DNA of 64,000 nt from the NCBI GenBank assembly GCA_964036295.1, contig OZ038469.1:10184067-10248066 (forward strand), given 5' to 3'. The position numbers were made by a program, and so were the translations under genes. This document shows, one piece after another, positions 1-64,000 of this stretch (position 1 is the stretch's first letter; every line of letters begins with the position of its first letter). The stretch is from Plumapathes pennacea. Its lineage: Eukaryota > Cnidaria > Anthozoa > Antipatharia > Myriopathidae. The notes beneath the pieces are model-generated. The model did no database searches. It saw nothing but the letters and a program-made list of their open reading frames with translations, and had not been told where the DNA came from.

Positions 1-576
1 AGAAAATGATGTTGAAAACGCTTCTCTGGTTGGCTCTTCCTAATAATTTGTCCGTGTAGGTAGATTTTCAGTAAAAATTTAGGATGTCCAGAAATGGTTG
101 GGATGGAAAATGTTGTTGAAAACGGTTCCCGAACTTTTGGTTGGCTATCATTTCACTCCAAATGCAAGATCTCCCAACCTAAAAGAGAATAAACGAGTTG
201 CTGAAGTAGTAAGAATCAATAGTTCAATCAGCTTTTATAGCATTAAAGAGACCCTCTCACCCTAGACGCTTTGCAGGCCCATGTTTATATTTACATCCGG
301 AGCTTGACCTTCCTGAGGCGCCCACGTTAAGACTGATTGATCTGACTGTCGCTGCTTGCCGTATTCAATACACTTTCTGAGTTTGTGCTGATTTATTTCG
401 CGACAAAACGTAGAAAAACATAAGAATCCGCCATTTTCGTATGACACAAAAATGGGCGCCGTCAGTCACTGGGCGCGCTAAGCATCTACGGTGAGAGTAT
501 CTCTTTAAGAGCCAAGTTCTTCACACTGTGATAAGGTTTCTCTGGTGATTATTGAAGTTCATCACTTTCTCTCCAG
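1..576 (+). other. Intron of the PALS1-like gene
   Basis: No coding segment is recognised before the acceptor CTCCAG at 571-576. Bases about 150-235 resemble the interspersed repeat described at 864-1052 (shared words around 'tctcccaacc' and 'caatcagctttta'). Confidence 0.6.
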
Positions 577-3500
577 GGACTGCTGTTTGCACACGACAGG
601 CTGGCCTCCAGGGAAGTACTTCCAGATGATGTGGACGAGGTGAATGAGATAGAGGAGGACCCTTATCAAGTTGTGGATCAGCAACGGAGTCCTGATGAGC
701 CGTGGTCTCCAATTGAAGACGACACGGTCAAGATCGTGCGCATTGACAAGGCTTCGGATCCGTTAGGAGCGACCGTTAAGAACGAACACGGTGCCGTTGT
801 GATTGGACGCATCGTGAAGGGAGGAGCGGCGGATAAGAGCGGTAAGTAAACCAGCAGTCAAAGTTCAAAATGCAGATTCTCCCAACCATTCAATAAGGAA
901 ATGTATGAGTAAGGTATGAGAATTAGTACTGAAACCGGCTTTCATCTGAGCAAGCTATATGAAAGAACCATATTCTCCATAATGTAAGATATATTTCTGG
1001 TGTGAAACTAAAGGAGAATATTGAACTTCGATCACTCTTGGGAGTGAAAGGGACTAAACGACGAAAGTATATATACGAACTCTTCTTTAGAGAAACTTCG
1101 GCACTGATATTGTAATACTCATATTGAGCGCTTTCGTTTGGAGTGGTCACACCTTTAGATTTCACAGTTCAGAAGTTGGAAGTTTTCCAGGTTGACTCAA
1201 GTTCACCTTCGACAACGAAGGGACAGTGAAAGTGCTCAGGTGTATTTTCTGCATTCAACGAGACTTACACTGGATGTGTTGAAATGTGAAAGCACAATGC
1301 TCTAGCTTGAACACCAAGCGTTGCTTTTCGACGTTTGCGATGGGGCTCAAGGGTACACATGTGATGAGACGCCCAACACTCATTATTCTGTGAGTGCATA
1401 TCAAACATTGCTTACAATATTGTGCAAAGATCAGCCCTGGGAGGGACAAACACTTTCAGATAAAGCTTTAGATTTGACCGCGATCAGTCCATATCAAACA
1501 AAAATTAGCATAGGAGTGTGCATACCTGTTCCCACTATCGGACAATAAGATTTACAAGACCGTGAGAGTCGTTCGGATCATTTTGACACAATACTGAAAA
1601 CAAATAAAGGCCTAGTCCAGGCGCCGAACTTTTCATGAGCCAAACTCAATGTAAATTAGCTGATGAGTTTTGGCGGTCAAAGAAAAGTCTGGAAATTTCT
1701 TATCAGCTTTAGAACGAGAGTATTCACTGACGTTACGGAGTCAGTGAAGTTTCGGGTATTGAAGTCCACTTTGCTTGTATACTAAAACATCTTTTGCCTA
1801 CTTTTTCAGGATTACTTCACGAAAATGACGAAATCCTAGAGATAAATGGCGTGAACATGAAAGGCAAAACGGTGGCCGAGGTTTGTGAATTACTGGCGGA
1901 CATGAACGGAACGCTCACGTTTCTCCTTATCCCTGCAAATCGATCGAACCGAGTTTCAGATCGCGAGGTACACGTTAAGGCACACTTCGACTATGATCCG
2001 TACGAGGACGATCTCATCCCGTGCAGGGAACTGGGACTAGCGTTCAGGCGCGGTGATATCCTTCACGTGGTCAACCAGGAGGATCCTCACTGGTGGCAGG
2101 TTCGTTGTCATGTCAATGCCAAAGTGACACATGCGCAGAGATGCGATACTAGTATTCCATACGAAATAGTTGTCACATGTAGGTTTAGATGAAAAACTGT
2201 TTGCATACGAAATTTTTATAGGATAAAGTTATAGGATACTCTGTATATAACGTTTGTTTTTATGCTAAAGTAGTTTTTCTTTTAGAGTTTTTAAGTCTGA
2301 GGTTTACTCGGGGCTGTTTCTCGCCAAGTTTAGTTAACTTTAATTTTCGAAAAAGAGCTTTTTTTCCCAAACTGATGTGTGGTCTACATAAATATTATTG
2401 TGGAGAGACAAATCCCCCGCCTGTCGAAGCCTGTTGTTGAAATTTCGACGCGCACTTGATACTACCAGCATAGTGTCAGCGTTGTCCTTCTGTTGGTTTG
2501 GGGAGGGGCGGGCTGCCCAAACCTATCCAAAAGGCAAACGATTTTCTGCACTCAATGGCACCGTCTGTTTCTTTTCTGTTTGGTTTGTTTCACCGCCAGA
2601 AAATTTGTAGCAAAAAAACCTCTGTTATGGAGGGAATAACCTTTTCTTTGATTTTCATCGTTAAGGCCTGGAGAGCAGGAGAGGAAGCAGGAAAGCAGTT
2701 AGCCGGACTTATTCCCTCGAGACAGTTCCAGCAACAGTGAGTAACCTTAATGATAAAGAGGAATCCTTTAGCGCTAAGACAAGTAACTTTTAGCCCTCGT
2801 GCTATCAGAATTCGCGTTTTTCGTCTTATGAGTTCTTTCTACTCGTTTCCACAGACGCGAATCCATGAAAACATCGGCGAGAGAAAAGGAGCCCACACAA
2901 AAAGAGAGTAAGCTTTGAGTCCGGTCCATTTTGATGTTAATTCTAGCATTCCCTTTCCTTTTCCTGAGGATCGTCCTCACGATAGTTGCCGGCATTCTTG
3001 TTCTCTCTCGTTTTATTCTATTGACATTCGTTTTACTTCTGTCTGTCCTGTAGAGAGATTCTGTTTATGCTTCAAGCGTAAACGAAGAAAAAAGGTTCTC
3101 TATAACGCACAGCGCAATGAAGGTACAGTTGTCTTTATCTTTAGTGAGTTCCTTGTTCTGTATTTCAAACATTTCCTGGATAATACCGTTTAATGTTTAG
3201 TATCATGCACTTGAAGAGTTGTGACTTATTTGGAAGACAAGTTTCGTTATGCCTTTCACCTGAGCTCACAACACAATTTCTCCCAACCAAATATCCTATA
3301 TATGAGTGATGGAGGTTTGCTTGATTTCTATATATTTTTGCTTTGTCATTGTTTTATTTTTATACTATTCATTTCTATACAGAGTATGATATGGATGAGG
3401 TTTTAAGTTACGAAGAAGTGGGTTTGATGCAGCCTGACCCGGCACGAAAAAAACGTCCAGTCGTGCTGATTGGTACGTGAAAAGTCTAAACTAACATAGA

Positions 3501-6028
3501 AAGAGAAGGTGCAGTCCAACTGAAAGATGTAGAAATCATGAACTCCATGAAACAGAAAAGTGAACACTGCTATTAGAATGTACTCGTTGAGAGCTATTGT
3601 TTGAGTGGTCACACCATTTGACTATCTCACCACTTCTTAAGAGTTTAATCATTCAGAGTTCTCATTTGAGTGTGGTCACACCTTTAGGTTCATTCGACAG
3701 TTCAAGAGTTGAAAGTGAATTTCTCGAGAGTGAAAGGTTGACATGTTTCTCAATTCTTGTTTTTTCTTGGTTTGTATCCTGCATCGGTACTTGTTCATAG
3801 CGTGTTTGGCAGTCAGCTGTCAGTCAGAAAATAGTTTCCGATATCTGTGTCTGTGTCCTAACACTTACATAACGTCTTATTTATTATTAGACAACTGTTA
3901 TAGCTTCTTTTTCCTGTGACCTTTAACGAAATATTCGATTCTGGTGGAAACAGTCAAATTTAGTATAGTAGCCCTGAGAAAGCGGGTAGAATCAGTGGTA
4001 CAATTTCTTGTGTGACGTAATACACTGATGCCGTTGATGTCCCTCTGTTCCAGGACCAACCAAGATTGGACGAAAGGAACTGAGGCAGAGATTGATTCAT
4101 TTCTCGCAGGACCGGTTTTCTGGAGCGATACCTCGTACGTTTGTTGATGTGGTTATTGGTTAACGTGTTTGTTGTTGTCTCAGTTGCCTTTATTCTATGT
4201 CTGTCATGTTGAGGTGTGAAGCGATGTACAAAACATTTGCGCTCGTTAAGAATGAGCTATTGCCCGTTTTTTTTTGTTTTGTTTTGTTTTTGTTTGTTTG
4301 TTTGTTTGTTTTTTTCTTTTTTCTCGTTTTTCAATCAAATTCCGTCCCCATGTATCCGTTCTTCCGCCTTTTGTGGTGTGACATCCTGCAATATGTTTTG
4401 TCACTGAACAAAATTGAGACCGAGGCCTCTGCGGGGCAAAAAGAGGGTTTAAGTAATTATCCGACCACGAACTGTATTTATCATTATCACAGGATCGCGA
4501 TTTCTTGCGGCTATCTGGCGCATCTGGATTAATTTGGAGTTTACAGTCAAGCTCAAATATAGCATGCGTAGCTTGGCCCTCCGGGAGAAGGGGAGGTCCT
4601 TCTCCCGGAGGACCAAGCTACGCAGGCTAGCTCAAGTAATACAATTAGGTTCGACACGGCGATGGCACTACGATTGAACGGAGCCTTTCAGTGATGTCCA
4701 ACACACATTACTAATCACCTTTGCCTGACTCTTCTTTTCCTCTGGTTATGTATTGTAGACACTAGCCGTCCCATGAAACCTGGAGAAGAGAACGGTCTAG
4801 ACTACTTCTTTGTTCCACGGTCCGCATTCGAAGCTGACATTGTTACGCATAAGTTTGTCGAGCACGGAGAGCTCCAAAATCATTACTACGGAACGTCATT
4901 AGACTCCATTAGGATGGTGGTCAACGCCGGCAAAACGTGCATTCTCAATCTTTCCTGCGAGGTAAGCAAAGTTTAATGAACTTGAACTTTTCGAATCGGG
5001 ATTTGTAACAAACATCATTATGACTGCAGTTTGTTACTGTAAACATTTGTCCATTTGTTCTTTGAAGAAATTCACTTTTAGATATTTGTGCATTGTTTAC
5101 TAATGTATGGAATGTTCTGCTTTCTTTTTATAGGCGTTAAAAACGCTCAAAGCGTCGGACCTAAAACCCTACGTCATTTTCATCTCTCCGCCGTCCTATG
5201 ACAGAATCAGGACTCTCCGGAGAGGTCGAGTGGACCCGTTCAACCCGAAACTTACGGAAACTATGAACGTAAGAACGAACTTACGCATTTGTACGAAATA
5301 AACACGGATGGGTTCGAAATATTCTTCAAGAAAATGTGGGCGAATAAGGGTCCGGTCCCACTAGACTGTTTTAACAAACCATCCAAAGAAGGAAAACCGC
5401 TTTTTCGGAGTGGTAGCAACTTACCTACATATTTGTCGGTGAAAAAGCGCCGTTTGCGCTTGATAAGTTGTCAATGTGGACATTATTGTCTTATTGTCTC
5501 AAAGTCACAAGTGCATCCGGGGTCTAAGGGCGACTTCTGTATCAAAACGGTGACGGTGCAGTAGGCCACTTCCGAGATGCCTCCTGCTTTTGTTTTAAAA
5601 CGAGGTTTAGTGCGAATCCTTATGAAAACTAGTTTCATTCTCATGTAATTTAAACTCATTTTCATAAGAAAGGTTTCGCACTAGGCCTCGGTTTGCAACA
5701 GAGGCAACAGGCATATTGAAAATGGCCTGTTGCCCGCGCAAGTATCGTCAGCGGTCAGTGGGCTCAGCACATCCAATCACCTGTCTCTCTTATAGGGTTT
5801 ATTGCTCCTCTGTTTATATTTTCACTTACGTTCACATTGTTCTTCACGCAGGATGGCGAGCTGCACGACATGGTCAACAAGGCGCGGGAAATGGAGGACA
5901 CGTTTGGGCATTACTTCGACTACACGATTGTCAACACGGACTTCGAGAGAACGTTTGACGAGCTCAGACAAACCATCGAAAAACTTGAAAGCGAAGCTCA
6001 ATGGGTTCCAGTCTCCTGGATACGATAG
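577..6028 (+). CDS. PALS1: PALS1/MPP5-type MAGUK scaffold, C-terminal ten exons (5' partial)
   Basis: Exons by reading frame and GT/AG junctions: 577-841, 1810-2099, 2666-2736, 2855-2907, 3054-3122, 3383-3472, 4054-4134, 4759-4961, 5134-5268 and 5852-6028 (stop TAG). All phases join without a break. The first exon has the end of an L27 domain (LLFAHDRLA) and the start of a PDZ domain ([18 protein letters not shown]). The second completes the PDZ ([15 protein letters not shown]) and holds most of an SH3 domain ([12 protein letters not shown], ending HWWQ). The third to fifth exons are the basic hook region ([18 protein letters not shown]). The rest is a guanylate-kinase domain ([41 protein letters not shown]) ending QWVPVSWIR. 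Order and the residues around the PDZ match PALS1 rather than other p55 MAGUKs. Known family role: scaffold of the Crumbs-PALS1-PATJ apical polarity complex, where the GUK domain binds proteins rather than GMP. Upstream exons (L27N and N-terminus) lie outside the window. Confidence 0.93.
864..1052 (+). repeat. Interspersed repeat, copy 1 (PALS1 intron)
   Basis: About 190 bp running from 'aaaatgcagattctcccaacc' to 'cactcttgggagtgaaaggg'. Divergent copies are recognisable at 26133-26290 (reverse), 32609-32765 (reverse, sacsin intron 3), about 53270-53425 (forward) and 61822-62022 (forward, calmodulin-like intron). Shared blocks are 'atatatttctggt', 'cccaagagtgatca' or its complement, and 'agatgaaagttgattgaacta'. 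No terminal inverted repeats or coding potential are visible, so the element class is unknown. Confidence 0.65.
4566..4623. repeat. Near-perfect 26-bp hairpin in PALS1 intron
   Basis: Arms 4566-4591 and 4598-4623 are reverse complements with one mismatch (ggccct against ggtcct), separated by a 6-base loop. The arms are GC-richer than the surrounding intron. It lies between the exons ending at 4134 and starting at 4759. It could be a very short inverted-repeat element or a structured intronic RNA. Confidence 0.8.
5601..5690. repeat. 90-bp inverted-repeat element in PALS1 intron
   Basis: Left arm 'gaggtttagtgcgaa...tatgaaaa' and right arm 'ttttcata...ttcgcactaggcctc' are reverse complements over about 30 bases with small gaps. 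The word 'cctagtgcgaaac...gttatgaaaatgagttt' recurs at about 7178-7212, indicating a dispersed family whose second copy looks one-sided. Confidence 0.65.
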
Positions 6029-7595
6029 AGCTTGGGCCCAGTACTAACCACCGCCGCTGAGCTACCCTCCCCAAGCTGTCAGGGGGCTGCGACGAGCTAG
6101 TCCTCGTTGTCTTCGACATCTATCGTCCCACGAAATAACATTCACATCGTCTCTGGTGCCGGTAACGGTGAAGCATTTGAACACTTATTGCTTCAGGAAC
6201 AACAGCCGTAATCGGTATAAGATAAGACTAAATGCAGATATCTATTTTTGACATTAGTGGCGTAGAGTATGGTTACTTGCTTCTGACGACTAATTCCGTA
6301 AATTGCTTCAGCGGCATTTGTAAGCATGCATCCTCTCTAAAATGTTTACACTTGGCTCTTCATAAATGGCTGGATCATAGAGACGTATCCCATTGTTACT
6401 TGCGCAATTATGAACATCTTTCTGATGGATCTTCTTACAGCATGAAGAGACCTTTAAGCTTTTTCAATGGCAGGATGTCATTTTACAAAAAAAAAAAGTG
6501 TAAAAATAATTGAATGTCTTGATTACTAATACGTAAAAGCATAACAAATCAATGACAAAATAGGCGAATAATCTTTTTAAACCAAATGAAACTGATCTTC
6601 TTAAACGAGTCGTGTAGAAGTGTATTACCGATTAAGTACGTTTCTCAGGAGTTCTGAAAATGGCGAATTGGGAATGTCCGGCTTGCAAATAACCATGGTT
6701 GAGAGATCTTCTTTAATGGCTGACACTAGGGACGATCTTTGCTTTCACAAATTATCAACTAAGAACACATTTATGGTTTAATTCCAAACATTAGTACAAT
6801 TTTACTGTTCTACCAAAACATTAACATGTACATCTTTATCAGAAGGATATATATGAATGAAGTACTTCGGATCGGATGTTCACACAAAGCACTTTGGGTG
6901 CCTTCATATATTAATGGAAATTGGCTTGATCGACGTTTTGAGAATATAGTTCGAGTTCTTTTTGAAAATGTCCTTCTACCCCGAAACGCTGGCTTATCTC
7001 TGGATCTAGATTGTTATTTTGGTTTTCAGAGACATCATATTTTCTATAGAAATATAGTCATCGTGACTGCATATATTTTATCTCGGCATGTCTTGGAGAT
7101 ATACCTCGGGTTACGCCATCTCAATCCATTCGTAGCTGTGGCACGACCACGGTTGTCTTTCACCTCTATTAAACTAAGGCCTAGTGCGAAACTGTTATGA
7201 AAATGAGTTTGACAAAAGCAATCTTCATATATGAAAATTTTGCATGAGACCCCATTAAAGGGAAGATGGTGTATTCATCTCCATGGTGAGTGCTCATGTC
7301 GAACACACAACCAATGGACCTCTTCCATAGTACAGAATAAGTAATTGGAAGCCTAGTTTCTATAGTTTTGTCCGATTACATGCCACAGAAATTATTCCAT
7401 GATATAGAAATACCGTGGAAAAATCTTGGAAATATATATATATTTGTTTGTTATTAGCCGCATTCATAGTATGAAATATACTCTTATTTTTTCAGTTACA
7501 ACCACAAGTAGTTTCGCACAGAGACAAAAAATAATGCCCGCAAACGATCTTTCTCCATTTAACCAGTATTGGTGTTGCCTGCTAGTTTTCGACCA

Positions 7596-7825
7596 GGGGC
7601 TAATTCAATAAACATTTACACATGTATTTTACAAGTTGGACTATTATTCAAAGACCACTAAACAGACTCATCGAGCAAAGGTCTGCAAAATCATTCAAGA
7701 TACTGGTCTCACATGCATAACTGTAACGGATTTTGGCCATGGTATTGGATTAAAGTAAGTTTTAACATGCAGAGGAAATAGTCCAACTTACAATACACTT
7801 GTAAATGCTATATTGAATTGGCCCC
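7596..7825. mobile_element. Miniature inverted-repeat element, about 230 bp
   Basis: Left end 'ggggctaattcaataaa' through 'aagttggactatt' at about 7645 is mirrored by 'aatagtccaactta' through 'tattgaattggcccc' at 7825: arms near 48 bp, about 85% complementary. There is no coding capacity. The interior word 'ccatggtattggattaaa' recurs in reverse orientation in the element at 15260-15420, so the two are probably related. Confidence 0.75.
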
Positions 7826-8296
7826 AGTTGAACAGTTCTTTTCTAAACAAAAAAGTCAACCTGCCGTACTCTCATTTAATCTGGCAGTTCTTCTGTTCTC
7901 AAGCTGTAGCGTAGTTCTTGTAGAAGTGATGTGAGATGGCGAGGCTCGAGTCTACTTCATGCCCCGCAAACAAAGTGTTCTCCGAAACAATAGTTGTAGA
8001 TAATTTTTAAACAGAATATTTTTATATGCCACGGGTCAAAGTATTTAATTGAATGAATCTGCTTTGTATCGACATCTGGTCTAAGCGTTTTATAATCTGA
8101 GAAAGGTACAGATTTTTAGAACTAGTGACCCTGAGGAGTGTGAAGTCACGGAAATTTTCGTAAACTGTGTATTTTACGTGGAATATGAATTAATAAAAGA
8201 TATCACCTGATAAAATAGAAATTTGTTTGACTGTATAATCAGTTCACATTGATACCTGGTTCATACGGTTGTAGAATTATTTTTGTGAACTGTGCA

Positions 8297-8368
<72 letters not shown>

Positions 8369-8380
8369 TATTATTATATA
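8297..8380. repeat. (TTA)n microsatellite
   Basis: About 28 tandem TTA/ATT units with a single interruption ('actatta') near the 3' end. Long open frames across it in several phases are artefacts of the repeat (poly-Tyr or poly-Ile). Confidence 0.95.
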
Positions 8381-8559
8381 TTTTTTAAGCTATTTGCAAC
8401 ATGCAATATTTCGGTGCCTTGGGCGAAGGGCGATCAGCCGTTTGGCCCATCTCATTTGGTCATTAAAATGTTCCCGCTCTTAGTAACAAAAACTGCTGAG
8501 GTGGGAAGGACATGAAATGTTATCCATATAAAAGCCGCTGTGGTACCGGACCTATGAGA

Positions 8560-8645
8560 AAGTTTGTTTGTTTTGTTTTTGTTTTTGTTTTTGTTGTTTT
8601 TTTCTGTTTTTGTTTTTGTTTTTGTTTTTGTTTTTTGTTTTTTAT
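8560..8645. repeat. Tandem TTTTTG-type low-complexity tract
   Basis: Repeated 'gtttttgtttttgttttt' units with minor length variation. A related (TTTG)n tract lies at about 4275-4311 inside a PALS1 intron. Confidence 0.85.
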
Positions 8646-10212
8646 CTTTTTAACTCAAAGAATGCACAGAAAGTCTTCCAGTAAAAAGTTTACGCTAATG
8701 TTATAACTTGGCGACAGAATGTCAAATACCAAATTTTCTCTCCAGGAAGGTCTTCTAAATATAATTGGCTCTCTCACATGCTGAGTTTGCCGATTCTTTG
8801 TTTGTACCGTATTTCCTCAAATAAGCGCCCTTGGCGTTTATTTCAAATTTCAGTAACGTTTTTCACAGCCTGCACTGCTACAGTAACTATTCCATGTAAC
8901 GTTAACAGTGTATACCTCTTTCCTTTATCAGTCATAACTTGTAAGTATGTTTAATCTCGTACTGTACGTATTTTGGGGAGGAGGCGCTTATTTCCAAATG
9001 GCTGACATATCCACACATTACCAGCATCTGGCAGACAGGCGACACAGATTCACATTTAGAGCGACATTTCGGAACGGAGTGAGAAATTTGCGATATACGC
9101 TCCGTTCACGAAAGGAAGAACACTGATGACATGTGTTTTATCAAAGGTAAACATATTTAGTTTAGACTTTCTTGCGTTCGCTGATATTTTTGTTCACACA
9201 TGATTTCATGACACTGAATTGCAGGATGCATATCGACTGTGGCATGTCTGAGTTGTTTGTTTATAAAATTGGTTCGAGCGAGTTTTGTTTCGAATATCTG
9301 GGGAGCAGAAATTCAAAGATATAACTGAAAACTCGATAAGACATTTTACAGTAAATCCTTTTCAACGCCGTTCGAAGAGCACGAGAAACAGGTTTGGCTG
9401 GAGTGTGTTACTTTACGAAAACACTACTATAACGAGTCAAAATCTGGTCTACCTCGCAGAAATTTATATTTTGCTTCTTGTGTGTCGATCAGCTCAAAAA
9501 AGTTATAATAAACTGTCGTGTTTGTACATTTGTGTTTGGTCATGCATAGTACGTAGCTGGCTCAGTTAAAGCCCCGATCAAACGGTGGTGATAGTCGATG
9601 ATAGTTCGAACTCTCACGCCCATCTGAACACGAACTATCATGAACTGTCACGGACTATCATTAGCAGATACCTTCACGTACGCTTTGCGGACCTACGGTT
9701 TTTTTTTTTTTTACTGCTATCGCTGTTCATTCAAATTAGCCAAACAAATCGCGACGTCGCTGTCAATCATGTCACCTTTGAACTGGAAAACCACTCTGTG
9801 TCCTGAATTTTGGCGGTCTTTCAACTTCCCTATCGCTGAAATTTGTGTCTGACCGGTTCCGTAAACCGGTGTGGATATGTAAAATTGAAACTATTGAAAT
9901 TAAAACACTGTCGAAACAGATATTATATACAAACAACTTTGCATCAATTGATTCGCTCTTGATAATTGGGTAGCAAGCTTTGAGGGATGCGAAGGTTCTA
10001 CGTTTGTTTAGCCAAATAGAGCCCTTGTTACAACATTGTGGCGCATACAGCGAATTTAATTAAGTCTTACAAGTAGCCTTAGGTTAATACATGCACGTTA
10101 CATGACAAAGTATGCCGTTTGCAGACATTCAACTCCAAATGTGACGGCTAAAAAGAAATACTTACGTTTTATCTACATACAGGTGGACATCAGATCCTAT
10201 ATTTAATTGGGC

Positions 10213-13200
10213 ATGGGACTCAGCACAGCCTTGCGGCTTAGCCGTTTCAATCATGACAGCTATAAATATACCTGCGATGACATCATATATTTATTTCTAA
10301 ATCACAATGGAAATGGGGCAGGTTTGCGGCTGACCAATGATAACCCGCCGGATTATTTCGTGGAACTGTTTGCGACGATTCTCAGAGCCAGGAAGATGGC
10401 CGTTCAGTTACTGCACAAAGTAGTAGAGGAACTAGTTTTGGATATCGTTTGCCAAAATGGATGGATCAAGCTGGGAACCTTAGGGCTAGAACTGAAAGGT
10501 ATGCTTGGTTATTCTCCTAAAACCTTCTTAAACTTTGAACTTCGTTTCAAAGGCGATGCCAGGCGGCCCAGGCATAATCTCCCAAGATCATTACTTTCCT
10601 TTGTAAGGAACCTCCCTTTCCTATCTGTATCCAAGGAAATTGTTAAACTCACGGCGAATTCCGACTTTTCGGCATGGCAAAGTATTGAGGATCTCGGCGT
10701 CGCGAAAATTCGGCGAGCTTTGCTGTTAAAGACATGCCACCGCCTCCTCGAATGGTCACCAGGCGTGATAGATCCGAATCAGAAAGGACCTCATGGAAAC
10801 ACTCTTCTACATCTGGTTGCTGCTCTGCCGAGTAACAGTACGTTTTACGACCTTTACAATGAACAATACTTGACGATGCTTTTGGAAAGTGGAGCAGATC
10901 CGAGAAAGAAAAACTTCGACAATTCAACACCACTTCACATCATTGCTGTGAGGCAAAATCTAATCAACCAAGAAGAAATAAGCCCGAAAGCATGGTCTAG
11001 TAATAGCCGTTACAAGCAGCTGAAAGCTATAACAAACGAAGAAAAGTACTCAAAGGCTGAGTTTGCCGACTGCAAAGACGAGCGTGGGTTTAACGGCAAT
11101 AACATCTTGCACGAATGGGTAATTGCTAGTCTATCGAATGACGCCATACACGACGAGTTTTGGCTTGGAGCATTTATCTTCTCTTTTGAAGGTTTGTCAG
11201 ATGGCATCAACGACATGGGTTGTACACCTCTTCATTACGCCTATGATGCTGAGCTGTTTAAGTTCTTCTCGCTTAACGGAGGGATCCACGAGAGCCGCAA
11301 CGACAACGGTGATACACCATTGCTATCAGTTGTCAAGAAAGGTATCATCCATGGCGAAAATAGAGAGAAACTCCTTCAAGGTTCGACCAGACCTCATGGT
11401 GATGGTAGAAGTATTAACATTGTAAAAATAATTTCTATGGTTGCTTCAAGAAATCATAACATTTTAGCCCGCGATCGCAACGGAAATCATGTGATTGATT
11501 TGCTGCTACAATCAGCTGCTCAAATTCGATACCGACCAAGCCAGTTTCTTTCTCTTTGCAAAGTTCTAAGAAGCCTTATTCAGTACTCCAGTTCAGAAGC
11601 CTTGAATGGGGAAAACAAGGCTCGTTCTACCCCACTGGAAGCTTTGTTCCGCTGCATCACGATCATGTGCAATTCTGATTTATACGAAGGGTATGAAAAT
11701 GCCTTGCCACTTCTGAACGTAATGAACATGCTGCTAGAGAAAGGAGCAGACCCCAACGTTATTCGAGGGCCAAACAGAGACACACTTCTGCACAAGTGCT
11801 GCTGCCTCACATCTCTACCACCAAGCATCACCAGGAAATTAATTGGCATTTTGCGCACCCATGGGGCCGATCGTCGTCTGCTGAACAACCAGGGAAAGAC
11901 ACCTCTCCATCTACTCTTACAATTGCCATCTGCTAGTTGGACCTTGGACCTAACGGAAACCTTGCTCAACACCCAGCCAAAAACAACAGTTAGAATTCAG
12001 ATGAAAACCACGGTCCACACGAAGGTTTTGCAAAAGCTGTGCATTTCAAGCCCAAGAAAGGTCGAGTCCTATCGCTATGACCCTGCTGTTTCCATCGGTG
12101 AAGGAGCTATGGGGATGGTGTTTCCCGCCATTGACGAGGAAGGAAAACGAGGGGTAGCACTAAAGAGAATACAGAAAGACCACAAAGAGAAAGGTGTTTC
12201 AAGAGAAATCGAAGCCCTCTGCAAACTAACTCAATACGAGCAAGTGGTTGATTATTACACCATCATTAATAGTGACCCAGACTTCCACTTCATTGTGCTA
12301 GAGCTCATGGAGGGGGACTTGGCTTATCTGATCCAACATAAGACCAAGGAATTGTCAGAAAACTCCCTCATGGCCAAACTGGTCGGTGATATGGTCAAGG
12401 GCTTAAAGTATCTTCATGAGCAACGTATCCTGCATCGCGACCTGAAACCAGGAAACGTATTGTACACAGATATCCCTCACCTCTGTCTGAAAATTGCAGA
12501 TTTTAATCTTGCAAAAGATCTGACAGGGTATTCCTCACGCAACTCAACAAGTGGACACTCGTTGTCTGGAACTCGCGGTTGGATGGCACCGGAGCTAGTC
12601 AGTCGAACACAGACTAAGCACACAATGGAGTCAGACGTCTTCTCTCTAGGACTGGTGTGCCACTTCCTGATGTCCAGAGGGAAGCACGCGTTTGATCCAA
12701 AACGTGCAGTGCTTACAAAAGAAGCAGCCAGTGCCCAGCGCGTGTTGCCCCACGAATTAGAACAGTCGATCATTAGCGGCACACATCACATGGACAAAAG
12801 TGAACTCAAACCAGCAGGGCATCACTTGTTGAAACAGCTCCTAAGCAAAGAAATCCAGGACAGGCCCAAACTCGACTTGATTGGTGAACACTGCTTTTTT
12901 TGGAGCATTCACAAGAAGATCCAATTCCTAATGGCTGTTGGAGATCAGGTAGAGTTTGCTAAACCGAGTGTACACGGATGGGATAGAGTTATCCTTCGTC
13001 TTGAAGCCACGCCACTTGGATGCAGACTACGAGACATTCCATGGGACACAGTAATCCCTGATTTGTACAACGAGATGATGTCTGCATGGGGACGCAGAAC
13101 GTACACCACAACTTCTGCGGCGGAACTTGTTCGTTTTTTTCGCAACGCCTATGCACACGAAGAGGAGCAGTCATCTGCAAGGAAGGCTGAACTGATGTCC

Positions 13201-13329
13201 AACATCTTCTTTCAGAAGTTCCCTGACCTCCTTCTGACCGTCTGGGGTACAGTGCTTCAAGCGGGGTGGGACAAGCCACAACCTAACAGAGAACGACAGC
13301 GTGTTCAACGAGCACTGTCAATGGAGTGA
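10213..13329 (+). CDS. RNase L-like protein: ankyrin repeats, protein kinase and KEN ribonuclease domain
   Basis: Single exon, 1,038 residues. The ATG at 10213 is the first in frame, and an in-frame TAA lies at 10204. Residues 1-190 are unrecognised. Ankyrin-type segments follow: GNTLLHLVAA (about 195), STPLHIIA (about 237), NNILHEWV (about 296), CTPLHYAYDA (about 336), DTLLHKCC (about 523) and KTPLHLLLQL (about 562). A kinase domain spans about 622-885 with glycine loop GEGAMGMVF, Lys651 (VALKRI), HRDLKPGN at 741-748, DFN at 763-765 in place of DFG, and MAPELV. From His893 (HCFFWS) comes a KEN domain with Arg977, Asn978 and His982 in RNAYAH, spaced like the IRE1 and RNase L catalytic residues, then FFQKFPDLL. 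Known for the family: RNase L is activated by 2-5A binding to its ankyrins, dimerises through the kinase-like region and cleaves RNA. Inference: a stress or antiviral ribonuclease. IRE1 is less likely because no luminal domain or membrane segment is seen. The ligand is unknown. Confidence 0.9.
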   Translation: MGLSTALRLSRFNHDSYKYTCDDIIYLFLNHNGNGAGLRLTNDNPPDYFVELFATILRARKMAVQLLHKVVEELVLDIVCQNGWIKLGTLGLELKGMLGYSPKTFLNFELRFKGDARRPRHNLPRSLLSFVRNLPFLSVSKEIVKLTANSDFSAWQSIEDLGVAKIRRALLLKTCHRLLEWSPGVIDPNQKGPHGNTLLHLVAALPSNSTFYDLYNEQYLTMLLESGADPRKKNFDNSTPLHIIAVRQNLINQEEISPKAWSSNSRYKQLKAITNEEKYSKAEFADCKDERGFNGNNILHEWVIASLSNDAIHDEFWLGAFIFSFEGLSDGINDMGCTPLHYAYDAELFKFFSLNGGIHESRNDNGDTPLLSVVKKGIIHGENREKLLQGSTRPHGDGRSINIVKIISMVASRNHNILARDRNGNHVIDLLLQSAAQIRYRPSQFLSLCKVLRSLIQYSSSEALNGENKARSTPLEALFRCITIMCNSDLYEGYENALPLLNVMNMLLEKGADPNVIRGPNRDTLLHKCCCLTSLPPSITRKLIGILRTHGADRRLLNNQGKTPLHLLLQLPSASWTLDLTETLLNTQPKTTVRIQMKTTVHTKVLQKLCISSPRKVESYRYDPAVSIGEGAMGMVFPAIDEEGKRGVALKRIQKDHKEKGVSREIEALCKLTQYEQVVDYYTIINSDPDFHFIVLELMEGDLAYLIQHKTKELSENSLMAKLVGDMVKGLKYLHEQRILHRDLKPGNVLYTDIPHLCLKIADFNLAKDLTGYSSRNSTSGHSLSGTRGWMAPELVSRTQTKHTMESDVFSLGLVCHFLMSRGKHAFDPKRAVLTKEAASAQRVLPHELEQSIISGTHHMDKSELKPAGHHLLKQLLSKEIQDRPKLDLIGEHCFFWSIHKKIQFLMAVGDQVEFAKPSVHGWDRVILRLEATPLGCRLRDIPWDTVIPDLYNEMMSAWGRRTYTTTSAAELVRFFRNAYAHEEEQSSARKAELMSNIFFQKFPDLLLTVWGTVLQAGWDKPQPNRERQRVQRALSME

Positions 13330-13484
13330 ACAATTCCCGCCGATTCAAGGTGGCCGGGTCAGTGCGAACTGTAACTGTCGACGGAGATGCACTACAGTAA
13401 AGTGAATGCAAAGGAGACTGGTGTTTAAGCAAACTTTTTGTAACCCAACTAAACATTTTTAATGTAAACTTTTAAACTTTTAAG

Positions 13485-13490
13485 AATAAA
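13485..13490 (+). terminator. Polyadenylation signal AATAAA of the RNase L-like gene
   Basis: Canonical AATAAA 156 bases after the stop codon, in a short AT-rich 3' flank. Position and strand fit, but there is no transcript evidence. Confidence 0.55.
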
Positions 13491-14569
13491 CGTTTCTGGT
13501 AAAAAATGCGAGCTTACAAACCTGGGAACATTAGGAACTTTTAGAGGAACCTTGCACTATATTTAATTAAGTAGTCTATCGACAGGATATGACTATTTAT
13601 ACTCATTTATCAGCCTTCAGTGGACAAAGAGAGTCAAGCCGGTCTAAGCTCCTAACTACTGTATGACGATTGTCAACGTTGCTTTGGATAAGGGCCAATG
13701 CTTGTAACTTCAATAGGCAATCCCTTAAGAACAAAACAGAACGAAACTCGAGTATTACTGAAAGCTAAACAAAGCGCTTGTTGGTTCATGAATGTTAGTT
13801 TCCTTTCGTAAAATACTGCTCAAAAAAGAAAACAATTGAACTTAAATCAGGTCTGGTGGGTACACAACGAGTATGACTACAACTAGAGTCCTAGCGTTTG
13901 ATACGGGAAAAAAATACAACACTCGATACTAAGCCAAAGGAAAATTATTGCTTGTGTTATTCTTTATCTTCAAGTTTTCCCACAGAACTGTCAAATTCCA
14001 TGTCATTATGGAAGCTTTGAGAAGGAACCAATCACAGACATTGTACGACAATTTCTTTGTCCATTTTTACTTCAGATAGTCGTCTGTCAAATTGCATTGT
14101 TCTCAATTTGAACTGTTAGTACACACAATGAGCAAAACCCAGTGTTGTTTTATCTTACCAACTATAAAACATAGCACCATCTACAGCTTCCATCTCAGTT
14201 TAGTGGCAATAAACAATGATTCCTCTGGATTCTTGTCAACGCTCGTTGTGAAGCAAATACCTTTTTCACTTAGCAACTATATTGAGTCCTTGGTTTTCAT
14301 GGGAATTTCATCCGTTCAGTTATACTACCTATTTATATATATATATGTATGGTGGCCAACAAGATTAACATACTGATAGTGAAAGTTACCCTCGCAGTTA
14401 CGAAGCAACTTAAGCAGTTGCAAGGATAGCCCGGAAAAGAAATACTAGATTAATACCGTCCGAAGAAAATTTCGCGGTCATTCAGGCGTGGAAACAATAA
14501 TAAACCTGCATGTCACACTTGACAAAGGTATACTTGAAACTAGCATCATATGATTGACGTCATTGTTGC
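13491..14569. other. Intergenic spacer
   Basis: AT-rich unique-looking sequence. No coding region, tandem array or clear inverted repeat is seen. Confidence 0.5.
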
Positions 14570-15058
14570 TTGTCGTTGTTATGTAGTTTGCATAAAGCTT
14601 TCTCTCTCGTTTCACCTACAAACGTGTCTGTTTCAACATCACGAGTCAGTGCAGTCTTCCATACACTAACTGCTACAAAACTCACACGAGTTGGATTCAT
14701 TGGACTAATGAGTACACAACGAAAGGCAGCACAAGTTGCTTGGATCCAAAGCAGGAAAGGTAGGATGTGTTTGACATTGGCGGCGGTGAACATTTTGCTT
14801 ATTGCTGGAGTGTTCGTGTCAGCGATAGAAATGTCCAGCTCAAATGCTGCATACTCCACAGACTCATCAGATATTCGCGAATTAAAACTGGAAACGATCA
14901 ACCAGGACATTCCGGTGGATCTCAAGGCGTCTTTGCTCAAATTGAACTCTTATCTCCAAGCAAAAGGATTTAAAAGCAACTCCACTACGACGTGTCAGTT
15001 TGCTTGGAGGGTTAATACAGTTGATGGCAACAAAACAGAATTGTTTGTTTGCAGATAA
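14570..15058 (+). CDS. Possible small single-pass membrane protein, unrecognised
   Basis: Open frame of 162 codons from the ATG at 14570; an alternative ATG at 14708 gives about 116 residues. The product has a basic N-terminal stretch, one hydrophobic segment (LTLAAVNILLIAGVFVSAI) and a Ser-rich tail with two Asn-glycosylation sequons (NST, NKT) and two Cys in the last 30 residues. With the later start this looks like a type II membrane or secreted protein. No family is recognised, no introns are evident, and the frame could be chance in this composition. Confidence 0.3.
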   Translation: MSLLCSLHKAFSLVSPTNVSVSTSRVSAVFHTLTATKLTRVGFIGLMSTQRKAAQVAWIQSRKGRMCLTLAAVNILLIAGVFVSAIEMSSSNAAYSTDSSDIRELKLETINQDIPVDLKASLLKLNSYLQAKGFKSNSTTTCQFAWRVNTVDGNKTELFVCR

Positions 15059-15259
15059 AGCAACGATTACGGAAACTGATAAAAAGAAGGGGAAGACAAC
15101 AACCACGTCTCATATTACTTCAACAAACGTTGCGGTCCACCGATTTTTACGTGTTTATTTCCCAGTTGCCCAGCAAAGGGCTTCTTTAGATCACGCATGC
15201 CTTTGCCATGAGTGGCCAGTGGACGGAACTGGGGAATCTGGGGTAGTTGAATTGGTAAT

Positions 15260-15420
15260 TTACATGTGTATTTTACAGGCAGGGCCCTTTAAAATAATTT
15301 AATCCAATGCCATGCTCATGTACTGTGTTGGAACTATGCATTTCATACCTGTATCCGTAACTTCATTCCTACATTTAGCGCAGTCAGAACAATGGTCCAT
15401 TTTGTAAAATACACATGTAA
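15260..15420. mobile_element. Miniature inverted-repeat element, 161 bp
   Basis: The ends are perfect 17-bp reverse complements: 'ttacatgtgtattttac' at 15260-15276 and 'gtaaaatacacatgtaa' at 15404-15420. Its interior shares words with the reverse complement of 7596-7825. Non-coding. Confidence 0.75.
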
Positions 15421-15922
15421 TGGTGTTTGTTTGTTTGTTTGTCGTTGTTGCTGTTGTTGTTGTTGTTTCTCACCTTGAAGTGAGATTGGGATACAGAGAA
15501 AAATAATTTTTTTAATGTTATCATTTGCCACTATTTAAAAGAAAACTATTGCTTTAGCGGGAACACCGAATAAAAACATAATAGATTAAAGAACTAAATA
15601 GATAATTCCCTGGCTATTTATAGAATAAACCTGGTAAATAATATAAAACTTCCTTCTCCCTCTAATGTTAAAACAATATTATTGCTAAAAGCAAAGACAA
15701 CCAGATTTTAAAATGCTGTTAAACCCTGTCTTGCCAATTATTGTACACATACCCAAAGACAACACTATATTCTCTACTTTAGGTGATTTTTTATAATATT
15801 GAATTATTTGTAGTAGTATTATGATCAATAATGTAAATACAGTAGCTGGTCAACAACAAATTTATATATAAATAACTATTTTTCAGTATTGAACTTTGAT
15901 ATTCACTTTTTACATTTTGATT

Positions 15923-16084
15923 TAGTATATACCACAAAAGCGAATAGTGCTTTTCGTGCACTATTTCACCTCCCGACGGCTTCCGGTAAAACAAAATGGT
16001 GTGTGAACCCAATTTTTGCCCATTTTCATCGGAAATAAAATAGCTATTTGGGGGTTGGCTATTAAACTTGTGTGGTATATACTA
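15923..16084. mobile_element. Miniature inverted-repeat element family A, copy 1 (162 bp)
   Basis: Terminal 18-bp inverted repeats with one mismatch (tagtatataccac... and ...gtggtatatacta). The interior, including 'ggcttccggtaaaacaaaatgg' and 'ataaaatagctatttggg', matches the element at 59874-60069 closely. This copy lacks about 34 bp present in the other. Ends begin and finish with TA, consistent with a Tc1/mariner-like TA target duplication (inference). Confidence 0.88.
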
Positions 16085-16105
16085 ACAATTAATTGCCTCA
16101 GTGTC

Positions 16106-16168
16106 GGTGAATAGCTGTGGATATTTACCTCACCGAAACGGCTCGGTAAATATCCACCACTATTCACC
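16106..16168. repeat. 63-bp hairpin element
   Basis: Arms 16106-16129 and 16145-16168, each 24 bp, are reverse complements with two mismatches around 'gtggatatttacc'. It lies 21 bp after element family A copy 1 and shares the word 'gaatag' with it. It may be a separate tiny element or debris of the same family. Confidence 0.7.
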
Positions 16169-16169
16169 T

Positions 16170-17451
16170 CCACTTCGGCGAATAATTTTTAAATATTTTA
16201 TGTAAGTAGTACTACTGTATGTGAAATGAAAAATATATTGAGGCAGAATCAAGTTAAACTTTTGCTTCATCTCCAATAAGATGAGCATTATGTATTTCTA
16301 TGAATATGCTTTTTTTTATGACTCATTTTTATGTTTAGAATCAAACCATTCCCATAGTGCACAAAATACTTGTTTGTAACTATTTTATATTAAAAATATG
16401 ATATGTTTGTGAATGGCTTGGTGTATATCTATTTATATCAAATATATTGAGCATATGTATTTAATTATATAAATATCACATACTCTCATGCATTTCTTTC
16501 TATTTTCACTGCCTGTTCTGCTAGCATTGTTGACATCATGGATATAAGCTTTCTCATTCCCACTGATAAAAGATATATTATTGATATAATCATATACTTA
16601 TGACATATAGTATTCAGAGTAAAACATTAAAATCTTTTCTCAATAACATTATTAAATAGGGAATAATATATGACAGTATAAATTATTGTAAACTCTCAGA
16701 CTTCCTCATCTTATTCTAACTGTGAAAACATAATATGTTTTATATTTAATATGTATACATAATATACATAATATGTATTATATTTCCTACATATTTCATA
16801 ACTCTCGTGATCTCAGATTTGTTGGTAATGGCTAATTTGAAAATCTCTTTACTCAACTCAATTCAAGCTTGACATGTATGTACTGTACACATGTTTGCAC
16901 TTGAGTATAATATTCTTCCTGCATGTGAATGGTTTTTGATTGGCTTTCATAAAATAATACCAATGTATATTTCAAAACCAATCATAATTTCAGGCCATAT
17001 AAAGATCAACCAACCAGAGGCTAAAGTACAATAGTATTGTAAAATTAAGGAGACAATCAATTAGGCTGTAAGTACTTCCAGCTGAGGTATAGTTTTGTTT
17101 TTCTGTTTGCTTCTGACAAGGCAATCAGTGGTCAGTTTAGTCAATTGATTCAAAAGCATATACTGTTAAAATTCACAATCAATTTTGATAGGCAATTGAA
17201 ATTTGGCCTTGAATTTCCTTAAGTTACTATAAATACCACCTGATTTGGAATTTGTTTTGTTTTTATAATAGAAATGTTTTAAAGTCACATTCTAACATGT
17301 GATAATTACACTGCTGGCAAGCTTTGCCACAAAAAATGTAAAAAATAGAAATAAATGGCCATCATAAAAAGTCACTTTGAGCTGTTCTTCAATCAGCCAT
17401 TACAATATGTGCTACAAAATGAATAGCCCTAATTGCTATAACGTAAATTAT
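16170..17451. other. Very AT-rich spacer 3' of DUSP23
   Basis: Runs of TATA/AATATA words with almost no GC-rich stretches. It includes the DUSP23 3' untranslated region on the minus strand. No gene or ordered repeat is seen. Confidence 0.55.
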
Positions 17452-18485
17452 CTAAGTATCAACATTTAACATTCTGTGTACCTGCTTAATTAACTCCTCT
17501 TGTTCTGTAGTCTCAATAGATCCTGGTCTCTTTTCTCTCACCATATCTATAGCATCTTGTGCACTACATCCTGTGGTCTTAACCAGGTAACAAGCCAGCA
17601 TGGTACCAGTTCGTCCCATGCCACGAGCACAATGCACAGCCACTGCCTAAAGAAAATAACCAAACTCCATATTAAAGAACTATCACCATCAAAACTTGTG
17701 TGTAAGTGCCAAATTAATACTCAAAATCACAACTCCAAAATATCTGGGGTTCAACTTATCTGGAAACAAGAAAAAAAAAAAGAAAAAAAAAAGCCTTAAA
17801 CGTGTCCTATAACTTTTCCCATACAAATCTTTGTAACTTTAAAGTGCTGCCAAATTTGAGATACAGTAGAACCTTGCTATCTCAAACTCGGCAATCTCGA
17901 ACTCCCCAAACTCCTCGAAAAGAATCCTATTTCCCTCGGAAATGAACTTGGTATAAATTTCCCTAAGTAGAACCCCAATATCTCGATCCCCCGCTATCTT
18001 GAACTATTTCTTGCTTCCCTTGAAAGCTTGAGATAGCAGGGTTCCACTGTATAAATATTATGCTGTGAACCTAAAATTTTGCATGTCTTCGTAGTTGTTC
18101 AACATGCTCTTTCTGTTTATGGCACTCAAAAAGCACATTAAGTTATGAATTATCAGTCATTAGGGTCATGTAACCAGGTCCTGTAAAGAATTAACCTATT
18201 GCATTTTAAACAATGCCACCTGTACAGTACCTCTCCGCGTCCGATTGCTTCTTGGGCGATTCTGAGGAATCCTTGCACTTGAAGGATAGAAGGAGGAGTT
18301 AAATCAATGATAGGAAAGTGATATAAGCGCATCTCCACTCCATGAAGAGATGGTGCCAGTTCTGTGAGACACACCAAATGGCGGACACCAGCATCAGCCA
18401 GAAATTCCATGTGTTCTTTACTCAATGGTCTCCCGAGGCCTGCCAACCTCTGATGGATCAGCCAAGAAAAGTTCAAAGGAATCAT
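17452..18485 (-). CDS. DUSP23: DUSP23-type dual-specificity protein phosphatase
   Basis: Two coding exons on the minus strand: 18485-18231 (ATG, 85 codons, donor GT at 18230) and 17646-17452 (acceptor AG at 17648-17647, stop TAG). Total 149 residues; human DUSP23 (VHZ) has 150. The N-terminus NFSWLIHQRLAGLGRP and the segment GVRHLVCLTE match the family. The active-site loop HCARGMGRTG holds the catalytic Cys and Arg in the CX5R arrangement, and RPGSIET near the C-terminus is a DUSP23 hallmark. Known role: small atypical phosphatase lacking a substrate-docking domain, acting on Ser/Thr/Tyr phosphate. The intron carries a 190-bp inverted-repeat element. The protein looks intact. Confidence 0.93.
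17862..18051. mobile_element. pogo/Tigger-like miniature element in DUSP23 intron
   Basis: Ends 'acagtagaaccttgctatct' and 'agatagcagggttccactgt' are inverted repeats of about 26 bp flanked by TA. The CAGTAGAACC-type terminus followed by AT-rich 'tctcgaac' words is typical of Tigger/pogo-derived non-autonomous elements. Non-coding, 190 bp. Confidence 0.72.
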
Positions 18486-20173
18486 TCCTCAGGTGGTCAC
18501 TCAAATTGGAAGATTGCGTTTTTCCCTACGTGTCATGATCGTATAAAAATAGCCACGTGTATAAATATGCTATTTGTGAAATAGTGACATTAAACGACCT
18601 GCTGTACACTTGAAAGAAAGCACATATAATTACTAAATCTCTAAAACGATCGAAGAGCTTGATTTTGTCGCTATCGGCCCTCGCATGTTTTCAAACTATT
18701 TGGTTTCCGTGACACTAAATCACATTTCTGAACACCACCGACAGACTAAACACGACATTAAACTGCAACTCCACCGAATGCATCAGCCACAGCACTGACT
18801 ACTACCAACGACCAATTACACTGGAAAGCTGGGCGGAAACTTCTCAACAGATGCCAACAATATTTACCTGCACCTTACAAACGACTGATAGACGACATCA
18901 AACGCAACCAAACGAACAATAAACAAATCGACGGGACTACAGAACCACCAACCAATCTATTGTCCGCCATATTGAATCGGTGTCCGCTGGGCAAGTTTAT
19001 CGCTGTGTCCTTTCCAACTTGAATTACTGCTGGCCTAAAATTTGAATCTGCAGGCTCTCGTGGCGCACCGGCATAGTATAAGATCTACGGCAGCCACAGT
19101 CACTTAGTTTCAGCTTCCATAAGTTCAGTAAGAGTTCACCGGCTCGGGCCTGCTCGTTGTGGAGATGAAGGGCTGTTTGCATTATATTTCAGTCCATCTG
19201 GCCTGGTTACTTCTGCAGAAATTTTCTGGAAGCCGTCGGATACATCAACTGTCGTCAGATACATCAAACACACGCTCTGTGCAGTATTGACAATGTAAAG
19301 ACACTGATATGACATTTATCCAAAGCTTGTGTTCACTGCAACCCAGTTTGTACAACCTTCTTGAAAATTCCTTTGATTGGATTTTATTAGATTCCTTGAT
19401 TCAAGTCTTCAATCTGGCTTGAATCAACTGGCAGTGATAAGACACAGGTCACCAAGAAAGGACTGACTGTCTCAGAGCTCTACTACCTGGGCAGATCAAC
19501 AATCAGCTGTCAAGTACTATGCCTGCAAGACACAGCCAAGTAGACTGATAGATACCATGATGCAGTTTGGCATAGATTTCTGAACTCTGACTTCACTGAA
19601 ACCTCGAAAGCTGGCTTCCTTAGTCATCCCCCTCAGCAAAGAAACCATTTGGAACAATTGGAGACACAAGCAGGGGACAATGACAGCAAGTCAAGATGTC
19701 CAAACAAGGGGGGGTCTGAGATACCAGTCAACTTAACTGACACTGACACTTAACCAAAGCCAAATGCACAGTAGCTTGAAAAGTTCTTTGTGGGTGGAGG
19801 CCAATCAGGCTTGGGGGAACAATAAGTTTACCAGCATACATGCAGGTAAACAACAAGCTGACCAGTCAGCTGCCATGCCTGGAAGTGCCAGTGATGGAAC
19901 CAGCAACAGAGAGAGGAAGTGCAAACATATAAGTTTCCCTACTGTGTATCCAAGTCACAGGACAATGAACAAACCATGCATCAAAAGTTCAGCACCTATT
20001 CAAGAGTAACTGTAACATGGCCAGGGTTCTTACAGAAGACACTCTGACAAATGAGAGAGTTCATGCTCCAAGCATGAGCCAATCTCTGACGATCAGGTAA
20101 GTCAACAGCATCACAATCAAAATATTGCAGCAATAGGAGCAGGGTTTGTACAACCTAACAATGAATCAAACTT
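18486..20173. other. Upstream flank of DUSP23 and intergenic DNA
   Basis: No supported gene. The first 600 bases upstream of the DUSP23 start have more balanced base composition and probably include its promoter and 5' untranslated region. The rest contains only short frames without recognisable domains. Confidence 0.45.
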
Positions 20174-20720
20174 TTAAAGGAGAACTGTATGCAAAAAATA
20201 ACCAATTTTTAAATGAATCTTCGAAGTGTGAATGATCGAATTCCCAACTTTTTTTTGCATGTTGCGGTTTCTGATTTTTTAAAAAAATGTTTTCTGTTCG
20301 ATTTGAGGCACCAACATTGTGGTGCAGAATTCACATGTCAGAGGTTATTTTTGGAATTTATGACGTAAGATACGGGGAAAGGAGGTGTTAAATAACAAGA
20401 AAGATAAACTGCGTTACACGGCAGAAATATAATTAAAACATCGCTTCTTTGACGGTATCATAACTTATGGCGAGGGTTATTGCTCGCCAAAATGATGTGA
20501 TTTTCTACCTCCGTTCCCCGTATCTGGCATCATAAATTCCAAAAATACCTGCTGGCACACGAATTCTGCGTCGCAGCGTTGGCGCCTTGAAGCAAATAAA
20601 AAACAATTTTTAAAAAAATCGGAAACCACAACATGCAAAAAATAAGTTGGAAATTCGATCATTCATGCTTCGAAGATTCATTTAAAAATTGGTTAGTTTT
20701 TGCATACAGTTCTCCTTTAA
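20174..20720. mobile_element. TTAA-flanked palindromic element, about 540 bp (piggyBac-type MITE)
   Basis: TTAA at 20174-20177 and again at 20717-20720 flank a body starting AGGAGAACTGTATGC and ending GCATACAGTTCTCCT. The two halves are reverse complements over about 200 bp each with scattered differences, including 'ttcgaag', 'catgttg', 'gaatttatga' and 'cggggaa' blocks. Centre about 20447. No coding capacity. A TTAA target duplication is the signature of piggyBac-like transposition, so this is inferred to be a non-autonomous piggyBac-type element. Confidence 0.82.
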
Positions 20721-20924
20721 AAAGTTTCAATGGGCACTCAGAATATAAATCTTTAAAAAGACTCAAATATCAACTCCACCAGTATAAGGTGCACTGTGTC
20801 AAATGCTGTTGATCACTCTTGGAAGTGACAATGCATCTGGTTTTACACTTTGCATTAGACGCAGACCATATAGAAGAACATTTGATGAAGGTACTGTCAT
20901 CAGAATAAAAAAACCATTGGGGGG

Positions 20925-21330
20925 GGGGGGGGGGTGGACCATAAACCAATAACCATTTCTCCCTCTCCCCCCTCTCCCCTGGTCTACCAAACCTAACTTT
21001 GCTGGTGAATAGTTTTAGTATTCATAATATTCATGCTATCGGTGCCATAGGTAAAAAATATTACAACTTATGAAAACATCACAAAGTATTGAATATTAAT
21101 GCTTCATCTTTTATGGACCATTCTGCCTTCAAAGTTATGCAATTATCCATCATGTCAAAATATCAAAAACAGCATAATTCTATGATGTAACCCGGAGAGA
21201 TGATCCCCCAGCGGGGGGTGAGCAGGGAGGGAGGGTGGGGGAGGGGGGGGGGTGGGTGGGGATGGACAATAAACCAATAACCTTTTCTTCTTCCTCTCTC
21301 CCAAACCTAACTTTGCTGGTGAATAGGGGG
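20925..21330. repeat. Imperfect direct duplication with poly-G tracts
   Basis: Two blocks, about 20920-21013 and 21235-21328, each contain a G-rich run, then 'ataaaccaataacc', a C/T-rich stretch, and 'ccaaacctaactttgctggtgaatag'. The poly-G run at 20919-20934 is 16 bases long with only a single following T before further G. Confidence 0.75.
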
Positions 21331-24185
21331 GGAGGTAACATCTGCGGGGGATAAAATCCGCTGGGACACCGGCTTTAGAAGCGCACTTTCTTTTCTTCGT
21401 ATTTTTATAAACTTGGCCAGAACAAAATCTTCTTGGCTTCAAACCCCAGTTCACGAAATGAAATGGGCAATGGACGAAGAGGTTGTCATTTCTCGGCCAA
21501 CAAGTACTCGGCAATAGTCTCAGGCTTCACTTGATTATATATTGGCACACAAAAATTAACAATCAGAAATTAAAGAATTTCTCGGCGCTCTTTTCTTCCC
21601 AGCGGGACTTATGAGTTGCGTGCCGAAAACCCGAGATTCCGGCCCAATTTGAAGGAACCCTGCTGGCCTGTAAATAGCAGCACGACACAGCTCAATGAAT
21701 TTGAATAACATTAATATAATATTGGAATAAACATAATTGGTTTTACATGCACACATAAACTCCTATCTTTGGAAACAATTTGAAAAAAAAAATGGCTGGA
21801 AACTGAGAGTGTGCAATATGTTCAATCTTAATTGGCAAATGCTTTGAACCCAGGAGCGTGATTTTGTTGAAAAATTTTTAAATATTCAATTATCTTATAT
21901 ATGTCACTCAGAGAGTAGTCACTATCCATTAGTAACGTCTGGCACAAACACTTACTGTAGGTGAAATGCTGAGGGTAAATATTTCTTATATTCATACTCA
22001 TCCTTATATTTAGTCCTTCTCCACTGTTTTGCCTTTCCGTGACATAGCATGCGGTGCATTTACTGTGTTTCTTATTTGTTACATAATACGAAGATCCAGG
22101 AGCCATCAGCAATAACTGTAAATAGCCGGAAACCACAAATACAAATCTTGAACCACAAAAACACGAACAGCGAAGCCTAGACTGCTACATGCTGACATAC
22201 CCTATACAAAGTCAAGTACTGTACATAGCTTGCGATTAAGCAACTTTCTGGCTTATTGCTGAATAGAAGCTTATTGTGAGTGGCCTGGCAGCATACTTTT
22301 CGGCCCACGCTTTTGATCCGTTTCATGAAAACGCGACATTCAAAACGGGATGCTGAGACTACCCAACCAGGCACTTATGAGCCTACGGCCTTGTTATGCT
22401 TACTGCACACTTTGACTGCACAGTACGTTGTTAGCGAGACAACCTCCTAGATTGAGTCAACACCCGCAAAACTTTGGGTATCGGCACTTCATTGAAGTTT
22501 CTAAACTGCAGGCTGTACTCAAAACAAATTAGATGCTTCGCACGAAGTTTTTTGTAAATCTGTTTCCAATGCATTTAATTGATTTTGGCTACCACCCGCC
22601 CACACTTAAAGCACACATATGCTTTGCACCCGCCCACATTTCACTTTCAAGTCAGGCGAGGCGGCTCATGAGGTATTTAATAAAGTGTCATACGTTCCAC
22701 CGAAGCAATGACCCTTGTACACTGACAAAAAGCGAGCCTCAGCCGATGTCTATATTGCAAAATCTAAATTGATTAAACCCGTCGCAACACAAGAAAACTT
22801 ACGCGTGTCACTTTTTTGACAAAAAGATCAAAACGTGACCCATGGTATCAGTTGCCGGAAGTACTACTTGACACCTCGGGACTTTCATCCGAACTAAAAA
22901 TTTATGAAAAATGAACCTCTGAGAGCACCTTTCTCAACGACTATTTCGTCTCGTGGAATCCACACTTTGAGTTAAGGCCGTGTAAATCAAAGACCCAACA
23001 ATATGCTAGAAAGTTCACCAGGAACAGCGCCCATCATGCCCACACAAAACCAATCTGAAACCTTATAAATATGTCTTTACTACTTCATCCCACTCTACAA
23101 TTCTGTCTTTATTATGTACAATAAATACGTTTAGAGTTTACTTCCATGATTTTACGAATTTTTAAAGATCCTTTTACTCAATATGCATAATTATGCACAC
23201 ATCGAACAACAGCTCACATCTTTCTTCCTATAATTACGTATTTCTGTTTTGACCGACTGAATATAGTTTATTTAGAATGTATCGGCGGATTTTTGTGGAT
23301 ATGTTGAACACTGTATGCAGCGTTTGCTGACGCCTCGAGCAATAATAATTCAGCTTCGTTGGACAAAGCCCCCATTTCATCTTGTAGTGCATATAAGTCG
23401 ATACCAGTTTTGCCCATACGGTCAGCCAAATATAATTAAAATGTTGCCTGTGATACTGTGAAGTGAACTGTCAACTGCTACAACAGAGGTTGAGTTGAGT
23501 TACCAAACGTGAGCCCTTATATGAGGACACCAATGTCTCTGTACGTAATTACAAGTACAATTACAAGCGGGCTGGCGTATTGCCCGAATGGCAATATGCA
23601 TAAGCAAAATGTTACAGACCAGTAATCGAGCAAACTGAAATATAAATAGCAACCACCTTACTAGAAATACGATAATCGCAGATATCCTCTGACTATACCT
23701 GACTATCTGTCCTTTTTTCTGTACACTGTACAGCATGATGCAACGTTCTCAGGGGTAGAAACAATGCCAGTAGTCTAGAGAAACTAGTTAAAACCTGTCC
23801 GCTCATGTTCATTGGTTCCTTGCATCGTTCGCCGCGCTGGTTGAAATCCCCTTGACCCAAATCCATGAAAGCCGCAGGAAGCGACCATGGTTTGTGATCT
23901 CTTGAATTCATGGTCGTACTCACCGGCACCGGTAAAATTAGTCGCTTCATTATTCCATGTCCGTTCTCACCTGTTACAAGGAATTAAAATTACGCCGCAC
24001 TAGAACTGAAACATCAGCCATCGAGTGATTGAGATCGCGACCACATCTGTCGGCAGGATGAAAGCAACCCTGATAGCAGTCCGTGCTTAGAACAAACAGA
24101 CATTTCCATCCGCTTTTTGGCAACTTGATAGACACACCGATAAGACACGATCGGGCGCTGCTCAAACTATTCCAATGTTCCGCAT
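21331..24185. other. Gene-poor spacer
   Basis: Short frames only, on both strands, without recognisable motifs. No inverted-repeat element identified. Confidence 0.45.
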
Positions 24186-24662
24186 TCACTCTGTCGCAGT
24201 GCCTTTCTCGCCGAAACCGCCTTCTTCGTCAAACGAGCAACGCAAAACGTCCCGGACGTCGCAATCAGAACTCGAGCGACGCAGATAGATTGTCTTCAAA
24301 CAACTTGCAGCGTTGGAAATTTGACTCAACAGAGAGTCCATTTCGCTAACCAGACCCCGTGCTTGCAGTTCTTGTGGTGTATGCTCTAATATAAGGTCCG
24401 TCTCGTCCATTTTCCCCTTCGATTTGCTGGAGATTTTGTGTAGACACCCGGGGTCAGATTCAGCGAGCCTGGTGGAAAGTGGAGTGAACTCTGATATACC
24501 CTTCTTTCTTCGGGGTTTGTAGCAAAGGCAGCACGGTCTACCCGGAACACTAGGACTCCTCAATAGTTCTTTCGTCTCTTCCACAGCCGTAATGAATTTT
24601 TCTATGGCATCAGGGACATCCTGCTTTGAGGGATCCATTACGTCTCCCTTCAAACGCAACAC
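24186..24662 (-). CDS. Unrecognised 158-residue protein (single exon or first exon)
   Basis: Minus-strand frame from ATG at 24662 (alternative ATG at 24638) to TGA at 24188-24186. Base composition is GC-richer than the flanks and codon choice looks gene-like. The N-terminal segment has a predicted helix (AIEKFITAVEETKELL), followed by a Cys- and basic-rich patch (CCLCYKPRRKKG), then an acidic helical region (LVSEMDSLLSQISNAASCL). A distant resemblance of the first helix to the Spot14/MID1IP1 family was considered but is too weak to name. It may continue in further minus-strand exons below 24186. No homologue is recognised. Confidence 0.45.
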   Translation of the reverse strand: MLRLKGDVMDPSKQDVPDAIEKFITAVEETKELLRSPSVPGRPCCLCYKPRRKKGISEFTPLSTRLAESDPGCLHKISSKSKGKMDETDLILEHTPQELQARGLVSEMDSLLSQISNAASCLKTIYLRRSSSDCDVRDVLRCSFDEEGGFGEKGTATE

Positions 24663-27600
24663 AACTATATCTTTTGCTTGACAGCTGTGCGTGATGTTTT
24701 GTATTGCATCATATCAACAACCCATCAATTTTGTGGGCTATTGACTTTGCAAGTTTGGTGATAAAAACCCACCAATGAAAATAGCGGATGGCGATTTGTT
24801 TTGACAGTCAGCTATCCAATCGCCCCTTTGACCTTGAGCTTTCACAAAATAGATCTTCAACGCACGCAATTTCATTTTCTTTGATACATCTCTCTATTTT
24901 GAAGTATTTGTTAACTCCCATCTTTAAAAAAATGCCACTGAAGGCTAGTATATGCAAACAAGCACGTATCAAGTTTCAGTTTTGACATGGAACTTTCTAG
25001 TCGTGTTTCCTTAAAAGGCAATCACGTTCGTCGGGCGTACGAAGCCCGAACGTGACTAAACAGACATTAAGTCCGCACATTATTTTTAGCAATCAATATT
25101 GGCAGACTAACTAACGGATTTTTAGCATTATAACATAGACGAGACTAGGATTAGAGCATATGTGCTAACGTCATAATATCTATCCCTACCCGCAATTGTG
25201 TATCGAAACATCGCAGATGCTCTAGAACCACCAAACGTGGGAGGCTTTTAGCAGGAAAATAACTTAACAGGAAAATTCTTTAACTGAAAATTTCTTGTTT
25301 ACTGATAAAATAATCTGTTGCGAAATTTGGCCTAAATTCTTGCTCCTACAGCCTATGCCACTTCTTGGAAATTCAAAAAGATATTGTCATTGCTCTCTTC
25401 CGGAAGTGCCGTACGGGAGTACCAAACCTGACAGATTGCCGAGATGTTGGGCTGAAGATTTGAATGCTTTCGTTTGCCTGCTTTATAGTCGGTCGTATAA
25501 GTCAAGTGCATTCGTTGAGCTTGGCGTTGCGCTCCACAAATTCCCGCCATCCGCTTTGTGCTAAAATTTTTAATCCGCGAGACGTTTCGATTGTATCCGT
25601 TTCATGTAAATCTCGCCCCATTCTCAGCGCGCACTGCGCGTACGCACTTGCAATTTCGCGCTGGAGCAAGGCCTAAGATTCCCATGGGTATTTTCAGATA
25701 GAAAATTACATAAATTATGTAGTGCCAGAGCAGCGAATAGTTCGTGCACTTTTCTACCGACAGTTAATGTTCCCGGTCAGGATCAGGCAAAACCAACTCA
25801 CACCGCCTGACTATATAAATATCTATTATTGCAAGCCAGTGCAGGTTATAGTTGGAATCACGTGCCATTGTGTTTACAGCAGAGACAGGTCAAATAATAG
25901 ACAACCATTCGCGGACAAGGCACAAATTCTGTTCCATTCCGAGACATGAAAGTAAGATTCCAAGCATTCACCCCAGGAAGCTAATCTGGGATTAACCAAA
26001 ACTTTTCTATCAAGAGTCTCGGCCAACAAACCACAGGGTTTTGATCAACCAACTAACCTTGTCAGTTCAAAAATGTATCCGCCATGGACATCTTGTTCTG
26101 AGCCGGAACATTACCATTTTTAGGCTTGAGGACGACAAAAAAATAATCCTTTCACTTCTAAGGGTGATCAACGTGAAATTTCTCTTTCAGTTTCTCACCA
26201 GAAATATAGAATATGGCATAAAGCACTTGGCTTTTGGTACCTTGCTCAGATGAAAGTTGATTGAACTATGACTTCTCACTACATTTCTCACTGTTTTTTT
26301 TCTTCGAAGGTTGAGAGAATCTACATTTTGTAAACCGTTAATTAGCTTGATCATGCTTTTAGTAACTGGGCCCATACGCTTGTGTTCGCTCAATCAATCC
26401 CACTCAACAAGAGAAGGTCAAAAGAACCTTTGGTATCCAGGGTCATCTCGCTGAACAAAACCTGTTCAGGTGCAGGCTCATATTAGTATGTCACTTGAGT
26501 GACCAGTACGGTCGAAGGAAACAATTACGTACAAGCGAACCTTATAAAAGTATATATTTTCATAAACCAAGGCAGAGGCCGGTTTAACGCAATAATGCAA
26601 TATTTACTGCGACATAAGACTATATAAAGCTAATTAGATGAAGTCCGTACTTTTATGGTGAAATTACTTCAATACAATCTACAGCATGCACTGATACATT
26701 ATGCAATAAGAGAAAGAATGAGTTGTTCGCATACCTGTCCTAATGCAATATGATCGGTATTTCTATTTACTTGTATAATTATCTACATTTTTCAAGGTCA
26801 TTTTACATCCGTTCGTTTTTAATGATTGTTTTTCTTACGAGGTTTCGCTGTCGCTACAATCATCTTTTCTCTAATTACGTTTACCGTTATAGTGAAACGT
26901 ACTATATACTTATTACATTACGTATACATTACACAAGAGCATATGTATATTAAGCAGCCCTTGCTTTGTAGCCCCACTTACGTATAGGAAGCTTGTTGGA
27001 CATTACCATACGAAATTACTCAACATATACCCAAGGGGTTGGGGTGTGTTGCTAAATTGACTTAAGTTAAATTGATTTAAGAACAAAAGGATTGAAAAGA
27101 CGTCGGTACATAAAGCACGTCTATTCAACTTTATTTGAACGTTTCATTGTGATCGCTTACTTACGGCAAGATTCGCCAACGGTTTCCACATAACATCAGC
27201 AACGTTTTTGAAAGAAGAAACTAAAATTGAACCCTAGTGAGCCCCTTACGATGTGAAGCCGTCAAACCACTTGGCCTCCCAAAAAAAGTTTCAGTAAGTT
27301 ATATATGTATTTCTTCTGTCACTATGACGTCGTTATGATAGTATTCTTTTTTTCGTTCTGAGTTTCCGTTAATCCAGTGAACAACTGCTACTCTCGATTT
27401 TAGACTTGAATTTCGAGCATTTGTTTCTGAGAGAAGTAACGCTGATAATTCTATCATATCTTTCCTTGCGATTGCGAAGGGTTTCATTTAAGTTTTGAAT
27501 TTCGTGAATCAAGGAGCTGACCGTTACTCATTCGAAGTCGCCGGACGATACCAACTGTGTAATACCGAAAAGGCAACGGTTTTCTTCAATGTTAGTTTTA

Positions 27601-29944
27601 CCTGGATGAAGGAGACTGCACGATTATAATTGTTTGGAGAGCCTCAATTGTTCAACTTTGAAACGAATCGCTTTTGCAAGAGACTCTGATGTTATTAGCA
27701 TGTTCATGTTTGGTATACGATTGGATGCCGTCTGACAAGTAGATTGCAGTTTATAATATTAGAAACCGACCTGTCACTGTTGCTCTCAAAAGCGAAGAAC
27801 TGTAATTGCGCACTTATTTAGATAAGTAAAAGTTTTAAAATATTAATATTTTATAACATTCAAAGGGCAAGAGTTTTACGTAAAGTTGCAATTACACTTG
27901 CAGTGTTCTTTGAGAGTTTAGCGGCCTAGCTGGCGGTTTGCCTGTATAGGGTATAACTAAGCAGAACTAATACTACAACTCCAGGTGCTTTGAATGAGAC
28001 CAACAGGGCAGCCAAGTTGAGTTGCATTTGAAATGCGATTTAGAAAATTGTCATGTCCGTTCATAATTTTTGTTAAATTCCAAAACCTAAGAAATTGGTC
28101 GGAGTTGCAGAAGCGGAGAGAGTTTAAGGAAATTAAATTTAACGGTGCCGAACGAAGTTCCCGTACTTCCCTTGGTTATTTCTATTTTTAGTTAAACATT
28201 ATTTTACACACCTATAGATTGCATGCGATGGCCGTCTGAGTTAAACACACGCCGTACCCCAGCAGTTAATTAACCAAGTGATGTAAACCATGATCTTGTT
28301 TGCCGGTCCACGTGCACTTCTCACCCACTGTAACGAATATGGCTCGATCGTTCGAAGAACACTACTTCGTGAAAATATTATACAAGAAGCCGCCGAGTAC
28401 CTCATCAGCTGATTGAGCGAGTTTCGAAGAAAACTGGCAAACTTTTATCGGAAAAAGAAACTGTTGTAAAATTCCAAATCCAGAGCTTTTTTTTTTTAAT
28501 TTGGTGCACTAATCAAGATCAAGTTCAAGTGTAACAAACAAATAGATCAAACAAGTCAAACAAGTAGTAGACAGACTCGCAGCTGTGAAACCAGTTTCTG
28601 TTTAGTTAAGCCGTTTTCTTCTAGTTTTCTGCTTATCGGAGTACTTCAACGTTTACGATTTCTCCAAAACGTTTGATCATGTACGCACAGGACACAGCTG
28701 ATACAGGATGTTTAAATCAAATCAGCGCTGAAGCGTAAATCTTTTGTAAATCATTCTGCTTGTCGGTGCAACTGATTTGAATAAATATTGACTCGGCAAT
28801 GATCACTCCTTTGTCCTTTATTAGAAAGACAACAGCCTTATATATTCAAATCGGGCTGCTCAGTGAAAGCGTTAATAGACCGTTAACGTCATGAAAAAAT
28901 TAATACTCGTGACTCGGGACAGACTAAGCCCTGTGTTTAACGAGCTGCACAGATTGTCATGCCTTGCTGTAGTGCAGCACTTGTCCCTAAGGACGATCGA
29001 CTCGATCGTAAGTACGGTACTTTTCCACTTGTGACTCAAATCCAGCTTTGTTTGTGGTCGATTTTGCAAGCAGTCGCCGGAAGTTTGGATTCAGCAACGA
29101 AAACGCGTTCTAGTTTGAGCTCGGATAGATTACAATGGAAATTTTTGATTCCGTATGACAAGTGAAGCGGGTTATTCTGTACTTTAGATCACTTACAACT
29201 TACTCCTAGCATGATAAACAGCGTGTTTCTTGCCGATTTTTCGCCATTTAGTGCTCTGACGCAGAGACCTATTCATCTCTCGTCTGTGGTTCATTCAGTC
29301 TTGTACTAAAGGACTGCACAACGTAGGGATAACAATCCTTGTGAGCAAATACTTTAATTTGATTTACACATGTGTTGGATCTGGTAACAAAATGTTTGTG
29401 TCAAAGTATTCCAGTTATTCTTGTACCTTGTACACTGGGAATAGAGTTTCAGTGTTGACATCACCATTTTGCAGACTTTTCCATCAACATTATGCGATAT
29501 ACACAGCTGCTGCAAGAACTTGTGCAAAATTGCAAATCGCTAGCCCTACTGAAAGCAAAGATGCAGAAGTTTAAAGTTCTTGATAGTCCCATACTAAACT
29601 CTCTTAATATTTAGCGTCAGTCCTAAGCGAATCAGAGGAACCTACAGGAAATAAGAGGTTTGGGTATAAAACAATTTCAAAAGCCTATATCTCAGCTGTC
29701 CAATGCCGAAAAGAGCTATCATTTTGGTGTGAAATTTTTTCAGTTAGGTTATTTCGAAGCTTTTGTGACGTCATCACTTTGGAAATATATCCTTATGAAT
29801 AGATCTAAATAAGTTAGAAATGCATTACCGCCCTACACTTAGAAGTATGGATATCTGCAAACCTGGCAGAGACGTTTCGACTACTCGGCAAGCTTTTTCA
29901 AATTACTGTTTTAATAAAGTGTTCACTTCTCTTTTCTCATTTTA
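24663..29944. other. Intergenic region upstream of the sacsin-like gene
   Basis: Holds one reverse copy of the dispersed repeat (26133-26290), a small hairpin at 25023-25056 ('acgttcg...cgaacgt') and otherwise unique-looking DNA. The last kilobases should contain the sacsin-like promoter and a 5' untranslated exon, because a good acceptor ('ctcattttag', ending 29945) lies just upstream of the first coding exon. Confidence 0.45.
26133..26290 (-). repeat. Interspersed repeat, reverse copy
   Basis: Contains 'cacttctaagggtgatca', 'ctcaccagaaatata' and 'agatgaaagttgattgaacta', matching the reverse complement or forward words of the copies at 864-1052 and 61741-62022. Confidence 0.55.
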
Positions 29945-29958
29945 GGCTGTTGATTACA

Positions 29959-30012
29959 ATGGATCGTTGAATGAAAAGTGTTAACAGGAATGGAAAAGAA
30001 TACATTCATTAA
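29959..30012 (+). promoter_or_regulatory. Two upstream ORFs at the sacsin-like start
   Basis: If the 5' untranslated exon begins at 29946, two ATGs precede the main ATG (29990): a 3-codon ORF 29959-29970 and a 13-codon ORF 29971-30012 that overlaps the main start in another frame. An in-frame TGA (29972-29974) prevents extension of the main frame upstream. Such uORFs usually reduce translation of the main frame (inference). Confidence 0.4.
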
Positions 30013-30162
30013 GGGTGAGTAGAATGCATTGTTTCAATTAGGCTTATTCGGTTGGTAACACAACGGAAGACTTGGTCAAAACCCTTTTAGTCAGACATTA
30101 AGTTTAAACATGTATAGGTTAAGTTAAATTATACCAAAACCTGAAGTAAATGTCACGCTCTT

Positions 30163-30193
<31 letters not shown>

Positions 30194-33100
30194 GTTTATT
30201 TTGTTTTATTTTCTGTGCTATCAGACCAGTCGTCATGAAGCTAAATAATTCTAATGTTCTGTTCTTTCCTCTAAACAAATTGATGAAGCCGTCTGACAGA
30301 CATAACGAGCCAATGTAGTGTTAGTTTGTTTTATGTGCTAGATGAGACGTCTTCTATAAAGAATTGTGCGTTTTCTTCAAATTTCTGGATGGCTTTAAAA
30401 TGCTTTTGACTATAATAACTTGAGTACTATACTCTTCAAATAAATAGTTTTATCACATAATGATAGCGCGATTGTATCGCATGAATGAGCCAGGTTTTTT
30501 AGGAGTTTGACGTGACTATCACTGCCTAACAGATGTAGGCATGTAATGACCAAACCAGCTCCGAAACAACCGCATCACTTTCCAGGCATGTTCTTATTCT
30601 GCCCTAGACAATTTATAGGTATGACAGTTTGTTTTTGAGTGTACGTTTAAATATTTAGGATTTTAATAAAAGGTAATCCAATCAGCTTTCTTCTTTGATG
30701 TAAGCTAGCGTGGTTGTAAACAGTGATAACAAAAACAGTTAAGAGCTCGCTGTTACTTTTTCCCTCGCTTGAATGGAGCAAAAGTGAATTCTAATTCAGT
30801 GGTTTGGCTGAGAAAATGAAATGTCGCGTCCAGGTGGATACTATCGCCGAAAGAGTATGTAACTAACTGTTCTAGCGTAACAGGCCATTTGTACCAACAA
30901 ACTTAGGCGCATCATTTTCAATTACGGGCATTCTAAAGGACCAATAGCTATAGCGTAGTATAAATGTAATGTATGTATAATTGTATATGTTCAATCATGG
31001 TACGAAACCATTTGGTTTGTAAACTTAGGCTGAAGATTCTATGCTAACTATAGCTGCTGACAGTACCATGATATTTCACGAGACAGAAAAATGCAGATGA
31101 ATGCCACAGCACCGTTACGTTCTATTTCCTGCGGAATGTTTCTTTGAATGTCGTTTTCGCCTGACTGTTCCTAATGTCGAAAATACCACGACTAACGTAA
31201 TAAAAGAACAACTACAGAAACTGGTATATAGAATGGATGTCTGCAAATGCAAATTTTTGCCACCACCGGAAAGAACATAACAACCTGCTGCTTTGTTTTC
31301 TAGGGCAGTCTTACGGCCAGAGGAGACCAACCCTGACCGTTGTCCTCAAACGGATATTAGAAAGCTATCCAGATGGAGGCCAAATACTGAAGGTAACGAA
31401 TATGATATAAATAGCATACTAATATACCTTTGTCACAGTATAAAAAGCTTGATCAAACATAAACACAAGACACACGAAGCGCCGCTAGTTTCAAAACTGT
31501 AATGTTTTAAAGTTTTGTTAAGTGAACGGGCAAGGTTGCCCGTCAAGTCAGTTCTGCCATAAAAAAAAACCTTCTAAAATTGCAATTTTGAAAATAGCGG
31601 CGCTTCGCGACATTTTCGTTTATGAAAATTCGTGCATTGACTAATTTTGCTATGCTCTTTCCAGTGACGTATTATTTTTGTCTTTGGCCGAACTTTATAT
31701 TAGCTGGCATTACCGTGATACGCGTCTATTCACCTGAGTCAGATATCTTCGTAACTGCTTTTCACTGCCGCCTACCACAGGGATTTTATCCTGGCGCTTG
31801 CTAATAATGTTTTTTCCTTTAATGGTGTGGAAAAGTCTAGTAAAAAATAACAGGTAGTTAATTACTAGCATTAAAATCGGTGAGCCTTAAAGAAAGATGT
31901 TAGGCAGCAGCCATCACCTTAAATTGCTCCATAAGCCACGATTTCCATGTATCAATATTGGTTTACATTACCGAATGTCAGTTGATATTATATTTCATAC
32001 CATAAACCTGTTAACCTACACAAAAGTAAATGCGCCGGCAGAAAGAGTATAATCCATATACAAGAAGGTGGCACGAGCAGTATAGACTAGTTGACCAGGA
32101 ACCTACAAGAGACTACTGTTTTCAGTTCCTGAATAACAGTACAATCTTCTTTAGACACAGCGTAAAAAGAGCTCAGTGAAAGCGGCAACGGCAACATATA
32201 CTCCGCTTTATTTCGAAGGGTATTTCATCAATTGTTCTGATCTTTAGCCGTCACCATCTGATTCTGGTTCTCTCTAAATTTATAGGAACTGATTCAAAAT
32301 GCAGACGACGCTGGAGCAACAGAAGTTAAGTTCCTCTTTGACTCTCGTGACAATGCATTTGCGACCACCAGCCTTCTCAACCCTGACCTGGCCAAGTTTC
32401 AAGGCTCCGCCCTGTACGCCTACAACAACGCACGTTTCAAACAAGAAGACTGGTTGGGTATCGAAGGCATCATGCAGGGAAACAAGAAGAGGGACCCAAT
32501 CGCGGCTGGACGATTCGGCACCGGTTTTAACTCAGTGTACCATATCACAGGTGAGTGGAAACCTTTAGGCCTTTGGGTTCCTACCATTATACTTTAAAGT
32601 CGAGTTTATTGGTCCTTTCACTCCCAAGAGTGATCACCTTTCAAAAATTTCTTCTTTAGTTTCTAACCAGAGATACGTCGGCTTTTTGATAGCTTACTCC
32701 GACGAAAGTTGAGTTAAATATCAATGCTTACTACACCACTCGTTGTGAGTTAAATAGTTAATAGCAAGATGGAATTCTCTTTACCACAATACTTTGTTTT
32801 GTTTTATCTTGATTAAAGGTAGTTCCACCATACAAAGAAACCAATTAAAGCACATTAGTGTACACATGTGTCTTCATATTAGCTGTAGTAACTATTTGTC
32901 ATTTAATGCCTTTGGTACATAAATTGGCAGTAATCCTAATCTCTAATATAGTCTATATCTACTAAAGTTTTCCTCTCTTTTGTTCAAGATATGCCAAGTG
33001 TCGTCAGCGAACATCATGTAGCCTTCTTAGATCCTCAAGAAGCTTACTTTGGTCCCGGAGAGACTGGACGCAAATACGACCTTAGAGATCCACTTCTGGA

Positions 33101-36100
33101 TCAATACAGGGATCAGTTCTGCCCCTTCGAAGGCGTCCTGGACTGTCATGTTTCTTCCGGGTTCCATGATGGCACTCTGTTCCGTCTTCCTCTACGAAAG
33201 TGGCCTTCACGTATATCAGTGAAGTCATACACGGCCAGCAAAGTTAAAGCTTTGTTTGAATCATTCATCGAAGAAGCCCCGACAATTCTCCTCTTCCTCA
33301 AGCACGTGGAGTCGATCAGTTTGTATGAAACAAATTGGAATGAGAGCCAAAGGCATATCTTCACCGTGCGCGTCAAAGAAGCTCAAAAAGCAGAAATCAG
33401 GGAAAAGAAACGAGATTTCTTACACGTTGCTACCAAGAAAGGTAGTATACCCTATGAGATGACTTACGAAGTGGCCATAGAGGAAATCATGGAGGACAAG
33501 TACACGAAAGAACACTCGTTTGTAGTACTAAACCGAGTAGGAAGCGAGAATCACAAACTCATTGAACTCTCGTCGCTCCTACATCAGATCCCATGGGCTG
33601 GAGTGGCGTATCCCCTGAATTGCGATACCAGAAAGGTGAACAGTCCGGGCAAAGTTTTCTGCTTCCTGCCTCTTCCCGACGAGTCTGACTGCAGAACTGG
33701 TCTGAAAGCCCACATCCACGGGACATTTGGCTTGACAGACAATAGACGCAGTTTACGGTGGCCTGGACCAGACTGCCAGAGCGATGACGCAGCTGAATGG
33801 AACGTTCTTCTCCTGAAAGACGTTGTTAGCAAGGCGTACGCCAGTCTTTTGGTTACCCTTGCGCAATCAGAGCGTAATGGATTGGAACATCTCGTTGACG
33901 CCCTTTGGCCTGACCTGGACCATATGGAGCGGCACTGGAAAGACATATTGAAACCCTTCATTAAGTCACTGACAAGCAAGCCTGTGTTTTGGACAGCCTC
34001 CCAAGGTGGAAAGTGGGTTAGGTTGCACGAAGCAGTTTTTGATGCTCCCGAGAAGTACTCGAACCGAATCAAGCAAGAGGTCAAAGATGTCGTGTTCAAA
34101 ACGCTTTTAAATGCCGGGGAGCCAGTTGTCAGACTACCGGAACACGCGTTCAAAATGCTAAAAGCCAATCTCGATAACCTACAGTCTCGAATGCAAGAAA
34201 TCACGCCTTCCTATGTTCACAAGGTCCTTTCTAAAGAAACCAAGAGAAAGGTGTGTGTACACTATCTAAAAGGTTCTGACCACAAAAAGCTGGACATTTA
34301 CAACATTGGAAAACCAACCATTCAGTTAGGTAGCCCTTATGGAAGTGCCCCAAATTTCCGGTCAATTGAGCACCCAGTCTGGTCAAGTGTGGGGAGAAAG
34401 GAGAGACTGTGTTTGCTGGAATTCATGTTGAAATGTGGAAAGATGGAAGACCTTGAGGGACTTCCGCTTCTTCCACTCGCCAATAAGTCCTTCACAATGT
34501 TCAAGTGGAATACGTTTCACACAAGTCCTGATGAAGCGGTGTTTGTGGCTTCTCGTCATCACCAAAGAAACATCCTGCCAGGTTCTGCGCATAGATTTTT
34601 GGACGAGGACCTCCCAGAAAGCCTGCTCCAAACGTTACGTGCATTGGCGGTTGACTTGGAGAAGGAGCAAGATACGAGTTCTGTAACACAGCTTGCCAAG
34701 CTAACGCGAAGTTTAGTCCCTCAACTTATACGAGAAAGCTTACCAGATGAATGGAAGACTGGAGATGCAGTTGTGGTGTGGAACATTCAAGAACAGAGCC
34801 ACTTCAATGAAATATGGTTGAGAAATCTTTGGTCCTGGCTGAGAGTAGAGTTTCCCGAAGACCTGAGCCAGTTCAAGGGCATACCCATGATTCCTCACAC
34901 CGAAGTAAGCCCTGAAAGAAGGTACCTGATCAAACTAGGAGAGACGCCGAATCTGATCCAGATTACTTCCCATTTCGCTACATTGCCTGTGCACGTGACA
35001 AGTGCACTTCAAAAGGTTGGATCTATGACCCTGTCCAAATTGCCTTCTTTTTGTGACCATCACGCTCTGAAACGCTTCGTAGAACCTCCAACGCCCTCCG
35101 GAGTCCTCAAAGTTCTGGCATTTGTTACAGAACAAAAGGGCACGAATGCACTAACCGATTGCAGCCCGGAGGAAAAGATTGCAGTCAGAGCATTCCTTTC
35201 GAGTATGAGAAACCCATCTGATGATGAAGTGGTAACCCTGATGGCCTTGCCCATATTCACTGCTTTGGATGGGGAGACTTTTACATCAGTGAGGCTAGGT
35301 GGTCCCATGACTGGGAAGAAGCTAGAAGTGGCACCTCCAAGGTTAGGTCTGCCGTCTAATATGAAGATCGCTGACTCAGATCGTATGATCTCTGCTGCTG
35401 ATGATGACTCGTTTCAGCTCCTACGACGCCTTCCAGTGCGCATTTACGGCACGGCCGACTTTTTGATAGAGAAGGTGTTTCCCTATGTGAGGCAAGAAGG
35501 CTTCTACACAGCAGAGCAGATTGTGCACTTGATGACTTCAGTTCTTCAAAGACTTCCTATCCTTTCCAGTGACAAGAAAGATTTTCCAGAACATCTGCAG
35601 ATCCTCAAGTTTATACCAGTGTCTGGTGGAAGCTTCATGGCACCTTGTGAGTTGTATGATCCAGAAGACGACACATTGAATAAGCTGTTCGAAGGGCAGC
35701 ACAACGCATTTCCCACTCAAGAATTCGCAAAACCTCACGCACTAAGCCTCCTCCGTGTGTTCCTTGGCCTCCGTAGAAGTCGTTCTTTAACAGCAAAAGA
35801 TATCATCCTTATTGCCCGGCAGATTGATGGCAGATCAGATGAAATATCCCAAAGAAGAGCTGAAGCACTCCTTCGTTTTCTGAATGAAAATGCTTTTCTT
35901 CTAGAGAAAGAAGTTACCGTTGGAAGTATTGGCCATGCCTCAAACCAGACGCTTGCCAAAGCTCTGATGACGTTGCGTTGGATTCCAGCATCAAAGACGC
36001 CAACGAACAGATATCCAACAACAATGCCCTGGTTTCAGTCGACATGTTCCCTCTATTCTCCTCAAGAAATTAGAGACGCCGAGGTCGCTGATTTGGTTGG

Positions 36101-39100
36101 ATCGGTCATGCCATTAAGAATGGAGACAACGGAAGAGAGGATTCGGAATGCCTTTGGCTGGACATTACCACCGCCACCTTCCCTTGTCCTTGATCAACTC
36201 AGAGTAGCTGCTATGACATGGCAAAACAATGGCAAAGAATCATCGCCTATGGAACTATTCAAGTTCCAGACGGTATTGAGAAACATATACGACTTTCTTT
36301 CGAGGGACAGCGTTTTGCCTGAGGTTTCCCAATTGCTCAAGGATACCACATTTCCGCCATGGATATGGAATGGTACAGGTTTCTCTAAACCATCGTGCGT
36401 GGCCTTTAGTAGTACGTGTCCTCTTGACATGAAGCCACATGCGTATGTGATATCCCAAGACTTCGCCAAGTACGCTAAGCTCTTCAAACAATGTGGTGTA
36501 GAAGACAACTTTGACGACAGCAGTCTGGTAGATATCCTGCACGTCATTCATGACAGTCATGTAAGACAGAAGCCGAACAGTGAGGTGGTACAACGTGATC
36601 TCCGTATTTCTAATGACATCTTGAAATTTTTGACTAGAGATGGAAGATCGTTGTCGACTGAAAAACGTGATCAGGTTCTGGTACCTACCCAATCAACAGA
36701 TGGGACATTGCGACTCGCACCACTCGACAAAGTGAGTTTCTGTGATGCAAAGTGGCTTCGGAAAAGCCATAATGACCTGGACTTACGCTTCACCACTCCC
36801 CTAGTACATGAGAGTGTCTCAACACAGACAGCGCAGTTACTGGGAACCGAAGCTCTAAGTACCAGGCTTGCTGTTGTCGAAACACTAGGCTTTGAGCAGA
36901 CTGGACCTCATGAACCAGTAACAACAAGACTAAACAATATCATCAAAGACCAAAAAGATGACCTTGTGGTGTTTAAAGAGTTGCTACAGAACGCAGATGA
37001 TTCTGGGGCAACGGAAGTCAAGTTTATGGTCGACTGGCGAAACCAACAGGGAGAAAGGTTACTTTCACCTGAAATGGGGAACGCACAGGGACCGGCCTTG
37101 TGGGCATACAATAACGCAGTCTTCACAGACAAGGACTTTGAAAACATCACCAAGCTAGCCGGTGCCACAAAGGTTGGAACAGAAGGCAAGATTGGTCGCT
37201 TTGGCGTTGGGTTCTGCTCAGTCTACAATGTCACTGATGTACCAAGTTTCATCAGTCGAGAATACATTGCATTCTTCGATCCTCAGATGAAGTATCTCAG
37301 AAACCTGATCAAGGACAGTTCAAGACCTGGAATTCGTTTAAATCTAAAAACCAACCCACAAGTTGTAGACGCCTTCACTGATCAGTTTGTTCCCTACGAA
37401 GGAGTGTTTGGCTGCTGTTTCACAGGCAATTTAGACGACTTCCACTATGACGGGACTCTCTTCCGTTTTCCCTTGCGAACACTCAAACAAGCGGGAACAA
37501 GCGAGATATGTAACAAACATTATGACGAAGAGGGATTCAGCAAACTCACAAAGGCCTTTCACGAAAAAGCTAATCAGCTACTTCTGTTTCTTAACAACGT
37601 GGAAAAAGTCAGTTTCCATGAAATAGAAGCATGTACCGGTGGATCAAACAAACCAAGGATGCTTTTTGAAATTAGAAGGGCAACCATTGAACCCGTTCCA
37701 CGGAGGCCAAATCTCCACATGAGTGACTCTTTCCTTCAACTTCGCTCTCCAAAAGGCGATATGAGAGGACCGTGCTCACGAATATCAGAGAGAGACGATA
37801 CACCATCTTCTGTAGTCGTTTCACTGCAGTCAAGAACCCTCCCTTCCAAATGGTTCCCCACGGACACTCACCAATGTAATGAAATCTGGATGATCACCAC
37901 CACGGCTGGCCAGGCATGCTCCGTCGATCTGGTCAGTAATCAAGAACGACGGTTGGAAGGACTTGTTCCTGATGCAGGCGTGGCAGCTTTGCTCTCTTCA
38001 AGTGCTAGTCCAGCGGACCCGTGGATCCCACAACCAGTAACAGGGGAGGTTTTCAATGCTCTTCCGCTGTCGATGGCAACCGGGCTTCCAGTGCATGTAA
38101 ATGGGTGTTTTTCTGTCCCCACAAATCGGCGTGGTATCTGGGAAAACACAAGTACAACTGAGAAATGCCAACCTCTAGAGGTACACTGGAATCAGAATCT
38201 ACTCAGAGATGCCGCTGCATCCGCTTATGTCCAGCTTCTTGAAGACATAATATATCTTCACAAGAACGGGAAAGTTGCTTTCTTTCCATATGAGTTGCTG
38301 TGGCCAAATGTGGAACAATTGACGTCCAAGACCTGGAAGATGTTTGCTTCCCATGTTTATCTAGGTATAAGCATGAATGCTGCAACCTTGCTACACAGCA
38401 GGTCTCGATGGGTCTCGTTTGGAGACAGTTCGTTCTTGGATGAAAAGGTTGCAAACCTTTCGGAATGTCGGATGATCATGGAGAAATGTGGTTACCAGGT
38501 GGTCAACTTACCCAAGTCTGTTTTAAAAGGATTCTACAAGGCAGGAATAACTGAATCTATTCTCGAAAAAACAATGACGTACGACAGATTCCTTCGTCAC
38601 GTGTTCTTTCCAAATATCGACTGCACCTCACCAGAACTGCGAGATTCAATCACCTGCCACGTCATTGACGATTGTCTGCAAGGAGCTTTCCAATTCGAAG
38701 ATCTCCTTCGAAATTCCCACTGCGTACCAACATCTCCAGATGGAAATACTCTCGCACGCCCACGAGATTTAGTTGACCCTGGCAGCCCATTGTCAAGACT
38801 GTTCTGTCCAGATGAGCACCGCTTCCCGTTTGGTCAATGCTTTTTAAAGCCAGAGAGATTGGTTGTCCTCCGTAAAATTGGAATGATGGGAAACATAATT
38901 TCGTGGGAAGAAATTTGTGAACGGGCCGCCTCACTGAGTGCTCTCATGGTTGGAGACTACTGCATGGGTGTGAAAGGCTTACAGAGCCTGTTCAAGTATC
39001 TTGATGACCACTTGGATCGGATTGGTGAACCGACAGCTGCACAGATTTCCAGATTCAGATCAATTCCGTTTCTCCCATTTCTTCCCAAGCCAAAGGAGTA

Positions 39101-42100
39101 CTGCCTGCCCTGGAAGTCGACAGGCTTATCTGCAGGTGCTTTATTGTCGGCGAATGAGCTGTACCATGACCGATACACACTCCTCGTTGCCAGAACTCAA
39201 TCGATACTAGATGAATCTCCGGACTCGGGGTGTGGACATCTTAGCAAGGAAATGTTAACTTTGCTTGGCTTGAAAGATAAAGAGCCGAAGACAGAAGATG
39301 CTCTTATGCAACTCGCTGCTGCTGTGGAGAGTCTGGGACATGCACCTTCAAGTAAGGAATGCATTCGTAAAGTGTGCTATGAGGTTTACGAGTACCTGCA
39401 GAATAGGCTTCAAACACCGGAAGAGGCACAGATTCAAGCCATGCTGAGAGACAATCCGTGGATTCTAGTGGGAAACAAGTTTGTAGCAACTAACCAGGTA
39501 GCTTTCAACTGGATTGGATATGGAGAACCATTCTTGTATTGTCTGCCACAGGAATATGTAGAGAGATTTGGAAATCTCTTCAGAGCACTTGGTGTAAACG
39601 AATCTTTCACTTCAGACGACATCATCGAAGCCCTGTTTGTGCTACATGATAGAAAAGATGGGTCTCCTCTATCTCCAACAGAGTTTAGGACAGCAAAGTC
39701 ATTCCTGGATGAAATTGCCGGCATTGAAGATGAAAGCTTAAGTTCGTACTATGGTTTATTCCCTGTACCAGACTCCAACTTTGTGTTGCAACCAATTGGA
39801 GAACTTGCTTTCAATGATGCACCGTGGCTACTTAACAGTGATCAAACAAGCTACGTTCACCCTGATATACCTTGGCGTCTTGCAGATAAGCTCGGAGCAC
39901 AAGGGTTACGCGAAATAAAGCTGGACCGATATTCCCAACCTATCGGCAAGGAATTTGGTCAGAATGAAAACCTCACGACCCGCCTGAAAAACATTCTGCA
40001 GTCCTATCCCTGTGACACAGGAATTCTGAAGGAGATCGTTCAAAATGCAGACGACGCCAATGCAACAGAGGTTCATTTCATTTACGACCCACGTAATCAC
40101 GGAACAACCCGAGTGCTAAGTAGCCAATGGAAAGAACTCCAGGGGCCTGCTTTGTGTATCTACAACGATCGTCCTTTCTCGAGGAGAGACATCGATGGTA
40201 TTCAGAAAGTTGGTATCGGAAGCAAGAAGAACAACCCAGAATTGACGGGTAAATCTGGTATTGGATTCAATGCTGTGTACCACATCACCGATTGCCCAAG
40301 CTTTGTTACAGACAGCGAAACATTGTGCATTCTGGATCCCCATGCGCAATATGCCCCAGGAGCGACGCGGGACTGCCCAGGCCGTCTTCTGGATAGCCTA
40401 GACGAGGAATTTTGGTACGACTTTGCAGACGTACGTTCAGGATACCTTGGCGAGTTCTTGAAACTGAAAGGTTCAACCATATTTCGTCTTCCTCTCAGAA
40501 CGGAAAGTATAGCTAAACAGTCGGAAATATCTTCAACTCACTTTACAGACAAAGATATCGACGACTTGTTGACTCTTTTCGAGAGTGAAGCTCGAGATAT
40601 GCTTATCTTTCTGAAAAGTGTAAGAAAGATAAGCATTTCCACAATTGAAAACAACAAATTAACAACAAAATACGAAGTCGTTGCAAAGCTCACAGATAAT
40701 GGCTGCACCAAACTGAGAGCTCTACAAATGCAGACAAACAAATGCAAGGACCTCCTAACGCGACAGATCCCCTGGTTTGGCATAACGTATGGCTTAACCC
40801 TTAACGACACACTGGGAAATGTGGAAGAATGGTTGGTACACCAAAGCCTCGGATCGCAACAGTACGACGGCGAGTACCATATCCCAGACGGCGGCATGCT
40901 GCCTCGGGCTGGTGTTGCAGCTTGTGTACACATGCAGGCTCCAGGAACTCATTCGGTTGCCCGAGAGTATGGAGCACTCCCCGAAAAATGTCATCGGGCA
41001 TTTTCCCTTCTTCCTTTACCTGTCAATACGGGGTTACCTGTCCACGTGAATGGAAACTTTGCCTTAGATGACTCACGCCGTGGGCTTTGGGCTGATGAAG
41101 ATGACAAGGGAGTAAGGACACAATGGAATGACTTCATGAAGACCCAAGCCTTGGTTCCAGCATACGCCAATCTCATAGTGAATGCCAGAAAGTATATCAC
41201 TGGAATCCAAGAGGGGACACCCTGGCTTTTGAGTGATACGAATGAAGCAGCCAGTGGATTGCAGTGGTACTACCGCTTATTTCCCAGATTAGAAAGAGTC
41301 AGCACTGACTGGGAAGACCTTGCTGCATCGCTATACCGATACATGGCTATGACAAGCCAACCAGTGCTTCCTGTGTTCCACGAGGAAAGCATAGACGTAA
41401 TGAAACAAAGCAAGCGTCGCTCTTTTACCAGCCAGCCAAAAGCTACAATCTGCTTTTGGATGCCCCCAGCTGATGAAGAGGAAGAGCGTTATGTTTTCTT
41501 CAGTGACCTTGATGACCCAGGCTTGGAGAGCACTCTCTTGAACATCGGTTTTCCACTGCTGAACTCACCAGTGGAGTTGTGTCAAGATTTCAAAGCTGCA
41601 GGAGTTCCTGTAAAGGAAGTAACACCAGAAGTAGTTGTAAGCTTCTTATCTTCCCCTTGTTGCGACATTGGAGTACTACCCCACCAAATCGAGGGCACGA
41701 ATTTTGGCAGCCCTGACAAGCTAGCCGACTTGGTCAGGTTTTGCATGAAGAGTGACTTCTTCCTTGAACGACTTGATGGCCTTCCAATTTTATTAACGGA
41801 AGATGGTGTCCTTGACTACTACGACAGTAGCTGTCCGATTTTCCTCACACCTTATTCTGAGCTCGTTCCTCACCAGAAAGCAGCTTTTCTCCATCGTCAT
41901 TTTGTAGATGCATTCACAATGTCCTACAATAACGCCCTTTGGAAGACTGGTTTGTTTAAGAGATTCGACACAGAAAGCTTGGAGGCATTTCTCATTCACA
42001 TATTGCCTCCTCGGTGGTTCGCTTGTGATACACACGTTGAGTGGGATCCAGCTACTGCAACGATGCCTTCCCGTGAATGGTTGGTTCTTCTGTGGAAACT

Positions 42101-45100
42101 AATCCATTCCACTTATCTGGAACGTCAATCAAGCTTTGACCTAAATGAAAATGGCACTGAAACCCTCTTACCGCTAGAAGCCTGGCCTATCATACCAACC
42201 ACTACAGGAACTCTTTTTTCTCCCTCCTTGGGTAAGACCGTCTTGGACGTGAGCCACACTGGGCACGGTGACGAAGGGCTGGTGATAGTTTTACGCAAGC
42301 TTGGATGTATGGAACTTGACTTCACAGCCCTGCCAGGGATTGACACAGCCGACATCTCCCAAATTCTAAGTCCGTACATGTCACGACCGCACTCTCGCCA
42401 GGACATCGCCTTTGTTCTTCATCACTTAAGCCAGGAGAATGACTTATCAAACAAGCTAACCAGCGAAGAGGTTATTATCTTCCTGAGACACATGCAAGAC
42501 GACGTGACCACAGTGTATAGTCATAAAAGTCTTCTGCGAAGTCTGCCTTTCTACAAAACACTCGCTGGCAACTACGTAAGTCTTGCTTCCTTTGCTTTTG
42601 TCTACGTCACTGACCTTCCGGAGTGGATCCAAATGGAAACAATCTATCCACGTATTGCGGAAGAAGGATGTGTGCTGCTGCAATCTGTCCAAGAAATCCA
42701 TCCCCTCTATAAGGCTCTGGACATAAGCGTTATCACTCAGGTTGAGGTCCTCGGAAGGTACGTCCTTCCCAACTTCGATGCCATGGCTTATTCGGAACGA
42801 CTAGCCATCCTTGAGTATATCAAAGACACGCTCCTCGTTACACTGACAAATTCGAATGAAAGAAGCACTCTCATCAATGCGCTAAAGCAATCTGCCATTT
42901 TCCCGGACGAATCTGGTAAGCTTCATCCTGTGAGCAGATATTATGATCCAGAGAACGTAGTGTTCAAAGCAATGCTTTTCTCACTCAACTTCCCACCGCC
43001 GGAATTCAGTAATCCACAATGGCTTCCCTTTCTACGAGACATTGGCCTAAGGTACATAATCTCACAGCAGCAATTCATTGAGTTTGCCGAGGCTCTCGCT
43101 CAAGAGGCAGAACTAGACGACAAAGATCCCAATCTGACTGAGAAATCTAAAGCCCTGGTAGGCTATCTACTGCAACAGACTGAACTCCACGATGCTTGCT
43201 TTTTGCACATAGTCTCACGTATTAAGTTTGTGGCCAGTGAAAGAGCAAGCCAACAATTGAGAAAACTGCATTTTCAGTTTGAGTGTAACAAGGAAGGCGA
43301 TACACCCCCATTTACGGAGTTTCACGGTTCTGTCTCGTGCGAACAGCAGAAGCTTGTATGGACAAGTACCCCTCTGCTTCCAGCCTGGGCTATTCCATCC
43401 AACGGTGGACCCACTATGGAAAATCTGGGTATAGAGCCACTTCCTGCATTGGAACAAGTCATTAAACACTTGGAAAATTTGTGTTCCACTCATTCAGGGA
43501 ATGTAAACAAGGAAACCCCTAAAGATCAACGGGAACTCCTTCACGATGTTATGTGCGAAGTCTTTAGCTTCTTCAAGGGTGAATGCACATGCCCTACGAC
43601 TGGTCTCTCTGACAGATGCACAAGGTCATGTCTCGCAATTGGAAACATTTTACGAAAGACTCCTTGCATACCGGTTGAAGAAGGCCGAGTACTCGTCGAA
43701 GGGAGCCAACTTGCGTTTGAAAAGGCTATTGACTTGCCACCATTCTTCTACAAGGTTCCTCGCGAGTACGGTCACTTGGAACACCTTTTCAAGAGACTTG
43801 GTGCCGAAGAAAAGCCAACACCACTGCAATTTGCAAAGGTTCTTGAGCGGCTCAAAGAGGTATGTGAGGACAAGCACATGGAGCCAAACGAGAAGAGGGT
43901 TGCACGAATAGCAACACAAGGATTCTTTACCACCCTCTCACTGATGGTTAAAGAAAAGAGCAAAGCATCGACATCCACATATCTCGCTTCACTCAATGAA
44001 CTGTTCTTGCCAAGTAAGGAGGGATTTTTGAAACCATCTCACGAACTCATCTTTCATGACTGCCCGACGTTTGAGCGCCGTGCAAGAGACTTTGCAGGTG
44101 ATTTTGTGGACATTAGTCGTGAGGGTGAACTCACTGCAGACAGATTGTCCTACCTACTCAGTTTGCTGCCCACTCGTCAAAGAGCAAAGACAATACAAAG
44201 TCTTTTACGCGAAGAGATGCATCCAAGCTGCGAAGAAAAGCATTGCATCGCAGATTCCGAAGGTGAACCGTGTCCGTACATTAGCCACTACCGTAGCATT
44301 CTGCTTTCTCCCAAATTTGTAAACGGGATCATTCGTGTCATTCGTCACCAAAGACAGACACCTAACCTTCCTCAGGATGTCAAGGACCAAGTGCAAGTTC
44401 TTACAACAAATCTTCAAATCAAGTGTATGGCTTGCCTTGAGACACACCTTCTGCATCTGGAGACTGGTAAAGCGATCAACAACAGCAAAGAAGCACAAGA
44501 TTGTTTTCTGGAAGAGCGCAACGGGAATTGGGATCTCTTCATTCGACATGGATCTGATGATAACCCACTCCTGATCCAGTTATGTTTCCTGATAAATCGC
44601 CTTATCGGAAACCAGATAGAGAAAGAAATCTACCTCCAAGCCATGCTTGCCAGTAGAAAACCGGATGACATCCTGCCTTCCCTGGACAGATGCGGGGTGG
44701 CACAAGACCTCATTGGAAGTAAAGAAAGTACGAAAGAGCCGGTCCTGGGGTCCGAAATTCCTGTGATGTACCACTACCTCTTGAAACAAGACATCACGTA
44801 TTTCTTTCGTCAAGGTGAGATAGTGGGCTACGAGAAAGAAAGAGGACTTCCAGATGACCAAGTTGACGACAGCGATCCTCTGTACGTCTATGCCAAAGTG
44901 GTGAGAAAAGTAACGAACCGTACCAGCCCAAGTGAAAACACTAAATACGACTTTCAAGCAAAGTACAGGATCGACATTGGAAAGCCACGTCTCGTGGAAG
45001 TGAGTGTACTGGATCTCTACAAGTTTGACCGCTCTGGGGGAGACCAACTACCAGTGAGAGTGTTCTCTGATTCGAAAGAAATAACCCTATTCACTGGTGA

Positions 45101-45941
45101 TCCTCAAGCAGACGATTGCAAAGTTGCCACGAGGAACCAACGTTTGGAAAACGCCAGGAAAGAAATTGGAGAGGCACTATGGGAGGCGTGGAAGTTACCG
45201 GAAAAAGAACGGCGTAAAGTCATCAAGAGGTTGTTCCTGCGATGGCACCCAGACAAGAACGCAGAGTGTGATATAGCCCATGATGTCATGCAGTTTCTTC
45301 TGAATGAGATCGACAGGCTAGAGAGGTTGTTTCCGACGGGCTGGAGGGATCAGTACAACGACGCCAAGTCAGAAAATTCAAGTGGCTCCAGCACCTTCCA
45401 GGAGTTCTTCAACCAGTGGGACCAGCGTGCAAGACAAGAGCGAAGGACGTACAACACCTTCAAGCGACAGAACAGCCAGAAAACAGGCTACGCGAAGAGT
45501 TCGTCCAACCCGCAGAGAAATGAAGCAAAGCGTTGGATTAAGCAAGCTCGGGAGGATCTGAAGGCTGCCAAGCAACTCAACACGCAAGACTCTCAATTCC
45601 ATGCTCTGGTCTGCTTCCTATGTCACGATGTCGCTGAAAAGGCCTTCAAGAGCGCCCTTTATGCAGCATGTGGTATTGCCGAAAACCAACTCGAGACTCA
45701 CGATGTCCTCAACCTTGCTTACGAAATAACCGAACTGGATCGTTCCCCCGAGGATATTCCTGTTTTGGCAGCTAAACTTAAAGATTACTACGAGAAGACA
45801 CGCTATCCTCACTTCCACCGTGGAGATGCGGTACCATTTGAGGTGTTTACGAGTGAGCATGCATCTGAGGCGCTTCAAGTCGCCGAATCCATCGTGGACA
45901 AAATCGGCACGTTCCTCGACGACAATTTTGCTAAAGTGTAA
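29990..45941 (+). CDS. SACS: Sacsin-like giant chaperone (HSP90-like repeats, DnaJ, HEPN)
   Basis: Coding exons 29990-30014, 31304-31392, 32286-32550 and 32989-45941 join in phase to 4,443 residues (human sacsin about 4,580). Three sacsin repeats each open with an HSP90-type ATPase segment: [13 protein letters not shown] and [14 protein letters not shown] (from about residue 39), [13 protein letters not shown] and [12 protein letters not shown] (from about 1435), and [13 protein letters not shown] and [14 protein letters not shown] (from about 2453). A J-domain-like segment has HPD at 4213-4215 (RWHPDKN), and a HEPN domain runs from about 4304 to the end. The order matches sacsin. The N-terminal ubiquitin-like domain of vertebrate sacsin is absent: the predicted protein starts only 38 residues before the first ATPase block. 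Known role: sacsin works with HSP70 in organelle and cytoskeletal quality control. It could be an ortholog or one of several cnidarian paralogs. The last exon alone is 12,953 bp. Confidence 0.9.
30165..30193. repeat. Poly-T tract of 29 bases
   Basis: Uninterrupted T run in sacsin intron 1. Confidence 0.95.
31477..31607. mobile_element. 131-bp inverted-repeat element in sacsin intron 2
   Basis: Ends 'cgaagcgccgcta' and 'tagcggcgcttcg' with arms of about 27 bp (two or three mismatches; 'tttcaaaactg' against 'caattttgaaaa'). There is a small inner palindrome 'cgggcaaggttgcccg'. Non-coding. Confidence 0.72.
32609..32765 (-). repeat. Interspersed repeat, reverse copy in sacsin intron 3
   Basis: Shares 'cctttcactcccaagagtgatcacc' words in reverse complement with the copy at 864-1052. 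Confidence 0.55.
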
Positions 45942-46383
45942 GGATTATGAACGTTCAAACAAGCAGCATTAATCAGCTGTACAAATTCACTTCCCCCTCA
46001 AGACGACAGTCTGAGCTGCAAACTAAAGGACAAAGCACCAGCAACTTCAAAATATTGTTAGTCGCAACTGAATTTCGAACCTGATTGTCTAGAGACAATA
46101 TTGTTACAAATACTTCAAACTAAAAGTTCGTAATTTATTTCCCACTTTCCAGTAACGTTAGGAACATTTCGGTACATCAATTCAAATTTACTGTGGTGCG
46201 ACAGTAAGGTATTCGCTACACTTGTCTTCCTTTTGCTGTTTGGTATCAACAGAAGTACACGAAGTCTATGCCTGCAGTTTCGCAAATGCATACGGAGCAA
46301 AACAACTTTAAAACAGGCGCAGTTCACAAAAAGAAACATTGTTTCATGTTTTAGAGTTGATCAGGGAAAGTAAAGATCGAAAG

Positions 46384-46389
46384 AATAAA
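46384..46389 (+). terminator. Polyadenylation signal AATAAA of the sacsin-like gene
   Basis: First canonical AATAAA after the stop codon at 45941, about 440 bases downstream on the sense strand. Confidence 0.45.
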
Positions 46390-46820
46390 CAAATCATAGT
46401 GTGGTTCAACGATGTGTGGTGATTTCATGTTCGTTTGTTTTTCTGTTTACATCTGAGCCCGGTTTTTTAAAGCACGATTAGGCTAATCCTGGATTGGCTC
46501 TAAACTTTCTTGTAATTTGTTAGCCTGAAAAGGTGAAGGTTTCGTCCACGATGACTTACTTTGTACGTTTAAAGCTGGAACAAGCTTTTTAATCCATCTT
46601 CAACCAAAACTTTGCAGTTATTTGCAGGTAGATCGAGAGAAAGTTTCGTTAATCCTGAATTAGCTTAATCGACTTTTGAGCAACCAGGCCCTGTTTACTT
46701 GTTCTCTATTTGTTCCCTCCGAACTTCTCAAAGATGAAGGAATGATCTGATGTTTAAACAGAAAGGCATCAAATCTGGCAGAGATCTGATGCCAAAACTT
46801 CCTCCGGCTGTTTCTAACTC

Positions 46821-49576
46821 CTATTTACAATACCTATCGGCTTTCATCTTCTCCCTCCGATCTAACATTGCTTCATGCAGCTTTCCATCATGACGTGCCC
46901 TCTTCAGCTGTGAGTTGTCCTCTTCACTCACACGCAGCCTGCGATCTTGAAAACTTTGGAACTTTTTCACATAACTTATTTCACAATGCCGCACATTGCC
47001 TCTGTCATCCGGAAGATGATCTGACTTTGGTTTACTGAAATAAAGCAGAAATAAATAAATTATGTTCCACCCTTGTACTACCAAACACGAATTAGACTCA
47101 ACCCAGAAAAAATTCCAAATCTTGATTTGTCAAATAAAACCTTGAAGTATTGACCACTCAAATAGAAGCTCTCATTTTAGTACATTGATACAACAGTGTT
47201 TGCATTGCTGCTGACCAAAGTTAGGGGTTTTCAATTTCCTAATGGCATTGTCTATGCTTAATTTCAACAGCAAAACATGCCAGTAAAGGGGGTGTGGCTG
47301 CCCTTTAAGCCCAATCTATATTTGCCTAATACCAGAGATATATCATAGAGTACAACTTGAAGAACATGGTACTTGATAGCTGGTTCAGGTGAAAGCTGGT
47401 AAAAAATATAATTATTGCTTTTACATTAATCACACTTTCCCTCTGGACTGGACAAAACTATCAAAATAGTAGAATGTATTCTTGTGCATCCTGCATTCTC
47501 TCTTTCAGTTGCAATTACAGCACAACCTTCCCCATAATTAATCTGATCAAACAAGACACCTGTTATTCCAAACTCTCACATCAAATTTATAACTGAGCAG
47601 ACTCACTTTGAAAGGAAAAACATATGCATACAGTCTGCAACCCTAACCATGCAAGCATTTAACAACTAAGGACATTTTAGCAGGTGCACAATGAGAAATT
47701 AATGGGGAACAAGGGGATCCTGCAACTGTAAACTATTATTTATCCCTGAAAATCCACAGCAAATTCTCCCATTCATTTGAGAAGAATCAGCTGCTGAGGT
47801 ATCTATATAATAATACGTTAAGCCACTTCCATCTGTCTCTAATGCTCTTTCCCAGGCCTCCTCATCATAAAAAATCCAAAATGGTCACTACATCAAGTGA
47901 AACTAAGAGTAAATATTGGCCTCGTATGCTGACCACAGTTCTTTTAGAATTAAAATCGGAAATGAATTTAAAAAGATAATTTGTGCTGTCAGGTGAGTGG
48001 ATGTTGGGCTGATGGTGCCGCATGTTCGAAAAACGGGGAGATTTTGATGTCAATTGATCGGCAATTCGTCGAGTGGTACAGCTGAGTGGTCCACGCACTA
48101 CAGAGAACTTTGTGCTTTGACACTGTAAGCTGCATTCAAGATGCTCAAAATGGACTTCAAAAAAGAAAATTGAAAAAAAGAAAAAAAACATCCAATCAAC
48201 CATATTTTACGGGGATCCAGCTAGTCAACACAATCTCTCACGAGAGCTACTGAAAGAGAAAATTGTACTTGATCTCTACATGAAAAGTGCTAAAAACAAA
48301 CCTTTTGGAGACATTTGTTCTTATCTGAAATGTCTCTTTCTCTTTAGCAACTTTCTTTGTGGCCAACAGCTCTCCCTCTTCTGTCACCGACAAGAAACAA
48401 CCGTTGTATGTCTGCAGGGCCACTGCAGCTTCTTCAAACACAACCTCAAGTTGTTCTTGTGGACCAATGGCTTCTGATCTTCCATTCACCTTACCCATCA
48501 TGTCTATGGACATGTACCTATCTAAAAAAGTCAAGAGACTCAACGTTATAACCCTCGATATATTATTGATACATCATAATACTTATTTACGTACTGCATA
48601 TACATGACCTGGATGTAAAATGAAAGTGATCTTAGCAGTTACATGACAGTATGGAGCAAATTCATAATACTAACAAAGTAGGTAACCAAGAAATCCATGT
48701 TAAAAGCCCTGAGCTAATACAACTTCATAGGGAGTTTGAGGGGGATCACTACAGGGGAGATGGTGACTAATGTTGAGGGAGAGGAGGGTTAAAACATGTT
48801 CTGAAGTACATAAACTTGAATGCCATAAGAAGCTTGGCCTGAAGTTACTAGCATTAGCCCTACACAGAGTAAGAGCTTCGATGAAGGGCTAACACTTGAA
48901 ATGTCAGCTCAAACTTCTTAATGGCAGGGAGGGATTTTTGTCACCAGACCATGGGCCTGAATAACCAGGATGAATTAAATGGTAGCTAGTCCGAAAAAAA
49001 AAAAAAAAAAAAAAAAAAGAAAAAAACTCAGTGCTTCAGGAAGACCGGCATGTTGTTGGTGACTGACGTTTCTTCCTGTCTCCGACAAACTAGACAGTCT
49101 TTAGAAAGACTTCTTTAACCCGGACGATCACAATCATTGCTCATATAACCTAATATTCATTGTAATAACAGACTACTGTAACTCACACATTAATAAAATT
49201 TGCAGAAAATATATATGCAACATTTACCATAGCCAGATTTGAGAGCAATTTTAGTGTCCGTCACACGAACTGCAGTGAACACCTCCACAGGTGCGGGTGA
49301 ATTCTCCCCGTCGTCTCTTGGATCTCCGACGCTAAACTTTCCATTATTCAAGGCTTCGACATAAGACTGCTTGAAAGTTTGAATTGCAACACTCCCGATG
49401 AACTCGTCCAGATTTTCGACCTTTCTCCAACCACCATGGCGAACTGCATCAATATCCAACTGACTTTCCTCTGCCTTTTCCCGTTTTCTCTTTTTGTTTT
49501 TCTTCTTGTGTACTTGATCGCTCAAGCCTTTCAGTTTTAACTTGCCGACCTTCACTTGTTTGTACGAGTCCGCCAT
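46821..49576 (-). CDS. FRG1: FRG1 RNA-associated protein
   Basis: Three minus-strand exons: 49576-49228, 48521-48302 and 47034-46821. They join in phase to 260 residues (human FRG1 258). The N-terminus has the family's basic [20 protein letters not shown] cluster, followed by a fascin-like beta-trefoil core ([31 protein letters not shown]). The C-terminus [14 protein letters not shown] and [14 protein letters not shown] is almost invariant in the family. Known role: nuclear and nucleolar protein associated with spliceosomes and RNA processing, with reported actin binding. Junctions are regular GT/AG. At the first junction the family Gly-Lys becomes Asp-Arg (TAT G|AT AGG). It is convergent with the sacsin-like gene, with stops 880 bp apart. 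Confidence 0.95.
47035..48301 (-). other. FRG1 intron 2
   Basis: 1.27 kb intron without recognised coding segments or ordered repeats. Confidence 0.7.
48522..49227 (-). other. FRG1 intron 1 with poly-A tract and repeat fragment
   Basis: Contains a 25-base A run (48994-49018). The words 'cgatgaagggctaacacttgaaatgtcagc' upstream and 'tggtgactgacgtttct' downstream recur widely in repeat debris; the latter is found again near 59654-59670. Probably remnants of a retroelement, class not determined. Confidence 0.5.
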
Positions 49577-50459
49577 GTTGGTTCAGTTTTTGAGCCCACG
49601 GTACGCAGACACCGCTGAAACACAATCTTTGACTCACTTCCGTTGTCGTCCCTCTGGTTCTCAGTAAATCAACAAATCAATCGATCAATCAATCTCTCTG
49701 CTTTTGTCGGTTTTTCGGTTTAAGGAGGTTCGAGTTTCGGGTCGAGTTTACGGAGTTTGCAGACACGTCAACCCTCACGCATTATGCGTGAGTCTCACAC
49801 ATTTGAGTCTCGTCTCACGCTCTCACACATAGCCACACCAATCTCACGCATACGCGCCATTTCTCACGCCATTTCTCACGGATCCCGTAAAATTTCGAAA
49901 TCTACTGTCTCACAAGATCCTAAAAAATGCATAAATTTATCGATGTGATAATTTCCTAAGTGATCAGAATTTTCTCATGCATTGACATTAACCAGTCAAA
50001 CAATTGCTTAATTGCTCGTGGCGAAGCCGACGAGCTTAGGATTGGAAAGCGTGTCTTCATCATCGTCATATTTTTATTTTTATTATTTTTATTTTTATTT
50101 TTTTTCTGGGTTACGAATCAGCACACGGTGATTGGTTCATATTTTCACGTGATTTATGATGACGTTTTGTCATCACATGACTTGCCGGGCGAGCAGTTTC
50201 GCCATTTTGAAGGAGATATGTGGGCGATGGAATTGTGCGTTGCTTCCCTTGGTTGGCTCTGTGGATTCTTTTATGGACCGCTCATCCTACTTACAAACAA
50301 ATACGCCGGCTGCGGTAGACCCACACTAAATTTCATGGAGCGGTTTTGGCTTGGGTCGGTCCGTTCAGCTTCGAAAGCTTTGAAAAAAGCCGCAAATGAA
50401 GCAATGAATATTTTTACAATAACACGTCAGTTTCTCGCTTTGTGATTGGCTAATTTTCA
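49577..50459. other. Spacer with 'tctcacgc' clusters
   Basis: The interval 49770-49890 has seven or more 'ctcac(g/a)c' motifs in irregular spacing. The frame 49960-50445 runs through a T-rich tract and has no recognisable protein features. The FRG1 promoter is presumably within the first few hundred bases. Confidence 0.45.
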
Positions 50460-50461
50460 TT

Positions 50462-51067
50462 ATCAATAAGAGGACAGACACATAAAATCGAGTGCTGACG
50501 ACAGTGATTTGGACGAAGAAGGTGAATTCAGCTTCAATTTTACCTCAGTTCTTGCAAAAGCGACATTCGGCATTTGAAGTAGAGAACCAGAAGTGTTCAG
50601 AGGCGAATTTCCTTGAGCTTTGTCTTGAACTTGTCGAGAAAACCGCAGCAGAAAAGCGTCTAGTTTCATTTCTTTCCAACTTCTTTGACAAAATTTTATT
50701 TTGCACGCGCGAAATGCTCACGTCAAACTGTCACTTTTGGCCAATGAAATGTCTTGAATTTCAACCTCGACCAATTAGAAAGCGGGAAAAGTTGTTGACA
50801 ACATTTCGGTCAAAACGAACAAAGTCCAGTTTTCTTGCGTGTTTTCCCCGCGTCGTCGCTTGAGTTTTGTTATTGTAAAAAACAAATTGACGCCAGTTTT
50901 TTATGTGTCTGTCCTCTTATTGATCATGAAACGCGTCATAACATTGTCAAAAAGTTGCGGATCCACTCGGCGAAGCGCCTCGTGGATCCACAACTTTTTG
51001 ACAATGTTATGACGCGTTTCATGATCAATAAGAGGACAGACATATAAAAAACTGACGTCAATTTGTT
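50462..51067. mobile_element. Nested inverted-repeat elements
   Basis: The word 'aataagaggacagaca' occurs three times: forward at about 50466, reverse at about 50903-50918, and forward at about 51027. The last two are the arms of a nearly perfect 187-bp palindrome (50881-51067, centre about 50974) that begins 'aacaaattgacg' and ends 'cgtcaatttgtt'. The first two bound an approximately 460-bp inverted-repeat unit. The palindrome core 'ctcggcgaagcgcctcgtg' recurs at 58341-58400. Confidence 0.8.
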
Positions 51068-51276
51068 AAATCAGTGAACATATCAAAGAACATATTAATG
51101 TTCTTATCAATGAACTGCATAGCTATGCACAACTGTACAGAAATGTACGAAGATCCTGACGTCCAGAACGTTGAGAACTTGAAGGAACAAGCTGAACGAA
51201 GGGGTTCCAAATGCAAAGATCAGAACCCGAATGATATTAACGGCGAACGATTCTTGGCCATCGCTTGATAGTGTAT

Positions 51277-51624
51277 ATGGAACTGTTTAGTATGAAGGTG
51301 AACTTAAAGGTACTTTGTATTCTTTTACTTTGTATTATTCTTGCTGATACAAGTAAAGCGTCAGAAAATCTGACTTTTCTTTGGAATCAACGTTTCACTC
51401 TGTTGTGCATTTGTGTTGTTGTTGCGACATTTTGGCTCAGTGCCATGAAGATCAAACAGGCAGCAGATAACGTGGCGTTATTATTTGAAAATTGGAACAT
51501 GATTGAAGAAGAAGTGGTCGTTGGTAGATCTCGCTTTGAGCAGTTCTATTGTATTCCCAGTAATGTTTATGTGAAAGAAAATCGAACTCGTCCAAGACGA
51601 AGTCGTGAGCCAACGTGCGCGTAA
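51277..51624 (+). CDS. Membrane-segment ORF preceding the 2A/protease ORF
   Basis: Frame of about 115 codons from the ATG at 51277 to TAA at 51622. It has a signal-like hydrophobic N-terminus (LKVLCILLLCIILADT), a second membrane segment (FTLLCICVVVATFWLSAM) and a basic tail. It overlaps the next frame (51605-52915) by 20 bases in a different phase, and that frame has no ATG of its own near its start. The two were probably one reading frame now broken by an indel, or joined by splicing or frameshifting. No domain family is recognised. Confidence 0.5.
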   Translation: MELFSMKVNLKVLCILLLCIILADTSKASENLTFLWNQRFTLLCICVVVATFWLSAMKIKQAADNVALLFENWNMIEEEVVVGRSRFEQFYCIPSNVYVKENRTRPRRSREPTCA

Positions 51625-52915
51625 ACAACATGGAAACAATAGAAAGCCACAGAAATGCAAAGAGAAAATTAGGATCAATAAACCATCGCTGCGAGAAAGC
51701 TATAAGTTCAAAAAGAAGTTTGTCAAAAGTAAACGAGGTGCTAAGGTACGTTTGTATTTTAGAATAACTTCAAGGACAAGCATTTCGAGACCAGCTGTGT
51801 TCAGAGATAGAAATCACAAAATCAATTACTACGCGTTTTCTCTGTCAAGGGATATAGAAAAAAATCCCGGTCCTTCAGTAGTCGATCCAAACAAAACGAT
51901 CATTGCACCGTACAGTCAAGGTAATGCTGCAATATTTGGAGATAATGCTGGACGACAATGTGTAGCTATGTCTCTAGCAGCTGTCATATTTAACCACACG
52001 AATTTTATTTCTTTATCAGAGGATTTGAGCGAAATTATGAATGCTGGGAACAATCTGTATTCCACTCTTTCGCAATTATCTAAGGACTATTTTTTGCTGT
52101 TGACAGATCTACCTGGAATGGTCACAATATATGAAACTCAGTATGAGCTGCAATACAGTGAAAGTTACGTGGGTAATTTGTTTGGAACTTGCTTTCCCAT
52201 CGAAGGCTTTGCTTACTGTACAACACTGACTGGGGCTTTTGACTTATTGCTCAGACAGGATTTCAGCTGCTTTATTCTGACAATAGGCTGTAGTACTGTA
52301 GCTGTATTTTGTTTGTCAGGTGGCAGGTTCAAAGTATTTGATTCTCATAGTAGAGATAGTTTTGGCATGGAACATCCTGAAGGAAAATGTGTATTAATTG
52401 AACTTCGTTCAGTTGGCAATTTATTGGAATATTTCCAGACTTTATATGTACACTTGCCTGCCATTACATTTGAAATTAAAGGAGTAAACATTTGTCTAAC
52501 AGAAGACAGACACAACAGGCACAGATGTGAAGAACCTACAACTGTTCAGCAAAGAAGTAAAGCAATTATTTGCAAATGTAAGCAGTGCTGTGCAATTTCT
52601 TTCTATAGCATTTGTTTCTCTGTAATTAAATCTTGCAGCTATTGGAATTCTGATACATTAAGTGCTGTAATTGAAAAAGGTAACACATTTTACAGGAAAA
52701 TGAATGTTGACAAACACCTTGTGATAAGTGATTTACCAAATAAACTAGAGATATGTGCAGGCACTGATGTTAATGTTGTCTTTACTGCTAAAAGACAAGG
52801 AGTTCTGTCTAAGGACAAAAGTTTAAGCAAGCAGAATCTTCATGAACTTATTACACAAAACAATAGGAATAATACTGGATTTCTGTTGCCAGCTGACAAA
52901 ATAACATGTGTATAA
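51605..52915 (+). CDS. Mobile-element-like ORF: 2A skipping motif and C76-like cysteine protease domain
   Basis: Open for 436 codons. No ATG is present until well inside the protease region, so the start is uncertain. The first about 80 codons are strongly basic. DIEKNPGP at 51851-51874 fits the 2A consensus D(V/I)ExNPGP, at which ribosomes skip the Gly-Pro bond. Downstream is a papain-like domain: GRQC (Cys at 51959-51961) with a Gln about 14 residues earlier, LLTDLP, and DSH (52340-52348), an Asp-x-His pair as in the herpesvirus tegument deubiquitinase family (peptidase C76). A second, degenerate copy of the domain's first half seems to follow (QCCAISFYS, VISDLPNKL), with no visible Asp-x-His. 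The frame ends at 52915 with AATAAA at 52945. Inference: part of a transposon or transposon-derived gene encoding a ubiquitin-directed protease, probably a decayed copy. A domesticated gene is possible. Confidence 0.65.
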   Translation: MSQRARKQHGNNRKPQKCKEKIRINKPSLRESYKFKKKFVKSKRGAKVRLYFRITSRTSISRPAVFRDRNHKINYYAFSLSRDIEKNPGPSVVDPNKTIIAPYSQGNAAIFGDNAGRQCVAMSLAAVIFNHTNFISLSEDLSEIMNAGNNLYSTLSQLSKDYFLLLTDLPGMVTIYETQYELQYSESYVGNLFGTCFPIEGFAYCTTLTGAFDLLLRQDFSCFILTIGCSTVAVFCLSGGRFKVFDSHSRDSFGMEHPEGKCVLIELRSVGNLLEYFQTLYVHLPAITFEIKGVNICLTEDRHNRHRCEEPTTVQQRSKAIICKCKQCCAISFYSICFSVIKSCSYWNSDTLSAVIEKGNTFYRKMNVDKHLVISDLPNKLEICAGTDVNVVFTAKRQGVLSKDKSLSKQNLHELITQNNRNNTGFLLPADKITCV

Positions 52916-52944
52916 TTTATTGTTTCTTGATACAGTGTCTGATG

Positions 52945-52950
52945 AATAAA
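52945..52950 (+). terminator. Polyadenylation signal AATAAA after the 2A/protease ORF
   Basis: Canonical AATAAA 30 bases after the stop codon. Confidence 0.45.
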
Positions 52951-53269
52951 TACAGACTGTACTGTGCTTGCACACCTCTATGGTTCTATCATTTCCATGC
53001 AGAAACTCTTGCATGAGGCAGAGTTCACTTCTTACATTCCTCACCTTCAATTTTATTTTTGTTACAAAGCACGAATACTCGAAAGCCTAATAAAAGAAAC
53101 TCATTCAGTAAAAAGAAAACAGATTATTATTGGAGCAAAGGCTGGATTAATTGTGGCCTCTGATTAGAAATAAGTGCTCGAAGTCAAACTGTCAAAATCA
53201 GCTGTGCATAAATACAGTAAGTGTCGCAAGTCACTCTTCTCTTGCTGGCTGACCTATCACCCCTAAGCT

Positions 53270-53425
53270 CAAAATGCATCTCTTAAAATGAGTCTCTTAA
53301 ACTTGAAGCAAATGTATGAGTGTTCTATGAAAATTTATAATTTTATCAGGTTTCCTTTGAGCAAGGTCTCAAAAACCAAGTTCTCTATGCTGTATAAATA
53401 ATATTTTTCTGGTGAGACTGAAACC
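53270..53425 (+). repeat. Interspersed repeat, divergent copy
   Basis: Shares the order of words 'aaaatgcat/agattct', 'ccaagttctc', 'tatttttctggtgagac' with the copies at 864-1052 and 61822-62022. Confidence 0.5.
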
Positions 53426-54182
53426 CGATGGGGTACTCCGCTATATCAGACACATTAGGTATGTGCCGTATACATTTTTAAAGTTAGGTTATAGAAAATC
53501 ATATCTTGGTCTGAAATAGGCTAAGCGTTTTCAGGACTGGGCAGCACACCCACCCAAAATTATGATGAGTACCCCCTCCCACCCCTCCTGGGAGTCTCGC
53601 TCTTGTCCCTACTTTTAATGTTAGTTTATTCTCGTCTCGACCCAACTCACGCCACGAGCTCACTGGCAATACCAGTCTTGTTGTTTTCGTATTATCGCGT
53701 TCACGTGCTTTGTCTGGCCGTCAGCACAAAAAGGGTTTTTCGCACGCGCACGACTAAAATATTTAGACATACGCCAGACAGTCCTTGCAGTTTTGCACAA
53801 GAAAAAATCATTGCATGTGGAGCCCTGCATTGGTACGATCACGCAGATTTTCGATTTTAATCGTATGCTACATTGTAAGTTTGGATCGACACAGCCGATC
53901 AGGTGGCTTACGTCCGTCTTCAAGAATGACATCATTTATCAAGAAATGAATATTTTAAAAATACTCAGAAGAGGTTTATTCGGGTTTCTGTGGGGATGGA
54001 ACACGTTAAAGAAAGGAGTATCACGAAGCATAATAACAGAAGAGTGAGCGCGTGTTTTCCATGGTGAGGAAAACAAGACCCCATTCAGGACAAATCTGGA
54101 CGAAAGTGAAACCTTGGGAAGCCTCATAACCATCAAGATGGAAATTGGGCAGAGCCAATCCACAAACTCACGTTTCCTGCCA
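53426..54182. other. Spacer with repeat-derived frames
   Basis: Short overlapping frames on both strands without recognisable domains. Likely repeat debris. Confidence 0.4.
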
Positions 54183-54302
54183 CGGTGTTGAAGGCCGCAA
54201 AAAAAGCAACGAGGCAGTACAACACCGCCCATAGTAGCTAGAAAACCTGAAACTGCGCTGGTGTACTGCCTCGTTGCTTTCTTCGCGGCCTTCCTAACAC
54301 CG
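54183..54302. repeat. 120-bp inverted-repeat element
   Basis: Arms 'ggtgttgaaggccgc...gcaacgaggcagtac' and 'gtactgcctcgttgc...gcggccttcctaacacc' are complementary over about 40 bp with three or four differences, around a 40-bp centre. Confidence 0.75.
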
Positions 54303-54474
54303 GATTTCTAACTGCATTCCGTTGTTGCACTATTATGCTAAAATAATTAAAGCACTCGTTAGAGAGTTCCACAATCTGATCTTGAGACACCCTTTTTATG
54401 CGATTCCCTGCAGCGACAGGTTCTCAAAATCACGCATGCAATAAAAATAAAGCCGAATACAAATTCTACAAAGA

Positions 54475-54541
54475 CCCAACCCCTTGGCCGAGTGGGGCCC
54501 AGAACCCTCGCCCCTTGGCCGAGTGGGACCCAGGCCCTCGG
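54475..54541. repeat. Tandem duplication of an about 31-bp GC-rich unit
   Basis: Two copies of 'ccccttggccgagtggg(g/a)cccag...ccctcg' in direct orientation upstream of the SLC46-like gene. Confidence 0.75.
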
Positions 54542-54723
54542 CCTGAATCTCACGCATGGAATTTTTTTGTGGTTGACGTGTCTGAGTTTGTGGACCAGAA
54601 AGACTTGAAAGATTGTTCGACGGTCTCTTTTTTGCCGACTCTGTAGGACAATTCATGTAACCTTACACCAAGTACAAAGAAGTCCGAAGTCCACGAATTG
54701 GACCGAGCACAACAGTCCTCAAG

Positions 54724-57700
54724 ATGGGTATCTCATACGTAATAAGACAAATAACCGTTGAACCTGTTCTCTTTTCTTACATGCTGAGCTTGTTTTTGAC
54801 CTATCCACTCTTACAACAGCTCGCGTACAAGAAGATCTGTGAAGATGAATTCGGTGCCGAGGCATGCAAAAACCTCACGAAAGCAAAAGAGGATATGGTA
54901 CATTCGAAAACGTCGCACTGGATCCTGTACCAGTCGCTCGCCTCCACGCTCCCCTCCATAGCAGCTACGCTTGTGTTGGGTTCGTGGTCGGATAAAGTCG
55001 GCCGCAAAATCACTTTGGTCCTTCCGCTGGTTGGAGCGATGTTGCAAGGGGTGAACTGCATGTTGAATGTGGGATTCATGTCGCTCAACGTGAACTTTCT
55101 TCTCATCGGTATCTGCTTGGGAGGATGTTTTGGCGGTTTCGCGACACTTCTATTGGCCGTGTTTTCGTACATGGCGGACATCACTGATAAAGGGCAGCGC
55201 ACACTGCGTGTCGGCATACTCGAGTCCATGATTTTTCTCGGAGGGACAATCGGTGAGCTGATTGGAGGAGTTTTGGTCGATCATTCTGGCTTTATGGCTG
55301 CATATGGCCTCAGTGTTGGTTTAAATGCATTGACCCTCATCTACGTTTGCTTCGTACTCCGTGAATCGTTTTACCCACAACAAGAAACACGCGGCGAAAG
55401 CTGGGCATTAGTAGCTGTTCATGATCATCTCAAGAAGGTCTTTGGTGCATTGTTCAGGGAGAGACCCCAAGGCAACCGCTTGTCTTTGATTGTTCTACTT
55501 GTGGCCTTTTCAGTGCAGATACTAAGTAGGTGGAATTAAGCCTTTATTCCTTTTTACTCCTCAAAATTTTGAGTGGGTGTACAGTGTATGCCACCCCGGG
55601 ACTGAAACTCACACCAAAAATTTCAATTTATGACTGTTTTTCAGACCAAAATTTGTGATTTTCGACTTATTTAAGACCAAATGTGCAACACACAAAATGT
55701 TACCCTGGTTGCAGAGGTTTTGTTATCAGTCCCAGAGGGGCTGTCATTGTGGCTGGAAAGCCAGATCACACAATCACAAAAGGATCATTAAGCAAGTGAC
55801 CAATCACAGCACACTTCCCACACTGGAGGTTCAGCTGAGTGAAGCGTAGCAAAAGAGATAATTTCCAGAGCAACAGATAATTACCGTAAGATGTACAGCA
55901 TATGCGTAGGAATGCTGATATGTGAAGGAAGGCTAACTTGTGTAAATTTAAGCAGACAGAGAATAGAGAGTGATTGTGGTCTTCAATCTCAAGAGGACAC
56001 ATTGATTTTCTTATTTCCTTTTGTCTATTTTTTGGTTTTTATGACAAAGAGTATATAGTGTGGTAGTGTTAAGACAAGTATGTTGCTAATAATGGGCTAA
56101 CTTGGTGTCTGCTTAACCAGCACCACAAGTTTAAATATGTAATCTTCATATTAGCGTAGCACGCATTCGAGAATAATGAGAATCTGAATGTGTAATGTTG
56201 TTTTATCCTTTCCCAGTCTTTGTAGGGTTTGGTGATGTGGCCATCTTGTACAGCATGCAGAGACCAAGAAGTTTCAGCCCCTCTATGATTGGCTATTTCC
56301 TTGCCACACACAGCTTTGTCAGGGGAGTTGGTGTTATAGTTGGGTTGCCAGTTTTGACAAGGAAATTCAAGTTGTCGGACCCAGTCATTGCTATCATTGG
56401 AATCCTCTCTAACATGGCAGCCTCTATTTACCTGGGATTTGCAAATACCAAGTTGATGGTGTTTCTTGGTATGTATATAGAAATTGTTTTATAAAATGTA
56501 TAAAAGAGAGCTAGCTGGTTCAGTTCTTTCTTCAGGTAGCATTTTCCATAGACTCATTTTCTTCAGTAGGCCCTTTGCATCAGGTCTAGACATCATCTAG
56601 TCACATGACAAAAATCCACCACATAACTGGAAATTCATCACTTTAGACATTTTGAGTGCCAAAAATAGAAGTGGAAATTTCAGGTTCACATAGGTCAGAA
56701 TATTTGTGTGGGAAAAGTTGCTACTGTAGATGGATTTTGGTCATGTCACCAGCCTGATTAAAAGGGCCTATTCATTTTTAGACTCATTTCCCACAGTAAA
56801 TAGCTATTGGTAAGCAAGTCCATTTTGCATACTGTACAACATCAATGTTTACATTTTGTAGTTGACAGCATCTCTTCCAGGGGCATAGCTAGCCTTTAAG
56901 CCATTGAGCCCAGGCTTAACAGGAGTTTCTGTGAATTTGTTTTTATCTTTCCAGTAAAAAGGCCGTAATTTCTTCCACAGTTCGTTTTACACTATTCTTA
57001 TGGAAGCAAAGTCTAAAACCTTGAAATAGTTTTGTAAGTTATGTTCATGCAAGTCTAGTCCTCCACATTTGATTGATGGATAGTCAGACATACAGTAGTC
57101 ACCCTCATGACTATGACATAATCCTTTCATCAACTAAGCCATTTTAGCGAGATTAGATTTCAAAATTTTACAGGGATGCATGCCCCCAGACCTACAACTG
57201 TATTTTGTAGATGCCTTTATTTGAGCTTTGTCTTTCTTGTGTTTTTCTCTCTTAGCTACAGTCATTGGCATTGCAGCTGGAATGACTCCACCAAGCATCA
57301 GGGCCCACATTTCCAAGGTTGTTGAGCCTGATGAACAAGGTAAGGTCTCACTGTAGTTTTAAAGAACAGTACAGTTTTAATTTAGTAAGTGCCATTAACA
57401 GGATATTGCAATTCTACAGCAGCTGTATTGTTAGGTCACTGGGTGGCTCCATAAGACAGCAATATTTGTCTCAACAGATTGCAAATAAAGCTTTTACTAA
57501 GTCTTCACTCTGAGCACATAGTTGAATGGCTATGTTTCATCTTTTTTAGCATAAATTTTAATAAAAAACATTTAGGATATTCGAAATCTAGCCTCTATTT
57601 TATAACATATTCTACTTCCATAAGAATACAATTATTTTAAATGGTGGGCAGTATACTGATTATGTATTTATATTTTGACCCTGCAGGTATCATATTTGGT

Positions 57701-59115
57701 GCTGTAGCCTCATTTGAAGTGCTGTCTTCCTTACTGGCATCAGTGATCTTCAACAACGTGTACAGCAGCACAGTAGACTGGTTGTCCTCCTTCTCTTTCT
57801 TCCTCACAGCAGGAATCTTGCTCATTCCCCTCTCGTTGTTGATGTGAGTACCACATCTTGGTCTCAGGGCCCCAAAAATCCAAAGCAATAAGCCACTTTC
57901 ACAATCATGCACAGTTCGCAAAGCGCAGATGTTCTGGCAGGCCACCAAGACGATAATACTTGGCTGGCATAGTGTGTAACTTATTCCATGGTTGCAACTC
58001 AATTATATAAACACAAAACCAAGCTCAGCAGGGAGATTTACATGAAAGACACTCGTTTATGTGGGCAGTAAGAAGTACTATTGCTATTGCGCATGATTGT
58101 GAAAGTGGTTGATTATCAATCCATCTGACTCATTTGCAAATAAGTTTGGCTTAATTTGGCCTAAAAGTGCTATATGCCTATTTTGCCCTCGATTTATGTT
58201 TTTACCACAACACACTAGTTTCTCGCTCTCTGATTGGTCGATCAACCGTGGTAAATAAGAGTCCAGACAACGATGTGACGCCAGCTGACGCCAACGTGTC
58301 ACGCTTTGCAACGAAATACAACGAAACTTTCTTTTACATTTCAAAATTAGTTGCGGACTCACTCGGCGAAGCGCCTCGTGAGTCCACAACATTTTGACCA
58401 TGTGATGACGTAAATCGTGGTAAATAAGAGTCCACACCACGGCAAACCAGTGGAAATTTATTAATTTCTCGTATTGAGAACCAAAGCCATACCTCGATGA
58501 GGTACACATTTCCAAGACGCAACAAAAGCATTGCGAGACTAGACTGAAAGGAATTGCATTTGCTGCGCTTTTTTGTTGGTCCAAACTAGTTTGGCCAGCA
58601 TTCCCAACCAATCAGGTTGTAAAAGCAGAACCTATTATGATCTGGTTCTCCCTCACAGCGGGAATACTACTCACTCCTTTCACTTTGTTGACCTAAGTAG
58701 CGCGGCAAGAAACAAAACAAAGCGTGCTATCAACAGTTTATCAAAATCTAAGTCTCGCAAGTCCCAGTGTTTGGGTCTAAATTGTCACAGAGCAGTTTCA
58801 AAAGGAAAGGACTTCCAAAACGTATGAAATATCTAGTTATGCCACGTACTTATATGCTTGTGATGCAAAGTGCACAACAGAACATGAAATGATTCGGATG
58901 TTTTAGAGCTGCAAGAGAGTATAAAGGTAAGAGAGGTAATTCCCCGTCACATCACAAGTGTTGCGTTTTCTTGCAGGTGGGTGTACGTGCGGGAGAAAAA
59001 CAGGACTGCTTACCGTGCCATGGAGACGGAGCCAACACCAGCACAACAGGAGGTCATGGAGCAAAGACACCCAGGGGAAAATTCATTGCTCACAAGACCC
59101 ACAGTGCAAACATAG
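54724..59115 (+). CDS. SLC46-family major-facilitator transporter
   Basis: Five exons with consistent phases: 54724-55525, 56217-56468, 57256-57339, 57687-57843 and 58977-59115 (stop TAG), 477 residues. The N-terminus ITVEPVLFSYMLSLFLTYPLLQQL and the extracellular segment with CKN between the first two membrane helices fit SLC46 (proton-coupled folate transporter PCFT is SLC46A1; SLC46A3 is lysosomal). The major-facilitator motif A is present as GSWSDKVGRK. Multiple membrane segments follow across all exons. The cytoplasmic tail contains YRAM, a YxxPhi-type sorting motif, which would fit delivery to endosomes or lysosomes (inference). The subtype (A1, A2 or A3) cannot be decided by eye. Length is close to the family's about 460 residues. 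Introns 3 to 5 carry repeats, and intron 4 holds a decayed exon-like duplicate. Confidence 0.9.
57892..58110. mobile_element. Miniature inverted-repeat element family B, copy 1 (SLC46 intron 4)
   Basis: Ends 'gccactttcacaatcatgc' and 'gcatgattgtgaaagtgg' are perfect inverted repeats. The interior ('aaaaccaagctcagcagggagattta', 'actcgtt', 'aagtactatt') matches 60157-60373. Non-coding, about 220 bp. Confidence 0.88.
58220..58440. mobile_element. Element related to 50881-51067, SLC46 intron 4
   Basis: Direct copies of 'gtggtaaataagagtcca' lie at about 58248 and 58420. Between them sits a palindrome (58341-58400) with core 'ctcggcgaagcgcctcgtg', identical to the core of the palindrome near 50974. 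The outer words 'aaataagagtccagaca' parallel 'aataagaggacagaca' in the 50462-51067 cluster. Confidence 0.65.
58638..58697 (+). pseudogene. Decayed duplicate of SLC46 exon 4 end
   Basis: This stretch reads IWFSLTAGILLTPFTLLT followed by a stop. It aligns with the end of exon 4 (LSSFSFFLTAGILLIPLSLLM at about 57780-57843). The nucleotides 'ctcacagc(g/a)ggaat' and 'ctc(g/a)tt(g)ttga' are shared. It lies in the intron after exon 4. It has lost the donor GTGAGT and has a stop where the donor should be, so it is read as an inactive exon duplication. Confidence 0.55.
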
Positions 59116-59873
59116 CACGGCGGTGATTTTTCTTAGTGTGACATTCCAATGGACATCAGGTGAATTACGGTAATTGTGACCAAGAAATTGTAACTACAAT
59201 ACAAAAATATTCAATATCAAGCGATTCCCCTCTCAAACCTCCAGTCATCAATCAAACTTCAGCGGTCATTGTTAAGTCACTCCCTGTTTTTTTACAGAAT
59301 TAGTTTTTCTTTTTCTTTTTTTCGTAATCACACGATTACTTCAACAATTATATGAAAAACGCTCTAATAGAAAACGGGCGCTTTTATTTAACGAAGGGAT
59401 GAAACAGGAGGTTGATTAATTACTTGAAACTCAGAATTAAATAATTTATTCTGCCGAGCACCTATAACCCAAACGGCGGCAGCAGTTATATTTAGCAATG
59501 CGAATTGATTTCAATTATTTATCACAGAAAAGTTGGCAGTAAAAAACGTTTACTTCTTGCACAAAAAGGTAACCTACTCATCATTTGTGTTGCTCCTTTT
59601 TCACGACTTTGATGTACTTCTTTGGTTAGGTGATGGTAGATATCAAAACTTGCTGGTGACTGACGTTTCTATTTGTTTGTTTGTTTGTTTTTCGGACAGT
59701 TTGCAATTTGTCTCCATGTCGCTCTATTTCACCCAATCGTCTTCACATAGAGTTCCTTGCTACAGTTATTTTGGCCATCGCAATGGGTTCCTGATTTTGG
59801 CCAATAACTCCAATTGGCTGAATCACTTTATTTGATATTTCACAATCTATGTAGAAACCCGACTAGCTACTAT
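59116..59873. other. 3' flank of the SLC46-like gene
   Basis: An ATTAAA variant at 59436-59441 could serve as polyadenylation signal. Retroelement-like words ('tggtgactgacgttt') occur near 59654. No gene. Confidence 0.4.
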
Positions 59874-60069
59874 TAGTATATACCACACAAGTGAATAGTG
59901 CTTTTCGCGCGCTCTGATTGGCTCCTCAATCTCGGAATATCAAGTATTATTCACCTCCCGGCGGCTTCCGGTAAAACAAAATGGTGCGCGAACTCAGTTC
60001 TTGCCCACTTTTGTCGGAAATAAAATAGCTATTTGGGAGTTGGCTATTAAACTTGTGTGGTATATACTA
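59874..60069. mobile_element. Miniature inverted-repeat element family A, copy 2 (196 bp)
   Basis: Perfect 18-bp terminal inverted repeats (tagtatataccacacaag and its complement). It is the full-length version of 15923-16084, with an additional about 34 bp segment ('ctgattggctcctcaatctc' region) missing there. Confidence 0.9.
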
Positions 60070-60156
60070 AAACAATTATGACTGGTCAGTATTCACAAGT
60101 GACGTGTAGCTAACAAAACGGACTCGAAAATTTGTGTTCCAACTACCTCTTGATAT

Positions 60157-60373
60157 TGGCCACTTTCAAGATCATGCGCAGTCCGCGATTCTGAGATACT
60201 TTGGCGCCACATGATATAACTTGGCAGGCAGAACAAAGAACTGTTTTTTCGGTCATCATGCAATTATGTGGAAACAAAACCAAGCTCAACAGAGAGATTT
60301 ACTTGGCAGATACTCGTTGTTACTGCCAGTAAAAAGTACTATTTGCTGTTGCGCATGATCCCGAAAGTGGCTT
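60157..60373. mobile_element. Miniature inverted-repeat element family B, copy 2
   Basis: Ends 'ggccactttcaagatcatgcgc' and 'gcgcatgatcccgaaagtgg' are imperfect inverted repeats. The interior matches 57892-58110 at about 80%. It lies only 87 bp after family A copy 2. Confidence 0.85.
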
Positions 60374-61058
60374 ATTTATCCAATGAATGTAGAGGTGCTA
60401 ATTTCTTAATTCGACAAAAACCGAGATGTTGAACTTCTCGTTTGTGAAACATTCACTTCAATTTGAAGGCCTTCTTTTTGCATTAGGTACATCATACAAA
60501 AACAATATTGAGGTGCAAAATTTTGTTTAGTACTTATGAAACAACTTCTAAAACCATATACACCTAATTATAATATGTGTAAATTTCTGTCCATTCTCCT
60601 ATGCAAACCCGTGTGCTGACTCTGAAATACATTTTTAGTTAAAAAACAAGATGCAACTGTTGGGATAAAATCCAGGATAAAAATAATGTCTAATGCTTAA
60701 CAAAAATTGAAGTGTTGCAATACTGTGAATATCATATGCAGGGGCCCGGGGCATTTATTTTATCGACCCTTCGTGTCTGGGACAAACGTTGGACGAGCCC
60801 AAAACAACAATCTAATAAATATACAACGACAAGTGCAACAAACGGCTCTTAATCCTTATCTGCACGCTACCGTTTTAGGCCGATAGAAAACAGTGCAAAA
60901 ATTCTTGAAATAGCGCTGATTGACTCAGTGTAGTTAAATGCCAAGTCCTTTGGTTTCTGGTAGCCGTGTTAGCCCCTTCGCTCCAGAGGTTAAAGCCGTA
61001 GACGGACTTTGCTTCAGAAAGCATCAACACCTGGTGTACAGTTCTTCCTTCGCCTTGC
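60374..61058. other. 3' flank of the calmodulin-like gene
   Basis: AT-rich. TTTATT at 60754-60759 gives AATAAA on the minus strand, a possible polyadenylation signal about 300 bases after the stop. No other feature is seen. Confidence 0.4.
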
Positions 61059-62340
61059 TTACACCGGCTTCGTCATAAGTTCTTTGAACTCTGGGGGAAA
61101 GTAGGAAAAGCAAGAATTGCGCAGCATCTTTAGTACTAAAATGATTCACTAGACGCACAGCGGCAATACGTCTATCGGCCGTGCAACAGTTTATTTTGAC
61201 CGTTCAGTGCACAAAATAGTTAATTCCAAGTGCAGATTTTGTAGTTTCATGTAAAGGGAGTAAAACCGCAAAACTTAGGCAAGCTGAACTCAATACCAGA
61301 ACTCTATACTGAACTACCGTACAAGTTAGTGCACGGTATTTTCTATATAACGTTACTTTAAAAGTTTGTCGATACGTTTTTGTTTACTACGAGAAAAATC
61401 AACCATCCAACTCCCTGTTTTTCGGACTTTTGCTGAACTTCCCATATCGGAATCCTACCTTCAAAATTTATTTGTCCATCACCGTCGACATCCGCCTCCC
61501 TCATCATCTCATCCAGCTCGTCTTCACTGAGTTTTTCTCCCAAACTTGCCATCACCTGGCGGAGTTCCTGGGCACTTATAAAGCCGTTGCCATCTTTGTC
61601 GAACACTTCGAACGCGTCTCTGATTTCAGCCTCCTCGTCGAAACACTTAATCTTCCTGGACATCATTTGCAGGAATTCTTCAAAATCAATTTCACCATTG
61701 CCTATTAAAACGAGATTTAAAGCTTAGTGATCAACTTCCATTTTCTCCTTTTAGTCTTCCACCTTTTGATACGTTGCTTAGATGAAAGCTGATTGAACTA
61801 TCAGTTCTCATCTGCTCTTTAACCCTTAAACTCAAAATACAGATTCTCCTAGCCTTTTAAGTAGGAACTGTATGAATGATGTAGTGAGAATTGGTAGTTT
61901 AATCAACTTTTATCTTAACAAGGTATCAAAAGCCAAGTACTCCTTTCTGTATGATATATTTCTGGTAAGACACTGAAGGAGAAAATTGAAGTTGGTCACT
62001 CCTGGGAGTAAAAGGGTTAATCCTTGGGAGTTGGTGTAAGGGTTAAGCCAACAAACTTAATGGCTTGCATGAGTCTGTGTTAATTAAAACTCGTATAGCT
62101 GAAGCGAAGACCTAATCTGAAACCATTTTATCTTCCTTATTTCACTTATTGTTTTTCTAAGTTGGTGCTTGCCGGAATTAACTATCTTTTAGTTACCATC
62201 TTCATCGACCTCGTCGATCATTTCTCGGAGCTCGTCGTCCGTCGGATTTTGACCGAGCGACCTCATGACGGTCCCAAGTTCAGACGAGGAAATTGATCCG
62301 CCACCATCTTTGTCAAACAAGACAAAAGCTTCTTTCAGCT
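61059..62340 (-). CDS. Calmodulin-like EF-hand protein (5' partial)
   Basis: Three minus-strand exons: 62340-62197, 61701-61459 and 61090-61059 (stop TAA), joining in phase. They encode four canonical EF-hand loops: [36 protein letters not shown] and [12 protein letters not shown], all with acidic residues at positions 1, 3 and 12. [14 protein letters not shown] and [18 protein letters not shown] are calmodulin signatures. Divergent features are [11 protein letters not shown] in the linker and the ending [11 protein letters not shown] in place of the usual QMMTAK. It is therefore a calmodulin-like paralog rather than calmodulin itself. The terminal exon is only 32 bp. The first exon, which should supply the initiator Met and the residues before E-LKEAF, was not identified between 62341 and the window end. 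Known role of the family: calcium sensing by binding target peptides. Confidence 0.9.
61822..62022 (+). repeat. Interspersed repeat, copy in calmodulin-like intron
   Basis: About 200 bp, 'aactcaaaatacagattctcc' to 'cctgggagtaaaagggttaa', matching 864-1052 in order of words. The sequence immediately before (61741-61800) carries the 'agatgaaagctgattgaacta' block in line with other copies. Confidence 0.6.
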
Positions 62341-64000
62341 CTGAAATAAAATGCAAAGAGAATCAAGGGGTGAAACATATAACAATCTGACAGGGCCGAG
62401 ATGCAACGAAAACGTCGGGAGTAAAGGATTCACAACTCTATGGGCACACCAAGCCTGGACACATAAAAAAATTTGAGATACTCACCCGGAACGTCAAACA
62501 ACAATTTCAGTGCAATCACCCATACAAAATACCTGAATATGGTGGTTATAGCGCATGTATGCCTGCTGAAATTCAAAGCTAAATTTGATACATTTGTTAA
62601 ACCAAACCCAGTTGCCTGCGTACAACCGTTTTCAGATGACTGTCGAAAGTAATGGTGTTATTGCTTTGGTTTTGCATCTGCTGCGCTTTAGGATTAGTTA
62701 AAACAGATTGGCCGGTATTCTATGGTGGTCAATCAGGAACAAAAGTGAGTCCGATTGCGATTTACTCATGGAAGCAAACGATGGCGCCTTTTTCTCGCCC
62801 GACGTTAGCCCTACGTTTTCAAGTTTTGAGAGCTGAGCTACCGCGCGTCACAGCTCATGACCGAGCCCCTTTAACCAGAAATGATGAAAAGAGGAGTGGA
62901 AAAGCGATGGTCCGAAGTATTCAGATGTTTGAATTGTTGTCGGCTTCTGTTCCTGGACAAAAATCTACAGCGAACCAGTAGAACGACTAACTTTTAAACT
63001 TTGTGTTAGGTATAATTTAAGCGCGTCTTATCACCAGTCACCACAGTGTCAGTCACCCCGATTAGCAAGGCACTAGTGCCAAGCTAGAAGCCTTGAGACC
63101 TAAATAAAGTTTATTATTGTTATTATTAGTCACCACAGTGTTCCCTTTTTTAACCGAAAAGAGTTCAGTCTTCTCAGTCCCTGGAAATAGCTGGCAAGAG
63201 TCATCGTGGCATATCTTGATGTGAATAAAGCTTCCAGATTTTTTAATCACAGACATATTGCACTTCCCCAGGGACAAAAATACACAGAGATGTTTTATAG
63301 GAATTGCAACTATAGTTCACGGTTCAATATCAAAATTTGAAAGAAATGTATATTGGACGTTAGCATACTTTAATACGTGGGTCTGTTTGAGGTAAAGAAA
63401 TTTTATCTGCGCGGCTAAAAGCTGCAGCATTGCTAATTTCCCGATGGCAAAATAGTTTACGTGCAAGCGGAATGTGAAAATAGTGAAGGCGAAAGGAGCA
63501 CATGACATATACACTAATTTATGTATTTTAAACCAAAGCATCAATATATAACTAATGAAGGACAGGCGAGTAATAAAGGTTTTGAGACAATGCTTTTTTT
63601 ACTGATTGCAGCTTTTTTTAGTCAAAAGCAGATATCGAGTGCAGATAAGCTTCATCTTACGTTAAACAAGAGCAAATGCGTCATACGAACACAAGCTTTT
63701 CCCCGTGGGAGTAAAAGCTCTGTGTAAAATGCCTCATTTTTGAGTTCTGGAAATGTTGTCGATAAAAAAGTTGATTGAGTTGGATTCATTCATAGGGATT
63801 CATTCCAATGTTCAATTTACCAGTGGCTATAATGTCGTTTTGATTGAACGCATGGCATAATTCGATTCATTCGCGGTCACGTCAGTTGGAAGTAACATGC
63901 CACTTTCAGAGAAGCAAGCTGGATCACAGTGAAGTATGACCCGATGTTTTCAAGCTATTTATGCCAAAGTGTGAACATATTACCCAGAAAAGAACCGCTC
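62341..64000. other. Upstream intron or flank of the calmodulin-like gene
   Basis: No exon could be supported. A minus-strand donor-like GTGAGT at 62484-62489 has the right phase, but the preceding codons do not resemble a calmodulin N-terminus. The plus-strand frame 62652-62981 has no recognisable features. Confidence 0.4.

Follow-up and report, generated by a model that had tools for sequence, protein, structure and literature searches.

Gene and Domain Architecture

The window analyzed here is a 64,000-nucleotide stretch of the Plumapathes pennacea genome (C8:10184067-10248066 of a 290-Mb assembly in 24 contigs). Positions 10213..13329 of the forward strand hold one uninterrupted open reading frame of 1038 codons, which runs from an ATG at 10213 to the stop codon at 13327-13329. 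An AATAAA polyadenylation-type hexamer (13485..13490, +) begins at the 156th base past the stop. The original prediction described the product as a protein with ankyrin repeats, a kinase domain, and a KEN ribonuclease domain in that order. The protein is real, with Pfam scores far above chance, and the domain order was borne out by Pfam and by structure comparison.

The ankyrin-repeat region covers residues 190-590 (10780..11982, +) according to Pfam, the AF2 model, and hhalign, with the outer limits set by eye; ankyrin Pfam models match between residues 194 and 568. The protein kinase domain spans residues 626-896 (12088..12900, +; Pfam Pkinase, E 2.3e-45). The KEN domain was located at residues 903-1017 (12919..13263, +) by Pfam together with profile and structure comparison, and the Ribonuc_2-5A/KEN model (PF06479) was matched with 38.0 bits (E 2.1e-9) against a curated cut-off of 23.3. 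The expected structural resemblance was also found. The predicted structure matches RNase L and IRE1, and the top eight Foldseek matches are RNase L. The likeness of the ankyrin region to that of RNase L was supported by a collinear hhalign profile match to shark RNase L (E 2.9e-37, 702 columns).

The first ATG is probably not the start of translation. Of the 47 other rows in the A4 alignment, 15 start at the first column and 32 only where residues 60-63 lie, and residues 1-52 of the predicted structure have a pLDDT below 50. Met62 (10396..10398, +) is therefore the likelier start codon. It follows that the N-terminal part preceding the ankyrins would be about 130 residues long and not the 190 originally proposed.

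An Anthozoan Family

The family set used below contains 143 proteins: the window protein, P0002-P0039 (among 120 listed), and P0122-P0225 (104 new proteins among another 120 listed). The remaining 82 proteins of the first listing are without a listed KEN domain, except for shark RNase L (P0111), which was kept for comparison. P0039 carries the KEN motif with no KEN domain listed. Family candidates scored numbered 7991 and 7997, and 143 is a lower bound that is biased toward intact copies. The family is large, and the members with names come from corals, sea anemones, and related animals; among those listed are Montipora, Stylophora, Acropora, Desmophyllum, Actinia, and Exaiptasia and the octocorals Paramuricea, Xenia, and Dendronephthya. 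Several long scleractinian-type relatives of 1250-1350 residues (P0010, P0016, P0028, P0219, and similar) have a similarly patterned N-terminal segment and a leucine-rich-repeat-like stretch (LDLSRRCF...LKRLILRD...CPALEEVDITGC) ahead of the ankyrins.

A PF06479 profile search of the same genome gave 23 matches. The 14 control genomes gave none, a control that is uninformative either way. The 23 matches were assigned to two IRE1 exons (C4), one gene for a protein with leucine-rich repeats (LRRs), kinase, and KEN (C3), the window gene, one short fragment (C7), and 18 more open frames, 482-2259 residues long, that contain the KEN motif. Pfam identified ankyrins, kinase, and KEN in 17 of these frames and only kinase and KEN in L025 (482 residues; no ankyrins at E<=1e-5), which brings the genome to 18 assigned ankyrin-kinase-KEN genes, the window gene included. 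Six of the KEN matches lie within 1.43-1.49 Mb of C7 and represent five ankyrin-kinase-KEN frames and the fragment. In the kinase-KEN tree the branches of two pairs from this cluster, L018/L020 and L021/L022, are very short. All 18 other frames fall in a class with the named hexacorals (98/96) in that tree. The window gene is the only one of its genome in a class that also holds octocorals (90/84).

The window protein is thus a real and well conserved protein of an unexpectedly abundant kind. Its plan is RNase L-like, and the variant is new. The ankyrin-kinase-KEN plan itself was already known, because the accessible part of PMC3710099 records the fusion of KEN to kinase and ankyrins in eukaryotes. 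We found no prior description of the anthozoan family, its numbers, or its winged-helix cap in a literature search with subscription papers and bioRxiv mostly outside its coverage.

KEN Catalytic Site and Kinase Motifs

The proposed catalytic residues R977-N978-x3-H982 (13141..13158, +) were retained. This motif is present in 143/143 family members, and R977, N978, and H982 are invariant columns in a 40-row alignment. Tyr964 and Trp944 are each kept in 142 of the 143. For a KEN profile built on 13 family sequences, the matches include yeast IRE1 at E 9e-18 and human IRE1 at 6e-13, along with RNase L of pig (7e-14) and human (1.4e-12). IRE1 and RNase L account for all 18 PDB sequences matched at E<=0.1.

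The VALK lysine, HRD, and DFN that had been read in the kinase domain were found at K651 (the end of VALK), 741-743, and 763-765 (12499..12507, +), respectively. Lys651, Glu665, HRD, Asn748, and DFG occur all together in 137/143 members; the exceptions are HCD in four, a gap in one row, and DFN in the window protein alone. The original prediction had left undecided whether the domain is an active kinase or a nucleotide-sensing pseudokinase. For the family, the motifs predict a kinase of the catalytic type. In the window copy, the sole member with DFN, the metal-binding Asp is kept and the Gly is replaced by Asn, and its kinase activity is uncertain.

Predicted N-Terminal Winged Helix

The part that precedes the ankyrins had been described as distinct and as a possible separate sensor. 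Its distinctness is supported by the AF2 model, which has the topology helix-strand-helix-helix-helix-strand-strand, and by a second look with VIA, in which winged helices were matched, the LOTUS domains of TDRD5, Tejas, and Oskar among them. The putative domain, a LOTUS/OST-HTH-like winged helix with its following helices, covers residues 62-180 (10396..10752, +), and residues 62-190 are aligned in all 47 other rows of the A4 alignment. Other winged helices fit the domain in VIA as well as the LOTUS domains do. In comparison with the LOTUS/OST-HTH proteins TDRD5, Oskar, Tejas, and MARF1, the sequence match is below threshold: PF12872 (OST-HTH) is not matched in the window protein and reaches a sub-threshold E of 0.033 in one of 19 members tested. 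OST-HTH is likewise absent among the 25 families listed, of 41, when the 48 members of the window protein's class were searched whole at E<=1. Foldseek with this domain returned nothing at E<=0.001; its 50 best matches are mostly MarR/OhrR-type winged helices, with no LOTUS domain among them. Seven sequences, none of them LOTUS, came up at E<=10 in a PDB profile search, the best at E 0.62. The predicted LOTUS-like cap may provide a second, direct trigger route for the RNase. The accessible text of a LOTUS paper (PMC2848206) mentions ankyrin and RNase fusions; the word kinase is absent from that text, which accordingly describes no kinase fusion.

Relationship to RNase L and IRE1

The window protein shares with RNase L the ankyrin-kinase-KEN order, the KEN Arg-Asn-x3-His, and the collinear profile match to the shark protein. 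It differs in the additional, predicted N-terminal winged helix and in having Asn at the positions of W60 and K89 (see below), and the family kinase has canonical HRD and DFG, for which the alignment shows HQD and DFD in human RNase L. With IRE1 (ERN1/2, Ire1p) it shares the kinase-KEN cassette, for which sequence and structure similarity are highest, and the positions of Tyr964 and Trp944. When the kinase-KEN part was compared with the PDB, the 16 best sequences were IRE1 (best E 2.5e-29), and RNase L was absent among the best 60; aligned identity is 25-28% with IRE1 versus 18-20% with RNase L. Unlike IRE1, the window protein has ankyrins and belongs to a separate clade. A luminal PQQ-type family, which several of the listed IRE1s have, was not found in it by Pfam.

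Three kinase-KEN trees were calculated with 32, 42, and 22 family rows, a sample of the 143 proteins and of the 18 genes of this genome. The family forms one group in each (89/86, 89/77, and 99/97), and so does RNase L. In the tree sampled most densely for IRE1, animal IRE1 (100/99), fungal IRE1 (95/96), and the window family (99/97) are separate groups, and the LRR-KEN proteins also form one. In each best tree a branch (98/92, 98/92, and 97/88) separates the family and the outgroup kinases from RNase L, which stands on the other side together with IRE1. Constraining the family and RNase L together gave p-AU values of 0.047 and 0.023 in two samplings, which reject this grouping at the 5% level, and 0.147 in the third, which does not; for IRE1 and the family constrained together, p-AU was 0.113 (first sampling), again without rejection. 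These values are to be read with the long branches of RNase L and the outgroup kinases, an outgroup without KEN, partial rows for human IRE1 and the genome's own IRE1, and a strongly diverged Fasciola IRE row in the first two trees. The phylogeny of KEN proteins supports a single family, and in the three best trees that family shares no branch with vertebrate RNase L. The trees lean toward a placement of RNase L beside IRE1, with the family assembled separately. We claim neither common origin nor convergence; given the long branches and the outgroup without KEN, a common origin with RNase L may also apply. Membership in RNase L proper is unsupported, in view of these trees and the Asn residues at W60/K89. 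The linker between kinase and ankyrins was considered as a shared derived mark with RNase L and set aside; it is in register but yields only 2.5 bits for shark.

Proteins with LRRs, kinase, and KEN resemble the family in having a kinase-KEN effector behind another sensor part. They differ in having leucine-rich repeats and in forming their own clade on the IRE1 side. The C3 gene (L009:5010-7319, +) is a frame of 770 residues with LRRs, a hydrophobic stretch that looks by eye like a membrane span, a kinase (HRD, DFD), and KEN (RNKIVH). Among its best 33 matches (P0226-P0258), LRR, kinase, and KEN are all listed for 29, and one of the other four, from Paramuricea, has LRR and kinase only. As judged from these features, the product is a receptor-like relative of IRE1.

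2-5A Ligand Positions and the OAS-Like Gene

W60 and K89 belong to the residues of human RNase L at which mutation inhibits 2-5A binding, according to the accessible part of PMC5927464. In the hhalign alignment with shark RNase L these positions correspond to Asn196 and Asn234 (human numbering was counted from W60 in the RNase L alignment). Asn196 is Asn in 47/48 members of the window protein's class and Asn234 in 48/48, and both columns reach 90% conservation or more in the 40-row alignment across classes, the hexacoral class included. The repeat correspondence of the other 2-5A contacts, F126, E131, R155, R309, and H311, is ambiguous because of ankyrin insertions. With Asn at both positions, the vertebrate mode of 2-5A binding therefore appears not to be conserved; 2-5A may still bind in some other way. 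A Trp occurs at the W60-type hairpin position in 30/143 members, mostly of the long scleractinian class. It was dropped as a sign of 2-5A binding, since the K89 position that follows does not match by eye.

The genome was also searched for an OAS-type synthetase, and an OAS-like gene was found on C6 (L030, C6:911500-921000, at least three exons). At E<=0.001 the OAS1_C profile gave no match in the genome, and the control was silent too; at E<=10 it matches one C6 exon with 24 bits against a cut-off of 19.9 (E 0.004). When three joined exons were compared with the PDB, all five sequences at E<=1 were OAS, collinear, with pig OAS1 the best (E 1.4e-5). Where pig OAS1 has the first Asp of its catalytic pair, the C6 gene encodes Glu, and the activity of the encoded enzyme is therefore uncertain.

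Proposed Function

We consider it probable that the gene encodes a cytosolic, sensor-gated ribonuclease, likely antiviral, that works in the manner of RNase L; membership in RNase L is not implied. The domain order, the catalytic residues and their conservation, the predicted folds, the family size, and the clustered copies are what the analysis shows; the mechanism below is inferred. The LOTUS-like winged helix and the ankyrins would keep the protein inactive and bind the trigger, which may be RNA or a nucleotide other than 2-5A bound in the vertebrate mode. ATP would occupy the kinase domain, two protomers would pair in the way known from IRE1 and RNase L, and the paired KEN domains would then cut RNA via the Arg/Asn/His site.

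The protein could alternatively be an anthozoan 2-5A receptor, a functional RNase L counterpart that is switched on by OAS products and completes an OAS-RNase L pathway. The OAS-like gene in the same genome fits such a role, and the accessible text of PMC6307210 reports OAS genes from eight lower metazoans, including Acropora, Nematostella, and Orbicella, and from four sponges, with no accompanying RNase L. In that of PMC8476169, homologs of both RNase L and OAS1 are named in the response of Nematostella to poly(I:C)/dsRNA, with the architecture not given. However, the Asn residues at the W60 and K89 positions, the Glu in the C6 gene, and ankyrin arrays that differ in length and insertions make a 2-5A receptor unlikely. 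The closer similarity of the kinase-KEN part to IRE1 and the canonical kinase motifs of the family would instead suit an RNA-quality-control or stress RNase of the IRE1 kind, without the ER part and with the ankyrins as a scaffold. This is rather improbable, as C4 of the same genome carries a multi-exon IRE1 of its own that groups with animal IRE1, apart from the family, and clustered multiplication is unusual for a housekeeping RNase. It is very improbable that the window gene is a decaying or inactive paralog. It does have DFN in place of DFG and the lowest KEN score among the full-length frames of its genome, but its 1038 codons are without a stop, its catalytic residues are intact, and it sits on a short end branch (0.12-0.14) beside P0006, with which it is 52% identical.

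A broader extension of the sensor-gated ribonuclease is offered tentatively. Anthozoans may possess an arsenal of trigger-gated suicide RNases in which the kinase-KEN effector is joined to varied sensors (LOTUS-like winged helix with ankyrins, long ankyrin arrays, or LRRs), multiplied in clusters as NLR genes are and answering RNA directly or the products of orphan OAS/cGAS-like enzymes. If so, the RNase L plan would be far older than the vertebrates or would have been invented twice. A single genome with 18 ankyrin-kinase-KEN genes and an OAS-like gene makes the role of OAS outside the vertebrates, and likewise the age of RNA-destroying immunity in animals, testable in a tractable anemone.

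Other Open Reading Frames in the Window

A frame of 436 residues at 51605-52915 (+) has a DIEKNPGP stretch that resembles a 2A peptide, followed by a domain that matches Herpes_teg_N (E 8e-8); the frame is perhaps from a mobile element. On the reverse strand, the frame at 18153-18485 (-) matches a dual-specificity-type phosphatase domain (PTP-SAK, E 5.4e-10). One frame of 4316 residues at 32991-45941 (+), 20 kb from the KEN gene, contains sacsin-domain sequence in three stretches and a HEPN domain at its C-terminus; HEPN and KEN are grouped in one RNase superfamily in the accessible text of PMC3710099.
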